Part shown: positions 1 to 64,000 of the stretch, piece by piece
Layout of the letters: each line of letters opens with the position of its first letter
Position numbering within the stretch: the stretch's first letter is position 1
Assembly (NCBI GenBank): GCA_002842695.1
Contig: PHDT01000002.1
Coordinates: forward strand, 62,001-126,000
Direction: 5' to 3'
Length of the DNA stretch: 64,000 bases
Source: Bacteroidetes bacterium HGW-Bacteroidetes-10
Lineage (GTDB): Bacteria > Bacteroidota > Bacteroidia > Bacteroidales > UBA932
Position numbers and translations under genes: made by a program
The notes under the pieces: generated by a model
The model's database searches: none
Seen by the model: only the letters and a program-made list of their open reading frames with translations
What the model was told of the DNA's origin: nothing

Positions 1-669
1 GGTTCCCCAAACAGCATCCAGATATGCCTGAAGCTGCTCCCTGTTTTCTGCGCTCATCTTGTTACTTATGAACTGCTCGGCGGCAGCTTTAAACTTACCA
101 TGTCTGATAAGCTGAACTTCAACACCTACCTTGTCAAGAAGATCCTTGAAGAAAAGTGTATTCATGCTAAGACCGGTGAGTGTGGCTGTTCCTGCAGGGT
201 TGAGATATACTTTGTCTGCAACAGAGGCAAGATAGTATGCTCCCTGCGAGTAGTTGTCGGCATAAGCAATTACAGGTTTTCCGCTTTCACGGAATTTAGC
301 AAGTGCACCTCTTATCTCTTCCACATGTGTAGTGCCCGCATTGAGTTCGTTCAGATTCATATAAATGAATTTGATAGAAGGGTCTGAGGCTGCCTTCTCG
401 ATAGTCTGAATAAAATCAAGAATGCCTGTGCTTTTTGAAGATATTGATGCCATTGGGTTTAATGCTGAGAATGGATCCTCAACAGACTGCTCGGTAATAG
501 CAGATGAGAAGTTAAGTGCAAGAACTGCACTTGAGGGTACTACCGGAACCTTGCTGTCAGAGAATGTTGCAAGCGAGCCAATTATACCCATCAGGATAAA
601 AATGCCAAGAACCATTGCCAGAAGTGAACCAACAAAAGTCCCCGCTACAATTTTCAGAAAATTTTTCAT
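1..669 (-). CDS. sppA: Signal peptide peptidase SppA, 67K type (3' part missing)
   Basis: This is the N-terminal 223 residues of a membrane-anchored serine protease that degrades signal peptides left in the membrane after secretion. The reading frame begins at an ATG (complement of 667-669) and runs off the left edge. Residues 1-35 form a basic start and one long hydrophobic anchor. The following region has the ClpP/crotonase-like features of SppA: a stretch ending in KFIYMNLNEL, then KPVIAYADNYSQGAYYLAS, the usual segment before the catalytic lysine half, and LIRHGKFKAAAEQF. The catalytic serine in the C-terminal repeat lies outside the window. The gene is divergent from the TolC-like gene, with 97 bp between them. 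Confidence 0.9.
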   Translation of the reverse strand, partial: MKNFLKIVAGTFVGSLLAMVLGIFILMGIIGSLATFSDSKVPVVPSSAVLALNFSSAITEQSVEDPFSALNPMASISSKSTGILDFIQTIEKAASDPSIKFIYMNLNELNAGTTHVEEIRGALAKFRESGKPVIAYADNYSQGAYYLASVADKVYLNPAGTATLTGLSMNTLFFKDLLDKVGVEVQLIRHGKFKAAAEQFISNKMSAENREQLQAYLDAVWGT

Positions 670-766
670 ATTGTATGTTGTATTATTTCAGGTGACCTCA
701 CAAAATTAGTAATAAATGCTTAACTTTACACACCTGTAATGAATAATATCCCCCATTATTTAGACC

Positions 767-2260
767 ATGAAGAGATTTGCCCCACATTTACTTGCTCTGG
801 CTCTCTTAATGATTGCCGTGCCTTCTGTTTATGCGCAGAAAATCAGGTTAACACTCACTCTTGACGAGGCTGTTAAAACTGCTCAGGATCAGTCTCCTTC
901 TGCACTGGTAGCAAAGCATAATTTTCTTGCAAGTTACTGGCAATACAGAGCCTTTCGTGCTCAGTTGCTTCCCTCTCTCAATTTATCTGCCACTCTTGGC
1001 CAATACAACAGATCTCTTGTTCCACTTCAGAACTCAGAATCAGGGGAGATAAACTATGTTGCAAACAACAATCTCAAGAATAGTCTCTCTCTTTCAATTG
1101 ACCAGAACATTGCTCTTACCGGGGGCAGGATCTCTGTTTTTACGAGTTTGTACCGGCTGGACCAGTTTAATACGGAAAATCCGGCAACATACAACTCTCA
1201 GCCAATTAATATTACATATATTCAACCGCTTCGAACCTATAATACCTTAAGGTGGGACAAGGTAACAGAGCCTAAGAAATATGAGAGGGCCAAGCGCAGG
1301 TATCTCGAACAAATGGAAAATATTATTGTTAATGTAATACCTATGTTCTTTGATGTTCTGCAGGCACAGCAGCGACTGGCAATGTCAAGCAAGAACTATG
1401 AAAGTACAGTTTCATTGTACAAGCTTGCAAAAGAGAGGTTCGAGCAGAATCTGGTTTCCAAAAATGATCTTCTTCAGCTCGAGCTGAGAATGATAAATGA
1501 TAATTTGTCGATAAATGACCATAAGCTTACCCTGGACATGAGAATGCTCCGCCTTAAAACCTTTATGGGATATAACGAGAATGTAGAACTTGATCTTGTT
1601 TTACCTGCCTCGGGCCCCGGGATTACTCTTAATTTTGAAGATGTACTTGATAAGGCATACAAGAATTCTCCTTTTCTTCTTGACAATGAACTGGATGTTT
1701 TAAGCGCAACTCAGGAGGTAGAGAGGCAGAAGGCAAACAAGGGGCTTCAGGCAAATCTGAATGCTCAGTTTGGACTGACGCAGCAGGGTCATGAACTTGG
1801 AACTGCATATTCAAATCCAATGGACCAGCAGATATTAAGTTTAGGTCTGAGAATGCCAATAATGGACTGGGGGCTTGGAAAAGGCAGGGTTAAAATGGCA
1901 AAGTCAAGAGAGGAGCTTGTGAGGGCCCAGGTTGACCAGGAGATGAATGATTACAAACAGAATATCTTTATTAAAGTGATTCAGTTCAATAATCAGGTTA
2001 CTCAGTGCAATCTCTCTGCAAGGGCAGATTCAATTGCTCAGGAGAGGTATGCAAATGCCCGTTCCCGCTTTCTCGAAGGAGCAATCAGTGTAACTGACCT
2101 TAATAATGCACAGTCAGAGAAAGATCAGGCCTCAAACAGATATATTAACGATTTGAGTAATTTCTGGCAGTACTACTTTAACATAAGGAAAATCAGCCTG
2201 TATGACTTCATAAACAAGAGAGAGATTGCCGCAGAGTTTGAAAAGATGGTGGATAATTAG
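767..2260 (+). CDS. TolC-family outer membrane efflux protein
   Basis: This 497-residue protein is an outer-membrane channel of tripartite export systems. It starts with a signal peptide (residues 1-23, cleavage after VYA). Two OEP repeats follow, at about 30-245 and 285-490, rich in long amphipathic helices. The repeat start LTLDEAVKTAQDQSP and the late segment GAISVTDLNNAQSEKDQA are typical of the family. No membrane-fusion or RND pump gene lies beside it, so its partner must be elsewhere. It heads a same-strand run of metal-related genes, which suggests metal efflux, but that is inferred from position only. Confidence 0.88.
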   Translation: MKRFAPHLLALALLMIAVPSVYAQKIRLTLTLDEAVKTAQDQSPSALVAKHNFLASYWQYRAFRAQLLPSLNLSATLGQYNRSLVPLQNSESGEINYVANNNLKNSLSLSIDQNIALTGGRISVFTSLYRLDQFNTENPATYNSQPINITYIQPLRTYNTLRWDKVTEPKKYERAKRRYLEQMENIIVNVIPMFFDVLQAQQRLAMSSKNYESTVSLYKLAKERFEQNLVSKNDLLQLELRMINDNLSINDHKLTLDMRMLRLKTFMGYNENVELDLVLPASGPGITLNFEDVLDKAYKNSPFLLDNELDVLSATQEVERQKANKGLQANLNAQFGLTQQGHELGTAYSNPMDQQILSLGLRMPIMDWGLGKGRVKMAKSREELVRAQVDQEMNDYKQNIFIKVIQFNNQVTQCNLSARADSIAQERYANARSRFLEGAISVTDLNNAQSEKDQASNRYINDLSNFWQYYFNIRKISLYDFINKREIAAEFEKMVDN

Positions 2261-2283
2261 TATTTATTGATATTTTTGCAACT

Positions 2284-2745
2284 GTGAAACGCTATTTAAA
2301 ATATATTTTTCCGGCAATGATGCTTATGTTCTACATGGCAGCAGGTGTCGGCTATGGCGTACACACATGCAAAGGAGAGGGAATCACTTCAGTTTCAATC
2401 CTGGTAAAGGAGTCCGGCTGTGAAGGAGATAACCACTCTATGGCTAAACAGTGCTGCCAGGACTCATGCTACGATGAGCAATCCGGCAGTTGCCACAACT
2501 CAGAAAAATCCACAGAAGGTTGCTGCGACACAGAGTTGCATCAGCTTGCAGATGGTTATGAGGTGGCAAAACAGTTTTCAAGCCTTCAGATATCTTTGAT
2601 TCCGCTGCCAGCAGGTATACTTGCATCGGCAGATGTAATCAACAATAACTATTTTGCAGGAAGATTACTATCTGTTTCAGAGGGTGAACCACCCGGTCAT
2701 TTCGCTAAAGAGTATCTGTCATATATTTCTGTTTGGAGATTGTAA
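2284..2745 (+). CDS. HYC_CC_PP-like cysteine-rich secreted protein
   Basis: This is a 153-residue exported protein of unknown biochemical role. It starts with GTG, because the signal peptide (MKRYLKYIFP then a hydrophobic core) begins there. Mature-part landmarks are GVHTCKG (HTC rather than HYC), KQCCQD, a cysteine/histidine-rich middle (CYDEQSGSCHNS, GCCDTEL), and a late EPPGHF. These give the CC and PP signature of a Bacteroidota family often found beside TonB-dependent receptors for metals. About ten cysteines and several histidines suggest soft-metal binding. A TATTTTTGC box at 2271-2279 could be a promoter element, though it would leave almost no leader. It lies between the TolC-like gene and the receptor gene. 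Confidence 0.7.
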   Translation: MKRYLKYIFPAMMLMFYMAAGVGYGVHTCKGEGITSVSILVKESGCEGDNHSMAKQCCQDSCYDEQSGSCHNSEKSTEGCCDTELHQLADGYEVAKQFSSLQISLIPLPAGILASADVINNNYFAGRLLSVSEGEPPGHFAKEYLSYISVWRL

Positions 2746-2800
2746 TTCTGTATTCAATTTTTATTGAGTACAAAAGAGTTATAATTTATACAAACATGAA

Positions 2801-5044
2801 ATGAAAAAAATTCTATTTATAATACTGCTGTTTACTGCTGCATCTCTGTATGCTGCAGCTCAGACCATCACCGGAACCGTTACGGTTCTTAAATCCGGGG
2901 GTGAGTCTGAACCACTTCCCTTTGCATCTGTATACTGGCTTGAGGGCAAGCTCTCAGCAGAGGCTGACGAGAAAGGGGAATTTACAATAAAGACAGCCGG
3001 AGCAAACAAAATTTCCCTTGTAGCTGCATATGTTGGCTACACAAAGGATACAATTGTCCTTGCAAAGGGAGAGACAAAGGCACTTCTTGTTCTGAAACAG
3101 GAAAACGAACTGGATGCAGCCAGAGTTATCGAAAGACAGGAGGGTAACTATCTTTCCAGAATTACTCCAATGAAAACCGAAGTTATTACAACAGCCGGGC
3201 TCAACAAAATGGCCTGCTGCAACCTGGCCGAGAGCTTTGAAAACTCGGCCAGTGTTACCGTAGGATATTCTGATGCAATTACTGGAGCAAGACAGATTAG
3301 ATTACTGGGACTTTCCGGAATCTACACCCAGATGCTGGATGAGACCAGACCTGTAATGAGGGGTGTTGCCGCTCCGTTCGGACTCTCATATATTTCGGGT
3401 CAGTGGCTTGAGAGCATCCAGATAGCTAAAGGTCCCTCATCTGTTGTTAACGGTCTTGAAGCAATAACAGGTCAGATTAATCTTGAGCACAGAAAACCAA
3501 CTGCCGAGCAGCCGCTTTTCCTGAATCTCTTTCTGGGAAGCAGCCTAAGGACAGAGGCAAATATCTCCTCATCACTGCAACTTAACTCAAAGCTTAGTAC
3601 AGTAATTCTGGGCCACTTCTCAACAGACCCGCAGGGACATGACGGAAACCATGACGGATTCAAGGATGAGCCTGTATCTATGCAGTTCAACTTTTCGAAC
3701 AGATGGCTCTATGTCGCAGATAACGGTGTTCAGCTGAGATTCGGCTTTAAAGCTCTGTCAGATGACAGGATTGCCGGTATGAACGGTTTCAAAAAGGGTA
3801 TGGAGATTACACCGGAGCTGTGGGGTTCTGAGATTAAAAACAAAGGTCTTAACGGTTATGCAAAACTGGGTGTTCCGCTGAATGAGAGCAACTCAAAAAA
3901 CATTGCTGCCATTGTGGATTACTCCTGGCACAATATGAATTCATTCTTTGGTCTTAACAGATACAATGCAAATCAGAATTCGGCCTTTTTAAACCTGATG
4001 TTCCTCAGTGAAATCAGTCCAAATCATAAGTATGTGCTTGGATTGAGTGCACAGACAGACAATTTTGACGAAGATCTCTCTAAAGGAGCATTCAACCCTT
4101 CGGGAGTGGCTACCTACAACTCGCCTTCACTCTATCCCGGCCGCGAAGAGTGGTCTGCCGGAGCATACGGCGAGTACACATATACAAACGGAGAGAAGGC
4201 CTCTGTGGTTGCCGGGCTGAGACTTGACAAGAATAACATTCACGGATGGCTATTTGCTCCAAGACTCAATCTGAAATATGCATTCGCAGATGAGCTTGTT
4301 GTGAGGGCATCTGCAGGAAGGGGATTCAGGTCGCCAAATCAGATATCAGACAACCTGGGAATTCTCTCAACCGGCAGGGAGGTAGTTCTTGAAGAGAATC
4401 CGGACATAGAGGATGCCTGGACCTACGGAGCAAACTTTACCGTTTACATGCCTTTTGGTTTTAATGACAAGGCATCACTCAGCTTCGACTACTTCAGAAC
4501 AGACTTTAACAGGCAACTTCTGGTAGATCAGGAGAGAGACCTTTCAAAAATCTGGTTTTACAATCTTGATGGAAAATCTTTCACAAATACATATCAGGCA
4601 GACTTTTCGGTTGAGCCGTTTGAAAGATTTACTATTCTTACAACATTCAGGTATACAGATTCAAGGGCAGACTATTACGGCCAGGGACTGGTTGAAAGAC
4701 CACTTATGAACAGATTTAAAGGCGTCTTTAATGTACAGTATGCTACCAGAATGAATAAATGGACATTTGACTTTACAGCTCAGCTTAACGGCCCGGCAAG
4801 ATTGCCTGAATTTATGGGCGGAGGGGAGTCTCCTGTCTATCCAATGTTTTACGCACAAGTTACTAAAAAATTCAAAGACCTGGATGTATACATTGGCGGT
4901 GAAAACCTTGGCAATTACAGACAGCCTCATGCAATAATGGATGCAGACAATCCTTACGGCACAGGCTTTAACTCAACTTTGGTATGGGGACCGCTAATGG
5001 GAATGAAACTCTATGCCGGTCTCAGATTTACAATTTGGAAATAA
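2801..5044 (+). CDS. TonB-dependent receptor, probable metal-type
   Basis: This 747-residue outer-membrane active transporter takes up a ligand using TonB energy. Residues 1-20 are a signal peptide ending AAAQ. Residues 22-105 are a carboxypeptidase-regulatory-like beta domain (ITGTVTV start, later VAAYVGYTKDT). The plug lies at about 125-235 (ENSASVTVGYSDAITGARQ, then IQIAKGPSSVVNG), followed by a barrel that ends in LRFTIWK. The plug carries an unusual KMACCNLAESF. With a cysteine-rich protein upstream and an HMA chaperone 25 bp downstream, copper or another soft metal is the likely ligand. That is an inference from context; no ligand can be read from sequence. Confidence 0.85.
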   Translation: MKKILFIILLFTAASLYAAAQTITGTVTVLKSGGESEPLPFASVYWLEGKLSAEADEKGEFTIKTAGANKISLVAAYVGYTKDTIVLAKGETKALLVLKQENELDAARVIERQEGNYLSRITPMKTEVITTAGLNKMACCNLAESFENSASVTVGYSDAITGARQIRLLGLSGIYTQMLDETRPVMRGVAAPFGLSYISGQWLESIQIAKGPSSVVNGLEAITGQINLEHRKPTAEQPLFLNLFLGSSLRTEANISSSLQLNSKLSTVILGHFSTDPQGHDGNHDGFKDEPVSMQFNFSNRWLYVADNGVQLRFGFKALSDDRIAGMNGFKKGMEITPELWGSEIKNKGLNGYAKLGVPLNESNSKNIAAIVDYSWHNMNSFFGLNRYNANQNSAFLNLMFLSEISPNHKYVLGLSAQTDNFDEDLSKGAFNPSGVATYNSPSLYPGREEWSAGAYGEYTYTNGEKASVVAGLRLDKNNIHGWLFAPRLNLKYAFADELVVRASAGRGFRSPNQISDNLGILSTGREVVLEENPDIEDAWTYGANFTVYMPFGFNDKASLSFDYFRTDFNRQLLVDQERDLSKIWFYNLDGKSFTNTYQADFSVEPFERFTILTTFRYTDSRADYYGQGLVERPLMNRFKGVFNVQYATRMNKWTFDFTAQLNGPARLPEFMGGGESPVYPMFYAQVTKKFKDLDVYIGGENLGNYRQPHAIMDADNPYGTGFNSTLVWGPLMGMKLYAGLRFTIWK

Positions 5045-5069
5045 ATAATTAATACTAAATTTACAAGTC

Positions 5070-5387
5070 ATGAAAAGAATCAGTAAAATTTTATTTATCG
5101 CATTAGCTGCGATTTTCTTCCTCTCTGCAAATGCAGATGCACAGGATAAAAAGGGAACAAAGAAAGAGGTACAGGTTACATTTAACCTTCCCGATATGAG
5201 CTGCCATAACTGTGTAAACAAACTGGAAGCTAAAATGCCTCACGAAAAGGGAGTAAGAGACCTTAAGGTTACACTTGAGGGTAAGACAATCTGGATTAGC
5301 TTTGATGAGTCAAAAACCACCAAGGAGGAGCTTGCAAAGGCACTTGGAAAACTTGGATACCCTGCAAAAGAGGTAGTAAAAAAATAA
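5070..5387 (+). CDS. Secreted heavy-metal-associated (HMA) domain protein
   Basis: This 105-residue protein is a ferredoxin-like metallochaperone of the MerP/CopZ type. Residues 1-24 are a signal peptide (ADA before QDKK), so it acts in the periplasm or outside rather than in the cytosol. The metal loop is DMSCHNC, with Cys45 and Cys48 in the MxCxxC arrangement expected for Cu(I) or Hg(II). The later YPAKEV is also typical. It begins 25 bp after the TonB-dependent receptor and ends 4 bp before the next gene, so the three are probably one transcript. It may accept metal entering through the receptor (inference). Confidence 0.88.
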   Translation: MKRISKILFIALAAIFFLSANADAQDKKGTKKEVQVTFNLPDMSCHNCVNKLEAKMPHEKGVRDLKVTLEGKTIWISFDESKTTKEELAKALGKLGYPAKEVVKK

Positions 5388-5391
5388 GCGA

Positions 5392-6204
5392 ATGAGATTT
5401 ATTCTCACATTATTATTGACTGTATCTGCATTCGGGAGCATCTTTTCACAGAGCTCCCGGGGCGGGTCGGTCTATTACGAAGAGATGCGAACACTGGAGC
5501 TTGCCCAAAGGGAGGCTTCAATCGTAAAGGAGATTACCACCGGAAATATTCCGGAATTTCTGAAAAACTGGGTGGAGGTTAAATTTTCTGAGAGAGATGC
5601 AGCCGGGAAAAGACACCGGGTTACTCTCTTTGTTAAGGCCGATTATCTTGCTGCCGGTACTGATGCAGATTACTTTACCCTTCCAATGATTCCGCAGTCT
5701 GCCCAGAAGATTGCGAACCACTTCAATGCCTCTTTGCCAACTCCCAAAATTGTAGATATTATTTACAAAAAATCGGCACTAAAACTGGAGCCCTTCAATT
5801 TTATTCCCAGGGGTAACAGAAATGAAACACCCGATATCCTGAATGACCATTCAAGAATTGTAACAGCACAGATTAAGGCCTCAGGCAATAAGCCCGGTGT
5901 GTTTGTCTCAGGAACCAAAAAGGATATTGTTATCTGTTCAAAACTTTCAGACCCCAAACGCACTCATCATGTCACCATATACGGGTGGCACAGACTTAAC
6001 GGAGTTGCGATACAACCGGCAACAAATATTCACATAGATATTTATGTCGACTATAGTCATGGAGTCAGACTCATATCAAACCGTGTCCTGATTGACGGTA
6101 AGGAGTACGATTACAGAAAAATACTTCAGGACTCTCTTCTTTACACCCTGCTCAGTTCAGAACCGAAGCCCCTTGAAAGAGTCGCTTACAGCACCGGAGA
6201 GTAG
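5392..6204 (+). CDS. Secreted protein of unknown function (270 aa)
   Basis: I do not recognise a family. It has a short signal peptide (residues 1-19, cleavage near SIFSQ) and no later membrane segment. The rest looks globular and mainly beta, with alternating hydrophobic stretches such as KPGVFVSGTKKDIVIC and NIHIDIYVDYSHG and an aromatic THHVTIYGWHR segment. Only one cysteine is obvious, so it is not a cysteine-rich metal binder. The ATG is 4 bp after the HMA gene stop, so it is likely co-transcribed with the metal cluster. The next gene (GH9) follows after 66 bp with its own possible -7 box, so a link to the glycosidase is less likely. Confidence 0.55.
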   Translation: MRFILTLLLTVSAFGSIFSQSSRGGSVYYEEMRTLELAQREASIVKEITTGNIPEFLKNWVEVKFSERDAAGKRHRVTLFVKADYLAAGTDADYFTLPMIPQSAQKIANHFNASLPTPKIVDIIYKKSALKLEPFNFIPRGNRNETPDILNDHSRIVTAQIKASGNKPGVFVSGTKKDIVICSKLSDPKRTHHVTIYGWHRLNGVAIQPATNIHIDIYVDYSHGVRLISNRVLIDGKEYDYRKILQDSLLYTLLSSEPKPLERVAYSTGE

Positions 6205-6270
6205 TCGGAAAATAGATAAAATTGTATTACATTTGTTGATATTGTATCAATTAATTCCCCCGTTAATGCT

Positions 6271-8775
6271 ATGAAATATCTCAGATTATCTTCTGTTTTA
6301 TCACTCCTTATTTTACTCTCTTCATTTACTCTTGCGGCAAACTCCTGGATTAGAGTTAACCAGGCAGGATACCTCCCGTCTGATATTAAGGTAGCTGTAT
6401 TTATCTCTCAGCAGGAGAGCACAGTGCCTCTGTTTGAAGTACATGAATCAATATCGGGTAAACTTGTTTACAAGAGTGCCGGAAAAAAGGTAAATGCCGG
6501 GGTATGGGGTATGAAGAACGCATACCGCTTTGACTTTTCCAAAATTGAAAAAGAGGGAGGCTACTTCATAGTTTCCAACGGAGCGAAATCTCCGAATTTC
6601 AGAATATCAGCAAGTTCATACGAAGGTCTGTCAGATTTTCTTCTCGAATATATGCGTCAGCAAAGATGCGGCGATAACCCCTACACCGGCGAACTCTGTC
6701 ATCAGCATGACGGCTTTATTGTAGATCACCCAACCCGTACAGGTGAGAAGGTAGATGTAAGGGGCGGATGGCATGATGCCACAGATTACCTGCAGTATCA
6801 GACAACTTCTGCAACTGCTCTGTACCACCTGATGTTCTCATGGGAGCAGCAGAAGGACAAAAGTGTTTTTAAAGATCTTTACGACGCCAGAGGCCGCAAA
6901 GGCTCAAACGGAATTCCCGATATTCTTGACGAAATCAGATGGGGCCTTGACTGGCTTGACAGAATGAATCCGGAAGATAAAGTTATGTTTGCGCAGATTG
7001 CAGACGACCGCGACCACGCAGGATTCCGCCTTCCGCAAAATGACAAGGTAGATTACGGCTGGGGCAAGGGAACCGGAAGACCTGTCTATTTTGTAACCGG
7101 AAAACCACAGGGTCTGAGCAAATACATAAACCGCACAACAGGTGTCTCATCTGCTGCAGGCAAATTCGCATCGGGCTTTGCAATGGCAGCCGAACTCTTT
7201 AAAGAGAGCGATCCGCAGTATGCAGCAAAACTACGTGACAAGGCCGAGAAGGCTTATGCATTCGCAGAGGAGGTTCCGGGAAACACTCAGACAGCATGCA
7301 CAGTTTCGCCGTATTTTTATGAAGAGGATACATATGTTGATGATATTGAGCTTGCTGCAGCCACATTTTACAAAAATACAGGCGATGCAAAGTGGCTTAA
7401 AAAGGCAGACTACTGGGGTCAGCTCGAGCCTGTCACTCCGTGGATGGAGCTTGGCAGGGGAAGACACTATCAGTTTTATCCCTTTATAAACCTTGGTCAC
7501 TATTATCTGGCATCATCACAGGACAAGGCTGTGAGTGCAAAGTACCTGGGCTACATGAAGGATGGACTTGAGCATCTCCGCAGAAGAGCTGCAGACGATC
7601 CTTTTATATATGGAATTCCATTCCTGTGGTGTTCAAATAACCTGGTATCTGCTGCAATAACCCAGGCAAGACTTTACCGCGAAGTTTCCGGCGACAAAAC
7701 ATATCTTGAGATGGAGACTGCTCTCCGTGACTGGCTCTTTGGAACCAACCCGTGGGGAACATCAATGATAGTAGGATTCCCTGAGGGCGGAGACTATCCT
7801 GATTCACCTCACTCATCATACACAGTACACAACGGAGATCTTACATACGGCGGCCTTGTAGACGGACCTATCGAGAGAATGCTCTTCATTGAAAGAGCCG
7901 GAAACTCACTCAGAAATCCGGATAAATATGCTCCGTTCAATAATGGTAAAGCGGTTTATCATGATGATATAGGAGACTATGCCTCAAATGAACCTACAAT
8001 GGACGGAACAGCAGGTCTGAGCTTCTACTTTGCAAAACTGGAGAGCGACGGTAAGGAGTACGCGGCAGCAAAGGCATCGGCCCACGCCAAAACAGAGAGA
8101 GATGCACAGGGGGCAATTGTAAGAGTCAGCACAGACAAAAAAGTTATCTATCTTGCATTCACTGCAGACTCAATGTTTCAGGGAGGAGAGAAAATTTTAA
8201 AAACACTCTCTTCAAATAAGATTAAGGGTTCGTTCTTCTTTACAGGGAATTTTCTTAGACTGGAAGAGCAGAAGAGCATGATTGAGAAGATTATCAAAGC
8301 CGGTCACTATGTTGGTGGTCATTCAGATAAACATCTTCTTTATGCACCGTGGGATAAGAGGGATAAATCCCTGGTATCCGGCGACAGCCTTGTGAGGGAT
8401 ATTGTAAACAATATGGCAGAGCTCGCAAAATTTGGAGTGCAGCCAGAGAATGCCTCCTGGTTCATGCCCCCGTATGAATGGTACAACAAAGAGTCTGTCT
8501 ATACAGCCTCTCTGCTTGGCCTTAAGACTGTAAACTATACTCCGGGAACAGCAACTCCTGCAGATTATACCTACCCCGGTATGAACAGCTACAAGAGTTC
8601 TCAGGAGCTTATTGATAAACTATTTGCATTCGAAAAGAAAAACAACCTGAACGGAGCTGTTATACTTATTCATCCGGGCGTAGATTCAAGAAGGCCGGAT
8701 AAACTTTATGACAGACTGGGAGAGGTAATCAAAAGGCTCAGAAAAATGGGCTACACATTCGAAAGACTTTATTAA
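6271..8775 (+). CDS. GH9 glycoside hydrolase fused to NodB/CE4-like domain
   Basis: This is an 834-residue exported two-module protein. Residues 1-23 are a signal peptide. Residues 25-110 are a CelD-type N-terminal Ig-like domain (IRVNQAGYLPSDIKVAV). Residues 125-620 are GH9, an inverting (alpha/alpha)6 glucanase: GGWHDATDYLQY carries Asp169 and Asp172, and SNEPTMDG carries the acid Glu574. Residues 628-834 resemble polysaccharide deacetylase. There the TFDD motif reads TADS (631-634), HSxxH is intact (His684, His688), RxPY reads MPPY (732-735), and a late LIHPG holds His801. The hydrolase core looks competent on a beta-glucan. The deacetylase part lacks one metal Asp and the motif 3 Arg, so it may be altered or inactive. 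A TACATTTG box lies at 6228-6235. Confidence 0.85.
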   Translation: MKYLRLSSVLSLLILLSSFTLAANSWIRVNQAGYLPSDIKVAVFISQQESTVPLFEVHESISGKLVYKSAGKKVNAGVWGMKNAYRFDFSKIEKEGGYFIVSNGAKSPNFRISASSYEGLSDFLLEYMRQQRCGDNPYTGELCHQHDGFIVDHPTRTGEKVDVRGGWHDATDYLQYQTTSATALYHLMFSWEQQKDKSVFKDLYDARGRKGSNGIPDILDEIRWGLDWLDRMNPEDKVMFAQIADDRDHAGFRLPQNDKVDYGWGKGTGRPVYFVTGKPQGLSKYINRTTGVSSAAGKFASGFAMAAELFKESDPQYAAKLRDKAEKAYAFAEEVPGNTQTACTVSPYFYEEDTYVDDIELAAATFYKNTGDAKWLKKADYWGQLEPVTPWMELGRGRHYQFYPFINLGHYYLASSQDKAVSAKYLGYMKDGLEHLRRRAADDPFIYGIPFLWCSNNLVSAAITQARLYREVSGDKTYLEMETALRDWLFGTNPWGTSMIVGFPEGGDYPDSPHSSYTVHNGDLTYGGLVDGPIERMLFIERAGNSLRNPDKYAPFNNGKAVYHDDIGDYASNEPTMDGTAGLSFYFAKLESDGKEYAAAKASAHAKTERDAQGAIVRVSTDKKVIYLAFTADSMFQGGEKILKTLSSNKIKGSFFFTGNFLRLEEQKSMIEKIIKAGHYVGGHSDKHLLYAPWDKRDKSLVSGDSLVRDIVNNMAELAKFGVQPENASWFMPPYEWYNKESVYTASLLGLKTVNYTPGTATPADYTYPGMNSYKSSQELIDKLFAFEKKNNLNGAVILIHPGVDSRRPDKLYDRLGEVIKRLRKMGYTFERLY

Positions 8776-8781
8776 ACACAT

Positions 8782-9660
8782 ATGTACAAAATATTAAAAA
8801 AGCGGGATCTTAATCCCGTAATCACTCTCATGGAGGTGGATGCCCCCAGGATGGCCGCATCTGCGAAGCCGGGACAGTTTCTGATTGTCAGGGCTCATGA
8901 AAAGGGGGAGAGAATTCCTCTAACAATCTGCGATTTCGACAGCAAAAAAGGAACAGTCACAATTGTTACTCAGGTTGTTGGTGCTTCAAGCAGGCAAATC
9001 TGTTATCTGAATGAGGGAGATTCATTCACAGATTTCGTAGGGCCTTTGGGTGAGCCCTCTGAATTTGTACATATGACAAGGGAGAAACTTTCCGGAATGA
9101 GGTTTCTCTTCATAGCCGGAGGTCTGGGAACGGCACCTGTTTATCCGCAGGTTAAGTTTTTGCACTCAATGGGAGCATCAGTAGATGTGATCATTGGTGC
9201 CAAAAGCTCATCCCTGCTCATTTTTGAAGAGGAGATGAAGGCAGTTTGCGATAACCTCTACATATGCACAGATGACGGAACAGCAGGCAGAAAGGGACTT
9301 GTTACGGAGGTAATGAAGGAGCTGCTTGAGGCCGACCGTCAGCAGAAAGAGAATCAGCATTACAAATGCTACGACCATGCAGTCGCTATTGGTCCAATGA
9401 TTATGATGAAATTTGTTACGCTTGCTGCAAAACCGTTTGGAATTCCATTAACCGTGAGCCTAAATACCCTTATGGTGGACGGAACGGGAATGTGCGGGGC
9501 ATGCAGGGTTACAGTAGGCGGAAAAAGCAGGTTTGCCTGTGTGGAGGGGCCGGAGTTTGATGCCTATCAGGTCGATTTCGAAGAGGCTATGCGCCGCCAG
9601 ACAATGTACAGGTCCATTGAGACCGAAGCAGATCATAATTGCAAATTAGGTCTTCATTAA
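8782..9660 (+). CDS. NfnA-type ferredoxin-NADP reductase small subunit
   Basis: This 292-residue flavoprotein belongs to the sulfide/dihydroorotate dehydrogenase-like FAD/NAD-binding family. FAD binding is shown by PGQFLIVRAHEKGERIPLTI (about 32-51), and nucleotide binding by FIAGGLGTAPVYPQ (about 111-124). The C-terminal [2Fe-2S] motif has Asp233, Cys238, Cys241 and Cys253, matching the Asp-plus-three-Cys pattern known from NfnA. Paired with the next gene (17 bp gap) it should form NfnAB, which couples NADH and reduced ferredoxin to NADP+ reduction by electron bifurcation or confurcation. Without the partner it could be called dihydroorotate dehydrogenase electron-transfer subunit, but the pairing argues against that. 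It starts 6 bp after the GH9 stop. Confidence 0.85.
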   Translation: MYKILKKRDLNPVITLMEVDAPRMAASAKPGQFLIVRAHEKGERIPLTICDFDSKKGTVTIVTQVVGASSRQICYLNEGDSFTDFVGPLGEPSEFVHMTREKLSGMRFLFIAGGLGTAPVYPQVKFLHSMGASVDVIIGAKSSSLLIFEEEMKAVCDNLYICTDDGTAGRKGLVTEVMKELLEADRQQKENQHYKCYDHAVAIGPMIMMKFVTLAAKPFGIPLTVSLNTLMVDGTGMCGACRVTVGGKSRFACVEGPEFDAYQVDFEEAMRRQTMYRSIETEADHNCKLGLH

Positions 9661-9677
9661 CAGTAAACTTCACTTAA

Positions 9678-11063
9678 ATGAGAAATAAAATTCCGAGAGT
9701 ACCGGTAAGGGAGCAGGATCCGCTGGTGCGAGCAACCAATTTTAAAGAGGTTAGTTATGGCTACGACAGTCAGGAGGCTATGCTTGAGGCATCACGCTGC
9801 CTAAACTGCAAGAACCCACTCTGCGTACCGGCATGTCCGGTAAGTGTCAGAATACCAGATTTTATAAGAGAGGTTGAGGAGGGCAATTTTGCAAAGGCTG
9901 CTGAAATTATAGCACAGGACAGCTCGCTTCCATCTGTCTGCGGACGCGTATGTCCTCAGGAGAGTCAGTGCGAAGGTGCATGTATCCTTGGTATAAAAGG
10001 TGAAGCAGTTGCTATTGGAAAGCTAGAGAGATTTGTGGGCGACTGGAGCCGTGAAAACGGGGTCAAGTTTACAGATAAGGCTCCTCTAAACGGGAAAAAA
10101 GTAGCGATTGTGGGAAGCGGCCCTGCAGGACTGGCATGTGCAACAGACCTTGCTAAAATTGGGTACGACGTTACAATTTTCGAGGTACTTCACGAACCGG
10201 GCGGAGTTCTTCAGTACGGAATCCCTGAATTCAGGCTTCCGAAGGAGAGTGTTGTAAAGACAGAGATTGAGAATGTAAAGGCTCTTGGAGTAAAGATTGA
10301 GACAAATGTTGTTGTGGGAAGAACCGTCACAATTGATTCGCTTATGGATGATGAGGGTTTTTCTGCAGTATTCATAGGGTCAGGAGCCGGGTTGCCAAAG
10401 TTCATGAATATTCCCGGTGAGAATCTCAACGGAGTGGTCTCTGCAAATGAATTTCTTACCCGTAACAACCTCATGAGAGCATATGACCCATCTTATGATA
10501 CTCCAATTTATGTGGGCAAGAGTGTTGCAGTTGTTGGAGGTGGAAATGTGGCAATGGATGCTGCAAGATCTGCCCTGCGACTGGGAGCGGAGGTAACGGT
10601 TGTATACAGAAGAACAGAAAAGGAGCTTCCGGCAAGGGTAGAGGAGGTTCACCATGCCAAACAGGAGGGAATTGTATTCAGGATGCTCACAAATCCTGTT
10701 GAGATACTCGGAGATGAGAAGGGTTGGGTAAGAGGTCTTAAATGTATCAGAATGGAGCTTGGAGAGCCGGATAGCAGCGGTCGCCGTTCGCCTGTTCCAA
10801 TTCCTGATTCTGAGTTTGATATTGAGAGTGATGTTGTAATTATGTCGCTGGGAACATCTCCTAATCCTCTTATTGCTTCTACAACAAAGGGACTGGATAC
10901 GAACAGATGGAACTGCCTTGTGGCAGACGAGAATGGACAGACCTCCCGTAAAGGTGTATTTGCAGGGGGAGATGCAGTAACCGGTGCTGCAACTGTTATA
11001 CTTGCAATGGGTGCAGGCAGAAAAGCGGCAGCTGCCATTGATGACTACCTTAAGGAAATTTAG
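9678..11063 (+). CDS. NfnB/GltA-type NADPH oxidoreductase large subunit
   Basis: This 461-residue protein matches NfnB and is often annotated as the NADPH-dependent glutamate synthase small chain. The N-terminal region holds iron-sulfur cysteines: Cys41, Cys44, Cys49, Cys53 (CLNCKNPLCVPACP) and a second set in CGRVCPQESQCEGAC (about 88-102). Two Rossmann folds follow, an FAD site VAIVGSGPAGLACA (about 142) and an NADPH site VAVVGGGNVAMDAA (about 280). The C-terminal FAGGDAVTGAATVILAMGAG is the family's FAD motif. No glutamate synthase large subunit is nearby, while the NfnA-like gene is directly upstream. A bifurcating transhydrogenase is therefore the best reading. Confidence 0.85.
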   Translation: MRNKIPRVPVREQDPLVRATNFKEVSYGYDSQEAMLEASRCLNCKNPLCVPACPVSVRIPDFIREVEEGNFAKAAEIIAQDSSLPSVCGRVCPQESQCEGACILGIKGEAVAIGKLERFVGDWSRENGVKFTDKAPLNGKKVAIVGSGPAGLACATDLAKIGYDVTIFEVLHEPGGVLQYGIPEFRLPKESVVKTEIENVKALGVKIETNVVVGRTVTIDSLMDDEGFSAVFIGSGAGLPKFMNIPGENLNGVVSANEFLTRNNLMRAYDPSYDTPIYVGKSVAVVGGGNVAMDAARSALRLGAEVTVVYRRTEKELPARVEEVHHAKQEGIVFRMLTNPVEILGDEKGWVRGLKCIRMELGEPDSSGRRSPVPIPDSEFDIESDVVIMSLGTSPNPLIASTTKGLDTNRWNCLVADENGQTSRKGVFAGGDAVTGAATVILAMGAGRKAAAAIDDYLKEI

Positions 11064-11072
11064 TAACTTTGC
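11064..11072 (+). promoter_or_regulatory. Probable -7 promoter element for hisS
   Basis: TAACTTTGC matches the Bacteroidota -7 consensus TAnnTTTGC and lies 22 bp before the hisS ATG, in the short gap after nfnB. A TTG at 11038-11040 is the best -33 candidate but is spaced 23 bp away, more than usual. Confidence 0.45.
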
Positions 11073-11093
11073 CGCTCAAAATTAAAGATACAA

Positions 11094-12452
11094 ATGGCAC
11101 AAAAACCTTCAATCCCAAAAGGGACAAGAGATTTCGGACCCGCAGAGATGGCCGGCAGAGACTATATTTTCAACACCGTACGCAATGTGTTCCGACATTA
11201 CGGATATGCTCCAATTGAGACTCCGTCAATGGAAAATCTCTCGACCCTGCTTGGTAAATACGGGGAGGAGGGAGATAAACTGCTGTTTAAAGTTCTCAAT
11301 TCCGGCGATGCATTTGCCGGAGTAACTCCGGAAATGCTGGGAAACAGCAACTCACTCTCTGTGAAGGTTTGTGAAAAGGGATTAAGGTATGACCTTACTG
11401 TTCCCTTTGCCCGTTTTGTGGTTCAGCATCAGAATGAGCTGGTTTTCCCTTTTAAGAGATATCAGATTCAGCCCGTATGGAGGGCAGACCGTCCGCAGAA
11501 GGGGCGTTACCGTGAGTTCTACCAGTGCGACGTAGATGTGGTTGGAAGTAATTCACTCATCAATGAGCTGGAGTTAGTTCAGATTGTAGACGATGTCTTT
11601 GGAAAACTGAATATTGGAGTAACAGTAAAAATCAACAACAGAAAGGTTCTTTCAGGAATAGCCGAGGTTTCCGGACACCCTGACAAACTGATTGATATTA
11701 CAGTTGCCATTGATAAAATAGACAAGATTGGACTGGATGCCGTTAAGGCCGAACTCCTCTCAAAGGGGCTGGACAATGATGCTCTCGCAGTTATTGATCC
11801 TATCCTTAACCTCAGCGGAACAACCGCAGAAAAGATATCAGCAATGAGACCAATTCTTGCAAAATCTGCCACAGGAACAAAGGGTCTTGATGAACTCGAG
11901 GAGCTCTTTACATTAATCTCTGCAGCAGAGATCAGTCAGGAGACAGAACTGGATCTGTCGCTTGCTAGGGGTCTTAATTACTACACAGGCGCCATCTTTG
12001 AGGTTAAGGCAAATGATGTTCCTATGGGAAGTATTTGCGGAGGCGGACGTTACGATGACCTTACAGGTATCTTTGGCCTGCCGGGTGTCTCGGGAGTTGG
12101 TATCTCATTTGGAGCAGACAGAATTTATGATGTACTCTCTGCTCTTAACAAGTTCCCTGGTGATGCAGTTGAGGGAACCAAAGTTCTCTTTACAAACCTG
12201 GGCGAAAAAGAGGTACTCTACACAATTCCTGTTGTAAAAAAGCTCAGGGCTGCTGGTATTGCTGCCGAAATCTATACTGACACAACCAAACTCAAAAAAC
12301 AGTTCGACTACGCAGACAAAAAGAAAATCCCTTTTCTGGCAATTGTTGGAGAGGATGAGCTTGCAAATGGCAATGTCAGCATAAAGAATCTGGCAACAGG
12401 TGAACAAAAGAAGGTTGATAAAGAGCAGGTTGTAACTTATTTTACAATTTAA
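11094..12452 (+). CDS. hisS: Histidine--tRNA ligase
   Basis: This 452-residue class II synthetase charges tRNA-His. The N-terminus [12 protein letters not shown] is the family hallmark. Motif 2 is [20 protein letters not shown] (about 126-145). The histidine-A motif is [15 protein letters not shown] (about 288-302), and motif 3 is [11 protein letters not shown]. The C-terminal anticodon-binding domain spans about 360-452. Length and all motifs are intact. It ends 44 bp before the initiator tRNA gene, which has its own promoter. Confidence 0.96.
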
Positions 12453-12485
12453 TTTGGAGAGTGGATCATTTTACCATATCTTTGC
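12453..12485 (+). promoter_or_regulatory. Bacteroidota-type promoter of tRNA-fMet
   Basis: A TTTG at 12453-12456 and TATCTTTGC at 12477-12485 are separated by 20 bp. This fits the TTTG / TAnnTTTG promoter of this phylum closely. Transcription would begin a few bases before the mature tRNA end at 12497. It sits in the 44-bp gap after hisS. Confidence 0.75.
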
Positions 12486-12496
12486 ACTCCTAATAC

Positions 12497-12569
<73 letters not shown>

Positions 12570-12576
12570 CAAAATG

Positions 12577-12607
12577 AAAGCAGATCAATTTTGATCTGCT
12601 TTTTTTT
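12577..12607 (+). terminator. Intrinsic terminator of tRNA-fMet
   Basis: AAAGCAGATCAA and TTGATCTGCTTT form a stem of up to 12 bp with a very small loop, followed by an unbroken T run to 12607. It begins 8 bp after the tRNA end. Confidence 0.85.
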
Positions 12608-12628
12608 GTAGCGGAGACTAAGTGTTTA

Positions 12629-12731
12629 CCGTACTTCGTGCGGAAGGAGGCACGCCCTCCAGGCTTAAAGCTCTCTTCGAGAGCCCGCCTTCCGGGCGGC
12701 CGGCTGAAGCCGGCTCGCCTGCAAGCAGGCG
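12629..12731. repeat. Tandem array of six short GC-rich hairpins
   Basis: Six inverted repeats follow each other almost without gaps: 12629-12643 (CCGTAC/GTGCGG), 12646-12660 (GGAGG/CCTCC), 12670-12684 (GCTCTC/GAGAGC), 12685-12699 (CCGCC/GGCGG), 12699-12714 (GCCGGCT/AGCCGGC) and 12716-12731 (CGCCTGC/GCAGGCG). Loops are 2-5 bases, three of them beginning TTC. Arms differ from hairpin to hairpin, so it is not a tandem duplication. The stretch is far richer in G and C than its AT-rich right flank, and I see no long reading frame in it. It lies beyond the tRNA terminator. Role unknown; a structured RNA or a REP-like extragenic element are both possible. Confidence 0.7.
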
Positions 12732-12875
12732 AAAAATTGAGTCCGTATCAACATCCCTTTCAAGAAAAATCATCAAGTTTAATTAACTGATATACTTAGA
12801 TATCTAAGATTAAAATCTATTGTAATTTTTAATAATTAGCTATCTTTATATCAGAAATTATCAAAACTGTTTTTT
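12732..12875. promoter_or_regulatory. AT-rich upstream region with palindrome and probable promoter
   Basis: This stretch holds a perfect 14-bp palindrome, CTTAGATATCTAAG (12795-12808), and a possible promoter: TTG at 12820-12822, an 18-bp gap, and TATCTTTA at 12841-12848. The palindrome just upstream of the -33 position could be an operator. The element precedes the unknown gene at 12876. Confidence 0.35.
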
Positions 12876-13379
12876 ATGAATAAAATTCTTCTCCTTTTGA
12901 CATTGTCAATTATAAGCAGAGTTGCTTATTCTCAAACAAACAATGATGTTTATTTTGTATTTACATCGATTGATACCTTAAAAAAAGGTTTCGTGTATCG
13001 AAATGATAAAATAAAATTAGACACTAAAACACTACAGTACAAACATCAGCCATTAGAATTTGTTTTCAGTTTTAAAATGTATAATCGCGTATCATATTGG
13101 CACTTTCAACGTGTAGTACCCAAGAGAGGGGAAAAAGAAGTAAATGAAATTGATAAGCACCTAGTCGTTGAAAAACCAATTAGTTTTTTAGATACGATAA
13201 ATTACTATGATTGGGATGATATCAAAGATTATGACCACACAAAATGGGGACCAATAACTAATAACTATCTTTTTAACCGGGATAAGAATTTAAGGGTCTT
13301 TTTAATTGATAGAAGGGATATCAAAGATGGAAAAATTAAAATGTATCAAGTTAGAGATATGACGACACCAAAATATTAG
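12876..13379 (+). CDS. Secreted protein of unknown function, AT-rich (167 aa)
   Basis: I do not recognise a family. Residues 1-19 are a signal peptide (MNKILLLLTLSIISRVAYSQ). The mature part is rich in Lys, Asp, Tyr and Asn, with no cysteine or membrane segment. Motif-like segments are YFVFTSIDTLKKGFVYRND and NYYDWDDIKDYDHTKWGP. Base composition is visibly more AT-rich than the neighbouring core genes, and it follows a tRNA gene and hairpin array, so recent acquisition is plausible. It is convergent with the next gene, and a shared hairpin terminator lies between them. Confidence 0.6.
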   Translation: MNKILLLLTLSIISRVAYSQTNNDVYFVFTSIDTLKKGFVYRNDKIKLDTKTLQYKHQPLEFVFSFKMYNRVSYWHFQRVVPKRGEKEVNEIDKHLVVEKPISFLDTINYYDWDDIKDYDHTKWGPITNNYLFNRDKNLRVFLIDRRDIKDGKIKMYQVRDMTTPKY

Positions 13380-13413
13380 ATTAATACTTTTATTATTAAA
13401 TATTGCAATAATG

Positions 13414-13453
13414 AAGAGGGAGACTAAATTTTCTTTTACTCTCCCTCTTTTAT
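13414..13453. terminator. Hairpin terminator between convergent genes
   Basis: AAGAGGGAG (13414-13422) pairs with CTCCCTCTT (13441-13449) across an 18-base loop. It is followed by a short T run on the plus strand. It would end the gene at 12876 and possibly the minus-strand gene ending at 13482. Confidence 0.6.
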
Positions 13454-13481
13454 TTTACATTGTGACAAATTCAAATCATAC

Positions 13482-14084
13482 TTAAAATACTATCCCAACT
13501 CGCACATGTGCCGACCTGTACTGTGGTTTTTGTAAGAAATCCATTCCACCAAATGTATCGGGAGTAGAGATGTTCTGATGAACATAGTTTAAAGACATCA
13601 TTATGTCCAGCGCCCGGGATATTTTGAATTTAAAACCAATCTCGGGATTAATCATAATTCCTCCTTCCCATTCACCAGGCACAGATCCGCCACCTTTGAT
13701 TCTTATTGTGTGACCAACACTTATACCGGTGTAAAAGGTATTTCTCTTTTTCAAAAAATAAAACTTAGTATTAAAAAAAAGTGGAAGAGCATTAAAACTG
13801 GCAAACGAACTCTCCTTATACGTGTAATTTTCAAGGCCGATGCCCAGTCCCATAAACAATTTATCCTTATATACGAGTCCATGCAGTGTTCTGAGGCTAT
13901 GACCGAAAATTTCTTCGTTTACAGACATTCTGTTCCCATGAGCTTCGTCAGTCCATAAATTATAATTTGATATCCCCATCATATAGCCATAATTCACATC
14001 CCCTCTGTACTTAAAATTTTTTTCCTGACATAATGAGGGAATCGTGAGCAGCATAAACGCTAAAAAGAATAAATTTGTTTTCAT
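13482..14084 (-). CDS. Putative outer-membrane beta-barrel protein (200 aa)
   Basis: No named family is recognised with confidence. Residues 1-19 are a signal peptide ending PSLCQ. The mature protein alternates hydrophobic and polar residues in strands typical of an 8-10 strand barrel (KLFMGLGIGLENYTY, NTFYTGISVGHTIRI, ALDIMMSLNYVHQ). It ends in AHVRVGIVF, with the terminal phenylalanine used for barrel insertion. It is AT-rich like its convergent neighbour and seems part of the same islet. The 212 bp upstream (14085-14296) hold no gene; they are AT-rich with a T run of 14 near 14170. Confidence 0.6.
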   Translation of the reverse strand: MKTNLFFLAFMLLTIPSLCQEKNFKYRGDVNYGYMMGISNYNLWTDEAHGNRMSVNEEIFGHSLRTLHGLVYKDKLFMGLGIGLENYTYKESSFASFNALPLFFNTKFYFLKKRNTFYTGISVGHTIRIKGGGSVPGEWEGGIMINPEIGFKFKISRALDIMMSLNYVHQNISTPDTFGGMDFLQKPQYRSAHVRVGIVF

Positions 14085-14296
14085 AGAATTAATTTTATTG
14101 TTTATAAATGTTTGAAATTATTAAATCAATGATTCAAAATGATTTATATTAAGCAATGTACTTCTTATTTTTTTTTTTTTCAAAATTTATGTTTAAGATA
14201 TTTAGTTATCAATGTAAATTTGATGTCCTTTTAAATGAGATAGATGCGAAAGTATTGAAGAAAATATCAAAAGTGTCCGGCTAAAAATATATAATT

Positions 14297-14611
14297 ATGA
14301 AAAAAGTCAGAATTACGGCAGTGAGGATAGCCAATTACAAAGATTTGTCTGAGAAATATGAGAATCTTATTGAGCACGCTTGTGATTTAAATGAGGGCGA
14401 TGTATTTATTGCCAATGGCTGGCAAAGGCCGGAGGGTTTATGCACAAGTGCATGGGAGAGTATGTCTCCTTTTGTCATGACTTTATCCCACGGTGGCTCA
14501 AATTTCTATGACGGATGGATGAAAAATCCAAAATCGGCAATGATTTCGTGTAATGACGGATTCCGTCCTGTAAGTTTTCTTCTTGAAACACTGGATGAAG
14601 AGTCAGCCTGA
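14297..14611 (+). CDS. TIGR04076-family protein
   Basis: This 104-residue cytosolic protein belongs to a widespread small family of unknown function, TIGR04076. It begins MKKVRITAVRIANYKDL, has an acidic DLNEGDVFI segment, GLCTSAWESMSPFV in the middle, and a C-terminal ISCNDGFRPVSFLLE. Two conserved cysteines, in GLCTSAW and ISCNDG, match the family's usual pattern. It lies 84 bp before the histidine kinase on the same strand, but a palindrome and possible promoter separate them. Confidence 0.75.
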   Translation: MKKVRITAVRIANYKDLSEKYENLIEHACDLNEGDVFIANGWQRPEGLCTSAWESMSPFVMTLSHGGSNFYDGWMKNPKSAMISCNDGFRPVSFLLETLDEESA

Positions 14612-14663
14612 TTTTTGTTTAATTCCACCTATTGTCTGAAAATTCTATTTATCTTTAAGTGAT

Positions 14664-14679
14664 GTTTCAATGTTGAAAC
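14664..14679. promoter_or_regulatory. Perfect inverted repeat upstream of histidine kinase
   Basis: GTTTCAA TG TTGAAAC forms a perfect 7+2+7 inverted repeat 16 bp before the kinase ATG, just after a TATCTTTA box at 14650-14657. It could be an operator or a short mRNA hairpin. Confidence 0.3.
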
Positions 14680-14695
14680 GGTAACAGGAATAGCT

Positions 14696-16615
14696 ATGAA
14701 AAGAGAGGGCAATTCCATAAATGAGGTTCCAGATATTATTTTAAAGAAGTGGCAGGAGATTGCAGATTTGCTTGCAGAATTATTCTCGGTACCGGCCGCT
14801 TTAATAATGAGAACTGAGAATGAGTACATGGAGGTTTTTGTCTCCAGCAACTCAGAAAATAATCCATATTCACCTGGTGATAAAGAGAAGTGGTATGGAC
14901 TCTATTGCGAGACAGTGATCAAATCTCAGAAACAGCTTGTAATTCCCGATGCAACAAAAGATCCCCTCTGGGATCATAATCCCGATATAAAACTCGGCAT
15001 GATATGCTACATGGGAGTTCCAATCAATTATCCTGATAAATCTCCTTTTGGAACACTATGCGTGCTCGACAGAAAAGAGCGTATTTTTTCAGGTCAGTTT
15101 CACGATATTCTTTTAAGATTCAAACACGTTATTGAACTCGATATCTCTTTTCTCCAGACTTACAACAAGAAATACGGCGAGTACGAAAGTCTGTATAAAA
15201 ACATAAGAGAGGGTGTATTCCTTACAAAGCCAACCGGCGAAATTCTCTCTGCCAATCCTGAGGCATGCAGAATGCTTGGTATGACAGAAGAGGAGATATG
15301 CAATCTGGGAAGAAGCGGAGTAATTAATCAGGACGATCCTAATCTCGCGGCCCTTCTGGCTGAGAGGGAGAGGACCGGAATGATAAGGGGTGAAATAACA
15401 TTTAAAAGGAGAGACGGCTCAATTTTTCCTGCGGACTTTACATCTTCTGTGTTTGACTACGCTCCGGGAGATAAAAGAACTGTTGTTTTTTTTCGTGATG
15501 TGACTGAAAGAAAACAGGCAGAAGAGAAGCTTCGCAAAAGCGAAGAAAAATACCGGAACCTTTTTGATAACTCACTTGTGGGTGTATTTGCTACCAGAAT
15601 GAGTGGTGAAGTTATTTATGCAAACAAAGCGCTTGCATCAATCTTTGAATATGACACGATTGAGGATTTGGCCTCTGAGAATATTATTTTAAGATATAAA
15701 TTTCCAGAGCAGAGAGAGTTTTTTAAATCTGTATTATTAAGGGACGGGATTATTAAAGAGGCAGAAAATACTATTATAACTGCAAAAAACAACGAACGGG
15801 AAGTGCTGGTGAGTGTGATTCTTGAGGGCGATGTTTTAACAGGCTTTGTTGTGGATAATACATACCGGACCACTCTGATGAACGAGCTAAGACAAAAGAA
15901 TCTGGAACTTGCTCATCTGAATGCAACTAAAGACAAGTTCTTCTCAATTATTTCGCACGATTTGAGGGGTCCGTGCGGAACTATACTTGGATTATCTGCA
16001 CTTTTGTCAGAAGAGCTTGAGACATTTTCAGACAAAGAGATTGCCGATTATATCAGAAATATTAATTCGGCTGCAAAAAACACATACGCACTTCTTGATA
16101 ATCTGTTAATCTGGTCTCGGTCACAATCCGGAGATATTAAACTGAACAAGCAAAATATTAATCTGCGAAACCTTGTGGAGGAAGCAGTGGCTATTGTGTC
16201 GCAATCAGCAGTAAAAAAGAAGATTAGTATAGAAAATGCAGTAAAGGCAGAGGTGATTGTATTTGCAGATAAGAACACTCTTAATACTGTTGTCCGTAAT
16301 TTAATATCGAACTCTGTTAAATACACAAATGAGAAGGGAAGTGTCAAAATCTCTTCAGTACAAAAAAACGGGAGTGTTGAAATAATGGTTTCAGATACGG
16401 GTATTGGGATGAGTAAAAAGACACTGAAGAGTCTTTTCAACAGTGCCGAAAGTGTCTCCAGCCCTGGAACCGCAAAAGAATCCGGTACTGGTCTTGGATT
16501 AATACTATGCAAAGAATTTATTGAACAGAACGGAGGTTCAATATGGGCAGAGAGCAAGCCGGGTAAAGGGAGCACATTCTATTTCAGATTACCATATTTG
16601 CCGGATTTGAATTAA
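14696..16615 (+). CDS. GAF-PAS-PAS sensor histidine kinase
   Basis: This 639-residue protein is a soluble signalling kinase; no transmembrane segment is visible. Residues 15-155 form a GAF domain (YCETVIKSQKQLVIPDA, MGVPINYPD). Two PAS domains follow at about 160-275 (GEILSANPEACRMLG) and 285-395. The HisKA region is IISHDLRGP with phospho-acceptor His421. The ATPase domain has an N box (NLISNSVKYTNEKG), a G1 box (DTGIGM) and a G2 box (GTGLGL). No receiver domain or response regulator lies nearby, so it is an orphan kinase. The signal cannot be inferred. Confidence 0.9.
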   Translation: MKREGNSINEVPDIILKKWQEIADLLAELFSVPAALIMRTENEYMEVFVSSNSENNPYSPGDKEKWYGLYCETVIKSQKQLVIPDATKDPLWDHNPDIKLGMICYMGVPINYPDKSPFGTLCVLDRKERIFSGQFHDILLRFKHVIELDISFLQTYNKKYGEYESLYKNIREGVFLTKPTGEILSANPEACRMLGMTEEEICNLGRSGVINQDDPNLAALLAERERTGMIRGEITFKRRDGSIFPADFTSSVFDYAPGDKRTVVFFRDVTERKQAEEKLRKSEEKYRNLFDNSLVGVFATRMSGEVIYANKALASIFEYDTIEDLASENIILRYKFPEQREFFKSVLLRDGIIKEAENTIITAKNNEREVLVSVILEGDVLTGFVVDNTYRTTLMNELRQKNLELAHLNATKDKFFSIISHDLRGPCGTILGLSALLSEELETFSDKEIADYIRNINSAAKNTYALLDNLLIWSRSQSGDIKLNKQNINLRNLVEEAVAIVSQSAVKKKISIENAVKAEVIVFADKNTLNTVVRNLISNSVKYTNEKGSVKISSVQKNGSVEIMVSDTGIGMSKKTLKSLFNSAESVSSPGTAKESGTGLGLILCKEFIEQNGGSIWAESKPGKGSTFYFRLPYLPDLN

Positions 16616-16638
16616 CTTTGTCAAGTAAATCTTGATTC

Positions 16639-17124
16639 ATGGAAAACAAATCTTTTTCTATCCGGGAGGCTTCAGAGGGTGATATTGAGACAATCTTTAA
16701 TTTCATTTGCGAACTTGCAGATTATGAAAAACTCAGAAGTGATGTTACCGCCACTGTTCCGGTTCTCAGAGAGTCTCTTTTTGTTAAAAAGCAGGCCGAA
16801 GTGATTATTGCTGAGGAGCAGGGAATTCCTGTTGGTTTCGCACTCTATTTTCACAATTTTTCAACTTTCAAGGGAAGAGCCTGTCTCTATCTTGAAGATA
16901 TCTACGTGAATCCGGAGCACAGGGGCAAGGGATACGGAAAGAGGCTTTTTGCCGCTCTTGCAAAGATTGCAGTTGAGAGAGAGTGCGAAAGATTTGACTG
17001 GTCTGTGCTTGACTGGAACAAGCCTTCTATTGAGTTTTATAAAAGTTTGGGAGCAATTCCCATGGATGAATGGACAGTATACCGCCTTTCAGGAGATGCC
17101 CTCCGCAAGGTGGCCGGAAATTAA
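16639..17124 (+). CDS. GNAT N-acetyltransferase, SSAT-like
   Basis: This 161-residue protein has a single GNAT fold that transfers acetyl from acetyl-CoA to an amine. The acetyl-CoA loop is VNPEHRGKGYGKRLF (about 90-104), and the C-terminal DWNKPSIEFYKSLGA is typical of spermidine/diamine acetyltransferase-like members. The N-terminus FSIREASEGDIETI is also usual for this subgroup. The substrate is not certain: diamines, thialysine or an antibiotic-like amine are possible. A TAACTTTG box at 16613-16620 gives a plausible own promoter. mgsA follows after 12 bp. Confidence 0.82.
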   Translation: MENKSFSIREASEGDIETIFNFICELADYEKLRSDVTATVPVLRESLFVKKQAEVIIAEEQGIPVGFALYFHNFSTFKGRACLYLEDIYVNPEHRGKGYGKRLFAALAKIAVERECERFDWSVLDWNKPSIEFYKSLGAIPMDEWTVYRLSGDALRKVAGN

Positions 17125-17136
17125 CTGATATTTAGT

Positions 17137-17601
17137 ATGAAAAGACAAACAATAGCGCTGGTGGCGCATGATAACAGAAAAAAGGACCTTATAGAGTGGG
17201 TGGAGTTTAACAAGGCTTCGCTTTTAAATCACAAACTGGTTTGCACTGGTACAACAGGCAGAATGGTTGAAGCAGCTTTGCTTCAAAACCGGTCAAAACA
17301 CGAGCCCAAACCAGATATCACATTGCTCAAGTCCGGCCCGCTTGGAGGAGACCAGCAGCTGGGAGCACTTATCTGCGAGGGAAAGGTAGATTTGCTGATA
17401 TTTCTGTGGGACCCCATGCAGCCGCAGCCTCATGATGTAGATGTCAAGGCTCTGCTGAGAATATCCAGCCTTTACAACATCCCTACAGCCACAAACAGAT
17501 CAACAGCAGATTTTATTATCTCATCGACACTCTTTGGGACAGATTACGAACCTCAGGTTAAATCATTTTCTGAGTATCTGGGAAGAAATGTTGAGATATA
17601 G
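17137..17601 (+). CDS. mgsA: Methylglyoxal synthase
   Basis: This 154-residue cytosolic enzyme converts dihydroxyacetone phosphate to methylglyoxal and phosphate, a bypass of lower glycolysis under phosphate limitation. It begins with the typical IALVAHDNRKKDLIEWV, where His and Asp are part of the active site. CTGTTGRMVE is the phosphate loop. SGPLGGDQQLGALI and LIFLWDPMQPQPHDVDV are strong family signatures. Length is normal. It ends 12 bp from the convergent 5-alpha-reductase-like gene. Confidence 0.95.
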   Translation: MKRQTIALVAHDNRKKDLIEWVEFNKASLLNHKLVCTGTTGRMVEAALLQNRSKHEPKPDITLLKSGPLGGDQQLGALICEGKVDLLIFLWDPMQPQPHDVDVKALLRISSLYNIPTATNRSTADFIISSTLFGTDYEPQVKSFSEYLGRNVEI

Positions 17602-17612
17602 GAGATAAATCC

Positions 17613-18401
17613 TTAGTAGATATAAGGGAATACACGTTTGAGCCGTCTCTCCTCAATGATTGCAGGATTGGCGGCTTTATGTTTTCTGTAGGTCGATGCA
17701 GCCCTGGGAACCAGGTTTGCGAATGTCCACCAGGCGAAAACTGCTCCGGGCAATGACCAGCACATAATCGCAAATCCGCTCCACTCAACAATCTCCCCAA
17801 AGTAATTTGCAGATGTGACACGGCGGAACAATCCACCGGCCGGAATGTAGTGACCACCGCTCTCTCCCCTGAGTGCTCCCTCTCTTCTCGCTTTTCTCAA
17901 CCTGCGGTCCGAATCGATATTGATCGCCATCCCTGTGAAATAGAGAAGGATTCCTGCAATAAATTGCGGAGTGGATAACCATTTCAGTCCGTCAAGGTAG
18001 TATCCGTCAGGCGCGAAAATGAAAAGCCATCCGCCCTGCATGGCAGCATTAACCACATTGAAGGTACATCCCATAAGAACTATTGAGAGTGGCATTTTGC
18101 TTTTGCCAACCAGCAGCAGCGGGTAGATAAATGCCCTGTGAAGATAGTGAAGCATGAAAAGGGAAAAGAGAAGAAGAGTAACTGCAGATGCCCCCTCTCC
18201 GTAAAAATACCAGATAAGGAGCATAAGAACAAAGACCGGAGCCTCCATCAGAAGCCATCCTGTTTTATTTGGAATTTTTTTGCCCCAGCCGGGTGACGAG
18301 AGCATGCCGTATCCAGCATCAATGAAACGCAGCGCGGCAAAGACTGCTGCGCCTGAAAGAACCATTATAATTAAGAGCCAGTTGAATGCATCCTGATTCA
18401 T
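17613..18401 (-). CDS. Steroid 5-alpha-reductase-like membrane protein
   Basis: This 262-residue polytopic membrane protein has about six to seven hydrophobic segments and belongs to the 3-oxo-5-alpha-steroid 4-dehydrogenase / DUF1295 superfamily. These are NADPH-dependent reductases of enone lipids. The C-terminal segment HYIPAGGLFRRVTSANYFGE then VEWSGFA is the conserved core (Gly-Gly-Leu-Phe, Asn-Tyr-Phe-Gly-Glu). HRAFIYPLL is the upstream conserved patch. It lies 12 bp after the thioesterase gene on the minus strand, so a role on membrane lipids is as likely as activity on sterols or bile acids. The substrate is unknown. Confidence 0.8.
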   Translation of the reverse strand: MNQDAFNWLLIIMVLSGAAVFAALRFIDAGYGMLSSPGWGKKIPNKTGWLLMEAPVFVLMLLIWYFYGEGASAVTLLLFSLFMLHYLHRAFIYPLLLVGKSKMPLSIVLMGCTFNVVNAAMQGGWLFIFAPDGYYLDGLKWLSTPQFIAGILLYFTGMAINIDSDRRLRKARREGALRGESGGHYIPAGGLFRRVTSANYFGEIVEWSGFAIMCWSLPGAVFAWWTFANLVPRAASTYRKHKAANPAIIEERRLKRVFPYIY

Positions 18402-18413
18402 GGCATTTGTTTT

Positions 18414-19145
18414 TTATCGTTTCTGATATTTTAGCTGAATCTGTGCAACTGATGTTTCACCGCGTCTTGCTTCAACAAAAATAGATTCGCCTGCCACGGA
18501 TGAATAAATGTCAATCTCTTCGCCCATACGGCTCTCTGAATTGAAATTTATAATAATTTCACTTATGAATATCTCTTTAATAAGTTCCTGATCGACTGAG
18601 TCTATGGCCCACTCCAGATATCTTGTGTTATTTGTATGAAGATTCAGGTCCATATCTGAGTATTCGACCCTTCTTCTTGCAGTGAGGGTCATATTTTCAG
18701 GAGAAATTAGCTTTGGAGCCGGTTCAGAAATAATGTCCACTTTGTTTACAGAGGGGTGATCATTGCCCAGGTGTTGCTCGATTCTCTGCAATCTTCTTGA
18801 TGCAGTTCCTATTATGAGCCAGGATGAGGTAATTTCTGCAAGTCTGTTGCCAAAAAGGTCATCCATCTTGTAGTCTCTCAGCCCAAATAATTTTTCGCTG
18901 CCCTTGTGCCATGTCTCCATTATGACCTCTTCCCGCCAGGCTGGCATCCTGTAAAACTTTACATGAACTCTGGAAAGCACCCAGAGGATTCCCTTTTCTA
19001 TAAGATTGTCGTAGCCGAAACCAAGCGAAGCCGCGTGTAAATTGGCCATTTCCTGAAGGTGATGCATGAATGAACATGGCTTGAGAAGTGCATTCATGTC
19101 TGTTTCGTAGCTCTTTACACAGAAGCTCTCCTGGAATACTTTCAT
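18414..19145 (-). CDS. Acyl-ACP thioesterase
   Basis: This 243-residue soluble enzyme hydrolyses acyl-acyl carrier protein to free fatty acid. It is built of two hot-dog domains. The first carries YETDMNALLKPCSFMHHLQEMANLH split over about 10-34 and WVLSRVHVKFYRMPAW. The second carries YSDMDLNLHTNNTRYLEWA, split over about 161-179, with the conserved Asn-His region of the plant FatA/FatB-like bacterial thioesterases. It is divergent from pyrG with a 108-bp gap and followed by the reductase-like gene at 12 bp. Confidence 0.88.
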   Translation of the reverse strand: MKVFQESFCVKSYETDMNALLKPCSFMHHLQEMANLHAASLGFGYDNLIEKGILWVLSRVHVKFYRMPAWREEVIMETWHKGSEKLFGLRDYKMDDLFGNRLAEITSSWLIIGTASRRLQRIEQHLGNDHPSVNKVDIISEPAPKLISPENMTLTARRRVEYSDMDLNLHTNNTRYLEWAIDSVDQELIKEIFISEIIINFNSESRMGEEIDIYSSVAGESIFVEARRGETSVAQIQLKYQKR

Positions 19146-19190
19146 TTTGATTTACTTTGATATTGTAATGAAGGCAAATTTACAGATTAA

Positions 19191-19222
19191 TTGCAAAAAA
19201 GAGGCAGAAAGTATTACCTTTG
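19191..19222 (+). promoter_or_regulatory. Bacteroidota-type promoter of pyrG
   Basis: TTGC at 19191-19194, a 20-bp gap, and TACCTTTG at 19215-19222 fit the phylum's promoter consensus. The leader to the pyrG ATG at 19254 is about 25 bases. Confidence 0.65.
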
Positions 19223-19235
19223 TATCCCTGTATAA

Positions 19236-20867
<1,632 letters not shown>

Positions 20868-20872
20868 TTTAC

Positions 20873-21661
20873 TTGAAAATGCAAAGTGTAACTACAAGAC
20901 TGATTACTTTACTGATAGCTCTGGTTTTACCATTTGCATTGAATGGGCAGAAACAGAGCAGGCCTGTCAAGGCCAAATCATACAGGGTAAAAGTTGTGGA
21001 AACCCTTCCTCACGATACAGGAGTTTATACCCAGGGTCTCTTCTTTTACGATGGTCAGCTTTTTGAAAGTTCAGGCCAGTATGGTCAGTCCTTCTTCAGA
21101 ATGGCCGACCTCAGAACCGGCTCTACTCTTCGCAGTTTTGCCCTGAATAAACAATATTTTGCAGAGGGTGCGGTTGCTCTTAACGGGAAATTGTTCCTCC
21201 TCACCTGGCTGGAAAAAACTGTCTTTGTATACGACCTTAAATCTTTTAAACAACTTGGAGCCATGCACAATCCAAGAGAGGGGTGGGGGCTCACAACCAA
21301 TGGCACTGAGCTTATCATGAGTGACGGCAGCGAGATACTCTATTTTCAGGACCCGTCAAATTTTCAGTCTAAAAGAACCGTTACGGTAAAACTGAACGGC
21401 AATCCCCTGAAGCAGCTTAACGAGCTGGAGTACATCAACGGAGAGATATGGGCAAATGTATACATGACTGATATGATTGCAATTATTGATCCGGCAACAG
21501 GAATAGTAAGGGCAACAGTAGACTGCAGAAATATTCTGCCTCAGTCACTGCGCACTTCAAGGACAGATGTTCTTAACGGAATTGCTTACAACCCTGCAGA
21601 TAAAAAGATCTACATCACCGGTAAATACTGGCCCAAACTTTTCAGAATCGAACTAAAGTAA
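20873..21661 (+). CDS. Glutaminyl-peptide cyclotransferase (beta-propeller type)
   Basis: This 262-residue exported enzyme cyclises N-terminal glutamine to pyroglutamate. It belongs to the plant/bacterial five-bladed propeller family (PF05096). The coded N-terminus (MKMQSVTTRLITLLIALVLPFALNGQ) is a signal peptide. Family landmarks are HDTGVYTQGLFFYDGQLFES, SGQYGQS, LNELEYINGEIWANVYMTD (two thirds along) and the closing DVLNGIAYNPADKKIYITGKYW. Glutamine cyclisation of exported protein N-termini is widespread in Bacteroidota. Its stop overlaps the 3' end of the convergent mnmD gene by 9 bp. Confidence 0.9.
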   Translation: MKMQSVTTRLITLLIALVLPFALNGQKQSRPVKAKSYRVKVVETLPHDTGVYTQGLFFYDGQLFESSGQYGQSFFRMADLRTGSTLRSFALNKQYFAEGAVALNGKLFLLTWLEKTVFVYDLKSFKQLGAMHNPREGWGLTTNGTELIMSDGSEILYFQDPSNFQSKRTVTVKLNGNPLKQLNELEYINGEIWANVYMTDMIAIIDPATGIVRATVDCRNILPQSLRTSRTDVLNGIAYNPADKKIYITGKYWPKLFRIELK

Positions 21662-22357
21662 TTCCGGCTTCACGGCACGAACCATGTGCCTCTTTCCCTT
21701 TGGTCCCCTCAGTCTTGACACTTCAAATCCCGCCTCTCTGAGCGTAGTTTTTACTGTGCCTTTTGATGAGTAGGTAACAAGTACACCACCACTTTGCATT
21801 GAGTCAAAAATAGTTTTGAAATTCTTCAGACTCCACAGCTCCGGCTGAAGGTCCGGTGCAAATGCATCAAAATATACCAGGTTAAATTTTCCGGCAACAA
21901 GCTTAGGAAGGGCATCGCAAATATCATCCTCAATCTTTAGCAATGTCATGTTTTTGAGTACTACCGATTCCTCTTCCCACTCTGCGCCGTGAATTGCAGC
22001 TGAAAGAATTTTTGCCTTATGTCTGGTTTTTTCAAAGAGAGAGGGGTGGTCCAGCATCTCTATCTCTTCCGGAGTTACCGGATATTTTTCAATTGTTGTG
22101 TAATGAAAAGAAACAGCAGGGTTCTCATATGCGTGCAGAGCAGTCAGCAGGCAGTTGAGCCCGGTTCCGAATCCAATCTCCAGAATTCTTATGCTTTTAT
22201 CCTCACCAAGAGTGCTCACCAGATATTCAAGGCCGGCCCCTGTATAGATATGCCTGCTCTCGGTTACTGCACCAAACATTGAGTGGTATGACTCATCTGC
22301 ATCGGTGAGGGAAAGTGTCCTTGAACCATCTTCACTTGTAACTACACGTCTTTTCAT
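21653..22357 (-). CDS. mnmD: tRNA U34 5-methylaminomethyl-2-thiouridine methyltransferase MnmD
   Basis: This 234-residue SAM-dependent methyltransferase performs the last step of mnm5s2U34 wobble modification. In E. coli this domain is the N-terminal half of MnmC; here it stands alone without the FAD oxidase half. SAM binding is seen in ILEIGFGTGLNCLLTAL (about 55-71). The family-specific FNLVYFDAFAPDLQPELWS (about 157-175) follows. The C-terminal SSKGTVKTTLREAGFEVSRL is also diagnostic. The start ATG is at 22357, divergent from secA. Confidence 0.92.
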   Translation of the reverse strand: MKRRVVTSEDGSRTLSLTDADESYHSMFGAVTESRHIYTGAGLEYLVSTLGEDKSIRILEIGFGTGLNCLLTALHAYENPAVSFHYTTIEKYPVTPEEIEMLDHPSLFEKTRHKAKILSAAIHGAEWEEESVVLKNMTLLKIEDDICDALPKLVAGKFNLVYFDAFAPDLQPELWSLKNFKTIFDSMQSGGVLVTYSSKGTVKTTLREAGFEVSRLRGPKGKRHMVRAVKPELL

Positions 22358-22413
22358 ATTTGAATCTTAATGAGATAATCTCCGCAAATTTACGATGTTT
22401 CTCTCTATTTTTT

Positions 22414-22422
22414 TATCTTTGC
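22414..22422 (+). promoter_or_regulatory. Probable -7 element of secA
   Basis: TATCTTTGC is an exact match to TAnnTTTGC, 38 bp before the secA ATG, in the mnmD/secA divergent gap. No clear -33 TTG is seen at the usual spacing. Confidence 0.5.
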
Positions 22423-22459
22423 AAGTTAGTCAAAAGTAACAATAATAATTTCGGCATAC

Positions 22460-25400
22460 ATGGCACTAATTACGGGTCTGTTAAAGAAGTTCTTCGGAAC
22501 CAAGGCAGACAGAGACTTAAAAGAGATACAGCCTTTCGTGACAAAAATTCACGAGGCATACGAGAGGATTGATAAACTGACAAATGATGAGCTCAGGCAG
22601 GAGACATTACGTCTTAAGGGCGTCATTGCTGCAAGAATAGCAGAGGATGAGGAGCGAAAGAGAGAACTCAGATCCAGACTCGAAGATGTGATGATTGATG
22701 TCTCTGAAAAAGAGGCGCTTGCAACAGAGGTGGACAAACTCACCAAGAGAGTGGATGAACTTATTGAAGAGGCTCTTCTTGATGTGCTTCCCGAGGCATT
22801 TGCAATAATGAAATCTACTGCCCGCCGCTTCAAGGAGAACTCAGAAATTGAAGTTTCTGCATGGGACCTTGACAGGGATCTTGCTGCCAAACACGACTTT
22901 GTATCAATTTCCGGAGAGAAGGCTATATGGAAAAATAGCTGGCTTGCAGGCGGAAACAGGATTGTCTGGGATATGGTACATTATGATGTACAGCTCTTTG
23001 GTGGTGTTGTTCTCCACCAGGGTAAAATTGCAGAGATGGCTACCGGTGAGGGTAAAACTCTCGTGGCAACTCTCCCTGTATTCCTGAATGCACTTGCCGG
23101 CAAAGGTGTTCATGTGGTTACTGTGAATGACTATCTGTCAAAACGTGACTCGGAGTGGATGGGACCTCTTTATCAGTTCCACGGACTGAGAGTGGACTGC
23201 ATAGACAAACATGAACCCAACTCGGAATCAAGAAAATATGCATACAAGGCAGATATTACATTTGGAACAAACAATGAGTTTGGATTCGACTATCTGCGCG
23301 ATAATATGGCAATCAATCCGGAGGACCTGGTTCAGAGAAAGCACCATTATGCAATTGTGGATGAGGTTGACTCAGTCCTCATTGACGATGCAAGAACACC
23401 TCTCATTATTTCCGGACCTGTTCCTAGGGGTGATGACCAGCAGTTCAACGAATACAAACCATTCGTAGAGAGAATATACAGCGCCCAGAGAAATCTGGTA
23501 ACTCAGCTTCTGAATGAAGCCAAGAAAAAAATTGCAGAGGGTGACGAAACCGAAGGCGGAAAGTTACTGCTCAGAGCACATAAGGGATTGCCAAAATACA
23601 ATCCTCTCATCAAATACCTGAGCGAGGCAGGCATGAAGCAGATTCTCTCCAAGACAGAGAACTACTACATGCAGGACAATAACAAACAGATGCATATCAT
23701 CACAGATGAACTCTTCTTTGTTATTGAAGAAAAACAGAAATCTGTAGAGCTCACTGACAAGGGTCACGAACTTATCTCAAAAAGTGTAAGCGACAACAGA
23801 TTCTTCATACTTCCTGACATTGGCTCAGAGATTTCAGAGATGGAGAAGAGAGACCTTACTCCTGAGGAGAAACTTACAGCCAAGGATGCGCTCCTTGCAG
23901 ACTACGCTATCAAGAGTGAAAGGGTTCACACGGTTAATCAGCTCCTCAAGGCATACACCATGTTCGAAAAGGATGTGGAGTATGTTGTAATGGACAACAA
24001 GATAAAGATTGTAGATGAACAGACAGGCCGTATTCTCGAGGGCAGAAGATACTCGGACGGACTGCACCAGGCAATTGAGGCCAAGGAGAGTGTTAAGGTG
24101 GAGGCTGCAACCCAGACCTTCGCAACCATTACCCTTCAGAACTACTTCAGAATGTACCACAAGCTTTCTGGTATGACAGGTACAGCCGAGACAGAAGCGG
24201 GTGAGTTCTGGTCAATTTACAAGCTAGATGTAGTGGTTATCCCAACAAACCGTCCTATCTCAAGGAAGGATATGGATGACCTTATTTACAAGACAAAGAG
24301 AGAGAAGTACAATGCGGTTATTGACGAAATAGTAAAGCTGACTGCAGCAGGCCGTCCGGTTTTGGTTGGTACCACATCCGTTGAGGTGTCTGAGCTCCTG
24401 AGCAGGATGCTCAAGATAAGGGGAATCAAGCATAACGTTCTGAATGCAAAACAGCATGCACGCGAGGCCGAGATAGTTGCAGAGGCAGGTCAGCCTTCAT
24501 CAGTTACTATTGCAACGAACATGGCAGGTCGTGGTACCGACATTAAACTTGGTACTGGCGTTAAAGAGGCAGGCGGTCTTGCAATCATTGGTACGGAAAG
24601 ACACGATTCAAGGCGTGTTGACCGTCAGCTGAGAGGACGTGCCGGTCGTCAGGGGGACCCCGGAACTTCAAGTTTCTATGTTTCACTGGAGGACGACCTT
24701 ATGAGGCTCTTCGGCTCTGAGAGAATCGCCGGACTTGTAGACAGAATGGGTCTCAAGGAGGGAGAGGTTCTTCAGCATTCAATGCTCTCAAAATCAATTG
24801 AGCGTGCACAGCGCAAGGTAGAGGAGAATAACTTCGGAATCCGTAAGAGACTCCTCGAATATGACGACGTAATGAACTCCCAGAGGGAGGTTATCTATAC
24901 CAGAAGACGGAATGCCCTTTACGGAGAGAGAATAGATGTAGACGTTCAGAACATGATTAACGACTACTGCGAAGCACTGGTAAATGCAAACCATGGCGGA
25001 ACCGATTATGAGAGTTTCTCTTATGAAGTTATCCGTCAGCTTTCAATTGAACCGGGAGTTGATGAAGCAACTTACAACAAAGGAACTGCAGACGAGGTTA
25101 CAGACGCACTGCTTAAGAACCTGCACGCAGTTCACGAAAGAAGAATTGAGGTTCTTGTTCAGCAGGCATGGCCAATAATGAAGCAGATATACGAGACTCA
25201 GAGTGCAACTTATGAAAATATTGCAATTCCTGTAAGCGACGGCAACAAAATCATGCAGCTTGTTGTTAATCTCAAAAAGGCATACGAAAGCAACGGAAAG
25301 GAACTTGGAAGAGCTCTCAATAAGTCCATAACTCTTCATTTAATTGACGAACACTGGAAGGAGCACCTCAGGGAGATGGATGACCTTAAACAGTCTGTGC

Positions 25401-25747
25401 AGAATGCTACTTACGAACAGAAAGACCCTCTTCTTATTTATAAATTTGAGAGTTTTCAGCTGTTTAAGACCATGCTTGACAAGATAAGCAGAGATGTTCT
25501 TGCATTCCTTCTCAAGGCACACATTCCTTTGAGGGAGACTCAGAAAGAGCCTGTGACAGTAAGAGAGGAGCAGAAGAAAAAGACAGACCTTAGCAGAATG
25601 CAGACATCCAGACAGGATCTTGCAACATCTGCAGGTGAGCCAAAGACACAGGCTCCTGTCCATGTAGAGAAGAGGGTTGGCAGAAATGATCCTTGTCCTT
25701 GCGGAAGCGGCAAAAAGTACAAAAGTTGCCATGGTGCCAACAGTTAG
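22460..25747 (+). CDS. secA: Preprotein translocase ATPase SecA
   Basis: This 1095-residue motor drives proteins through SecYEG. It is longer than E. coli SecA (901), as usual for this phylum, with extra sequence at about 330-420. Walker A is [15 protein letters not shown] (about 192), and Walker [19 protein letters not shown] follows. The helicase C half has [13 protein letters not shown] and [13 protein letters not shown]. The C-terminal zinc tail [18 protein letters not shown] is complete, so SecB/ribosome-type contacts are possible. It precedes lpd by 21 bp. Confidence 0.97.
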
Positions 25748-25768
25748 TATTAATTTAAATGTTTAAAA

Positions 25769-27157
25769 ATGTTTGATTTAGTTGTAATAGGATCCGGCCC
25801 CGGAGGATATGTGGCTGCAATACGCGCAAGTCAGCTGGGAATGAATACAGCAGTTATAGAGAGAAGTGAGCTGGGAGGAATATGTCTTAACTGGGGATGT
25901 ATCCCAACCAAGGCTTTGCTCAAAAGCGTTCAGGCTCTTCACTATGCGCAGCACTCTGCAGACTATGGTTTTTCAATCGAAGGAGAGATTAAGCCAGATC
26001 TGTCAAAGATTGTTGAGAGAAGCAGGGGAGTATCGGCAAATATGAGCCGTGGTATTGAATACCTTTTCAAAAAGAATAAGATTGCTGTTATTCAGGGTAG
26101 CGGAAAGCTGGCCGGTGATGGCAAAATTGAAGTTAAAGCTGCAGATGGAACCGTTTCAGTTGTTGAGGCTAAGAACATCATTATAGCAACCGGTGCAAGG
26201 GCAAATTCGCTTCCTTTCGCTCCGGTAGACGGCAAAAAGATTATCTCATACAGACAGGCTCTGGTTCCTGAAACACTTCCAAAAAGCCTTGCTGTTATTG
26301 GTTCAGGTGCTATTGGCAGCGAGCTTGCATATTTCTACAGGTCTCTGGGAACTGAGGTGCATCTGATAGAGTACCTTGACGCAATTGTTCCTCTTGAAGA
26401 CGAAGAGGTTTCTGCTCAGCTGAGCAGATCTTTCAGAAAGATGGGCATGAAAGTGATGGTCTCTTCTCAGGTGAAGAGTGTTGATATATCCGGAGAGATG
26501 TGCCGCCTTACCATTCAGACCAAAAAAGGTGAGGAGATAATTGAGACTGAGAAAGTGCTCTCTGCCGTTGGTATTGTTTCAAACATCGAAAATCTTGGAC
26601 TGGAGGAGCTGGGAATCGCAGTTGAGAGAGGCAAGATTAAAGTTGACGGTAAATATATGACCAATGTTCCCGGCGTTTTCGCTATTGGTGATGTTATAGC
26701 TACCCCTGCGCTTGCTCACGTCGCTTCCGCAGAGGGGATAAGCTGCGTGGAACAGATTGCCGGACTCAATCCGCATCCTGTTAACTACTCCAACATTCCG
26801 GGTTGCACATACACATCGCCGGAGATAGGCTCTGTTGGAATTACAGAGAAGATTGCAAAAGAGAGAGGAATCGAGTATAAAGTTGGAAAATTCCCATTTA
26901 CGGCATCAGGAAAAGCCGCCGCTTCAGGCGACAAAGATGGCTTTGTAAAGCTGATAGTTGATGCCGGAAGCGATGAGATTCTGGGAGCACACCTAATAGG
27001 GGCCAATGTAACCGAGATGGTTTCCGGAATTGTAGTGGCACGCAATTTGGGAGTCAAGGCCCGTGACTTTATCCATTCTGTACATCCTCACCCTACAATG
27101 AGCGAGGCAATAATGGAGGCAGCCGCAGCAGCACACGGAGAGGTAATTCATATTTAA
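25769..27157 (+). CDS. lpdA: Dihydrolipoyl dehydrogenase
   Basis: This 462-residue flavoenzyme is the E3 component of 2-oxo-acid dehydrogenase or glycine cleavage complexes. The FAD site VIGSGPGGYVAAIRA is at residues 6-20. The redox disulfide lies in GGICLNWGCIPTKALL (about Cys40/Cys45). The NAD site is LAVIGSGAIGSELA (about 176). The C-terminal HPHPTMSEAIMEA gives the catalytic His-Glu pair. No E1 or E2 gene is adjacent, so the partner complex cannot be told. Confidence 0.94.
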   Translation: MFDLVVIGSGPGGYVAAIRASQLGMNTAVIERSELGGICLNWGCIPTKALLKSVQALHYAQHSADYGFSIEGEIKPDLSKIVERSRGVSANMSRGIEYLFKKNKIAVIQGSGKLAGDGKIEVKAADGTVSVVEAKNIIIATGARANSLPFAPVDGKKIISYRQALVPETLPKSLAVIGSGAIGSELAYFYRSLGTEVHLIEYLDAIVPLEDEEVSAQLSRSFRKMGMKVMVSSQVKSVDISGEMCRLTIQTKKGEEIIETEKVLSAVGIVSNIENLGLEELGIAVERGKIKVDGKYMTNVPGVFAIGDVIATPALAHVASAEGISCVEQIAGLNPHPVNYSNIPGCTYTSPEIGSVGITEKIAKERGIEYKVGKFPFTASGKAAASGDKDGFVKLIVDAGSDEILGAHLIGANVTEMVSGIVVARNLGVKARDFIHSVHPHPTMSEAIMEAAAAAHGEVIHI

Positions 27158-27167
27158 TTTTATACAT

Positions 27168-27569
27168 ATGGCTAAAAACGAAGTAGTTCCGCAGATAAAT
27201 GAGGTTAACCGGATTGCCGGCGGAACCGAGTTAAGAGGCACGCTCGTTACAACAAGCGACATTAGGATTGACGGCTTTTTTGAAGGCAAAATCCAGACAA
27301 GAGGCAAAGTTGTAATTGGTGAAAACGCACAGTTTATTGGAGATCTTTTCTGCGGAAGCGCAGATGTCTGGGGAAAGATGGAGGGTAATCTTGTAACAGG
27401 CCATCAGGCTGCATTCAAGAGTAAAGCCAGATTTGAGGGAGCTCTGCAATGCAGCAGAATTTTCATTGAAGATGGAGCTCACTTCAACGGTACCTGCAAA
27501 ATGATATCCGAAGAGGAGTATAGCCAGATGGTCGAAAAATATAACAGCTCTGCCAAGAATCTGAGGTAG
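27168..27569 (+). CDS. Bactofilin
   Basis: This 133-residue polymer-forming cytoskeletal protein should make non-nucleotide-dependent filaments on the inner membrane. A flexible N-terminus (about 1-20) is followed by the bactofilin core: GTELRGTLVTTSDIRIDGFF, then GKVVIGENAQFIGDL and KSKARFEGALQCSRIFIEDG, a regular six-residue beta-helix. The tail KYNSSAKNLR is short. It starts 10 bp after lpdA. Many bactofilins work with an M23 peptidase; none is adjacent here. Confidence 0.88.
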   Translation: MAKNEVVPQINEVNRIAGGTELRGTLVTTSDIRIDGFFEGKIQTRGKVVIGENAQFIGDLFCGSADVWGKMEGNLVTGHQAAFKSKARFEGALQCSRIFIEDGAHFNGTCKMISEEEYSQMVEKYNSSAKNLR

Positions 27570-27603
27570 ATCCGGCAGAGCCGTTAATAATGCTTAACAG
27601 TTA

Positions 27604-28578
27604 TTACTGTGAAGGAGCGTCTGAATTCAGGCGCTCTTTTATTTTATAGTGATTTCTCTCTGAACTGTTCCTTGAAACAAGTTCTCCAAGGAATCCGGCC
27701 AGAAAGAGTTGCATGCCAATAATGAGTGCAACCAGCGAAACATAGAATAGCGGCTGGTCTGTTACCGGGCGAAATTTTAGTCCGTTTGCCTGGGAAATAA
27801 GTTTATCGGCTATGAGATATACACTGGTGGCGAATCCAATCATAAATGTGAGAGTGCCAAAAGTTCCGAAAAAGTGCATTGGCCTTTTTCCGAACTTTGA
27901 AAGGAACCAGAGAGTCATTAGGTCCAGAAAACCATTTACGAATCTGTCCATTCCAAACTTGCTCTTGCCGAACTTACGGGCCTGATGTTTAACAGCTTTC
28001 TCGCCAATATTTCTGAAGCCTGCATTCTTGGCCAGAAACGGAATATACCTGTGCATCTCACCGTAAACTTCAATGTTCTTTACAACCTCGCGCCTGTATG
28101 ATTTAAGACCGCAGTTCATGTCGTGCAGCTTAATTCCGGTAACACGCCTGGCTGTTGCATTATAGATTTTCGAAGGGAGATTCTTGGCAAGTCTGTTGTC
28201 TTTTCTTCTTTTTTTCCATCCTGAAACCAGGTCGTAATTGTCATTAACAATCATGCTGTAAAGCTCAGGAATCTCTTCAGGACTATCCTGAAGATCTGCA
28301 TCCATTGTAATAACAACATTACCCTGAGCCGCCTCAAAACCGGTATAAAGAGCAGCAGATTTTCCATAATTTCTGCTAAAGCGGATACCTTTAACGGCAG
28401 GATATTTTCCGGACTCTTTGCGGATTACTTCCCATGACGTGTCCGTACTGCCGTCATCTATAAGAATGACTTCGTACTTTAAGTTCTGTGAGGCAAGAGT
28501 TGAGTCAATCCAGCCCAGAAGCTCAGGGAGCGACTCCTCCTCGTTGAATAATGCAATTACTATTGAGAGATCCATCAT
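27604..28578 (-). CDS. GT2 glycosyltransferase, DPM1/ArnC-like
   Basis: This 324-residue membrane glycosyltransferase probably transfers a sugar to polyprenyl phosphate. The GT-A domain (1-230) begins LSIVIALFNEEESLPELL and has the ILIDDGSTDTSWEVI loop, and MDADLQDSPEEIPELY holds the DxD metal site. HDMNCGLKSYRREV is typical of this subgroup. Two transmembrane helices at about 233-255 and 268-300 close the protein. It abuts the DUF4199 gene upstream on the same strand, a pair common in this phylum. The sugar is unknown. Confidence 0.88.
   Translation of the reverse strand: MMDLSIVIALFNEEESLPELLGWIDSTLASQNLKYEVILIDDGSTDTSWEVIRKESGKYPAVKGIRFSRNYGKSAALYTGFEAAQGNVVITMDADLQDSPEEIPELYSMIVNDNYDLVSGWKKRRKDNRLAKNLPSKIYNATARRVTGIKLHDMNCGLKSYRREVVKNIEVYGEMHRYIPFLAKNAGFRNIGEKAVKHQARKFGKSKFGMDRFVNGFLDLMTLWFLSKFGKRPMHFFGTFGTLTFMIGFATSVYLIADKLISQANGLKFRPVTDQPLFYVSLVALIIGMQLFLAGFLGELVSRNSSERNHYKIKERLNSDAPSQ
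27611..27646 (+). terminator. Intrinsic terminator after bactofilin
   Basis: GAGCG-T-CTGAA and TTCAG-G-CGCTC (27615-27636) form a near-perfect stem with a G-U pair, followed by a T-rich tail. It lies inside the last codons of the convergent glycosyltransferase gene, so the 3' end of that gene doubles as terminator. Confidence 0.6.
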
Positions 28579-29085
28579 CTATTTTTCTGTGAAAATATCA
28601 CCTTTCTTGGTATAGTTTGCAACTATTGAAGAAACAAGAACACCAAAAAGAGTGTAGTATACCAGTGACCATGCAAACACAATTTTAGGAAGATGCTGCA
28701 TAACTTTCATGAAAGTCTCTGCTGCGTCTGGATTTGAGCTCTCAAGATTCTGGATTACTGACTCCATCTGGGTTGCAGTAGCCTCGGGAAATAGAAATCC
28801 AAAGTGCAGAAACATGTAGGCTGCTCCTATCACAGAAGAGAGGAAGCAGAGGATTACTCCAAAGCGGAATCCATCTTTGTATGTGAACACTTCGAAAGGT
28901 TTGCTGTACTCTTTAATGAAATAGTATACAAGATAAATACTGAGCGCAAACTTAATTACCCACAGGATTATGCCCACAAATCCGGGTAAATCCGAAAATA
29001 CAGATGGGATTATAGTTGAAATAATTGTTACCAGAGCAAGCATAATTGCATAAGTTGCTGCAACACTCCATTTATTTGTTTGCAT
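28579..29085 (-). CDS. DUF4199 membrane protein
   Basis: This 168-residue protein of unknown function has four hydrophobic segments (about 8-28, 36-56, 70-92, 140-162), typical of DUF4199. I chose the ATG at 29085 (MQTNKWSVAATYAIM) over an upstream in-frame ATG at 29157. The upstream extension is Asn/Leu/Tyr-rich and unlike the family. It ends one base before the GT2 gene, so the two are probably co-expressed. Confidence 0.8.
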   Translation of the reverse strand: MQTNKWSVAATYAIMLALVTIISTIIPSVFSDLPGFVGIILWVIKFALSIYLVYYFIKEYSKPFEVFTYKDGFRFGVILCFLSSVIGAAYMFLHFGFLFPEATATQMESVIQNLESSNPDAAETFMKVMQHLPKIVFAWSLVYYTLFGVLVSSIVANYTKKGDIFTEK

Positions 29086-29183
29086 AATGTTTTGGATAAT
29101 AGTTAGTTGGTTTAAATTTAGATATTTCAAATTTAGATATTTTCCATAACTATCCAAAATTAAACACTTTTTAAAAATTTGAT

Positions 29184-29192
29184 TAAATTTGC
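29184..29192 (+). promoter_or_regulatory. Possible -7 element of thrS operon
   Basis: TAAATTTGC fits TAnnTTTGC and lies 26 bp before the chosen thrS ATG. A clear -33 element is not visible. Confidence 0.4.
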
Positions 29193-29217
29193 AGGATTAT
29201 TCGTACAGTCAACAATT

Positions 29218-31152
29218 ATGATAAACATTACATTCCCGGATGGCAGTGTCCGCCAGTTTCCAAAAGGAACCACTGCTTTCGAAATTGCAAGCAGCATCAG
29301 TCCCCGGTTAGCATCGGAGATTCTTGCAGCTACAGTCAATTCAAAGATTTTCGAAATAAACAGACCCATCAATGAGGATGCTGCGTTAAAACTACACAAG
29401 TGGGATGACCAGGAGGCAAAAAGCACGTTCTGGCACTCATCTTCACACCTGATGGCAGAGGCTCTTGAGCTTCTTTATCCTGGTATTAAATTCGGAATTG
29501 GACCTGCAATTGAAACGGGATTCTACTATGATGTTGATTCTGGCGAGAAGAACATTACTGAGGCAGACCTTAAGAACATTGAGGATAAGATGCTTGAGCT
29601 TGCAAGAGAGAAGCAAAGCTTTGTGCGCAGAGAGGTGAGCAAGGAAGAGGCTATGAAAACATACACCCAAAAGGGTGATGAATACAAATGCGAGTTAATA
29701 AGGGACCTTGAGGACGGAACTATCTCTTTTTATACCAACGGAACCTTTACTGACCTTTGCCGCGGGCCGCACCTGGCAGATACCTCTGTTATAAAGGCGG
29801 TTAAGCTGACATCCATTGCCGGCGCATACTGGAGAGGCAATGAGAACAACAAGATGCTTACACGTATTTACGGCGTTACCTTCCCTCAGAAGAAGCTGCT
29901 TGACGAGTATCTTGTAATGCTCGAAGAGGCCAAGAAACGCGACCACAGGAAAATTGGAAAAGAGCTTGAACTGTTTGCCTTCTCTCAGAGAGTGGGACAG
30001 GGTCTGCCTTTGTGGCTTCCTAAGGGAGCTATGCTCAGGGAGAGACTTGAAAACTTCCTTAAGGCACTGCAGAAGAAGCATGGTTACCTTCCGGTTATCA
30101 CCCCGCATATTGGTCAGAAAGAGCTGTATGTCACTTCGGGACACTATGCAAAATACGGAAAAGATTCATTTCAGCCTATACATACACCACAGGAGGGAGA
30201 GGAGTTTCTTCTCAAGCCAATGAACTGTCCTCACCACTGTGAGATTTATAAAACAAAACCCCGCTCTTACAAAGATATGCCTCTTCGTCTGGCAGAGTTT
30301 GGAACTGTTTACAGGTATGAGCAGAGCGGAGAGCTTCACGGGCTTACCAGAGTGAGAGGTTTTACACAGGACGATGCGCATATTTTCTGCCGTCCGGATC
30401 AGGTAAAGGAAGAGTTTATTAAAGTGATTGATATTGTTCTTTATATATTCAGAACACTTGATTTCAAGGATTATACAGCTCAGATATCTTTAAGAGATCC
30501 TAATAACAGAGACAAATATATTGGATCTGACGAAAATTGGAATTTAGCCGAGGCTGCTATTATCGAGGCCTCTGCAGAGAAGGGCCTCAAAACAGTCGTG
30601 GAACTGGGAGAGGCAGCTTTCTATGGCCCAAAACTTGACTTCATGGTGAGAGATGCAATAGGAAGAAAGTGGCAGCTTGGAACAATCCAGGTTGACTATA
30701 ACCTTCCTGAGAGATTTGAACTGGAGTACATTGGTGCAGACGACAAGAGACATCGTCCGGTAATGATTCACCGGGCACCATTCGGCTCAATGGAGAGATT
30801 TGTTGCAGTTCTTATTGAGCATACCGGAGGAAAGTTCCCGCTGTGGCTCTCTCCGGAGCAGGCGGTCATACTTCCGGTAAGCGAAAAATACAATGATTAT
30901 GCTAAAAAAGTTGTAGATATTCTAAATAATGCCGATATTCGCGCCTCAATTGACGATCGTAACGAAACTATCGGCAAGAAAATCAGGGAGAATGAGCTTA
31001 AAAGAGTTCCATTCCTCCTTATTGTTGGTGAGAAGGAAGCAGACAATGGCACGATCTCTGTTAGAAAGCAGGGTGATGGCGACAAAGGCGCAATGACTGT
31101 GGACGACTTCAGACAAATGATAGAGAGTGAGATCAAACAACAAATTGAGTAA
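29218..31152 (+). CDS. thrS: Threonine--tRNA ligase
   Basis: This 644-residue class II synthetase charges tRNA-Thr. I chose the ATG at 29218 ([14 protein letters not shown]), the usual start of the N-terminal TGS domain, rather than an in-frame ATG at 29179 that overlaps the promoter box. An editing domain follows ([16 protein letters not shown] with the HxxxH site). In the catalytic core [12 protein letters not shown] holds a zinc cysteine and [20 protein letters not shown] split over the motif 2 region. The anticodon domain starts near [14 protein letters not shown]. It heads thrS-infC-rpmI-rplT. Confidence 0.96.
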
Positions 31153-31163
31153 TAACTAAATAT

Positions 31164-31180
31164 AGGAGGACAGATTTATC
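31164..31180 (+). promoter_or_regulatory. Strong Shine-Dalgarno and AUC start of infC
   Basis: AGGAGG at 31164-31169 stands 8 bases before the ATC at 31178-31180. This decides the start: no ATG, GTG or TTG lies at the right place in frame, and translation from ATC gives the expected IF3 N-terminus. A full Shine-Dalgarno sequence at a start is exceptional in this window. Confidence 0.75.
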
Positions 31181-31798
31181 GCTACACCTTTTAAACCTCG
31201 CCCGAGCATTTTCAAACCGAAAACGCAATCATCATCGACGGCTCCGAGAACACCGTACAACAGGTACAACGGACCGCCAAAGAAAGATGACGGACCTCGT
31301 ATTAACAATCAGATTTCGGCACCCACAGTTAGGGTAGTCGGAGATAATGTTGCAAATCAGGGTGTATACCCGTTGAGAGAGGCTTTAGAGATGGCAGAGG
31401 CGTTGGAACTAGACCTCGTGGAGATTTCTCCAAGTGCCGAGCCGCCTGTCTGCAAGATAATTGACTATCAAAAGTTTATTTATCAGCAGAAAAAGAAGGC
31501 AAAGGAGATGAAGGCCAATGCCAGCAAAGTTGTTATTAAGGAGATTCGTTTCGGCCCCAATACAGACGAACACGATTTCCAGTTTAAACTGAAGCATGCC
31601 CAGTCTTTCCTTGAAGAGGGAGCAAAAGTAAAGGCCTATGTGTTTTTCAAAGGTCGTTCAATTTTGTTCTCTGAGCATGGAGAAAAGCTGCTCCTTAGAT
31701 TTGCGCTGGCCCTGGAAGAGTTTGGCAAAGCAGAACAGCTTCCAAAACTTGAAGGAAAGAGGATGATTATGATGTTGTCGCCTTCAAAGAAAAAGTAA
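31178..31798 (+). CDS. infC: Translation initiation factor IF-3 (AUC start)
   Basis: This 206-residue factor prevents premature subunit joining and checks the start codon and initiator tRNA. A basic, Pro/Ser-rich extension (about 1-42) is followed by the IF3 N domain: [39 protein letters not shown] and [19 protein letters not shown]. The C domain has [20 protein letters not shown] and closes at KKK. A start at the first ATG (31373) would remove the RINNQISAP part of the N domain, so the ATC start is strongly preferred. IF3 discriminates against such codons, which allows autoregulation as in E. coli infC (AUU). Confidence 0.93.
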
Positions 31799-31827
31799 AT
31801 TTATTTATCAAATTTAAAATAAAGACA

Positions 31828-32022
31828 ATGCCCAAAATTAAAACCAACTCCGGTGCCAAAAAGCGCTTTACGCTTACCGGAACGGGAAAAATCAAGAGAA
31901 AGCACGCTTACAAAAGCCACATTCTCACCAAGAAGACAACCAAACAAAAAAGGAATCTGACTTACTCTGCCCTGGTTCACACCACAGATGAGAAAAGAAT
32001 CAAAGCACTGTTGGTTGCTTAA
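31828..32022 (+). CDS. rpmI: Large ribosomal subunit protein bL35
   Basis: This is a 64-residue, highly basic 50S protein. The start [20 protein letters not shown] and the middle [20 protein letters not shown] are diagnostic. Length is normal. It sits 29 bp after infC and 83 bp before rplT in the usual order. No Shine-Dalgarno is present, only an A-rich leader. Confidence 0.96.
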
Positions 32023-32105
32023 GCGTACAAATTATTAATCTGAGTGTTCAGCAGGAAAAGTTTCTCATTGGAGGAGAGCGCTGACATTCGCAACATGAGT
32101 AAAAA
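32023..32105 (+). promoter_or_regulatory. Possible structured leader of rplT
   Basis: The 83-bp rpmI-rplT gap holds an imperfect stem between AGTGTTCAGC (32043-32052) and GCTGACATT (32080-32088). CTCAT (32064-32068) and ATGAG (32095-32099) could pair as a pseudoknot. A GGAGGAG at 32070-32076 lies in the loop, 30 bases before the ATG. L20 regulates its own operon in other phyla, so an autoregulatory leader is possible. Confidence 0.35.
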
Positions 32106-32450
32106 ATGCCAAGATCGGTCAATTCGGTAGCTTCCAGAGCTCGCCGCAAAAAAATTCTCAAACTTACCCGCGGTAATTTCCTCGCAAGGGCAAACGTGTG
32201 GACAGTAGCTAAGAACACATATGAAAAAGGTCTTACCTACGCATACCGCGACCGCAAAACCAAAAAACGTCACTTCCGCGCACTGTGGATTCAGCGTATC
32301 AATGCAGCCGCAAGGGAGCATGGATTGAATTATTCTCAGTTTATCGGTAAACTTGCCAAGAACAACGTAGGCCTTAACCGTAAGGTACTTGCAGACCTGG
32401 CAATGAACAATCCGCAGGCTTTTGAAGCCATTATAAACTCAGTAAAATAA
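32106..32450 (+). CDS. rplT: Large ribosomal subunit protein bL20
   Basis: This 114-residue basic protein is needed for early 50S assembly. It begins [20 protein letters not shown] (the long RNA-binding helix) and has [20 protein letters not shown] and [20 protein letters not shown], both diagnostic. Length is normal. lepB starts 6 bp after its stop. Confidence 0.96.
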
Positions 32451-32456
32451 AGAGCT

Positions 32457-33806
32457 TTGAAAATCAATAACATAATAGGAAATAAGTGGTTCAGATTCTC
32501 TGTCTGGGCCATTCTATACCTGTTATGGGTCATCTGGTTCGGAAACTGGTGGTTCCTGATAGGACTGGGAATCATTTTTGATCTTTATATTACAAAAAAG
32601 GTCAAATGGGCTTTCTGGAAGAAAAAATATAAAGAGGGTGAAAAGCGCAATTCATGGCTTGACTGGGTCGATGCCATAATATTTGCACTTATTGCCTCTA
32701 CCTTTATCAAGGCTTTCTTCTTTGAGTCGTATATGATTCCAACCTCTTCAATGGAGCGCTCACTGCTAACTGGTGATTATCTGTTTGTAAGCAAGCTAAG
32801 GTATGGTCCAAAGGTCTCTCAGACCCCAATATCATTCCCTCTTGTTCACAATGTCCTTCCTGTCACAGGCGGGGAATCATATGTTAAGTGGTTCAGCGGT
32901 TCATACAGAAGGATGAAGGGCCTTTCAGATGTTAAGAGAGATGATATTGTAGTGTTCAACTTCCCTCACGGAGACACCGTTCTTAAGGGGGCACCAACTG
33001 AAGATTACTATACTCATGTAAGACTTAACGGAAGAGAGTACACCCAGAAGATGTACGGACCAATAGTAGTTCGTCCGGATGACAAAAAGGACCATTATGT
33101 GAAGCGCTGTGTGGCAGTTGCAGGCGATACGCTTGAGATTGTCAACGGAAAGGTGGTTGTAAACGGAACTCCTCAAAAGGACTATCCGGGAATACAGAAC
33201 ACCTACACCGTTTACACCAGCGGCACACAAATCAACCAGAAGATATTTGACCAGATGGGGTTGAACCTGGGTGAAATCTATTATGATGCGGCCCTGCCGG
33301 GTTACTCTTCACTCCCTCTCAACGAGAAGGAGCTCGAAAAGATATCTGCGCTCGGAAATGTTGTTGAGATTCGCCCAAATGTAGATACCTATCCGCCTTC
33401 ATTCCCTGACTCTCCTCTGATGATCTTCCCGTTCACCGAGAAGTTCATGTGGACAAGAGACAACTACGGACCTCTGTGGATTCCGAAGGCTGGAGCAACC
33501 GTAGCTCTGGATATGGACAATCTTCCGCTTTACAGCAGGATTATCTCCTCTTATGAGAAGAATACCCTTGAGGTAAAGGATGGTGTGATTTACATTAATG
33601 GTGAGGCAGCACAATCGTATACCTTCAAGATGGATTACTTCTTCATGATGGGAGACAACCGTCACAATTCACTTGATTCAAGGTACTGGGGTTTCGTTCC
33701 TGAGTCTCACGTAGTGGGAACTCCTTCGGTTATCTGGTTTTCAAAAGACAGCAACAAAGCTTTCCCTAAAAACATAAGGTGGGAGAGGATTTTTAAATTC
33801 ATGTAA
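32457..33806 (+). CDS. lepB: Signal peptidase I
   Basis: This 449-residue membrane serine protease cleaves signal peptides of exported proteins. Two N-terminal hydrophobic segments (about 10-45) and a third anchor (about 72-92) precede the catalytic domain. The nucleophile is Ser98 in MIPTSSMERS, and the general base is Lys216 in HYVKRCVAVAGD. The final MGDNRHNSLDSRYWGFVP box is intact. It is longer than the E. coli enzyme, with extra sequence between these boxes, a usual feature of this phylum. It follows rplT by 6 bp. Confidence 0.94.
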   Translation: MKINNIIGNKWFRFSVWAILYLLWVIWFGNWWFLIGLGIIFDLYITKKVKWAFWKKKYKEGEKRNSWLDWVDAIIFALIASTFIKAFFFESYMIPTSSMERSLLTGDYLFVSKLRYGPKVSQTPISFPLVHNVLPVTGGESYVKWFSGSYRRMKGLSDVKRDDIVVFNFPHGDTVLKGAPTEDYYTHVRLNGREYTQKMYGPIVVRPDDKKDHYVKRCVAVAGDTLEIVNGKVVVNGTPQKDYPGIQNTYTVYTSGTQINQKIFDQMGLNLGEIYYDAALPGYSSLPLNEKELEKISALGNVVEIRPNVDTYPPSFPDSPLMIFPFTEKFMWTRDNYGPLWIPKAGATVALDMDNLPLYSRIISSYEKNTLEVKDGVIYINGEAAQSYTFKMDYFFMMGDNRHNSLDSRYWGFVPESHVVGTPSVIWFSKDSNKAFPKNIRWERIFKFM

Positions 33807-33809
33807 ATA

Positions 33810-33842
33810 TTTGGATAATAAAAAAAGAATCCCGATATTTGC
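33810..33842 (+). promoter_or_regulatory. Probable promoter of rpmB-rpmG-bL38
   Basis: TTTG at 33810-33813, a 20-bp gap, and GATATTTGC at 33834-33842, which deviates only in the first base of TAnnTTTGC. The leader to the rpmB ATG is about 45 bases. Confidence 0.55.
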
Positions 33843-33890
33843 AACCCTTAAATAGGGCACATCACGATCATAATAAAAGTTATATAAGAG

Positions 33891-34133
33891 ATGGCAAGAG
33901 TTTGTCAAGTTACAGGAAAAAAGAGAATGATTGGGAACAATGTTTCTCACTCTAAGCGCCGCACAAAACGCGAATTCGCACCAAACCTCCAGAACAAGCG
34001 TTTCTGGCTGGAAGAGGAGCAGAGATTCGTCTCTCTTAAGGTTTCGGCCGCAGGGATGCGCACAATTAATAAAAACGGTCTAAGCGCTGTGCTTAAAGAA
34101 GCGAAGGCTGCTGGTTTCATTAAACTTGTTTAA
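33891..34133 (+). CDS. rpmB: Large ribosomal subunit protein bL28
   Basis: This 80-residue 50S protein begins [20 protein letters not shown], the family signature, and has [19 protein letters not shown]. Only one cysteine remains, so it is the zinc-free type. It is followed after 11 bp by rpmG and then the bL38 gene. Confidence 0.96.
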
Positions 34134-34144
34134 TACTAACGGAA

Positions 34145-34327
34145 ATGGCAAAGAAAGGTAACAGAATACAAGTTATTCTCGAGTGCACAGAGCAAAGAGA
34201 AAGTGGTGTTCCAGGTATTTCAAGGTACATCACAACAAAGAATAAAAAGAATACAACTCAACGTCTTGAGCGTAAGAAATACAATCCTTTTTTGAAAAAG
34301 GTAACTTTACACCGCGAGATTAAATAA
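34145..34327 (+). CDS. rpmG: Large ribosomal subunit protein bL33
   Basis: This 60-residue 50S protein begins [20 protein letters not shown] and has [20 protein letters not shown]. The usual CxxC pairs of zinc-binding bL33 are reduced to one cysteine (Cys14), so it is the cysteine-poor type. It lies between rpmB and the bL38 gene. Confidence 0.95.
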
Positions 34328-34347
34328 TTTAAAACAACTCTAAAGAA

Positions 34348-34509
34348 ATGGCAAAGAAAGTTGTGGCAACATTCGGCGGCGCAAAAGGTTCGTCAAAGTC
34401 AAAAGTAAAATGTATCCGCATGGTTCGTTCAGACAGAAGCGGTGCTTATGCATTCAACGAGGAGATGGTTCCTACTGAAGTAGCTAAAGAGTTCTTCGAC
34501 AAGAAGTAA
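34348..34509 (+). CDS. DUF4295 small protein, probably ribosomal protein bL38
   Basis: This 53-residue basic protein is short and easily missed. The frame runs from ATG 34348 to TAA 34507-34509: MAKKVVATFGGAKGS, then VKCIRMVRSDRSGAYAF, ending EFFDKK. It matches DUF4295, a family restricted to this phylum, and follows rpmB and rpmG (20-bp gap). I believe this family is the Bacteroidota-specific large-subunit protein named bL38 in a Flavobacterium ribosome structure; that link is from memory. A strong terminator follows. Confidence 0.85.
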   Translation: MAKKVVATFGGAKGSSKSKVKCIRMVRSDRSGAYAFNEEMVPTEVAKEFFDKK

Positions 34510-34528
34510 TCTTTTTCAATTATAATTG

Positions 34529-34566
34529 AAAAAAGGCTGACCAATAAATTTGGTTGGCCTTTTTCC
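34529..34566 (+). terminator. Intrinsic terminator of the rpmB operon
   Basis: AAAAAGGC..ACCAA and TTGGT..GGCCTTTTT form a long stem, 34531-34564, with T run at its 3' side. A smaller AT hairpin (TTTTTCAATTATAATTGAAAAA as two arms at 34512-34533) precedes it. Confidence 0.8.
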
Positions 34567-34588
34567 TTATATATTATCGCTTAGCTAG

Positions 34589-34724
34589 AAAAACTCTGCC
34601 AGAGTTTTTACGAACTTGCAGAATTTCTTGACATTACGATTTTATAAAGTCAAAAATATACCTACCTGAATCATTGTTATTGATTGACATTCAAGAACAT
34701 GCTAAAAACTCTGGCAGAGTTTTT
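34589..34724. repeat. Paired 21-bp palindromes flanking a 94-bp spacer
   Basis: Two copies of a palindrome with 10-bp arms AAAAACTCTG / CAGAGTTTTT occur at 34589-34609 (centre C) and 34704-34724 (centre G), so one is the reverse complement of the other. Flanks show weak further inverted similarity (TTCTTGACATT versus reversed TTCTTGAATGT). No reading frame is seen. This fits a small inverted-repeat (MITE-like) element or two bidirectional hairpins between the rpmB operon and ftsY. Apart from this and the terminator, the 288-bp gap holds only the ftsY -7 box. Confidence 0.6.
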
Positions 34725-34771
34725 TTAAAAAGCGTTATTAGCTCCACAACCGGGCAATGAAGATAATTTTG

Positions 34772-34780
34772 TATCTTTGG
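34772..34780 (+). promoter_or_regulatory. Probable -7 element of ftsY
   Basis: TATCTTTGG fits TAnnTTTG and lies 17 bp before the ftsY ATG; no clear -33 element at the normal spacing. Confidence 0.4.
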
Positions 34781-34797
34781 CAGTTAAAATTGCAGTA

Positions 34798-35754
34798 ATG
34801 GCACTATTCGGATTATTCGGTTCAAAATCAAAGGAGGAGAAGCAGTCTCTGGATGCGGGTCTTGAAAAGACCAAGCGTTCAATATTTGACAAACTGTCAA
34901 GAGCTGTAGTGGGAAAGTCAAAAGTGGATGACGAAGTGCTCGACGGAATTGAGGAAGCGCTCATTGCTTCTGATATTGGAGTACAGACAACGCTGAGAAT
35001 TATAGAGAGACTGGAGGAGAGGGTTGCTAGAGATAAATTCATGAATATTGAGGAGCTCAATTCTATCCTGAGGGAGGAGATTGAGGGACTTCTTGATACT
35101 GGCGGATCCGGTAATGGTGAGATGCCATTTGATTTTTCTGTAAAGCCTTATGTTGTTATGGTAGTGGGGGTGAACGGTGTCGGAAAAACTACAACAATAG
35201 GTAAACTGGCAGCCAGGCTCAAGGCTTCTGATAAAAAGGTTATTCTGGGAGCAGCAGACACATTCAGAGCTGCGGCTGTCGATCAGCTTACTATATGGAG
35301 CGAAAGGGCAGGAGTGGAGATTGTTAAGCAGCAGATGGGTTCGGACCCCGCTTCGGTTGCATTTGATACTCTGTCAAGAGCTATTGCGCAAAATGCAGAC
35401 GTTGTTCTTATTGACACTGCAGGCCGTCTCCATAATAAAGTTAATCTCATGAATGAGCTTACAAAAATCAGGAATGTCATGAAAAAGCTCATACCGGACG
35501 CTCCTCACGATGTTCTTCTTGTACTCGACGGCTCAACAGGACAAAATGCATATCAGCAGGCAAAGGAGTTTACAAAAGCTACCGATGTTACCTCCCTTGC
35601 CGTAACAAAGCTTGATGGTACTGCAAAGGGTGGAGTTGTAATTGGCATTTCAGACCAGTTCAAAATTCCTGTTAAGTTCATTGGGGTAGGAGAAAAAATT
35701 GAAGATTTACAGATATTCAACAAGAGAGAGTTTGTTGAATCATTGTTCAGATAA
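34798..35754 (+). CDS. ftsY: Signal recognition particle receptor FtsY
   Basis: This 318-residue SRP-family GTPase docks ribosome-nascent chains at the membrane. I chose ATG 34798 (MALFGLFGSKSKEEKQ); an in-frame ATG at 34777 overlaps the promoter box. The N domain (about 20-95) is followed by the G domain: GVNGVGKTTTIGKLAARL (G1), DTFRAAAVDQL, VLIDTAGRLHN (G3), VTKLDGTAKGG (G4) and FIGVGEKIEDLQIF (closing). The long acidic A domain of E. coli is absent, usual for this phylum. It is 18 bp before pheT. Confidence 0.95.
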   Translation: MALFGLFGSKSKEEKQSLDAGLEKTKRSIFDKLSRAVVGKSKVDDEVLDGIEEALIASDIGVQTTLRIIERLEERVARDKFMNIEELNSILREEIEGLLDTGGSGNGEMPFDFSVKPYVVMVVGVNGVGKTTTIGKLAARLKASDKKVILGAADTFRAAAVDQLTIWSERAGVEIVKQQMGSDPASVAFDTLSRAIAQNADVVLIDTAGRLHNKVNLMNELTKIRNVMKKLIPDAPHDVLLVLDGSTGQNAYQQAKEFTKATDVTSLAVTKLDGTAKGGVVIGISDQFKIPVKFIGVGEKIEDLQIFNKREFVESLFR

Positions 35755-35772
35755 AAAACAGAGATACATTAT

Positions 35773-38253
35773 ATGAAAATTTCGTACAGCTGGCTCAGGG
35801 AGTATGTTGAAACTGCTCTGGAGCCTTCAAGGGTTGAGACAATTCTTAGTTCCATAGGTCTTGAAGTTGAGGCAATGGAGGATGTTGAACAGATTCCGGG
35901 TTCTCTGGAAGGTGTTGTGGTGGGTGAGGTTCTAGAGTGTGAAAAGCATCCCGATGCAGACAAGCTCAGCCTGACAAAGGTTGATGCGGGTAACGGGGAG
36001 ACTCTTCAGATTGTATGCGGAGCTCCAAATGTGGCCAAAGGCCAGAAGGTACTTGTTGCAAAAGTTGGTACAACACTCACTTTCAGCAATGGTGAGGAGG
36101 TTAAGATAAAGAGGGCGAAGATAAGAGGAGTTGAGAGTGCCGGAATGATTTGTGCCGAAGATGAACTGGGAATAGGCACCTCGCACGAGGGAATTATGGT
36201 TCTTCCTGCCAGTGCAACAGCAGGAACCCCTGCAAAGGAGTATCTTAATCTTCAGAGTGACACTGTTTTTGAAATAGGCCTTACTCCAAACAGGGTTGAT
36301 GCCGCATCACATGTAGGAGTAGCAAGGGATTTGTCTGCATGGCTGAGGTTGTACGGAGATGGAGGTAAGCTGATTCTTCCCTCAGCAGAGAAGTTTGCTT
36401 CACTTGAGAAGTCTGCGGATGGAACGAAGCCGGTTTCAATAAAGGTTAATGCTCCTGACGGAGCTCCAAGGTATTCAGGTCTTACATTTGACGGAATTAA
36501 GGTTGCTCCTTCTCCTGATTGGCTGCAGAAGCGACTGATCTCGGTTGGGCTGCGTCCGATAAATAATGTGGTGGATATTACCAATTTCATACTTCATGAG
36601 ACTGGCCATCCGCTTCACGCCTTTGACTATGACAAGATTGGCGGTGGAGAGGTTGTTGTTAGAAGGGCGGCCGAGGGTGAGAAGTTTACAACACTAGATG
36701 GTGTTGAGCGAAAGTTAAGTTCTGAGGATCTTATGATTTGCGACCAGAGCCATCCAATGTGTATGGCAGGAATTTTCGGAGGCGCACATTCCGGTGTTAC
36801 TGAGAAAACTACAAGAATCTTTCTGGAGAGTGCATACTTCAATCCGGTTTCTATAAGGAAGAGCTCCAAGAGGCATTCGCTTAAGACTGATGCCTCATTC
36901 AGATATGAGAGAGGAGCAGATCCGGAGATGGTTCCCTATGCTCTTAAAAGGGCTGCTGTGTTGCTTCAGGAGATTGCCGGAGCCAGAGTTGCGGGAGAGG
37001 TTGAGGAGGTATATTCAGAGAAGATAGAGAGAGCAAAGGTAGAAATCTCGTTTGAAAGGGTTGAATCTCTTATAGGCAAAGCTATAGGTGCAAAAACCAT
37101 AATTGATATTCTTAATTACATGGAATATGAAGTTCTCTCTTCGGATGCTTCCGGCGCTCTGGTTTCTGTACCGGGCTACAGGGTTGATGTTACAAGAGAG
37201 TGTGATATTGTTGAGGATGTTCTGAGAATATATGGTTATAACAATGTTGAGATTCCTGAAAGGATGAGGGCGTCAATCTCACCGGGCAGAAAACCGGATC
37301 CTGAGAGGGTGAGGGAGAGCGCTGCAAATTTCCTTGCTGCTAACGGATTCTTTGAAATGATGAATAATTCACTTACAAAGAGTGATTACTATTCAAAACT
37401 TAAGACTTATCCGGAGGATAGACTTGTGAGAATTCTGAATCCACTGAGCTCAGACCTCAATTCAATGAGACAAACTCTGCTTCTTAATGGTCTGGAGGTA
37501 GTTGCATACAATGTAAACCGTCAGCAGAGCGACCTTAAGCTCTTTGAGCTGGGAAATGTATATTCGTATGCTCCGGTTCAGGATGATGGCAGGGAGTCTT
37601 CAATGAACCTCAAATCTTACAAAGAGAGTCAGAAGATATCAATATTTGTTACAGGCCCGGGCAATCAGTCATGGAGGTCAAAGGCAAATCCGTCAAGCTA
37701 TTTTGCGCTTAAGGGATACCTTGAGCTACTGCTCAGGAGATTCGGAATTGAGATTGCAGATCTTGAGTATTCATATGCGCCTGCAGATCTCTTTTCTGAG
37801 GGACTTGTTTACAAGACTCAGAGCGGAAAAGAGGTTGCCGTTATGGGAAGCATAAGCCAGCAGTTGCTTAAGCAATTTGGTATCAAACAGCAGGTATTTG
37901 CAGCAGAAATTTCATGGGATGTGATGTTCCAGCTGATTCGCAAGCAGAAGGTTCTTTACAGGGAGCTCCCAAAATTCCCTGAAGTTCGCCGCGACCTTGC
38001 ACTTCTTCTGGATGAAAAGGTGTCATTTGCAGATCTTCGCAAATCTTCATTTAAGGTTGAGAAGAAGATTCTCAAGAGTGTTACTCTGTTTGATGTATAC
38101 AGGGGGGACAAAATTCCTGAAGGAAAGAAACAATATGCAATCAGCTTTGTTTTACAGGATACTGAGAAGACCCTTACAGACAAGTATGTTGAGGAGGTGA
38201 TGGGCAGATTGCTCAAAAACTTCACAGACAACTTTGGGGCTGCCCTCAGATAA
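35773..38253 (+). CDS. pheT: Phenylalanine--tRNA ligase beta subunit
   Basis: This 826-residue subunit pairs with PheS (not in the window). Domains in order: N-terminal segment MKISYSWLREYVET, EMAP-type tRNA-binding domain (about 40-150, VLECEKHPDADKLSLTKV), B3/B4 editing domain (about 215-390, with RPINNVVDITNFILHETG), B5, a catalytic-like core (FFEMMNNSLTKSDYYSKL), and the C-terminal ferredoxin-like anticodon-binding domain from about residue 735 (FPEVRRDLALLLDEKVSF). Length is standard. Confidence 0.95.
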   Translation: MKISYSWLREYVETALEPSRVETILSSIGLEVEAMEDVEQIPGSLEGVVVGEVLECEKHPDADKLSLTKVDAGNGETLQIVCGAPNVAKGQKVLVAKVGTTLTFSNGEEVKIKRAKIRGVESAGMICAEDELGIGTSHEGIMVLPASATAGTPAKEYLNLQSDTVFEIGLTPNRVDAASHVGVARDLSAWLRLYGDGGKLILPSAEKFASLEKSADGTKPVSIKVNAPDGAPRYSGLTFDGIKVAPSPDWLQKRLISVGLRPINNVVDITNFILHETGHPLHAFDYDKIGGGEVVVRRAAEGEKFTTLDGVERKLSSEDLMICDQSHPMCMAGIFGGAHSGVTEKTTRIFLESAYFNPVSIRKSSKRHSLKTDASFRYERGADPEMVPYALKRAAVLLQEIAGARVAGEVEEVYSEKIERAKVEISFERVESLIGKAIGAKTIIDILNYMEYEVLSSDASGALVSVPGYRVDVTRECDIVEDVLRIYGYNNVEIPERMRASISPGRKPDPERVRESAANFLAANGFFEMMNNSLTKSDYYSKLKTYPEDRLVRILNPLSSDLNSMRQTLLLNGLEVVAYNVNRQQSDLKLFELGNVYSYAPVQDDGRESSMNLKSYKESQKISIFVTGPGNQSWRSKANPSSYFALKGYLELLLRRFGIEIADLEYSYAPADLFSEGLVYKTQSGKEVAVMGSISQQLLKQFGIKQQVFAAEISWDVMFQLIRKQKVLYRELPKFPEVRRDLALLLDEKVSFADLRKSSFKVEKKILKSVTLFDVYRGDKIPEGKKQYAISFVLQDTEKTLTDKYVEEVMGRLLKNFTDNFGAALR

Positions 38254-38266
38254 CACCTGTAATCAG

Positions 38267-39124
38267 ATGGAGAAAGTCAGAAGATATATCAAACTTGTAA
38301 AATTTTCACATACATTATTTGCAATGCCGTTTGCACTAATAGGGTTCTTCCTGGCGGTGCACAACGGCGGAGCCGATTTATCGTTCAGAATTTTCGGGCT
38401 CATTATTCTTGCAATGGTTTTTGCAAGAAACAGCGCAATGGGATTTAACAGATGGGCAGACCGGGATATTGACGCAAAGAATCCCAGAACTGCCTCGCGG
38501 GAAATTCCTGCGGCTCTGCTCTCTCCCAGGTCTGTTGCTCTCTTTGTAATTGTTAATGTTATTCTCTTTATTGTTGTTGCCGGGTTAATCAACAATCTAA
38601 CGCTGATTCTCTCCATTCCCTCACTGGCAGTGCTTCTTGGATACAGCTACCTGAAACGGTTTACTCCGCTGTGCCACTTTGGAGTGGGGCTGGCACTGGG
38701 GATTGCTCCTGCTGCAGCATATATAAGCGTTACCGGAACAATTGACATATCTGTGCTGATTCTCTCCCTTGTTGTCTTTTTCTGGTCGGGTAGTTTTGAT
38801 ATTCTCTATGCACTTGCCGACGAGGAGTTTGACAAGAGCGAAGGGCTCCATTCAATTCCGGGAGCTGTGGGACGCAAATGGGCACTAATAATTTCGGCAG
38901 CAGCTCATGCACTCGTAATTCCTCTGCTTGCACTTTTTTACTTTACTGCCGGAATGGGAATTCTTTACATTATTGGTGCAACTTTGTTTTCTGCGCTGCT
39001 GGTTTATCAGCATCTGATTGTCAAACCAAATGATATAAGCCGTCTTAACGCCGCTTTCTTTACTGCAAATGGTGTTGCATCAGTGGTTCTGGCAATTTTC
39101 ACAATCGCAGATCTGTATTTCTGA
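38267..39124 (+). CDS. UbiA-like polyprenyltransferase (MqnP-type)
   Basis: This 285-residue integral membrane protein attaches a polyprenyl chain to an aromatic acceptor. I chose ATG 38267 (MEKVRRYIKLVKFSHTLFAM), since the in-frame ATG at 38234 lies inside pheT. Motif 1 is NRWADRDIDAKNPRTASREI with the Asp-rich Mg-diphosphate site, and motif 2 is YALADEEFDKSEGLHSIP. About eight transmembrane helices are visible. The subgroup resembles the putative 4-hydroxybenzoate prenyltransferases linked to menaquinone by the futalosine route, but no mqn gene is adjacent. Confidence 0.85.
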   Translation: MEKVRRYIKLVKFSHTLFAMPFALIGFFLAVHNGGADLSFRIFGLIILAMVFARNSAMGFNRWADRDIDAKNPRTASREIPAALLSPRSVALFVIVNVILFIVVAGLINNLTLILSIPSLAVLLGYSYLKRFTPLCHFGVGLALGIAPAAAYISVTGTIDISVLILSLVVFFWSGSFDILYALADEEFDKSEGLHSIPGAVGRKWALIISAAAHALVIPLLALFYFTAGMGILYIIGATLFSALLVYQHLIVKPNDISRLNAAFFTANGVASVVLAIFTIADLYF

Positions 39125-39136
39125 CGGAGCACATGG

Positions 39137-39178
39137 TACCTCAGAGACACCTTCTGCCTCAGAGGTAAAGTGTCAAAT
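39137..39178. repeat. Hairpin plus AAAGTGTCAAA repeat copy (R1)
   Basis: TACCTC (39137-39142) pairs with GAGGTA (39162-39167), extended by GAG/CTC past an A-A mismatch. It is followed by AAAGTGTCAAA, the same tail found in the inverted pair at the other end of the M14 gene (40957-41068). It lies between convergent ubiA-like and M14 genes and may work as a weak terminator. Confidence 0.45.
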
Positions 39179-39195
39179 AGCAGACAATCTTGCAA

Positions 39196-41001
39196 TTAAA
39201 GCAGGCGGGCAACAGGGTAGCGGTTCACATTTGGTTCGACATTCTTGCGGACTTTACTCATTAAAAACTGAAGAATGGCGTTGGGATCCTTTGCAAAAGC
39301 AGGGTCAGTGGCCTTTTTGTTCTCAAATTCGGCTTTGAGTACGGGATCTTTTGCAAGCATTTCGCGACCCTTGACCTCCATGTAGTTAAGTCTTATCCAG
39401 AATTCTGTGGACGGGCGTGCCCAGTTGTTGTAAAAGCCCCATGAGACAAGCGATGTGGGCGATTTTGGCTCCAGCATGTGGGCAATAATTTTGGCTTTGG
39501 GCTGGGAAGTGTATACGATTATGTCTCCTTTTCTGAAATCAATTTTTTCTCTCTGTACGGTGTAGTCAATTGCGAGGGTGAATCGGCCCTCATAGGGATA
39601 CTGAGACCACTTTGGATTAATGAAGCGGTAGGTCTCAACCTCAAACAGGGTATCCTTCTCAAGCTTTTTATAGAGAATTCCGTGCACATCAAGCAATGCA
39701 ACTGTCTCCAGCTGCTCCTGCGGGATAATGTATGCCTCAGGTAGTTTTATTTTAAGATCTGCCTTGTATGATACGAACATTGGCATTTTGATTGTCACAG
39801 GTGCTGTGCGGTCAGAGAAGGTCCACTGTGCACCGGTAAGATCACTTGTAACTGTTTTCTCTTTCCAGGCAAGGAAATCGACCTCTTCACTTATCTTTCT
39901 GTCGTGGCTGAACATTAGCGGAAGCGAGTCCCTTCTGAAACTTTCAGACGAGATGTACTCGTCTGCTTTTGCTACCGCTTTAACAAGAGAGGAGCGGTTC
40001 TCACCAAGAATCTTCATTGAGTTTTTGATGATGTTGTATGCGGAGGTTACACGCTCTTTGTAAGGTTTGTATATGTGGTTTTCTACCAGCAGGCCGATTC
40101 TGTTGTTTGCACTGGCGTAGCCGTTTGAATACTGCGGAGGGAAGTTGTCGGGAAGTACGCCTGCTCCGGGGTTAGTATAGCTGTTGAATTCGAAGTAGGG
40201 GAATATTGGGTAACCGTCTGAGGCCATTCCTCTCTTGAGTTGCTTCTCGAAAATGTTTTTTGACCACTCCAGCATTGAAGGGGCGAGGAATCCGCAGTGG
40301 TCGAGTCCGTAAGTTGAGACATACTGAAAGTCGGCTCCGTTTGTTACGTGAATGTCAATAAAGAGTTCAGGCATCCATTTTGAATAGAGAGCAAGGAGAG
40401 CCCTGGTTTCCGGAGCATCTGCCTTGATGAAGTCTCTGTTCATGTTGAGTTTCTGTGATGTAAAGCGTGCTCCAACCTCTTCCGGCCCGTTCTGGTTAAT
40501 TCTGTAGTGAGAACCAAAATCTTCGTGCCCATCTACATTGATGATGGGGATAAACAGGAGTGAAACATTATCCAGCAACTCTCTGTTTTTTCCGCCAATC
40601 GCGATGTCCCTTATGAGCATCAGCCCTGCATCCTTACCATCAGGCTCTCCGGCATGAATTGAGGCTTCTGCAAGAATTACAACGCGACCCTTAGCTCTTA
40701 TCTCTTCTGGAGATTTCAGTCCATCCTTGTCGAGGATGAGCATAGGTATCTCTCTGCCCTGTGGTGAAGTGCCAATTGAAATATAACTTACCAAAGGCGA
40801 AATATCTGCAAGCATTTTAGAATACTCTGCTGTCTCGTCAAATCGTGGAGTTTTATTAAATCCGTTTTTCTCGTAATGAGTGAGGAATGTATCCTGAGCA
40901 TCTGCATTAATTGAGCTGGAAAGTAATGATAGAGAGAGAAGAATTGTTGTGAAGTGTTTTCCCCAGGGGAAAAGTGTCAAACAGTTACAGTTCAGATACA
41001 T
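39196..41001 (-). CDS. M14 zinc carboxypeptidase-like protein
   Basis: This 601-residue exported metallopeptidase removes C-terminal residues or acts as an endopeptidase on peptides or cell-wall stems. Zinc ligands are His116 and Glu119 in IHAGEPDGKD and a later His in ELFIDIHVTNGADF. NMNRDFIKADAPETRAL holds the substrate carboxylate Arg. The C-terminal 250 residues are a beta extension common in the long Bacteroidota forms. The start is ATG 41001. This puts LTLFPWGKHF, encoded by an inverted-repeat element, just before the hydrophobic signal core ending NADAQ. No closer ATG exists in frame, so the element appears to supply the N-terminus. Confidence 0.82.
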   Translation of the reverse strand: MYLNCNCLTLFPWGKHFTTILLSLSLLSSSINADAQDTFLTHYEKNGFNKTPRFDETAEYSKMLADISPLVSYISIGTSPQGREIPMLILDKDGLKSPEEIRAKGRVVILAEASIHAGEPDGKDAGLMLIRDIAIGGKNRELLDNVSLLFIPIINVDGHEDFGSHYRINQNGPEEVGARFTSQKLNMNRDFIKADAPETRALLALYSKWMPELFIDIHVTNGADFQYVSTYGLDHCGFLAPSMLEWSKNIFEKQLKRGMASDGYPIFPYFEFNSYTNPGAGVLPDNFPPQYSNGYASANNRIGLLVENHIYKPYKERVTSAYNIIKNSMKILGENRSSLVKAVAKADEYISSESFRRDSLPLMFSHDRKISEEVDFLAWKEKTVTSDLTGAQWTFSDRTAPVTIKMPMFVSYKADLKIKLPEAYIIPQEQLETVALLDVHGILYKKLEKDTLFEVETYRFINPKWSQYPYEGRFTLAIDYTVQREKIDFRKGDIIVYTSQPKAKIIAHMLEPKSPTSLVSWGFYNNWARPSTEFWIRLNYMEVKGREMLAKDPVLKAEFENKKATDPAFAKDPNAILQFLMSKVRKNVEPNVNRYPVARLL

Positions 41002-41068
41002 ATGGATAAATTCGGTTTGTTGTAAATAGTTAAATATTAATGGTTTGACACTTTTCCTCTGGGGAAAA
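40957..41068. repeat. 112-bp element with 26-bp terminal inverted repeats
   Basis: The arms are 40957-40982 and 41043-41068. Each consists of a CCCC-A-GGGG type palindrome plus GTGTCAAAC, and they match as reverse complements in 25 of 26 bases. The 60-bp AT-rich spacer carries the start codon of the M14 gene. No transposase is present, so this resembles a MITE-like or REP-pair element. A third, more divergent copy lies at 39137-39178. Confidence 0.65.
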
Positions 41069-41093
41069 ATGGCGTTCCGGTTTCAAAGATATG

Positions 41094-41118
41094 AAAAAAG
41101 GCGGGATGAAATCCCGCC
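41094..41118 (-). terminator. Intrinsic terminator of the receptor gene at 41176
   Basis: On the minus strand GGCGGGAT - TTC - ATCCCGCC is followed by a run of T (the plus-strand A run at 41094-41099). It lies 58 bp after the stop of the minus-strand receptor gene. Confidence 0.8.
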
Positions 41119-41175
41119 TATGGTGTAATCTGACAATTGTGGTTACTACTTTATAATATGAGTAAGTACAGTGTT

Positions 41176-43497
41176 CTAAAACATTCCGGTGTCCCTGTCT
41201 GAGTTCTGAAGCTTGCTGGCTTTTTCGTCGTATTTTTTACCCTTGAAGAGATTGTAACTCAGCCCAACTACTATCATTGACTTGTTGTCGTTAATCCAGT
41301 TAAAACTGCTGTATTTTACAAGGCTCTCAGGAATTGTTGTTGTCCTGTATTTAGATTTTGTCATAAACCAGTAGCAGCTTGCAAAAATAGTAAGGTTATT
41401 TTTTGAGTATCTAACATTAATATTCGACTGGTTTTCATTAGTGCTAAGGTATGGTCCTGAGAGGTATTTGCCCACTAAGTTTCCCTGATACTGTGCTGTC
41501 CAGTTTTTGTATTGAAATATCAGCTGATACCAAAGCGGAGTGTAGAGGTGAGAGTAGCTGCCTGCCTGTGTGCTGGAGAGGTCGGTTTTTAATACCTGGC
41601 CGTTGAAGCGAAGAGAGAAGAGATTATTGGCAAATGGCTTTATTGTCCCGGAGTACATTGCTCCATAGGTGTTTGAATAGATACCATTTTCGGCAGCAAG
41701 CACAATAAATTCTTCGCCCTGTGTAAAGTATCTGTTGATAGGATTATCAGTATGTCTGAAATATGTGCTTAGTTTAAGATCAAGAAACTTTGCCTGAAGT
41801 GACCAGTCAAGATTGAGCTCATTGGAAATACTGTGTTTCAGGTCGGGATTTCCCTGTCTGATAATATGATCTGTTACATATACTTTATTGTTGCTCAGTT
41901 CTGCAATTGCAGGTTCGCTGGAGTATCTCTTATACTGAAACGTTAACATGCCAGCTTTACCCAGATTATATCCAAGTATTGCAGATGGTCTGAATATCCA
42001 GTCGTTGAAGGTCTGGGTGTATGTCTCTCTGTTAATGTTGCTAAGTCCCAGACTGGCCTTGTATGAAAAATTCCCTTTTTTGCCCGAATACTCAGAGTAA
42101 ATATAGTTTTTCAGGAAAGAGGTTGTGTATTCGACGTTTTCAAAACTGTTGTCTACATTAGAAGTAAGACGGTTTGTCTCGATCGAATAACCAGCATTGA
42201 ACCTGCCATTCTTAATTTCTGCAGTATAATTTGCCTCACCAATTAGTGATATTTTGCGGTTCTTCTCGAGCATATCATCTTCAAGAATGAGTGCTCCATC
42301 TGTTCCGTACTCTTTTTTAGAATAGTCATTCGATGTGAGAAATCCTGTGCCTACAATATTGATTGCAAGCTCCTGCTTGTTCTTAAGCTGCTTCCAGAGG
42401 TAAAGATCTGCTATTGGACCAAATACAGATGCCTTTTGTTTGTCAGTACCATTTCTGCTCTCACTGTCGCTGCCTTCGAGATAATCAATCTGAGAGAGGC
42501 TCTCTGAATGGCGGGTCATGAAGTTGGGAGAGAGTTTGATTTTAAGGGCATAATCATTCTCCTTCTGATTGGAGTAGGTAAGGTTTATATAGTTGTCGTC
42601 GTAACCGAAAGCAGTTTTTGATGCCTGAAAACGTTGCATTCTGGTCTGGTTGAACAGATAATCGTATGATATCTCCTGCTCTGTATTATTATAATTTCTG
42701 TGGTAAAGTGAATAATCCAGTGCAATCTGGTTCCTTCCTTTATTGTATTTGAAGTATGCCATTTCATTTCCGAATCCGGTATTAAAAGCAGTAGAGAGGT
42801 TTATTCCGGCTGCGATACCATCTTCTCTCACTTTGGTAATTATATTAATTACACTTCCAAACTCTGCATATCTTGCAGGAGGAATGTCATAATGCTCAAT
42901 TCGGGCTATCTGTTCAGGTCTGATTGTTTTGAGTTCGATTTCATTTGCATTCAGGCCATTGACAAGAATCTTAACATTTTTTCCGTTTGCAGAAGATATT
43001 TTATCATTAATTGGATCGTAAATAATCTGTGGAACTATTGTTGTGAGATCGAGTGCATTTCGTGAACTCTTTATGTCTGATGGAAGAATTGAATAGGAGG
43101 TCTTGTCATTCTGAATCTTTACCCTGCTATCCTGAACTGTAGCAGCATCAAGTAGTTTTTCATCAGGTTCGAGGCTGTAATTGATAAGATAAGGGTTCAT
43201 TCCCTCTCGTCCTATGTCCAGAGTATCCTTTACATCCTTAAATCCCATAAATGATACAACAACAAGGTATTTCTCCCCGCTAACGTTTTTGATTTCATAA
43301 TTACCATCAAGATCTGTGATTGTACCATACCTGAGCAAGCCAGAATTTGCTGCGCTGTACATTGCTACATTTGCAAAAGGCACCGGGAGGTTTACATTGT
43401 CTTTAACCACGCCTTTAACTGATACCTGTGCCCATCCGCTTCCAATTGATATTAGAATTGAGAGAGCAGTCAGGGAAAGAGTTTTCAAATAATTCAT
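41176..43497 (-). CDS. TonB-dependent receptor-like outer membrane barrel
   Basis: This 773-residue outer-membrane protein begins with a signal peptide (MNYLKTLSLTALSILISI, cleavage near GWAQ). I chose ATG 43497 over an upstream one at 43566. A carboxypeptidase-regulatory-like domain (about 24-110, VKGVVKDNVNLPVPFANVAM) precedes a plug domain (VKILVNGLNANEI, then RIEHYDIPPARYAEFGSVIN). A long barrel of the OMP_b-brl_3 type follows. It ends SDRDTGMF, with terminal Phe. No TonB-box or SusD partner is visible, so it may not be a glycan receptor. Ligand unknown. Confidence 0.82.
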   Translation of the reverse strand: MNYLKTLSLTALSILISIGSGWAQVSVKGVVKDNVNLPVPFANVAMYSAANSGLLRYGTITDLDGNYEIKNVSGEKYLVVVSFMGFKDVKDTLDIGREGMNPYLINYSLEPDEKLLDAATVQDSRVKIQNDKTSYSILPSDIKSSRNALDLTTIVPQIIYDPINDKISSANGKNVKILVNGLNANEIELKTIRPEQIARIEHYDIPPARYAEFGSVINIITKVREDGIAAGINLSTAFNTGFGNEMAYFKYNKGRNQIALDYSLYHRNYNNTEQEISYDYLFNQTRMQRFQASKTAFGYDDNYINLTYSNQKENDYALKIKLSPNFMTRHSESLSQIDYLEGSDSESRNGTDKQKASVFGPIADLYLWKQLKNKQELAINIVGTGFLTSNDYSKKEYGTDGALILEDDMLEKNRKISLIGEANYTAEIKNGRFNAGYSIETNRLTSNVDNSFENVEYTTSFLKNYIYSEYSGKKGNFSYKASLGLSNINRETYTQTFNDWIFRPSAILGYNLGKAGMLTFQYKRYSSEPAIAELSNNKVYVTDHIIRQGNPDLKHSISNELNLDWSLQAKFLDLKLSTYFRHTDNPINRYFTQGEEFIVLAAENGIYSNTYGAMYSGTIKPFANNLFSLRFNGQVLKTDLSSTQAGSYSHLYTPLWYQLIFQYKNWTAQYQGNLVGKYLSGPYLSTNENQSNINVRYSKNNLTIFASCYWFMTKSKYRTTTIPESLVKYSSFNWINDNKSMIVVGLSYNLFKGKKYDEKASKLQNSDRDTGMF

Positions 43498-43623
43498 AGT
43501 TTTTTTAATTTTTTTGTCACAGATTAGACGAAAGTCCTTTGGAAAATGTTGCAGCACAATTGTCAATACCTGCTGAATGAGTTTATTTCAGATGGGAAAG
43601 CGCAAACAGAGAAGGTGAAGGTG

Positions 43624-43653
43624 AAAAAAAGGGCTGTCATTATTGACAGCCCT
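43624..43653 (-). terminator. Intrinsic terminator of eno
   Basis: AGGGCTGTCA (43630-43639) pairs with TGACAGCCCT (43644-43653) across a 4-base loop. On the minus strand it is followed by seven T residues. It lies 38 bp after the enolase stop. Confidence 0.88.
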
Positions 43654-43690
43654 AAGCTTAGTTAAATAACCTGAGGTTATTTTTTCGATA

Positions 43691-44977
<1,287 letters not shown>

Positions 44978-45005
44978 TTATAAAGTGTTTTACAAAATTC
45001 ACGCT

Positions 45006-45014
45006 GCAAAAATA
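45006..45014 (-). promoter_or_regulatory. Probable -7 element of eno
   Basis: On the minus strand TATTTTTGC is an exact TAnnTTTGC match, 43 bp upstream of the eno ATG. The -33 region is AT-rich without a clear TTG. Confidence 0.45.
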
Positions 45015-45032
45015 ATCAATAATACTGAATTA

Positions 45033-45749
45033 TTAATCTCTGAGCAGATATTCAACAGTACTTACTACTCTCACGATTTTAATGTGAGGAGAGTTTGCAT
45101 CTCTGTCATTGATTGAGAATTGTCCCTGGCTTGCATTTTTAATTTTACCGAGTTTGCTCTCTGAGTCTTTGGCAAATTTTTCTGCAGATGCTCTGGCATT
45201 TTTTGTTGCCTCCTCAATCATTTCAGGTTTGATATCATTAAGCTTTGTGTATAAAAACTGGATATTAAACTGATAATCACCGGAGCTGAGCGCAACTCCC
45301 CTTTGCAGCAGGTCAGACTGGGAAGAGATAAGATTTCTTACGAGCTCAACCTTGCCGGAACTTACGGTAATGACACTGGTTATGTTGTATCTGTATGTAC
45401 TGGGTTCATTTCTGTACCTCTCTGCATTCATATCAATAATCTGAGGAGAGGATAGTGAAATTTCGCTTTCATCAAGGCCCTGAGAAATAAGATAATCCTT
45501 AATAATTTTGTTTTTGCTCTTGATTGAACTGTAAAGTGATTCCAGATCGTTACCAATCTCCTTGAACGAAAGCGGCCAGATGACACGGTTTGCAATGACC
45601 TCTTTTTCTGCAAGTCCCTTTACGGAAATTACCCTGTCAAATGATTTGAAATATTTAACTGAACTGTAGAGTGCGCATGACAACATTGCAGCGCCAATAA
45701 TGATTGCAGCCACATTCAAGATATGGCCGAATTTAACTTTACTCTCCAT
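45033..45749 (-). CDS. SIMPL-domain protein (DUF541)
   Basis: This 238-residue protein has one N-terminal transmembrane segment (about 8-32, ILNVAAIIIGAAMLSCALYS) and a periplasm-facing SIMPL domain: FDRVISVKGLAEKEVIANRV, DYLISQGLDESEISLS, YRYNITSVITVSSGKVELV and ATKNARASAEKFAKDSESKL. Family function is poorly known; some members relate to oxidative stress. It is divergent from the amidase gene with a 43-bp gap, so regulatory sites must be shared. Confidence 0.85.
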   Translation of the reverse strand: MESKVKFGHILNVAAIIIGAAMLSCALYSSVKYFKSFDRVISVKGLAEKEVIANRVIWPLSFKEIGNDLESLYSSIKSKNKIIKDYLISQGLDESEISLSSPQIIDMNAERYRNEPSTYRYNITSVITVSSGKVELVRNLISSQSDLLQRGVALSSGDYQFNIQFLYTKLNDIKPEMIEEATKNARASAEKFAKDSESKLGKIKNASQGQFSINDRDANSPHIKIVRVVSTVEYLLRD

Positions 45750-45759
45750 AATTTATTTA

Positions 45760-45767
45760 TACATTTG
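45760..45767 (+). promoter_or_regulatory. Possible -7 element of the amidase operon
   Basis: TACATTTG fits TAnnTTTG and lies 25 bp before the chosen ATG at 45793, in the gap with the divergent SIMPL gene. Confidence 0.4.
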
Positions 45768-45792
45768 TAGTCCTTACAACAAATTTCAAGCC

Positions 45793-47280
45793 ATGAAAAA
45801 GAGTATTTTCCTAGTTGCCATTACATTAATTTTCAATCTGACACTTTCAAGTTTTAATCTCTCTGCTCAGGAGAGCTTTAAAATTGTAAGAGGTAAGTCT
45901 GATACTGTTTATACACCTGTTCACTACATAGTTGGAGTTGCACCCGGCGGATCACAAATATTTGTAAATGATCTTCCTTCTAAACAATACAAAACAGGGT
46001 CATTTGGATCTGAGCTCAGGCTAGTTCCCGGTGATAATTCAGTGAGAGTAAGAGTTATAACAAACGGAAATGAAAATATTGAGAATTTTGTTGTCTATTA
46101 TAAATTGCTAGTTCCGGTAACAGTTCCTGCCGATACTGTTCCCTATACAGGAAGAGTTGTAGTTACCAGGGAGGGAGCTTACATGAATTATGGCGCAGGT
46201 CAGGACAGGTTAGGCGGAGCCAAAATAAATTATCTGGCAGAGGGTATCAGGATGGAGCTTCTTGACTCTGCACAGGCCCTTTATAAAGTAAGGTTGTCAG
46301 AAAATTCATATGCCTTTATTCCAAAGTCCCTGGTAAACCATGAACCTGCAGGAACAAAACCACCCTTTTCGCTAACAAGTTCATGGAGCGTTTCAAATGC
46401 AGGAAATACAGATATCGTAAGAGTTGCTCTTGAAAAGAGACTTCCATACACATTCTTCAAAGAGCTGGAACCAAACAGAATTGTGATAGATATTCACGGA
46501 GCTGCCTGCAATACAAACTGGATTACTCAGTACCTGAATCTAAAAATGGTAGATTATGTAGATTACGATCAGATTGCACCGGATGTATTCAGGGTTTATA
46601 TTTATCTGAAGGATGAGTACTGCTGGGGATATAAAGTGGATTATTCGGGCACGAGCCTTGTTGTAACGGTTAAACACACACCAGCTCCTGCCTATAAAGG
46701 CACACTGGCCGGACTTACAATTGGAGTAGATGCCGGACACGGCGGCCCGAAATCTCATGGTGCGGTAAGCCCTTCAGGTGTAAGAGAGAAAGATCTTAAT
46801 CTGGCAATGACATATATGCTCAGGGCTGAACTCGAGAAACGAGGTGCAAAGGTTGTGCTTAGCAGGCCGGACGATAATGATGTGGCAATGTCAGACAGAA
46901 TAAAGATTTTTGCAAATGCAAATGTTGACATGATGGTCTCTGTTCACTGCAACGCAGGTGGTAATCCGCTAAGACCAATGGGTACAAGCACATACTATAA
47001 ACACATTGAATACAGAGAGCTTGCAAAAACAGTTCTGGAACGTCTGACGGAGCTTGATGTGAACAATTTCGGACTTATTGGAAACTTTAACTTTTCGCTT
47101 AATTCTCCCACATACTGGCCGAACATTCTGGTTGAAACAATGTTTATGAGCAGTCTTCCGGATGAAGAGCTCATTTCAGACCCTCTTTTTCAGAGGATGA
47201 TGATGAATAAGACTGTAAAGGGTCTTGAAGATTATATGAAAAAGGTGAAAAGTTCACTTAAAAAAGGCGCAAAGAGATAA
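45793..47280 (+). CDS. N-acetylmuramoyl-L-alanine amidase (Amidase_3)
   Basis: This 495-residue exported zinc amidase cuts the bond between N-acetylmuramic acid and L-alanine in peptidoglycan. I chose ATG 45793 (MKKSIFLVAITLIF), which gives a signal peptide ending NLSAQ; an in-frame ATG at 45700 would put foreign sequence before it. An SH3-like segment lies at about 115-180. The catalytic domain (about 315-490) shows zinc residues in TIGVDAGHGG, Glu in VREKDLNLAM, and His in MMVSVHCNAGG. The last part ILVETMFMSS has the catalytic Glu. It is 6 bp before uvrB. Confidence 0.9.
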   Translation: MKKSIFLVAITLIFNLTLSSFNLSAQESFKIVRGKSDTVYTPVHYIVGVAPGGSQIFVNDLPSKQYKTGSFGSELRLVPGDNSVRVRVITNGNENIENFVVYYKLLVPVTVPADTVPYTGRVVVTREGAYMNYGAGQDRLGGAKINYLAEGIRMELLDSAQALYKVRLSENSYAFIPKSLVNHEPAGTKPPFSLTSSWSVSNAGNTDIVRVALEKRLPYTFFKELEPNRIVIDIHGAACNTNWITQYLNLKMVDYVDYDQIAPDVFRVYIYLKDEYCWGYKVDYSGTSLVVTVKHTPAPAYKGTLAGLTIGVDAGHGGPKSHGAVSPSGVREKDLNLAMTYMLRAELEKRGAKVVLSRPDDNDVAMSDRIKIFANANVDMMVSVHCNAGGNPLRPMGTSTYYKHIEYRELAKTVLERLTELDVNNFGLIGNFNFSLNSPTYWPNILVETMFMSSLPDEELISDPLFQRMMMNKTVKGLEDYMKKVKSSLKKGAKR

Positions 47281-47286
47281 CCGGCA

Positions 47287-49290
47287 ATGGGATTTAAGTT
47301 AGTATCACAATATCAGCCAACAGGAGATCAGCCACAGGCGATTGAGGAGCTTACAGCTCATTTGCAGGGTGGAATTTCTGCCATGACACTTTTAGGTGTT
47401 ACCGGTTCAGGAAAGACCTTCACTATGGCCAATGTTATTGAAAAACTGCAGAGGCCTGCACTCATCCTCAGTCATAACAAGACTCTGGCTGCGCAGCTGT
47501 ACGGAGAGTTCAAGGCCTTTTTTCCTGATAACGCGGTTGAGTATTTTGTGTCATATTACGACTATTATCAGCCTGAGGCATATTTGCCCACTACAGATAC
47601 CTTTATTGAAAAAGATCTGAGCATAAACGATGAAATTGAGAAGCTTCGCCTCTCTGCCTCAAGTGCTCTCCTCTCTGGCCGCAAAGACATTATTGTTGTC
47701 TCAAGTGTATCCTGTCTTTACGGTATAGGGAATCCCGAAGATTTTCACTCAAACACAATCAATATTAAAAGAGGCAAGGTCTTGTCAAGAAGTAAACTTC
47801 TTTACGCTCTGGTTGACAGTCTTTACTCCCGCAATGAGGCAGAATTCAAGAGAGGTGTATTCAGAGTAAAGGGAGATAGTGTAGACATTTATCCGGCCTA
47901 TTCAGATACTGCCTTAAGGGTAATATTCTTTGGAGATGATGTTGAAAGTATAGAACTGTTTGACCCGGTTACCGGCGCACATGTTCAGGATCTTGATGAG
48001 ATTTCAGTATATCCGGCAAACATCTTTGTAACAACCAAAGAGAGGCAGAAGGAGGCTATTCACCTGATTCAGGATGACCTTCTAAAACAATACAACTTTC
48101 TGAACGAAATTGGGAAGTTTGTTGAGGCCAAAAGGCTTAAGCAGAGAGTTGAATACGATCTTGAGATGATTAAGGAGATTGGCTACTGCTCCGGAATTGA
48201 AAACTATTCGAGATACTTTGACGGAAGAACTCCCGGCACCAGACCATTTTGTCTGATGGACTATTTTCCAAAAGACTTCATAACTTTTATAGATGAAAGC
48301 CACGTAACCATACCACAGATAAGGGCAATGTACGGAGGGGACAGGGCAAGAAAGGAGACACTCATTGAGTATGGGTTCCGCCTTCCTGCCGCTGCAGACA
48401 ACAGACCTCTGAAGTTTGATGAGTTTGAAGCAGTAAGCGGACAAAAGGTGTTTGTCTCTGCCACACCTGCCGACTATGAACTTATGGTCTCAGAGGGGCT
48501 GGTAGTTGAACAGGTTGTAAGGCCTACAGGTCTTCTTGACCCTCCAATAGAGGTGAGGCCAACAAAGAATCAGATTGATGACCTGCTTGAAGAGATACGA
48601 ATAAGGGTAGATAAGGATGAACGTGTACTTGTTACCACACTCACAAAGAAGATGGCAGAGGAGCTGGACAAGTATCTGTCAAGAATTGATATCAGAAGCA
48701 GATATATTCATTCAGATGTTGATACAATGGAGAGAATTGAAATTCTAGAAGATTTTCAGACCGGACGATTTGATGTTCTCATTGGAGTCAACCTTCTGAG
48801 GGAGGGGCTTGACCTTCCGCAGGTTTCACTGGTTGCAATTCTGGATGCAGACAAGGAGGGATTTCTCCGCTCCGAGAGGTCGCTTACACAGACAGCAGGC
48901 CGTGCAGCAAGAAATGTGGACGGAAGGGTCATTATGTATGCAGACAGAATTACCAATTCAATGCAGAGGACAATTGAGGAGACCGACAGACGAAGAATCA
49001 AACAGAAGGAGTATAATCTGGCTAACAACATAACTCCGCGTCAGGTTGCAAAACAGATTAGAAATGTACTGGGCAGACAGAGACTGGTTGAGGAGCCAAA
49101 TCTTCCTTCAAACCCTCTGCTTGCAGATCCGGTAATGGCATATCTGAAGCCGGAAAAAATTGAGGAGGCGATAGCAGAAGCCAAACATGAAATGGAGGTA
49201 GCGGCAGCAGACCTTGATTTTCTGAGGGCGGCACGCTTCCGTGATGAGATGAACGCACTTAAGAAACTGCTTGAAAATAAAAAACGATGA
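47287..49290 (+). CDS. uvrB: Excinuclease ABC subunit B
   Basis: This 667-residue helicase-like subunit loads UvrC on damaged DNA. Walker A is GVTGSGKTFTMANVI (about 37-51). The damage-probing hairpin is YYDYYQPEAYLP. Helicase motifs include DESHVTIPQ, ILDADKEGFLRS and QTAGRAARN. The C-terminal UVR motif EMNALKKLLEN is present. Its stop overlaps the ATG of the RelA/SpoT gene (ATGA), which implies translational coupling. Confidence 0.97.
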   Translation: MGFKLVSQYQPTGDQPQAIEELTAHLQGGISAMTLLGVTGSGKTFTMANVIEKLQRPALILSHNKTLAAQLYGEFKAFFPDNAVEYFVSYYDYYQPEAYLPTTDTFIEKDLSINDEIEKLRLSASSALLSGRKDIIVVSSVSCLYGIGNPEDFHSNTINIKRGKVLSRSKLLYALVDSLYSRNEAEFKRGVFRVKGDSVDIYPAYSDTALRVIFFGDDVESIELFDPVTGAHVQDLDEISVYPANIFVTTKERQKEAIHLIQDDLLKQYNFLNEIGKFVEAKRLKQRVEYDLEMIKEIGYCSGIENYSRYFDGRTPGTRPFCLMDYFPKDFITFIDESHVTIPQIRAMYGGDRARKETLIEYGFRLPAAADNRPLKFDEFEAVSGQKVFVSATPADYELMVSEGLVVEQVVRPTGLLDPPIEVRPTKNQIDDLLEEIRIRVDKDERVLVTTLTKKMAEELDKYLSRIDIRSRYIHSDVDTMERIEILEDFQTGRFDVLIGVNLLREGLDLPQVSLVAILDADKEGFLRSERSLTQTAGRAARNVDGRVIMYADRITNSMQRTIEETDRRRIKQKEYNLANNITPRQVAKQIRNVLGRQRLVEEPNLPSNPLLADPVMAYLKPEKIEEAIAEAKHEMEVAAADLDFLRAARFRDEMNALKKLLENKKR

Positions 49291-51431
49291 TTTCCGAAAA
49301 GCTTGACAAGATTTTCAGAAGCGTGCCGCCCGGGGAGAAGGAGCTGGTAGAAAACGCATATTCCATAGCTTGCCTTTCCCTTGCCCATCTTACAAGGGGA
49401 AACGGCAATCCGTTCATGGATCATGTGGTTGCGGTGGCAGAGATTGTTGCAACTGAGATGGGGCTCATGCCGCCTGCAGTAGCGGCAGTATTTCTCCATG
49501 AGGCATTCAGGCTCAATCCTGCTGCAATGGAAGAGCACAGGAAGGCTTTCGGGGAGGAGGTGCTGGTTATGGCCAGAAGTCTCAACCGTATCTCAGGCAT
49601 CAAACCAAAAGATACAGGTCTGCAGGCAGAGAACTACAGAAAACTGATTGTTTCCTACTCGACAGACCCAAGGGTGAGTCTTATAAAACTTGCAGACAGA
49701 CTTGAGGTGATGAGGAGTCTGGATAACTTTACCAAGACTAACCAGATCAAAAAGGCAACAGAGACACTTCTGCTCTATGCTCCTCTTGCGCACCAGCTTG
49801 GACTCTACAATATGAAAAGCGAGATGGAGGATCTCTCTTTTAAACATACAGACCCCGAACACTACAGGTTTATTACCAATAAGCTAAAGGCAGGAGAGCA
49901 GGACAGGAAAAGGATGACAGATTTGTTTGTCAAACCAATTGAGCTGGGACTTAAAAAAGCTCACATAAAATACAGACTTAAAAGCAGAACCAAAACAGCA
50001 TACTCAATCTGGAAAAAAATCCAGAAGCAGCAGATTCCTTTCGAAAGTGTTGCAGATATTTTTGCAATAAGGATCATTCTGGATGCACCACCAGAAAAAG
50101 AGAAGGAGCTGTGCTGGAAAGCTTATTCAATTGTAACTGAAACATACAAACCAGATACAAAAAGGCTTCGGGACTGGATAACTGTTCCAAAGACAAATGG
50201 TTATGAGTCTTTACATACAACTGTAACAACACCTCAGAACTCAGTTATTGAAATTCAGATAAGAACAGAGAGAATGGATGAGGTTGCCGAAAGCGGCCAT
50301 GCATCTCACTGGGCATACAAGGGGGTTAAACAGGTTCAGGGTCTCGACAACTGGCTGAGCGGAGTTAAAAAAATGCTTGAATCTCCGGAGAAGAGCGATG
50401 CCTCTGCTCTGGAGGGTTTTTCACTGGACGAAATCTTTGTCTTCACACCGGATGGTGACCTGAGAAGACTCTCCTCAGGTTCGAGCGTTCTGGACTTTGC
50501 ATTTGACATTCATACCAATCTTGGGCTGAAATGTTTAGGAGCAAAGGTAAACGGAAAACCTTGTTCAATAAGGGAAAAGCTAAAGACCGGCGATGTGGTG
50601 GAAATCATAAGCCAGAAGAATCAGAAACCTTCACTGGACTGGCTTAACTTTGTTGTCTCAAGTAAAGCAAGAGCGAAGATAAGACAGAAGGTCAAAGAGG
50701 AGGAGAGCAAATCTGCAGATGCAGGCAGGGAACTGTTCGAAAGAAGGATGAATAACTGGAAGATGGAGAGCGATGACGAGACACTGTCATATCTTGTGAA
50801 ACACTTTAAATGCAAAACAATTCCCGAGTTTTTTGCCTCCCTTGCCACATCACAGATTGACATTGCTGCAATTAAACCACTCATTACAGAGAGAGGGAAG
50901 GAGCAAAGTGAAACACAGAAAGAGCTGCCCCTGGTTTCTGAGCAAAAGATTCACAGCAGTGCGTCTCAATCCTCTTCAGATTATCTGATTATTGATGAGC
51001 GACTCAATAATATTGACTTCAAACTCTCCAAATGCTGTAATCCAATTATGGGAGACGAGGTGTTTGGATTTGTAACCATACGTGAGGGAATCAAGATTCA
51101 CAGAATTGACTGCCCAAATGCTGCAAGACTTTTTGATAACTATCCCTACAGGGTTCAGAAGGCAAGATGGAGAGAGACTGTTACATCAAACAGTTTCCAG
51201 GCTGCGCTGAGGGTAAGCGCATATGAAGAGGGGGGGCTTGGTCAGCAGATAATGGAGATGATCTCATCACTTAACCTGCCAATGAGGCACTTTTCAATTT
51301 CGGCATCAAGGGGAACAGTCGAGGCAAAGCTGATTGTTCTTGTACCTAATAACCAGATGCTGGACAAATTAATGTTCAACCTTAAAAAAATTAAGGGAAT
51401 CAAATCCGTAAGCAGAATTTCAAATGTCTGA
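49287..51431 (+). CDS. RelA/SpoT-family (p)ppGpp synthetase with altered HD site
   Basis: This 714-residue protein controls the stringent response. The N-terminal hydrolase-type domain keeps His46 (MDHVVAVA), but the HD pair reads His71-Glu72 (FLHEAF) and the nearby acidic pair is missing, so hydrolysis is doubtful. The synthetase domain has KSRTKTAYSIWKKIQ, RLRDWITVPKTNGYESLHTT, EIQIRTERMDEVAESGHASH, all needed residues present. A TGS domain (EIFVFTPDGDLRRL), a conserved-cysteine segment (KLSKCCNPIMGDEVFGFV) and a C-terminal ACT domain follow. It overlaps uvrB by 4 bp and uvrA by 8 bp. Confidence 0.9.
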   Translation: MISEKLDKIFRSVPPGEKELVENAYSIACLSLAHLTRGNGNPFMDHVVAVAEIVATEMGLMPPAVAAVFLHEAFRLNPAAMEEHRKAFGEEVLVMARSLNRISGIKPKDTGLQAENYRKLIVSYSTDPRVSLIKLADRLEVMRSLDNFTKTNQIKKATETLLLYAPLAHQLGLYNMKSEMEDLSFKHTDPEHYRFITNKLKAGEQDRKRMTDLFVKPIELGLKKAHIKYRLKSRTKTAYSIWKKIQKQQIPFESVADIFAIRIILDAPPEKEKELCWKAYSIVTETYKPDTKRLRDWITVPKTNGYESLHTTVTTPQNSVIEIQIRTERMDEVAESGHASHWAYKGVKQVQGLDNWLSGVKKMLESPEKSDASALEGFSLDEIFVFTPDGDLRRLSSGSSVLDFAFDIHTNLGLKCLGAKVNGKPCSIREKLKTGDVVEIISQKNQKPSLDWLNFVVSSKARAKIRQKVKEEESKSADAGRELFERRMNNWKMESDDETLSYLVKHFKCKTIPEFFASLATSQIDIAAIKPLITERGKEQSETQKELPLVSEQKIHSSASQSSSDYLIIDERLNNIDFKLSKCCNPIMGDEVFGFVTIREGIKIHRIDCPNAARLFDNYPYRVQKARWRETVTSNSFQAALRVSAYEEGGLGQQIMEMISSLNLPMRHFSISASRGTVEAKLIVLVPNNQMLDKLMFNLKKIKGIKSVSRISNV

Positions 51432-54243
51432 AAACTATATAAATATTAAGGGCGCAAGGGTAAATAACCTTAAAAACCTGGATGTGAAAATTCCAAGGGA
51501 TAAATTGGTTGTGATTTCAGGAATCTCCGGTTCAGGAAAATCGAGTCTGGCATTTGACACTGTTTTTGCCGAGGGGCAGAGGCGTTTTGTTGAGAGTTTG
51601 TCATCTTTTGCCCGCCAGTTTCTGGGGAGAATGTCCAAGCCGGATGTTGATGAGATTTCCGGCATTCCGCCTGCAATTGCAATTGAACAGAAGGTTAATA
51701 CAAGAAATCCCCGGTCAACAGTTGGAACCACAACCGAGATCTACGACTATCTGAGGCTTCTCTATGCAAGGATAGGAAAAACATATTCTCCGGTAAGCGG
51801 TGAGGAGGTAAAACGCCATTCGGTTAATGATGTCGTTAAATATATTCTTTCGCTTCCGGTAAACTCCCCGGTTTACATATTGGTTCCCCTGAACCTGAGA
51901 ATGGATGACACCCAGGTTGAAAAGTTGCTAAAGCTAAAGGAGGAGGGCTTTACCCGGCTCTTTTCGGACGGAGAGATTCTCAGAATTGATGATATACTTA
52001 AGAATACCACAGAGTTCTCAGCAGATGTTTCTCTTCTTGTAGACAGGGTTATGAGAGATGAGAGCGACGAACTCACACAGCGTCTGCAGGATTCACTGCA
52101 TACAGCATTTTCAATAAGTGCTTCTGAGGGAGCCGAGCGTGGAGCAGTTCTGATTGGAAGCGGGAAAAAGGGTGATGAACCGCTTTACTTTTCAACTCTT
52201 TTTGAGGCCGATGGAATAACCTTTGAGGAGCCAACAGAGCTTCTGTTCAGTTTTAATAATCCTCTGGGAGCATGTCCTGAGTGCTCGGGCTATGGTAAAG
52301 TGCTTGGAATAGATGAAAATCTGGTAGTTCCGGACACATCTCTTTCTGTTTATCAGGAGGCTGTCGCCTGCTGGAGAGGCGATACCATGAAGGCTTTCAA
52401 TGATAAACTGATAATGAACGCAGAGAAGTTTGGATTTCCTGTACATAAACCTTTCTATCAGCTTACATCTGAGCAAAAACTTCTGTTATGGACAGGCAAC
52501 GAGTATTTCGAAGGACTCAACGATTTTTTCAAGATTCTGGATGAAAACAAATATAAGGTTCAGTACAGGATAATGAAGAGCCGTTATACCGGAAAGAGCG
52601 TCTGCCCTTCGTGCAGGGGGGCAAGGCTAAGAAAGGAGGCTCTCTATGTTAAGGTGGGTGGCAAGACTATCAATGACCTGCTGGAGATGAATATTGGCGA
52701 CCTGAGGGCATTTATTGGAGAACTTAAGCTTGATGAATATGACAAGAAGGTTGCCGAAAGGGCCTTCAAAGAGCTTTCAGACAGACTTGACTACATCAAT
52801 TCTGTTGGATTGTCCTACCTTACTCTCAACAGGCCGTCAAATACCTTGAGCGGAGGAGAGAGTCAGCGTATAAATCTGGTGAGTTCACTCGGCAGCAGCC
52901 TGGTTGGCTCCCTTTATGTACTCGACGAACCAAGTATCGGCCTTCACCCCAGAGATACCATGAGACTTATCTCAGTAATTAACCGCCTGAGGGATCTTGG
53001 AAATACAGTGCTAATTGTGGAGCATGATGAGGAGATAATTCTGTCGGCAGATCAGTTAATTGATATTGGACCACTGGCAGGTATTCACGGGGGAGAGCTG
53101 GTTTATCAGGGGAAGGCGAGCACAGAGGCAACTGAAGAGGAGTGCAATAAGAGCCTTACTCTTGCATTTCTGTCAGGCAGGCAGCAGATTGAACTGCCTT
53201 CGAGAAGACGGGACTGGAGCTGCAGCATTGAGGTAGTGGGAGCATATGAACATAATCTTCGCGAAATTGATGTCAAGTTTCCGCTGAGAGTTTTTACAGC
53301 AATTACCGGAGTCAGCGGCTCTGGAAAATCTACTCTTGTAAAGGATATTCTCTATCCGGCACTCTACAGGCGTATTCATCAGCTTGGGGATAAGCCGGGA
53401 GCCCACAAAGAGCTGAGGGGCGATCTGGATAAAATAACAGCGGTTGAGTATATTGATCAGAACCCGATTGGAAAATCGACAAGGTCAAATCCTGCAACTT
53501 ATCTGAAAGTTTACGACGAGATAAGAAAGCTTTTTTCTGAACAGCCATATGCCAAGGCAAATGGTTACGGACACTCGCACTTCTCATTTAATATTGACGG
53601 AGGGCGTTGCCCGGAATGCCAGGGAGAGGGAGTCATCAAAATTGAAATGCAGTTCATGGCAGATGTCCAGATGGTTTGTGACTCTTGCCACGGAAAGAGA
53701 TTCAAGGAGGATATTCTTGAGGTCCGTTATAAGGACTATAATATAAACGACGTACTTAACATGAGCGTAGAGGAGGCGATTAACTTTTTCTCAGCTCAGA
53801 AGGAGGCTACAGCCAGAAGGATTGCCGAAAAACTCGGCCCGCTTAAGGCCGTTGGTCTCTCTTATGTTCAGCTGGGACAGAGCAGCAGCAGTCTGAGCGG
53901 CGGAGAGAGTCAGAGGGTAAAACTGGCTTCGTTCCTGAGCAAGGAGAGCAGTTCAGGTTCAATCCTCTTTATCTTTGATGAGCCAACAACAGGACTTCAC
54001 TTTTTTGATATCAGAAAACTGATGGATGCCTTTAACGAGCTTATTGCCAGGGGGCACACAATTGTTGTTGTTGAACACAATATGGATGTCGTTAAATGTG
54101 CAGACTGGATTATTGATCTTGGCCCCGATGCCGGAGATGCAGGCGGAGAGGTGGTATTTGCAGGTAAACCTGAAGATCTTGTTAATTTAAAGGGAAATCA
54201 TACTGCAAGAGCTCTTGAAAAGAAATTAAGAGATAAGATATGA
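51424..54243 (+). CDS. uvrA: Excinuclease ABC subunit A
   Basis: This 939-residue double-ABC ATPase finds bulky DNA lesions. It begins [17 protein letters not shown] with Walker [16 protein letters not shown] and [12 protein letters not shown]. Zinc cysteines are seen in [18 protein letters not shown] and CPECQGEG to CDSCHGKRF. The two signature motifs are [13 protein letters not shown] and [12 protein letters not shown], and the second Walker A is [15 protein letters not shown]. Its start lies 8 bp inside the RelA/SpoT gene, and its stop overlaps the barrel gene start (ATGA). Confidence 0.97.
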
Positions 54244-55001
54244 AAATAAAGGGTGTAATACTTTTTATACTGGCCGCGGCTTTTCTGAGCAATACCCTGT
54301 TTGCACAGCAGGAGCCGGTTGTGAGGTGGAGTTTTGCACCTCAGGTTGGAACAGATATTGGGGTTACACTACCTTATCCGATAAGTAAAATTGAGGGGAG
54401 TTTTAATCCCTACCCCGATATACTCCCTTCGCTTGGAGCAAGAACAACATTCAGATTCAGGGATGGGTGGACATTTGCTGCGGAGGTAACATACAAAACA
54501 GTGGCAATGACTGCAGACGCAAGGGTAGAGAATCAGAAAATGAGAGGGGGAGCCGACGGGTCAGACCAGTATTTCACAGGGACAGCGTTTATGGAGAGCT
54601 CTTTTACTCAGCTTGAGGTTCCGTTGTATCTCAAATATATGTTTGGCAAAAGCCGCAGTCACAGAGTACTGATAGGTGGCTACTATTCGTACATCCTCGA
54701 TGCAAAATTTGTTTCGGAGGCCAGGAAAGGTTTTATTGGAGCTGCACCTGATAATGCAGATGACCTGATAACTCCTGATAATCCAAGGAGAATGGATTTC
54801 TCCGGAGATCTTTCCGGATGGGATATTGGAGTATTGGTTGGATATGAGCTTGGAATAAACTCAAAACTCAATATGGGTATAAGGGTTATGACCGGTGTTA
54901 AGGATATTTTCAGAAACGAGTCGCCCTTCGAAAACAGCATGATTCACCTCAGGGGAACTCTGGTTGTAAGTTACAATATTTTTGAAACAGGTAACAGATA
55001 G
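54240..55001 (+). CDS. Outer-membrane beta-barrel protein, PorT-like
   Basis: This 253-residue exported protein has a signal peptide (residues 1-22, LFAQ) and strand patterns of a small barrel: WSFAPQVGTDIGVTLP, GWTFAAEVTYKTVAMT, LEVPLYLKYMFG, VLIGGYYSYILDA, GWDIGVLVGYELG and MNMGIRV-like segments, ending VVSYNIFETGNR. It fits the broad PorT/OMP_b-brl_2 family; exact function unknown. It is coupled to uvrA by a 4-bp overlap, an odd partner for a repair gene. Confidence 0.75.
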   Translation: MKIKGVILFILAAAFLSNTLFAQQEPVVRWSFAPQVGTDIGVTLPYPISKIEGSFNPYPDILPSLGARTTFRFRDGWTFAAEVTYKTVAMTADARVENQKMRGGADGSDQYFTGTAFMESSFTQLEVPLYLKYMFGKSRSHRVLIGGYYSYILDAKFVSEARKGFIGAAPDNADDLITPDNPRRMDFSGDLSGWDIGVLVGYELGINSKLNMGIRVMTGVKDIFRNESPFENSMIHLRGTLVVSYNIFETGNR

Positions 55002-55002
55002 A

Positions 55003-55959
55003 TTAATAGGAGAGGCTCATGTGGTAAATGTGATAGAACAGCAGCCTTGTTCTCTCTGCAAGCACCGGGTAGTTAATGAAGTAGTGATCGTCAGTGGTTT
55101 TGTATGTGTGCATGTGTATGCCTGAGGTCACCAAAACAGAAGGGATGCCTTTTTTTGAAAAAGTATACTGGTCGCTTGACCTGAAGAAAAGTTCTGCAAA
55201 TGAAGGGCTCTTATAGAAAGAGTAATCAAGTTCAAATCCCGTTTCATAGAATCTGTTTGCAGCATCCAGTTTGGTTGTAATGAAATGCCTGTTTTTTCTC
55301 TCTCCCAAAACCAGCATGTATTTTTCGTTTTTGCCGGGAGGTGCGAAAGTTGTTCCTATTTGGTCAATGTTAATGTTGCACACAATTTTTCTGGCCGGAA
55401 CAGGAAGTCGCTTGATAAACTCCTCTGAACCGGCAAGATTGTGCTCTTTTCCGTCAAGAAGAAGAAAAATTATATTCTTTTTTAAATTCACAGAGCTGGT
55501 TCTGAGTTTGGAGAAGAGGTTTGCAAGAGTCATTACCACAGTCACTCCTGAGGCATTGTCATCTGCACCATTGTATATGTTGCCGTTCATTTTGCCAAGG
55601 TGATCGTAATGTGCAGATACCACGATATACTCCTCTGAATAGCCGTTTGCCAGAATTACTCCTGCGATGTTTCTGCCGGTAAGAGAATCCATTTTGAAAG
55701 TCTGAACATAGCTGGAGTTATAGAACGGAATCAGATCCCATTTTTCAAACAGATTGTTTGCAAGGGCAATTGTCATAAGTGCTCCGTTGCCGTTTGAGGC
55801 ACGTCCCTCCATTCTGTCATCTGCCAAAAAAGAGAGGAGTCCCTTCTGATACTCCTCGTCAAAAGATGATGCTATCCTTTTGAGTTCAGATGTCTGACCT
55901 CTGAGGGGAAGAGTGAAGAGCAGCAGCAATAATAAGAGAGGAGCGGAAGAGTACTTCAT
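55003..55959 (-). CDS. M28-family peptidase-like protein lacking catalytic Glu
   Basis: This 318-residue exported protein has a leucine-rich signal peptide (LLLLLLLFTLPLRGQ). The M28 fold is seen with zinc ligands His in VVSAHYDHLG, Asp in NGADDNASG, Glu172 in DGKEHNLAGS, Asp in NINIDQIG, and a final His in TTDDHYF. The usual pair is Glu-Glu, where the first Glu is the general base. Here the residue is Lys171, read directly from the DNA (AAA GAG). Metal binding may remain while peptidase activity is lost or changed. It is convergent with the barrel gene and divergent from mtgA (46 bp). Confidence 0.82.
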   Translation of the reverse strand: MKYSSAPLLLLLLLFTLPLRGQTSELKRIASSFDEEYQKGLLSFLADDRMEGRASNGNGALMTIALANNLFEKWDLIPFYNSSYVQTFKMDSLTGRNIAGVILANGYSEEYIVVSAHYDHLGKMNGNIYNGADDNASGVTVVMTLANLFSKLRTSSVNLKKNIIFLLLDGKEHNLAGSEEFIKRLPVPARKIVCNINIDQIGTTFAPPGKNEKYMLVLGERKNRHFITTKLDAANRFYETGFELDYSFYKSPSFAELFFRSSDQYTFSKKGIPSVLVTSGIHMHTYKTTDDHYFINYPVLAERTRLLFYHIYHMSLSY

Positions 55960-56005
55960 TTATAATTCGTTATATTTGTCAAAAATAAACTATTTAGAGA
56001 TAACA

Positions 56006-56773
56006 ATGCAAAAGAAAGGGCACAGAAGATCAAAATCTTCTCAAAAAAGTGTGAAATCCAGAATATTGCGTTTTCTGAAATTCTTATTTATTTATCTGCC
56101 CGTTTCATTTGTTCTGCTATCACTAACCATGATTTTTGCGCTCAAATGGATACCGGTTTATTATACTCCGCTTATGCTTGTAAGAACTGTCGAAAATATT
56201 GATGACAACTCTTTCAAAACTCATAAAACATGGCGTTCAATTGACAACATCTCCAAAAACATGTCAATGGCTGTAATGGCTTCAGAAGATACCCGTTTCC
56301 TCACCCATTGGGGTTTTGATATGGTTGAGATTGATAAAGCACTCTCTGCAAGCAAGAGGGGAAAAAAACTACGTGGAGCAAGCACAATCAGCCAGCAAAC
56401 AGCAAAAAATGTATTTCTTTTTCCGTCCAGATCTTGGATAAGAAAGGGCTTTGAAGCATACTATACTCTTGGTATTGAGCTAATATGGGGCAAAGAGAGA
56501 ATTATGGAGGTATACCTTAATGTTGCAGAGATGGGCAGAGGGATATATGGTGCCGAAGCTGCGGCACAGGAATTGTTTGGGAAACCTGCAGAGAAGCTCA
56601 CAAGGCGCGAAAGCGCTCTTATTGCTGCAGCATTACCCAATCCTTTGAAGAGAAGGGCAAACTCGCCAACAGCATACCTGAGTTCCCGGGCATATTCAAT
56701 AGAGCGAATGATGGGGATGATAGAGGTACCTGAGTGGCTTTCTGACAAAAAGCCTGTTAAAAAGAAAAAGTAA
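56006..56773 (+). CDS. mtgA: Monofunctional peptidoglycan glycosyltransferase
   Basis: This 255-residue inner-membrane enzyme polymerises lipid II into glycan strands (GT51). I chose ATG 56006 (MQKKGHRRSKSS); the upstream in-frame ATG overlaps the M28 gene. A basic N-terminus and one transmembrane helix (about 34-55) precede the catalytic domain, with the active Glu in MASEDTRFLTHWGFD, RGASTISQQTAKNVFL, and KERIMEVYLNVAEMG-GIYGAEAAA. No penicillin-binding domain follows. A TATATTTG box at 55971-55978 may be its promoter. Confidence 0.93.
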   Translation: MQKKGHRRSKSSQKSVKSRILRFLKFLFIYLPVSFVLLSLTMIFALKWIPVYYTPLMLVRTVENIDDNSFKTHKTWRSIDNISKNMSMAVMASEDTRFLTHWGFDMVEIDKALSASKRGKKLRGASTISQQTAKNVFLFPSRSWIRKGFEAYYTLGIELIWGKERIMEVYLNVAEMGRGIYGAEAAAQELFGKPAEKLTRRESALIAAALPNPLKRRANSPTAYLSSRAYSIERMMGMIEVPEWLSDKKPVKKKK

Positions 56774-56779
56774 AAACTG

Positions 56780-58738
56780 ATGAATCAAAGAATGAAAATC
56801 CGGACATTAACCTTGATAATTGCAGGGATTCTCTCTACAATTTCCCTGTTTGGACAGTATGACAAACAGCAATTCTTCTACAGGGGACGACAATTTCTGA
56901 TTGAAGGTAAATATGTTCAGGCGATAGAAAATTTTAACATTCTTTCCCAGCTCGATACGACTCTCTATGATGCATATTTCTTCCGTGGAATTGCCAAATA
57001 CAATCTGGGTGACTTTCTTGGTGCTCAGATAGATTTCGATAAAACACTCTCCATAAATCCGCTCTATACTCCAGCATACCACTACAGAGCTATTACTCTG
57101 AGCCGTACCGGAAAATACGACCTTGCACTCAAAGACCTTGAAGAGGCAGTCGATCTTCGGCCGGGATATACCGGACTATATTTTAGCAGGGGTGTTACCT
57201 ATTTCCTCTCACAGCAGTTTGACAAGGCGGTACAGGACTTTAACCGTTTTCTCAGATTTGAGCCAAAGGTACCGGATGCATATCTTAACAGGGGAGCATC
57301 ATACCTCTTCCTTGGTGATACATTAAAGGCACTTGGAGATTACAACACGGCAATCTCTCTGAACAGATTCGACCCGGAAGGCTATATCAGACGCTCAAGG
57401 ATTCATGTGCTAAGAAATGACAACGAAAAGGCTATAGACGACCTCAACCACGCCATAAAGCTGGATTCAACAAACTCGTTTGCTCTGTTCAACAGAGCTC
57501 TTGTAAGGTACAATTCAAAAGACATAATGGGAGCACTTGGCGATCTGGAGAAGGTTCTCACATTTGACCCCGGGAATGCTCTTACATTATACAACAGGGC
57601 ACTCATAAGGTCTCAGATAGGAGACTATAACAATGCGCTGGAGGATTATGACAGAGTTATCTCAATTAATCCAAACAACGTGCTTGCGTACTACAACAGG
57701 GCAGCTCTCTTTATGCAGCTTGGCAGAAACAGGGATGCCATGGATGACTATTCACAGGCAATTAATCTGTATCCCGATTTTGCCAATGCATACATCAACC
57801 ACTATGAAATTGCCCAGAAGAAGATACGAGATTACAAATCGAGGGTTGGTGACACAACACTGGCCTCTGCGCTGGCAGATACCGCAAAGAAATTTGACCG
57901 TCTTCTTACACTGGATGCAGATTTTGCAAAAAAGGATTTCAGCAACGAATTGCTACAGTACAAAGATGTAGATATACGCCTTAAACCACTCTTCAAGTTC
58001 AGGGCAGCTCCGGAAGGAGAGATGCTTATGGCGCTTGAGAACCGCTATGAGGATAAAGAGATGCAGAATTTTATCTCCTCACTTCCTCTTCCTGTCAGGC
58101 TCACAGCCACTCAGCCTGCAATTGAGCCAAAACTTCTGCAGGAGATGAGGCAGCTTGTGGATGGTTTGATTAAGAACAGAACAGAGGGTAAAAGTCTCTT
58201 TGCAAAGGCACTCATAGAGTCGGGAGGGAAGCAGTTCAATACAGCCCTTGACAACTACAACAGAGCCATTGGGCTTGAGCCAGAACAGACATTCTACTAT
58301 ATTAACAGAGGAGCACTTCAGTCTGAAATGATTGATTTTATCTCTTCAATAGAGAGTAATGTTCAGGTGCTTACGCTTGACAACGCAGGAGCTACCAGGG
58401 CTAAGGTCCAGGACCAGACGACCAGAAGTTACGACTATACACCTGCAATTCACGACATGAAGAAGGCAGCAGGCCTCTCTCCAAAGTTCCCATACACATA
58501 CTATAACCTCGGAAACCTGTACTGTATGTCAAATGACATTCCAGAGGCAATTGTCCAGTATACTAAAGCTATTGATCTCTATCCCGGATTCGGGGAGGCA
58601 TATTATAACAGGGGTCTTGTTCTTATCTACCTGCGCGACAAGGAGAAGGGGTGTATCGACCTTAGCAAAGCAGGAGAGCTTGGCGTAAAGGATGCATATC
58701 CGGTAATCAAGAAATATTGCGTTAAGGAGCAGCCTTAA
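56780..58738 (+). CDS. Tetratricopeptide-repeat protein
   Basis: This 652-residue exported protein has a signal peptide (LIIAGILSTISLFGQ) and about ten TPR motifs between residues 27 and 360, then a less regular middle (about 370-470) and three or four more repeats to residue 640. Repeat examples are DAYFFRGIAKYNLGDFLGA and NVLAYYNRAALFMQLGRN. It should act as a protein-protein scaffold in the periplasm. It begins 7 bp after mtgA, which hints at a role near cell-wall synthesis. Confidence 0.85.
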   Translation: MNQRMKIRTLTLIIAGILSTISLFGQYDKQQFFYRGRQFLIEGKYVQAIENFNILSQLDTTLYDAYFFRGIAKYNLGDFLGAQIDFDKTLSINPLYTPAYHYRAITLSRTGKYDLALKDLEEAVDLRPGYTGLYFSRGVTYFLSQQFDKAVQDFNRFLRFEPKVPDAYLNRGASYLFLGDTLKALGDYNTAISLNRFDPEGYIRRSRIHVLRNDNEKAIDDLNHAIKLDSTNSFALFNRALVRYNSKDIMGALGDLEKVLTFDPGNALTLYNRALIRSQIGDYNNALEDYDRVISINPNNVLAYYNRAALFMQLGRNRDAMDDYSQAINLYPDFANAYINHYEIAQKKIRDYKSRVGDTTLASALADTAKKFDRLLTLDADFAKKDFSNELLQYKDVDIRLKPLFKFRAAPEGEMLMALENRYEDKEMQNFISSLPLPVRLTATQPAIEPKLLQEMRQLVDGLIKNRTEGKSLFAKALIESGGKQFNTALDNYNRAIGLEPEQTFYYINRGALQSEMIDFISSIESNVQVLTLDNAGATRAKVQDQTTRSYDYTPAIHDMKKAAGLSPKFPYTYYNLGNLYCMSNDIPEAIVQYTKAIDLYPGFGEAYYNRGLVLIYLRDKEKGCIDLSKAGELGVKDAYPVIKKYCVKEQP

Positions 58739-58742
58739 GAGG

Positions 58743-59141
58743 TTACTTTCTAAGACGGTTAACCGATCTTACCATCGCTTCGTCTCTTGCGATATATCTG
58801 AAGGCGAGCCATGTAAGAATTGCGGCTATTGCAGGAAAAACAGCTGTTGTTGTAAAAGCAGATCCCTCCGGACGGGTAACAAACAGGTAGATAATCCATG
58901 CCTGGTAAGCAACAAGTATTATCATATTAAAGATTGAGAGTCTTATCTGAATCATCCTCTTTCTGTAAAGGAAAATTGTAACAAAAGAAATCAAAGTGGT
59001 AATTATATTGAATACCAGAAGAGGGTAGACTGCGGTGTATTTAACTGTCTCAACCGGAGATTTTGCCATAACGGCAAAGAAAAGTATTGTCAGCAATGTT
59101 GTGGATGCAAGAAGGAAAAGAGTCTGAATTCGTTGTAGCAT
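58743..59141 (-). CDS. DUF4293 membrane protein
   Basis: This 132-residue protein of unknown function has four hydrophobic helices (about 5-25, 35-58, 66-85, 98-115) and the N-terminus MLQRIQTLFLLAS typical of DUF4293, a family found in this phylum. It is convergent with the TPR gene (4-bp gap) and divergent from the phosphorylase gene (63 bp). Confidence 0.82.
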   Translation of the reverse strand: MLQRIQTLFLLASTTLLTILFFAVMAKSPVETVKYTAVYPLLVFNIITTLISFVTIFLYRKRMIQIRLSIFNMIILVAYQAWIIYLFVTRPEGSAFTTTAVFPAIAAILTWLAFRYIARDEAMVRSVNRLRK

Positions 59142-59204
59142 AGCTCTGATTTTTTTACAAAAGTATAAAATAAACCTTATTTTTGTTGTTTAAACAATTC
59201 AATT

Positions 59205-60077
59205 ATGAGTCAAATTCCATCATCAGAACTGATTATCAATAGTGACGGTTCTATATTTCACCTGCATATCAGACCCGAGGAGCTGGCAGATACTGTTATA
59301 TTAGTGGGGGACCCGGGCAGAGTGGAACTAGTGGCTTCTTTTTTCGACAGCCGCGAATTTGTGCGCTCTTCAAGAGAATTTGTTACAATCACAGGAAGTT
59401 ACAAAGGCAAGAGATTGACTGTCCTTTCTACCGGAATTGGAACAGACAATATCGACATAGTAGTTAATGAACTTGATGCGCTTGCAAACATAGATTTTAA
59501 AACCCGTGAGCCAAAGGCTGAGCACAAGACCCTGCGTCTTCTGAGAATTGGAACCTCAGGTGCGATTCAGCCTGATATTCCTCTGGGATCTTTTGTTTTA
59601 TCTCATATTTCTGTTGGTTGCGATGGTCTCCTCAACTGGTACGCAAACAGAGATTCAATTTCTCTGCTTGACATGGAGAGGGCATTTACAGAGCACACAA
59701 ACTGGCCGGATAACCTCCCTGCACCATATTTTGCAAAAGCCTCTGATTATATGATCTCCTTATTCAGTGATGTTACCGTTAAGGGAGTTACGATCTCTGC
59801 ATCCGGATTCTACGGCCCTCAGGGACGCGTTCTGAGATTGCCACTTGCGATGCCCAACATGGTGCATCAGTTTGAAACCTTCAGCTATAAAGGAGACAGA
59901 ATTACCAATTTTGAGATGGAGGGCTCTGCAATTGCCGGTCTCTCTGCTCTGCTTGGACATGAGGCTGCAACAGTTTGCTGCATTATTGCAAACAGACACC
60001 TGCACGAAAGTCAGCCTGACTACAAGCCATATATCAATAAACTTGTTCAGCTTTCACTTGAGAGGCTAACGCAATGA
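59205..60077 (+). CDS. Uridine phosphorylase-like nucleoside phosphorylase
   Basis: This 290-residue enzyme of the PNP/UDP family cleaves a nucleoside with phosphate for salvage. The phosphate site is VILVGDPGRVELVASFF (about 31-47). VLSTGIGTDNIDIVVNEL and LRIGTSGAIQPDIPLGSFV are family motifs. The C-terminal TNFEMEGSAIAGLSALLGH binds ribose. The uridine specificity is likely but not certain from sequence. It overlaps the next gene by 4 bp (ATGA). Confidence 0.85.
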   Translation: MSQIPSSELIINSDGSIFHLHIRPEELADTVILVGDPGRVELVASFFDSREFVRSSREFVTITGSYKGKRLTVLSTGIGTDNIDIVVNELDALANIDFKTREPKAEHKTLRLLRIGTSGAIQPDIPLGSFVLSHISVGCDGLLNWYANRDSISLLDMERAFTEHTNWPDNLPAPYFAKASDYMISLFSDVTVKGVTISASGFYGPQGRVLRLPLAMPNMVHQFETFSYKGDRITNFEMEGSAIAGLSALLGHEAATVCCIIANRHLHESQPDYKPYINKLVQLSLERLTQ

Positions 60078-60931
60078 AAACAGATCCAAACCTAAAATCT
60101 TTATTGTCGCTTATGGACGATCCCGACTCAATGATCAGGGATGCCGTTCAGAAGAGATTACTGGATATGGGGGAGGATGCGTTTACAGAAATGGAGAATT
60201 TGCTGCCTGAATTTGCAGGCAGAATTGATCCCGGTTACTACATTTCCTACATCAATAACCTCAGGAGAGAGCATGTTTATGCAAAGCTTTCAGACTTCTC
60301 CTCAAGTCCTGATCCTCTCCTGATTGACGGTTTGTTACTGGTCTCACAGGCTCTTGATCCATTAATGGATAAGCAGTATTATAAAGATCTTGTACAGGAG
60401 ATGTCGGACGAAATGCTTCTGGAACTAAGCGACAACAGGACTGCAATTGAAAACCTCGAAATATTCAATTATATATTTTTCCGCAGATTTGGGTTTAAAC
60501 ATGTAGATGAAAGTGTAACTCATCCGGAGAATGCAATTATCACAAATGTAATTTCATCAAAGAGAGGCAATATCTTCACAATACCTCTCTGCTACTTTCT
60601 GCTTGCCAGATATGCCGGACTGCCGGTCTATCCACTGATTGTAGCCAAGTCGTTTACTCCCGCCTATATTGATAATAACGACAACATACTTTTCTACATC
60701 AATATTTACAAAGAGGGTGTTATTTTCTCAGGCGACCAGCTTAAGAAGAATCTCCCCCTGCAGGATGGAAGTGACCCGTTTAAACTGGCAAGAATTGGAA
60801 CAGATAAGGCGCTTGTTTCAATTTATGCAGAGCATTTGAGCTATCTCTTTGGAGCTGTAAAAGACGATGAAAATCAGAAGACGATGCAAAGGGTGCTGGA
60901 GTGCTTTGGGGAGGAGAGGTATATAAACTGA
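60074..60931 (+). CDS. SirB1-like transglutaminase-family protein
   Basis: This 285-residue soluble protein fits the SirB1 / transglutaminase-like family (PF13369), with unknown activity. The hallmark region is VISSKRGNIFTIPLCYFLLA then YAGLPVYPLIVAKSF (about 158-195). The usual catalytic cysteine lies in IPLCYF; a His follows only weakly, so enzymatic competence is unclear. The N-terminal 50 residues are HEAT-like (DDPDSMIRDAVQKRLLDMG). It is translationally coupled to the phosphorylase gene. Confidence 0.75.
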   Translation: MKTDPNLKSLLSLMDDPDSMIRDAVQKRLLDMGEDAFTEMENLLPEFAGRIDPGYYISYINNLRREHVYAKLSDFSSSPDPLLIDGLLLVSQALDPLMDKQYYKDLVQEMSDEMLLELSDNRTAIENLEIFNYIFFRRFGFKHVDESVTHPENAIITNVISSKRGNIFTIPLCYFLLARYAGLPVYPLIVAKSFTPAYIDNNDNILFYINIYKEGVIFSGDQLKKNLPLQDGSDPFKLARIGTDKALVSIYAEHLSYLFGAVKDDENQKTMQRVLECFGEERYIN

Positions 60932-61022
60932 AACCTCCATAATCTGGATTGATTACAGAGGCGATTCATAGTTTAGTCTTAGGTTAAGTAACGGATTACT
61001 CATAACAAATATAAGGATTATT

Positions 61023-62264
61023 TTGAATACAAATCTATTTATAGCAAAAACTTTATGGTCCGGAGGAGCAAAAAAACACCCCGGAGGGAGGAATTCTTTC
61101 ATAGCCGGAATTTCGGTTGCTGTAAGTATGATTGTAATGATAGTAGCAATAGCTGTATCAGATGGATTTAAAACAGAGATAAGGGAGAAGGCCGCAGGCT
61201 TTTCAGGTACCATAATTCTCAGTGCTCCAGGCATTGAGGTGGTCAACAGCAAGTATCCGGTTGACGGAAATCTCTCTTACAGGGATAAAATATCCTCTCT
61301 TGAAGGAGTTACAGGGGTACAGAATTATGCATATTCTTCCGGCATCATGAAATTTGGTGATGAGATTCAGGGAATAGTGCTCAAAGGTGTAGATGAGACA
61401 TATAACTGGGATTTTTTTAAAAAATCGCTGAGAGAGGGGAGAATACCAGATTATGCCGATTCTCTTTCCGGAAAGAGTATACTGATTTCTTCCAGACTCT
61501 CTTCAATGCTGGGTATTGAATGCGGAGAGAAAGTTCAGGTTTATTTTGTGGGGGAGAGCGTAAAGGCAAGAGCATATATGGTTGCAGGTATTTACGATGC
61601 TCAGCTGGAAGAGATTGATAAGGCACTTGTAGTTGCAAACATAGACGAAGTTACCAGATTGAACGGATGGATGCCTGGCGAGGTGAGCGGAATAGAGATT
61701 ATGACTGAGGATTTTGGAAATACCCGTGAACTTGCAGCCCAAATAGAAACAATCATTGAAGAGAATCAGAATGATGAGGAGAGCGATATAGCAGTTACCA
61801 CAGTAGAGGAGCTGTATCCACATTTATTCGACTGGCTTACTCTTCTTGATTTCAATGTACTTATAGTTTTGATACTGATGGTGATTGTTGCAGGATTCAA
61901 CATGATATCGGGACTTCTAATTATCCTGTTCGAAAAAATTTCAATGATTGGCCTTCTAAAATCGCTGGGTATGAGAGATGCATCAATTCACAGGATCTTT
62001 CTTTACAGGGCCATGATGATTGTTCTAAGAGGAATTGCCGCCGGCAATATTATTGCCCTGATTCTGCTCACGCTGCAACATCAGTATGGGTTTATTACCC
62101 TCGATCCAGCCAACTATTTTGTAACCCAGGTCCCTGTGCATATTGACTGGTTAAAACTGGCAATTCTTAATATTGCCTCGGCTGTTATGATTACCCTGAT
62201 TCTCTACATCCCTTCTGTATTCATTGCGGGAGTGGAGCCGGACAAGAGCCTGAGAGTACAGTAA
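61023..62264 (+). CDS. FtsX/LolC-type ABC transporter permease
   Basis: This 413-residue inner-membrane protein has four transmembrane helices, at about 25-48, 275-305, 325-350 and 380-400, with a large periplasmic MacB-like domain between the first two. That is the layout of LolC/LolE, which extract lipoproteins from the inner membrane. The start is TTG 61023 (MNTNLFIAKTLWSGG), as usual for the family; no ATG is available nearby. LISSRLSSMLGIECGEKVQV and the FNMISGLLIILFEKISMIGL segment are typical. The ATPase gene is not adjacent. Confidence 0.85.
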   Translation: MNTNLFIAKTLWSGGAKKHPGGRNSFIAGISVAVSMIVMIVAIAVSDGFKTEIREKAAGFSGTIILSAPGIEVVNSKYPVDGNLSYRDKISSLEGVTGVQNYAYSSGIMKFGDEIQGIVLKGVDETYNWDFFKKSLREGRIPDYADSLSGKSILISSRLSSMLGIECGEKVQVYFVGESVKARAYMVAGIYDAQLEEIDKALVVANIDEVTRLNGWMPGEVSGIEIMTEDFGNTRELAAQIETIIEENQNDEESDIAVTTVEELYPHLFDWLTLLDFNVLIVLILMVIVAGFNMISGLLIILFEKISMIGLLKSLGMRDASIHRIFLYRAMMIVLRGIAAGNIIALILLTLQHQYGFITLDPANYFVTQVPVHIDWLKLAILNIASAVMITLILYIPSVFIAGVEPDKSLRVQ

Positions 62265-62269
62265 CCCCT

Positions 62270-63334
62270 CTATTTTTTTACAAAGTTCGAATAGGTGATA
62301 TACCTGTCGTAAACCTCATCAACAAACTTGAGAGTTTCGGTTCCCTTGAATGATCCGAGCTTGAGTACTCCCGGAGGAATGTTCTCTCGTTTGCGCATTT
62401 GAGGAATGAGCTCTTTAAGAGCATTCCAGTCGTTAGGGTCAGTTCCGTTATGTCTTGCAAGGCTTCGCATATCAATAACCCTTCCCTCGCCGGCATTATA
62501 CGCTGCCAGAACAATCTTAATTCTGTTAACAGAGTCAATCCCTGGATCGTCAAACATTTTCTGAAGCCTTTTAATCAGAAGCGTTCCCGCCTTAATATTC
62601 TGTTCCGGATCAAATACATTGTCAATGTTAAATTGTCTTGCTGTTGCAGCCCTCACCTGCATTAAACCATGTGCTCCGCGGCTTGAGCTGACATTCATTG
62701 AGAATTTACTCTCCTGATATATGAGCGAAGCAAGAAGTCTCCAGTCCCAGCCTATGGTTTTTGAGTACTTTTTAATGAGATCGTCATAAGGAGACAAAAC
62801 AGATGTACTGGCAGACAGAGAGAATGGAATCCCCCTGTATCTTTTGTAATATCTCGTGATAAGTGCTCCGTAATCCTTTGATTGTTTAAAAAAGGTGATC
62901 CAGTAATTCAGCTGCTGAAGAAGATTGAAGTCCTCCCTTCTTACAACCCATACCTGTTCTCCCTCATTTATTGCAACACTGGAGATTACATTGCCCGAAA
63001 GTTCATCGGGAATGACCTCTTTATCTGCGTCAATTACCAGGATATCAACAGTTCCTGAGATAAGTTCATCCCACTTATTACTGTCTGTTTTTGGAAGAAG
63101 GTTAAGTTTGCACTTTTCATTTTTTGCAAACTTGTTGAGTATATCGTAGTGAAATCCAGATGGGTGTCCCTGTCTTATATACACACCGCCATCTATTGCA
63201 ATTCTTACATCCAGGGTGTCTCCTTCAAGAAAATAGAGAGGAGAGGACTCTTTTCTGATTTTTGTACTACCTGCCAGAATTATAATAATCACCAGCCCAA
63301 ACAGAGTCGCAAAGTATCTGATAGTCTTTATCAT
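62270..63334 (-). CDS. MltF-like lytic transglycosylase
   Basis: This 354-residue exported enzyme combines an SBP_bac_3-like sensory domain (about 40-155, VRIAIDGGVYIRQGHPSGFHY split over its start) with a C-terminal SLT domain (about 190-345). Catalytic Glu is in LIYQESKFSMN; SSRGAHGLMQV and AAYNAGEGRV complete the fold. It cleaves peptidoglycan to anhydro-muramic ends. The N-terminus carries a membrane-spanning signal (YFATLFGLVIIIILAGS). It is 16 bp after the porin gene on the same strand. Confidence 0.9.
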   Translation of the reverse strand: MIKTIRYFATLFGLVIIIILAGSTKIRKESSPLYFLEGDTLDVRIAIDGGVYIRQGHPSGFHYDILNKFAKNEKCKLNLLPKTDSNKWDELISGTVDILVIDADKEVIPDELSGNVISSVAINEGEQVWVVRREDFNLLQQLNYWITFFKQSKDYGALITRYYKRYRGIPFSLSASTSVLSPYDDLIKKYSKTIGWDWRLLASLIYQESKFSMNVSSSRGAHGLMQVRAATARQFNIDNVFDPEQNIKAGTLLIKRLQKMFDDPGIDSVNRIKIVLAAYNAGEGRVIDMRSLARHNGTDPNDWNALKELIPQMRKRENIPPGVLKLGSFKGTETLKFVDEVYDRYITYSNFVKK

Positions 63335-63350
63335 CTGCTTATTTTTACTG

Positions 63351-64000
63351 CTATTTTATGTAAAACGGCCAGTTAATTCCAAACTGGATCGCTGTGCGTG
63401 GAGCAGTATAATGGTATGCAGAGAAATAGTCGCCTGTTGGCCACCCCTGGGCGGCATTAAGGTATTTCACGAAAATGGCAGCCTTTTTCCACTGAATGTT
63501 GGCAAAAAGGTCAATGTATGGTGTGTTCCCAATCTCTCTTTCGTTCTGGACATGGAATTGTCCTGAGGCGGGATTATATGCGGGTGCATAATATTTCGTG
63601 TTATAGGTCATGTCTGCTCCAAGCTGAATTGACATTACATTCCTGACAACAACAAACTGAAAGAACCAGCGTGCATTTGCAGTCAGAAGCGGAAGAGGAA
63701 GTACAGATTTATTGGATGAGAGTTGCAGCAATCCACGGTTGTGGAAATGGAATTGCCACAGCCTGAAATTGAAGTTGAGCGAAGCTGCCATCACATTCAG
63801 GAGAGCGTTGTTCTGGCTTACAGCTCCGGTATTGTCGTAGTATATATAGTTGTCAATAAGTGAATATCCAAATGTAGCCCTGAGTTTGTAGGCAGGAATG
63901 TCAAGGTCGCCCTCAATTCTCGTTTCAGTGCTTCTGCCATAGTTATTGTCCCAGGCAAAGTGGTTCGAATAGTAGTATCTCTCCAGAGGTTCCGGCGTCT
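63351..64000 (-). CDS. Putative porin (PF14121-type), 5' end missing
   Basis: This is the C-terminal 215 residues of an outer-membrane barrel; the frame remains open to the right edge, so the start lies beyond 64000. Segments YYYSNHFAWDNNYGRSTETR and ATFGYSLIDNYIYYDNTG are typical of the Bacteroidota putative porin family. Alternating strands continue to the end WPFYIK. It precedes the MltF-like gene by 16 bp and may share a transcript. Confidence 0.8.
   Translation of the reverse strand, partial: TPEPLERYYYSNHFAWDNNYGRSTETRIEGDLDIPAYKLRATFGYSLIDNYIYYDNTGAVSQNNALLNVMAASLNFNFRLWQFHFHNRGLLQLSSNKSVLPLPLLTANARWFFQFVVVRNVMSIQLGADMTYNTKYYAPAYNPASGQFHVQNEREIGNTPYIDLFANIQWKKAAIFVKYLNAAQGWPTGDYFSAYHYTAPRTAIQFGINWPFYIK

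Follow-up and report, generated by a model that had tools for sequence, protein, structure and literature searches.

The window analysed here, a stretch of 64,000 nucleotides from the genome of an uncultured Bacteroidales bacterium (G000, of genus g1), carries a compact array of hairpins downstream of the genes for histidyl-tRNA synthetase and tRNA-fMet. The features of the locus are listed below with their window coordinates; several of them are compared with a dispersed repeat of G027, a genome of a sister genus.

11094..12452, + strand: hisS (histidyl-tRNA synthetase), the upstream neighbour (Pfam PF13393, E 9e-36, and PF03129), used as a clock for divergence
12497..12570, + strand: tRNA-Met(CAT), read as the initiator tRNA-fMet (ARAGORN, Rfam tRNA); in relatives, phages use its 3' end for attachment
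12560..12618, + strand: 59-nt palindrome of tRNA 3' end, terminator and inverted copy of the tRNA end, at the position of hairpin A of the G027 repeat
12608..12618, + strand: inverted copy of the tRNA 3' end (GTAGCGGAGAC), 11 bases, directly after the terminator
12619..12628, + strand: linker TAAGTGTTTA, where the G027 repeat commonly has TTGTGGTTTA
12629..12643, + strand: hairpin H1, 6 bp including one G-U, loop 3, equal to hairpin B of the G027 repeat (direct reading and fold)
12645..12653, + strand: conserved motif AGGAGGCAC, aligned with the G027 repeat
12646..12660, + strand: hairpin H2, 5 bp, loop 5, located where the G027 repeat has hairpin C (direct reading, scan and fold)
12670..12684, + strand: hairpin H3, 6 bp, loop 3 (direct reading, scan and fold)
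12685..12699, + strand: hairpin H4, 5 bp, loop 5 (direct reading and scan; four of five pairs in the fold)
12699..12714, + strand: hairpin H5, 6 bp, loop 4, overlapping H4 at base 12699; shortened or missing in G021, L216, G024 and G020
12715..12732, + strand: hairpin H6, 7 bp, loop 4; absent in G021, L216, G024 and G020
12876..14084, no strand assigned: variable stretch with two ORFs, 12876-13379 (+) and 13482-14084 (-), neither with a Pfam match

Six GC-rich hairpins after tRNA-fMet, without a common arm sequence and in AT-rich surroundings, had been claimed in an earlier note. Direct reading and a hairpin scan bear out all six at 12629-12732, and their arms do differ; the G+C content is 69% at 12629-12731 vs 22% at 12736-12900 and 31% at 12571-12628. 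The hairpins are closely packed as described, but H2 and H3 are parted by a 9-nt linker (12661-12669), so that the six are not all adjacent. The scan, which demanded exact pairing, stems of at least 5 bp with at least 60% G+C, loops of 3-5 and no overlaps, scored four hairpins with a total of 24 bp of stem at 12625-12736. Among 2000 dinucleotide shuffles the longest total stem was 21 bp, short of the observed 24, and a single shuffle attained four hairpins; elsewhere in the window, 112-nt stretches taken in steps of 28 all scored lower. The minimum-energy fold of 12560-12760 contains all named pairs of H1, H2, H3, H5 and H6 and four of the five of H4; its z of -9.9 for the 201 nt of array and flanks owes much to the terminator palindrome. 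Folded alone (+ strand, 12625-12735), the array gives a z of -3.1 and prefers an alternative fold that keeps only H3, H5 and H6.

On the sequence itself we agree with the earlier view that this is not a CRISPR array, which is ruled out by the differing arms and the absence of spacers, and not a single terminator, the T run sitting in the preceding hairpin at 12575-12607. The locus resembles an intrinsic terminator in that the palindrome at 12560-12618 contains that of the tRNA, whereas the six hairpins are followed by no T run on the + strand. With Rfam covariance models at the gathering cut-off, the tRNA was the sole match in the window and the array fell in no known family; a search of nine loci at E<=1 returned three tRNAs above the gathering scores, five weak matches below them and no family for the array. 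Plasmid and phage collections held no homologue of the array at E<=0.01. Equally dense hairpin clusters were absent from a further 235 kb of G000 and from 200 kb of the g1 genome G010, and 200 kb of G027 contained two, both belonging to that genome's own repeat (L078).

The inverted copy of the tRNA end had been overlooked in the earlier note and was found from the fold. Together with the tRNA end and the terminator, its 11 bases make up the single 59-nt palindrome. With no or one mismatch, the inverted copy is present at six of seven array-bearing loci, the exception being G012, and at none of 12 array-free loci examined from the 19 non-carriers in g1 (Fisher p 0.0003, calculated on rows that are not independent). 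In G010 it makes a palindrome with 31 bp per arm and one mismatch; copies are also seen at L003-L006 and L216. On the other side of the array, the roughly 1.5 kb (12740-14290) that separates it from the next small ORF (window 14297) is absent in G020, where the equivalent small ORF directly follows the remnant of the array.

BLASTN against the own genome and its relatives, a check suggested earlier, revealed one copy of the array in G000 and one site in g1. Six of the 25 g1 genomes, G000 included, have one match each, 3' of tRNA-fMet; hisS adjoins the array in all five genomes whose hisS was read, and the contig of G020 begins inside the tRNA. H6 and part or all of H5 are missing in G021, L216 and G024, and the array of G020 is reduced to H1. 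In this way four of seven carriers have H5-H6 shortened or missing, with one such loss common to G021 and L216. The array is missing from G003, which is 96% like the related G021 beyond this site, and G022 is another non-carrier among close relatives.

Wider searches were made with patterns and models. A pattern search of genome contigs gave 21 stretches, of which six were looked at: two belong to g1 (L057, from G012, and L059, from G021), and L051, L053, L055 and L060, when read, hold no such array. An order-wide covariance model search, with 16 candidates per genome scored among the matches listed, matched one genome of 393, the window's own. A mismatch pattern made of hairpin B and the motif matched 10 of 99 relatives (five g1 arrays, G027 with four matches, and one match each in G006, G038, G043 and G048), and its reversed control gave five matches. 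The family-wide motif pattern had matches in 68 of 398 genomes. Within g1 these were four arrays and 17 other matches vs eight for the reversed control; outside g1 and G027 there were 57, by eye no more than for the reversed control. Among 30 motif loci that were fetched, an exact hairpin of at least 5 bp precedes the motif only in L146 and L147, both known arrays, by a test of exact pairing that misses two true arrays among the 30 (L137 and the window's L142).

In its opening part, TTTA-hairpin-AAGGAGGCAC-hairpin, the array matches a repeat of G027, a single-contig genome of 2.2 Mb. Seventeen weak loci of other genera (L027-L043) were read by eye and rejected as homologues, being coding or other hairpin islands, except L031 and L043, which led to G027. 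When 398 genomes were searched by BLAST, G027 came up with E-values of 0.0014 and 0.0097; lower values (6.5e-4 to 9.2e-4) were obtained for four genomes that, on reading, showed no such unit. By eye, other hairpin-rich stretches (GGGGGCTAGGCCGCCCCC, GCCGGCTGATGCCGGC and others) in similar order are found in genus g22 of the same family (L028, L029, L030, L039 and L041); L028-L030 may be one locus in three g22 genomes, and L039 and L041 look like other loci.

The G027 unit consists, in order, of hairpin A with the loop ACAAAG, a linker that is commonly TTGTGGTTTA, hairpin B, (R)AGGAGGCAC and hairpin C. Loop and linkers are nearly constant, and the stems take many complementary sequences. The window shows this order and spacing as GTTTA-hairpin-(R)AGGAGGCAC-hairpin, with single arrays departing at few positions. 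Hairpin A with ACAAAG is absent in the window, where the tRNA-terminator palindrome takes its place; this loop is not common to both genera, and hairpins H3-H6 showed no counterpart in G027.

Hairpin B stands before 14 of the 22 exact AGGAGGCAC sites in G027 and not before the remaining eight. At E<=0.01, a covariance model trained on 12 rows, seven of them from G027, matched G027 at 36 places and G242 at one; the 37 remaining genomes of the 39 in that genus had no match. We read 32 copies in G027, namely 29 of the 36 model matches, one more via L122, and L113 and L114, which were found by the motif. Sought as an exact hairpin, hairpin B is present in all 32 copies, in which its stem has six sequences (what counts as a seventh is a shortened form), a pairing that is partly built in because the copies were gathered by the motif or the hairpin-B model. 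Hairpin A lies outside the covariance model. Its ACAAAG loop is found in 28 of the 32 copies, and 210 of 216 positions are paired over 24 distinct flank pairs; 5000 shuffles with the same register freedom gave a mean of 119 paired positions (sd 8, maximum 151). The directions of the genes flanking the copies show no preference (crude ORF call, 31 of 32 loci placed), which disfavours a function at gene ends in G027. Four near-identical copies lie within 2 kb at L122-L125 (G027:C1:959650-961573), near an ORF beginning MKRILGLDLGTTSIGWALVNEA whose product we take to resemble Cas9.

A profile built from 17 G027 copies, without any g1 sequence, had as its five best matches in 543,099 g1 bases the five g1 arrays, with E-values of 9e-6 to 7e-4 (window 1.2e-4) and the next match at 0.18; as G027 was chosen by eye for its likeness to the array, these values are optimistic and cross-genus values need discounting. 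Hairpin B was aligned across the genera (seven G027 and five g1 sequences) and compared with 500 shuffles by five measures. In paired cells, in cells with changes on both sides (13) and in covariation score the alignment exceeds all 500; in two measures it does not rise above the shuffles (two-sided-change pairs 112/500, further pair types 238/500). Judged from these likenesses, common descent of the g1 array and the G027 repeat appears quite probable.

Within g1, the covariation analysis that had been proposed earlier could be run and found only two pair cells that change on both sides. Both are in H5 of G012, one of six rows, and 63 of 500 shuffles score as high. Cells are paired to 91.8% vs 91.1% in the shuffles, and the measures are equalled by 63 to 500 of the 500. 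Some changes in H1, H3 and H5 keep the pairing as G-U on the + strand.

The divergence of the array was set against that of hisS. G000 and G010 are 73% identical in hisS (third positions 46%) and agree in 73 of 80 array columns (91%). G010 and G024 are 99.2% identical in hisS (third positions 98.4%) and agree in only 69 of the 80 columns (86%); three of these eleven differences come from the truncation in G024, the linker accounts for three and the body for five, against about one expected there from the hisS third-position rate. In nine of ten genome pairs the arrays are 81-91% alike over the 80 columns and the hisS third positions 43-48% alike. In the hisS tree the five carriers used, the non-carrier G022 and two rows intended as outgroup form one group. 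The carriers are not one clade (four changes, bootstrap 3-4, with the starred branches forcing only one change) in a tree of mostly weak forks, in which 231 of 500 shufflings of the carrier labels do equally well. The array copies in g1 do not follow the species and their history is discordant with hisS, a discord that rests mainly on one close assembly pair at a palindrome (G010 and G024) and could in part stem from hypermutable hairpins or assembly errors.

In relatives, phages use the 3' end of tRNA-fMet as attachment site, as observed for G785 and not for the window itself. G785 is an IMG/VR provirus of 44,363 bases (L216/L226), and the array lies just outside its right end. A 21-bp direct repeat, TCCTGTCTCCGCTACTAAAAA, which includes the end of tRNA-fMet, is common to its two ends. 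The full tRNA is found at the end opposite the array, adjoined by a tyrosine integrase (PF00589 E 9e-12; PHROG integrase), and a head-maturation protease is encoded elsewhere in the provirus (PHROG). An integrase 90% identical to that of G785 is encoded at the same tRNA end in a second viral contig. At E<=10, searching the entire G785 record at the DNA level gave no second copy of the array, and four array-sequence patterns located it in one IMG/VR contig only, again G785, a second match (L217) not lying in such an array. Related proviruses at the 3' end of tRNA-fMet (L226, L228) have an arm motif, GGGACACAAACGGGACAC, between the tRNA and the integrase gene.

This phage arm, GGGACACAAACGGGACAC, persists beside the tRNA in G010 and G022 (two of 25 genomes) and in altered form in G003; no remnant of it was found beside the tRNA in G000. 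The terminator stem of G022 is that of the provirus arm. In G010 the array has the tRNA on one side and what is left of the integrase-side phage arm on the other, so that arrival with a phage is possible. Prophages seem to have come and gone at tRNA-fMet, and their decay there could explain losses of the array.

RAYT-like Y1 proteins are encoded in 10 of 12 genomes tested, including the repeat-free G003, G022 and G050, and none was found in the carrier G020 (82% complete genome). There is no Y1 match on the array's contig in G000, and g1 arrays share a contig with Y1 only in the single-contig G010, more than 150 kb apart. A scan of 20 of 34 Y1_Tnp loci, with about 1.5 kb on each side where the contig allows, found none beside the unit; a motif match accompanied by a single 5-bp hairpin turned up within an ORF (L203), and L196 and L204 each showed a loose cluster of hairpins. 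The seven Y1 matches of G027 are 4.0 to 65 kb from the nearest repeat copy, and the four Y1 proteins compared with NCBI's model for the REP-associated transposase match it below its cut-off. With no Y1 gene beside a copy at the loci scanned, a RAYT as adjacent mover was rejected. At about 1780-2110 of L196, in G027, tandem repeats (GATAGAATAACAG and similar, minus strand) are located directly upstream of a RAYT-like gene.

The options of a REP-type array or a transposon trace, raised in the earlier note, stand in part. The array begins like a dispersed palindromic repeat and lies at a site that is a phage hot spot in relatives; a classical REP is unsupported, given the one copy in G000, the lack of a GTAG/CGTC tag at the foot and the lack of a Y1 match on the same G000 contig. 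With slightly better than even confidence, we read the array as a single copy, resident and in partial decay, of a REP/MITE-like element that is defined by its structure, is moved in trans and here sits at a hot spot of phage integration. In order, the element would have a long palindrome, a linker with GTTTA as its last bases, one hairpin, (R)AGGAGGCAC, another hairpin and then more of them. It would be mobile and non-autonomous, its folded strand being recognised as single-stranded DNA through the constant unpaired bases, probably by an enzyme acting in trans, and it would have no function for the host. Arrival, decay and deletion of prophages at tRNA-fMet would swap, truncate or remove the array. 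As each g1 carrier has a single copy, no movement is visible in g1. That the repeat represents a fold-defined class of mobile DNA, in which stems are interchangeable, constant loops and linkers keep the register, a recombinase moves the single strand and the tRNA-terminator palindrome has been adopted as first hairpin, strikes us as distinctly improbable.

The main rival to the mobile repeat is a conserved RNA, likewise among the options of the earlier note: a structured non-coding RNA of g1, read through from the tRNA or started near it, and kept by selection. Such an RNA would fit the likeness of the arrays in nine of ten pairs despite the far lower likeness of their hisS third positions, as well as the two-sided changes in H5 of G012 and the G-U-keeping changes in H1, H3 and H5. 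However, the array differs far more than hisS between G010 and G024, which is unlike the behaviour expected of a vertically inherited, constrained RNA. The truncation or loss of H5-H6 in four of seven carriers, the loss of nearly everything in G020 and the absence of the array from the close relatives G003 and G022 also speak against it, and pairing and covariation within g1 are not above shuffles. Considering further that the array is in no Rfam family and that the terminator palindrome parts it from the tRNA transcript, we regard a conserved RNA as unlikely.

We find it quite unlikely that the array is a piece of a prophage or integrative element using tRNA-fMet, carried in the attachment arm and left after decay. 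Phage attachment at this tRNA, the position of the G010 array between tRNA and integrase-side arm remnant, and an array divergence that departs from that of the host are in line with this explanation, but in G785 the array is outside the prophage, beyond the right attachment site, and the search of that record at E<=10 gave no second copy. Moreover, the IMG/VR patterns place the array in that one contig only, and the copies in G027 are dispersed. A mutational by-product, whereby template switching during replication builds and repairs hairpins with neither element nor function, would leave unexplained why loop, linker and spacing are constant at 28 to 32 sites of G027 and why two genera have the motif in common, and seems very improbable, even though the inverted tRNA-end copy and the long palindrome of G010 look like its products. 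It predicts stems that change as whole matched arms, in keeping with the mechanism described in PMC8794818. Because template switching may rewrite stems in this manner, covariation alone is no proof of selection.

Classical REPs carry a GTAG or CGTC tag at the hairpin foot (PMC3733652), and Bacteroidetes have RAYT subclasses 2.4 and 2.6, of which 2.6 goes with atypical secondary structures (PMC6006769). The G027 repeat is REP-like in being short, palindromic, dispersed and present in many copies, the hairpin foot of which has constant unpaired bases, and the RAYT-like Y1 proteins in most genomes tested are a further likeness. It differs from REPs in the foot, which is TTTA in the window and GTTTA-like in G027, plus AGGAGGCAC, rather than GTAG or CGTC; in stem changes by matched arms, several hairpins per unit and the lack of a Y1 gene beside a copy; and in the single copy of the window's genus, against 36 matches in G027. 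The MITE BrickBuilt of Porphyromonas gingivalis is likewise a short, non-coding, dispersed element of Bacteroidota, presumably moved in trans, whereas the present repeat, likened to it by form, seems defined by structure rather than sequence. Integron attC sites are folded single strands with variable stems and constant unpaired bases, features that the present repeat has as well, but no cassette array is seen around the present array. With phage attachment sites it has in common the tRNA end, which is the phage attB in relatives, but the six hairpins are outside the 21-bp attachment repeat. We regard the repeat as a variant of the dispersed palindromic repeats that lacks the REP tag, and a literature search recognised no published description of it.

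If the array is indeed a copy of a structure-defined mobile repeat, Bacteroidales carry palindromic repeats overlooked by sequence-based repeat finders and by REP definitions, since stems that are rewritten while the architecture stays would let such repeats escape sequence-based finders. They would offer a natural system to separate structural selection from template-switch hairpin repair, and tRNA-fMet would be marked as an active exchange site. The locus would also serve as a warning against taking high conservation together with covariation next to a tRNA as proof of a functional RNA.
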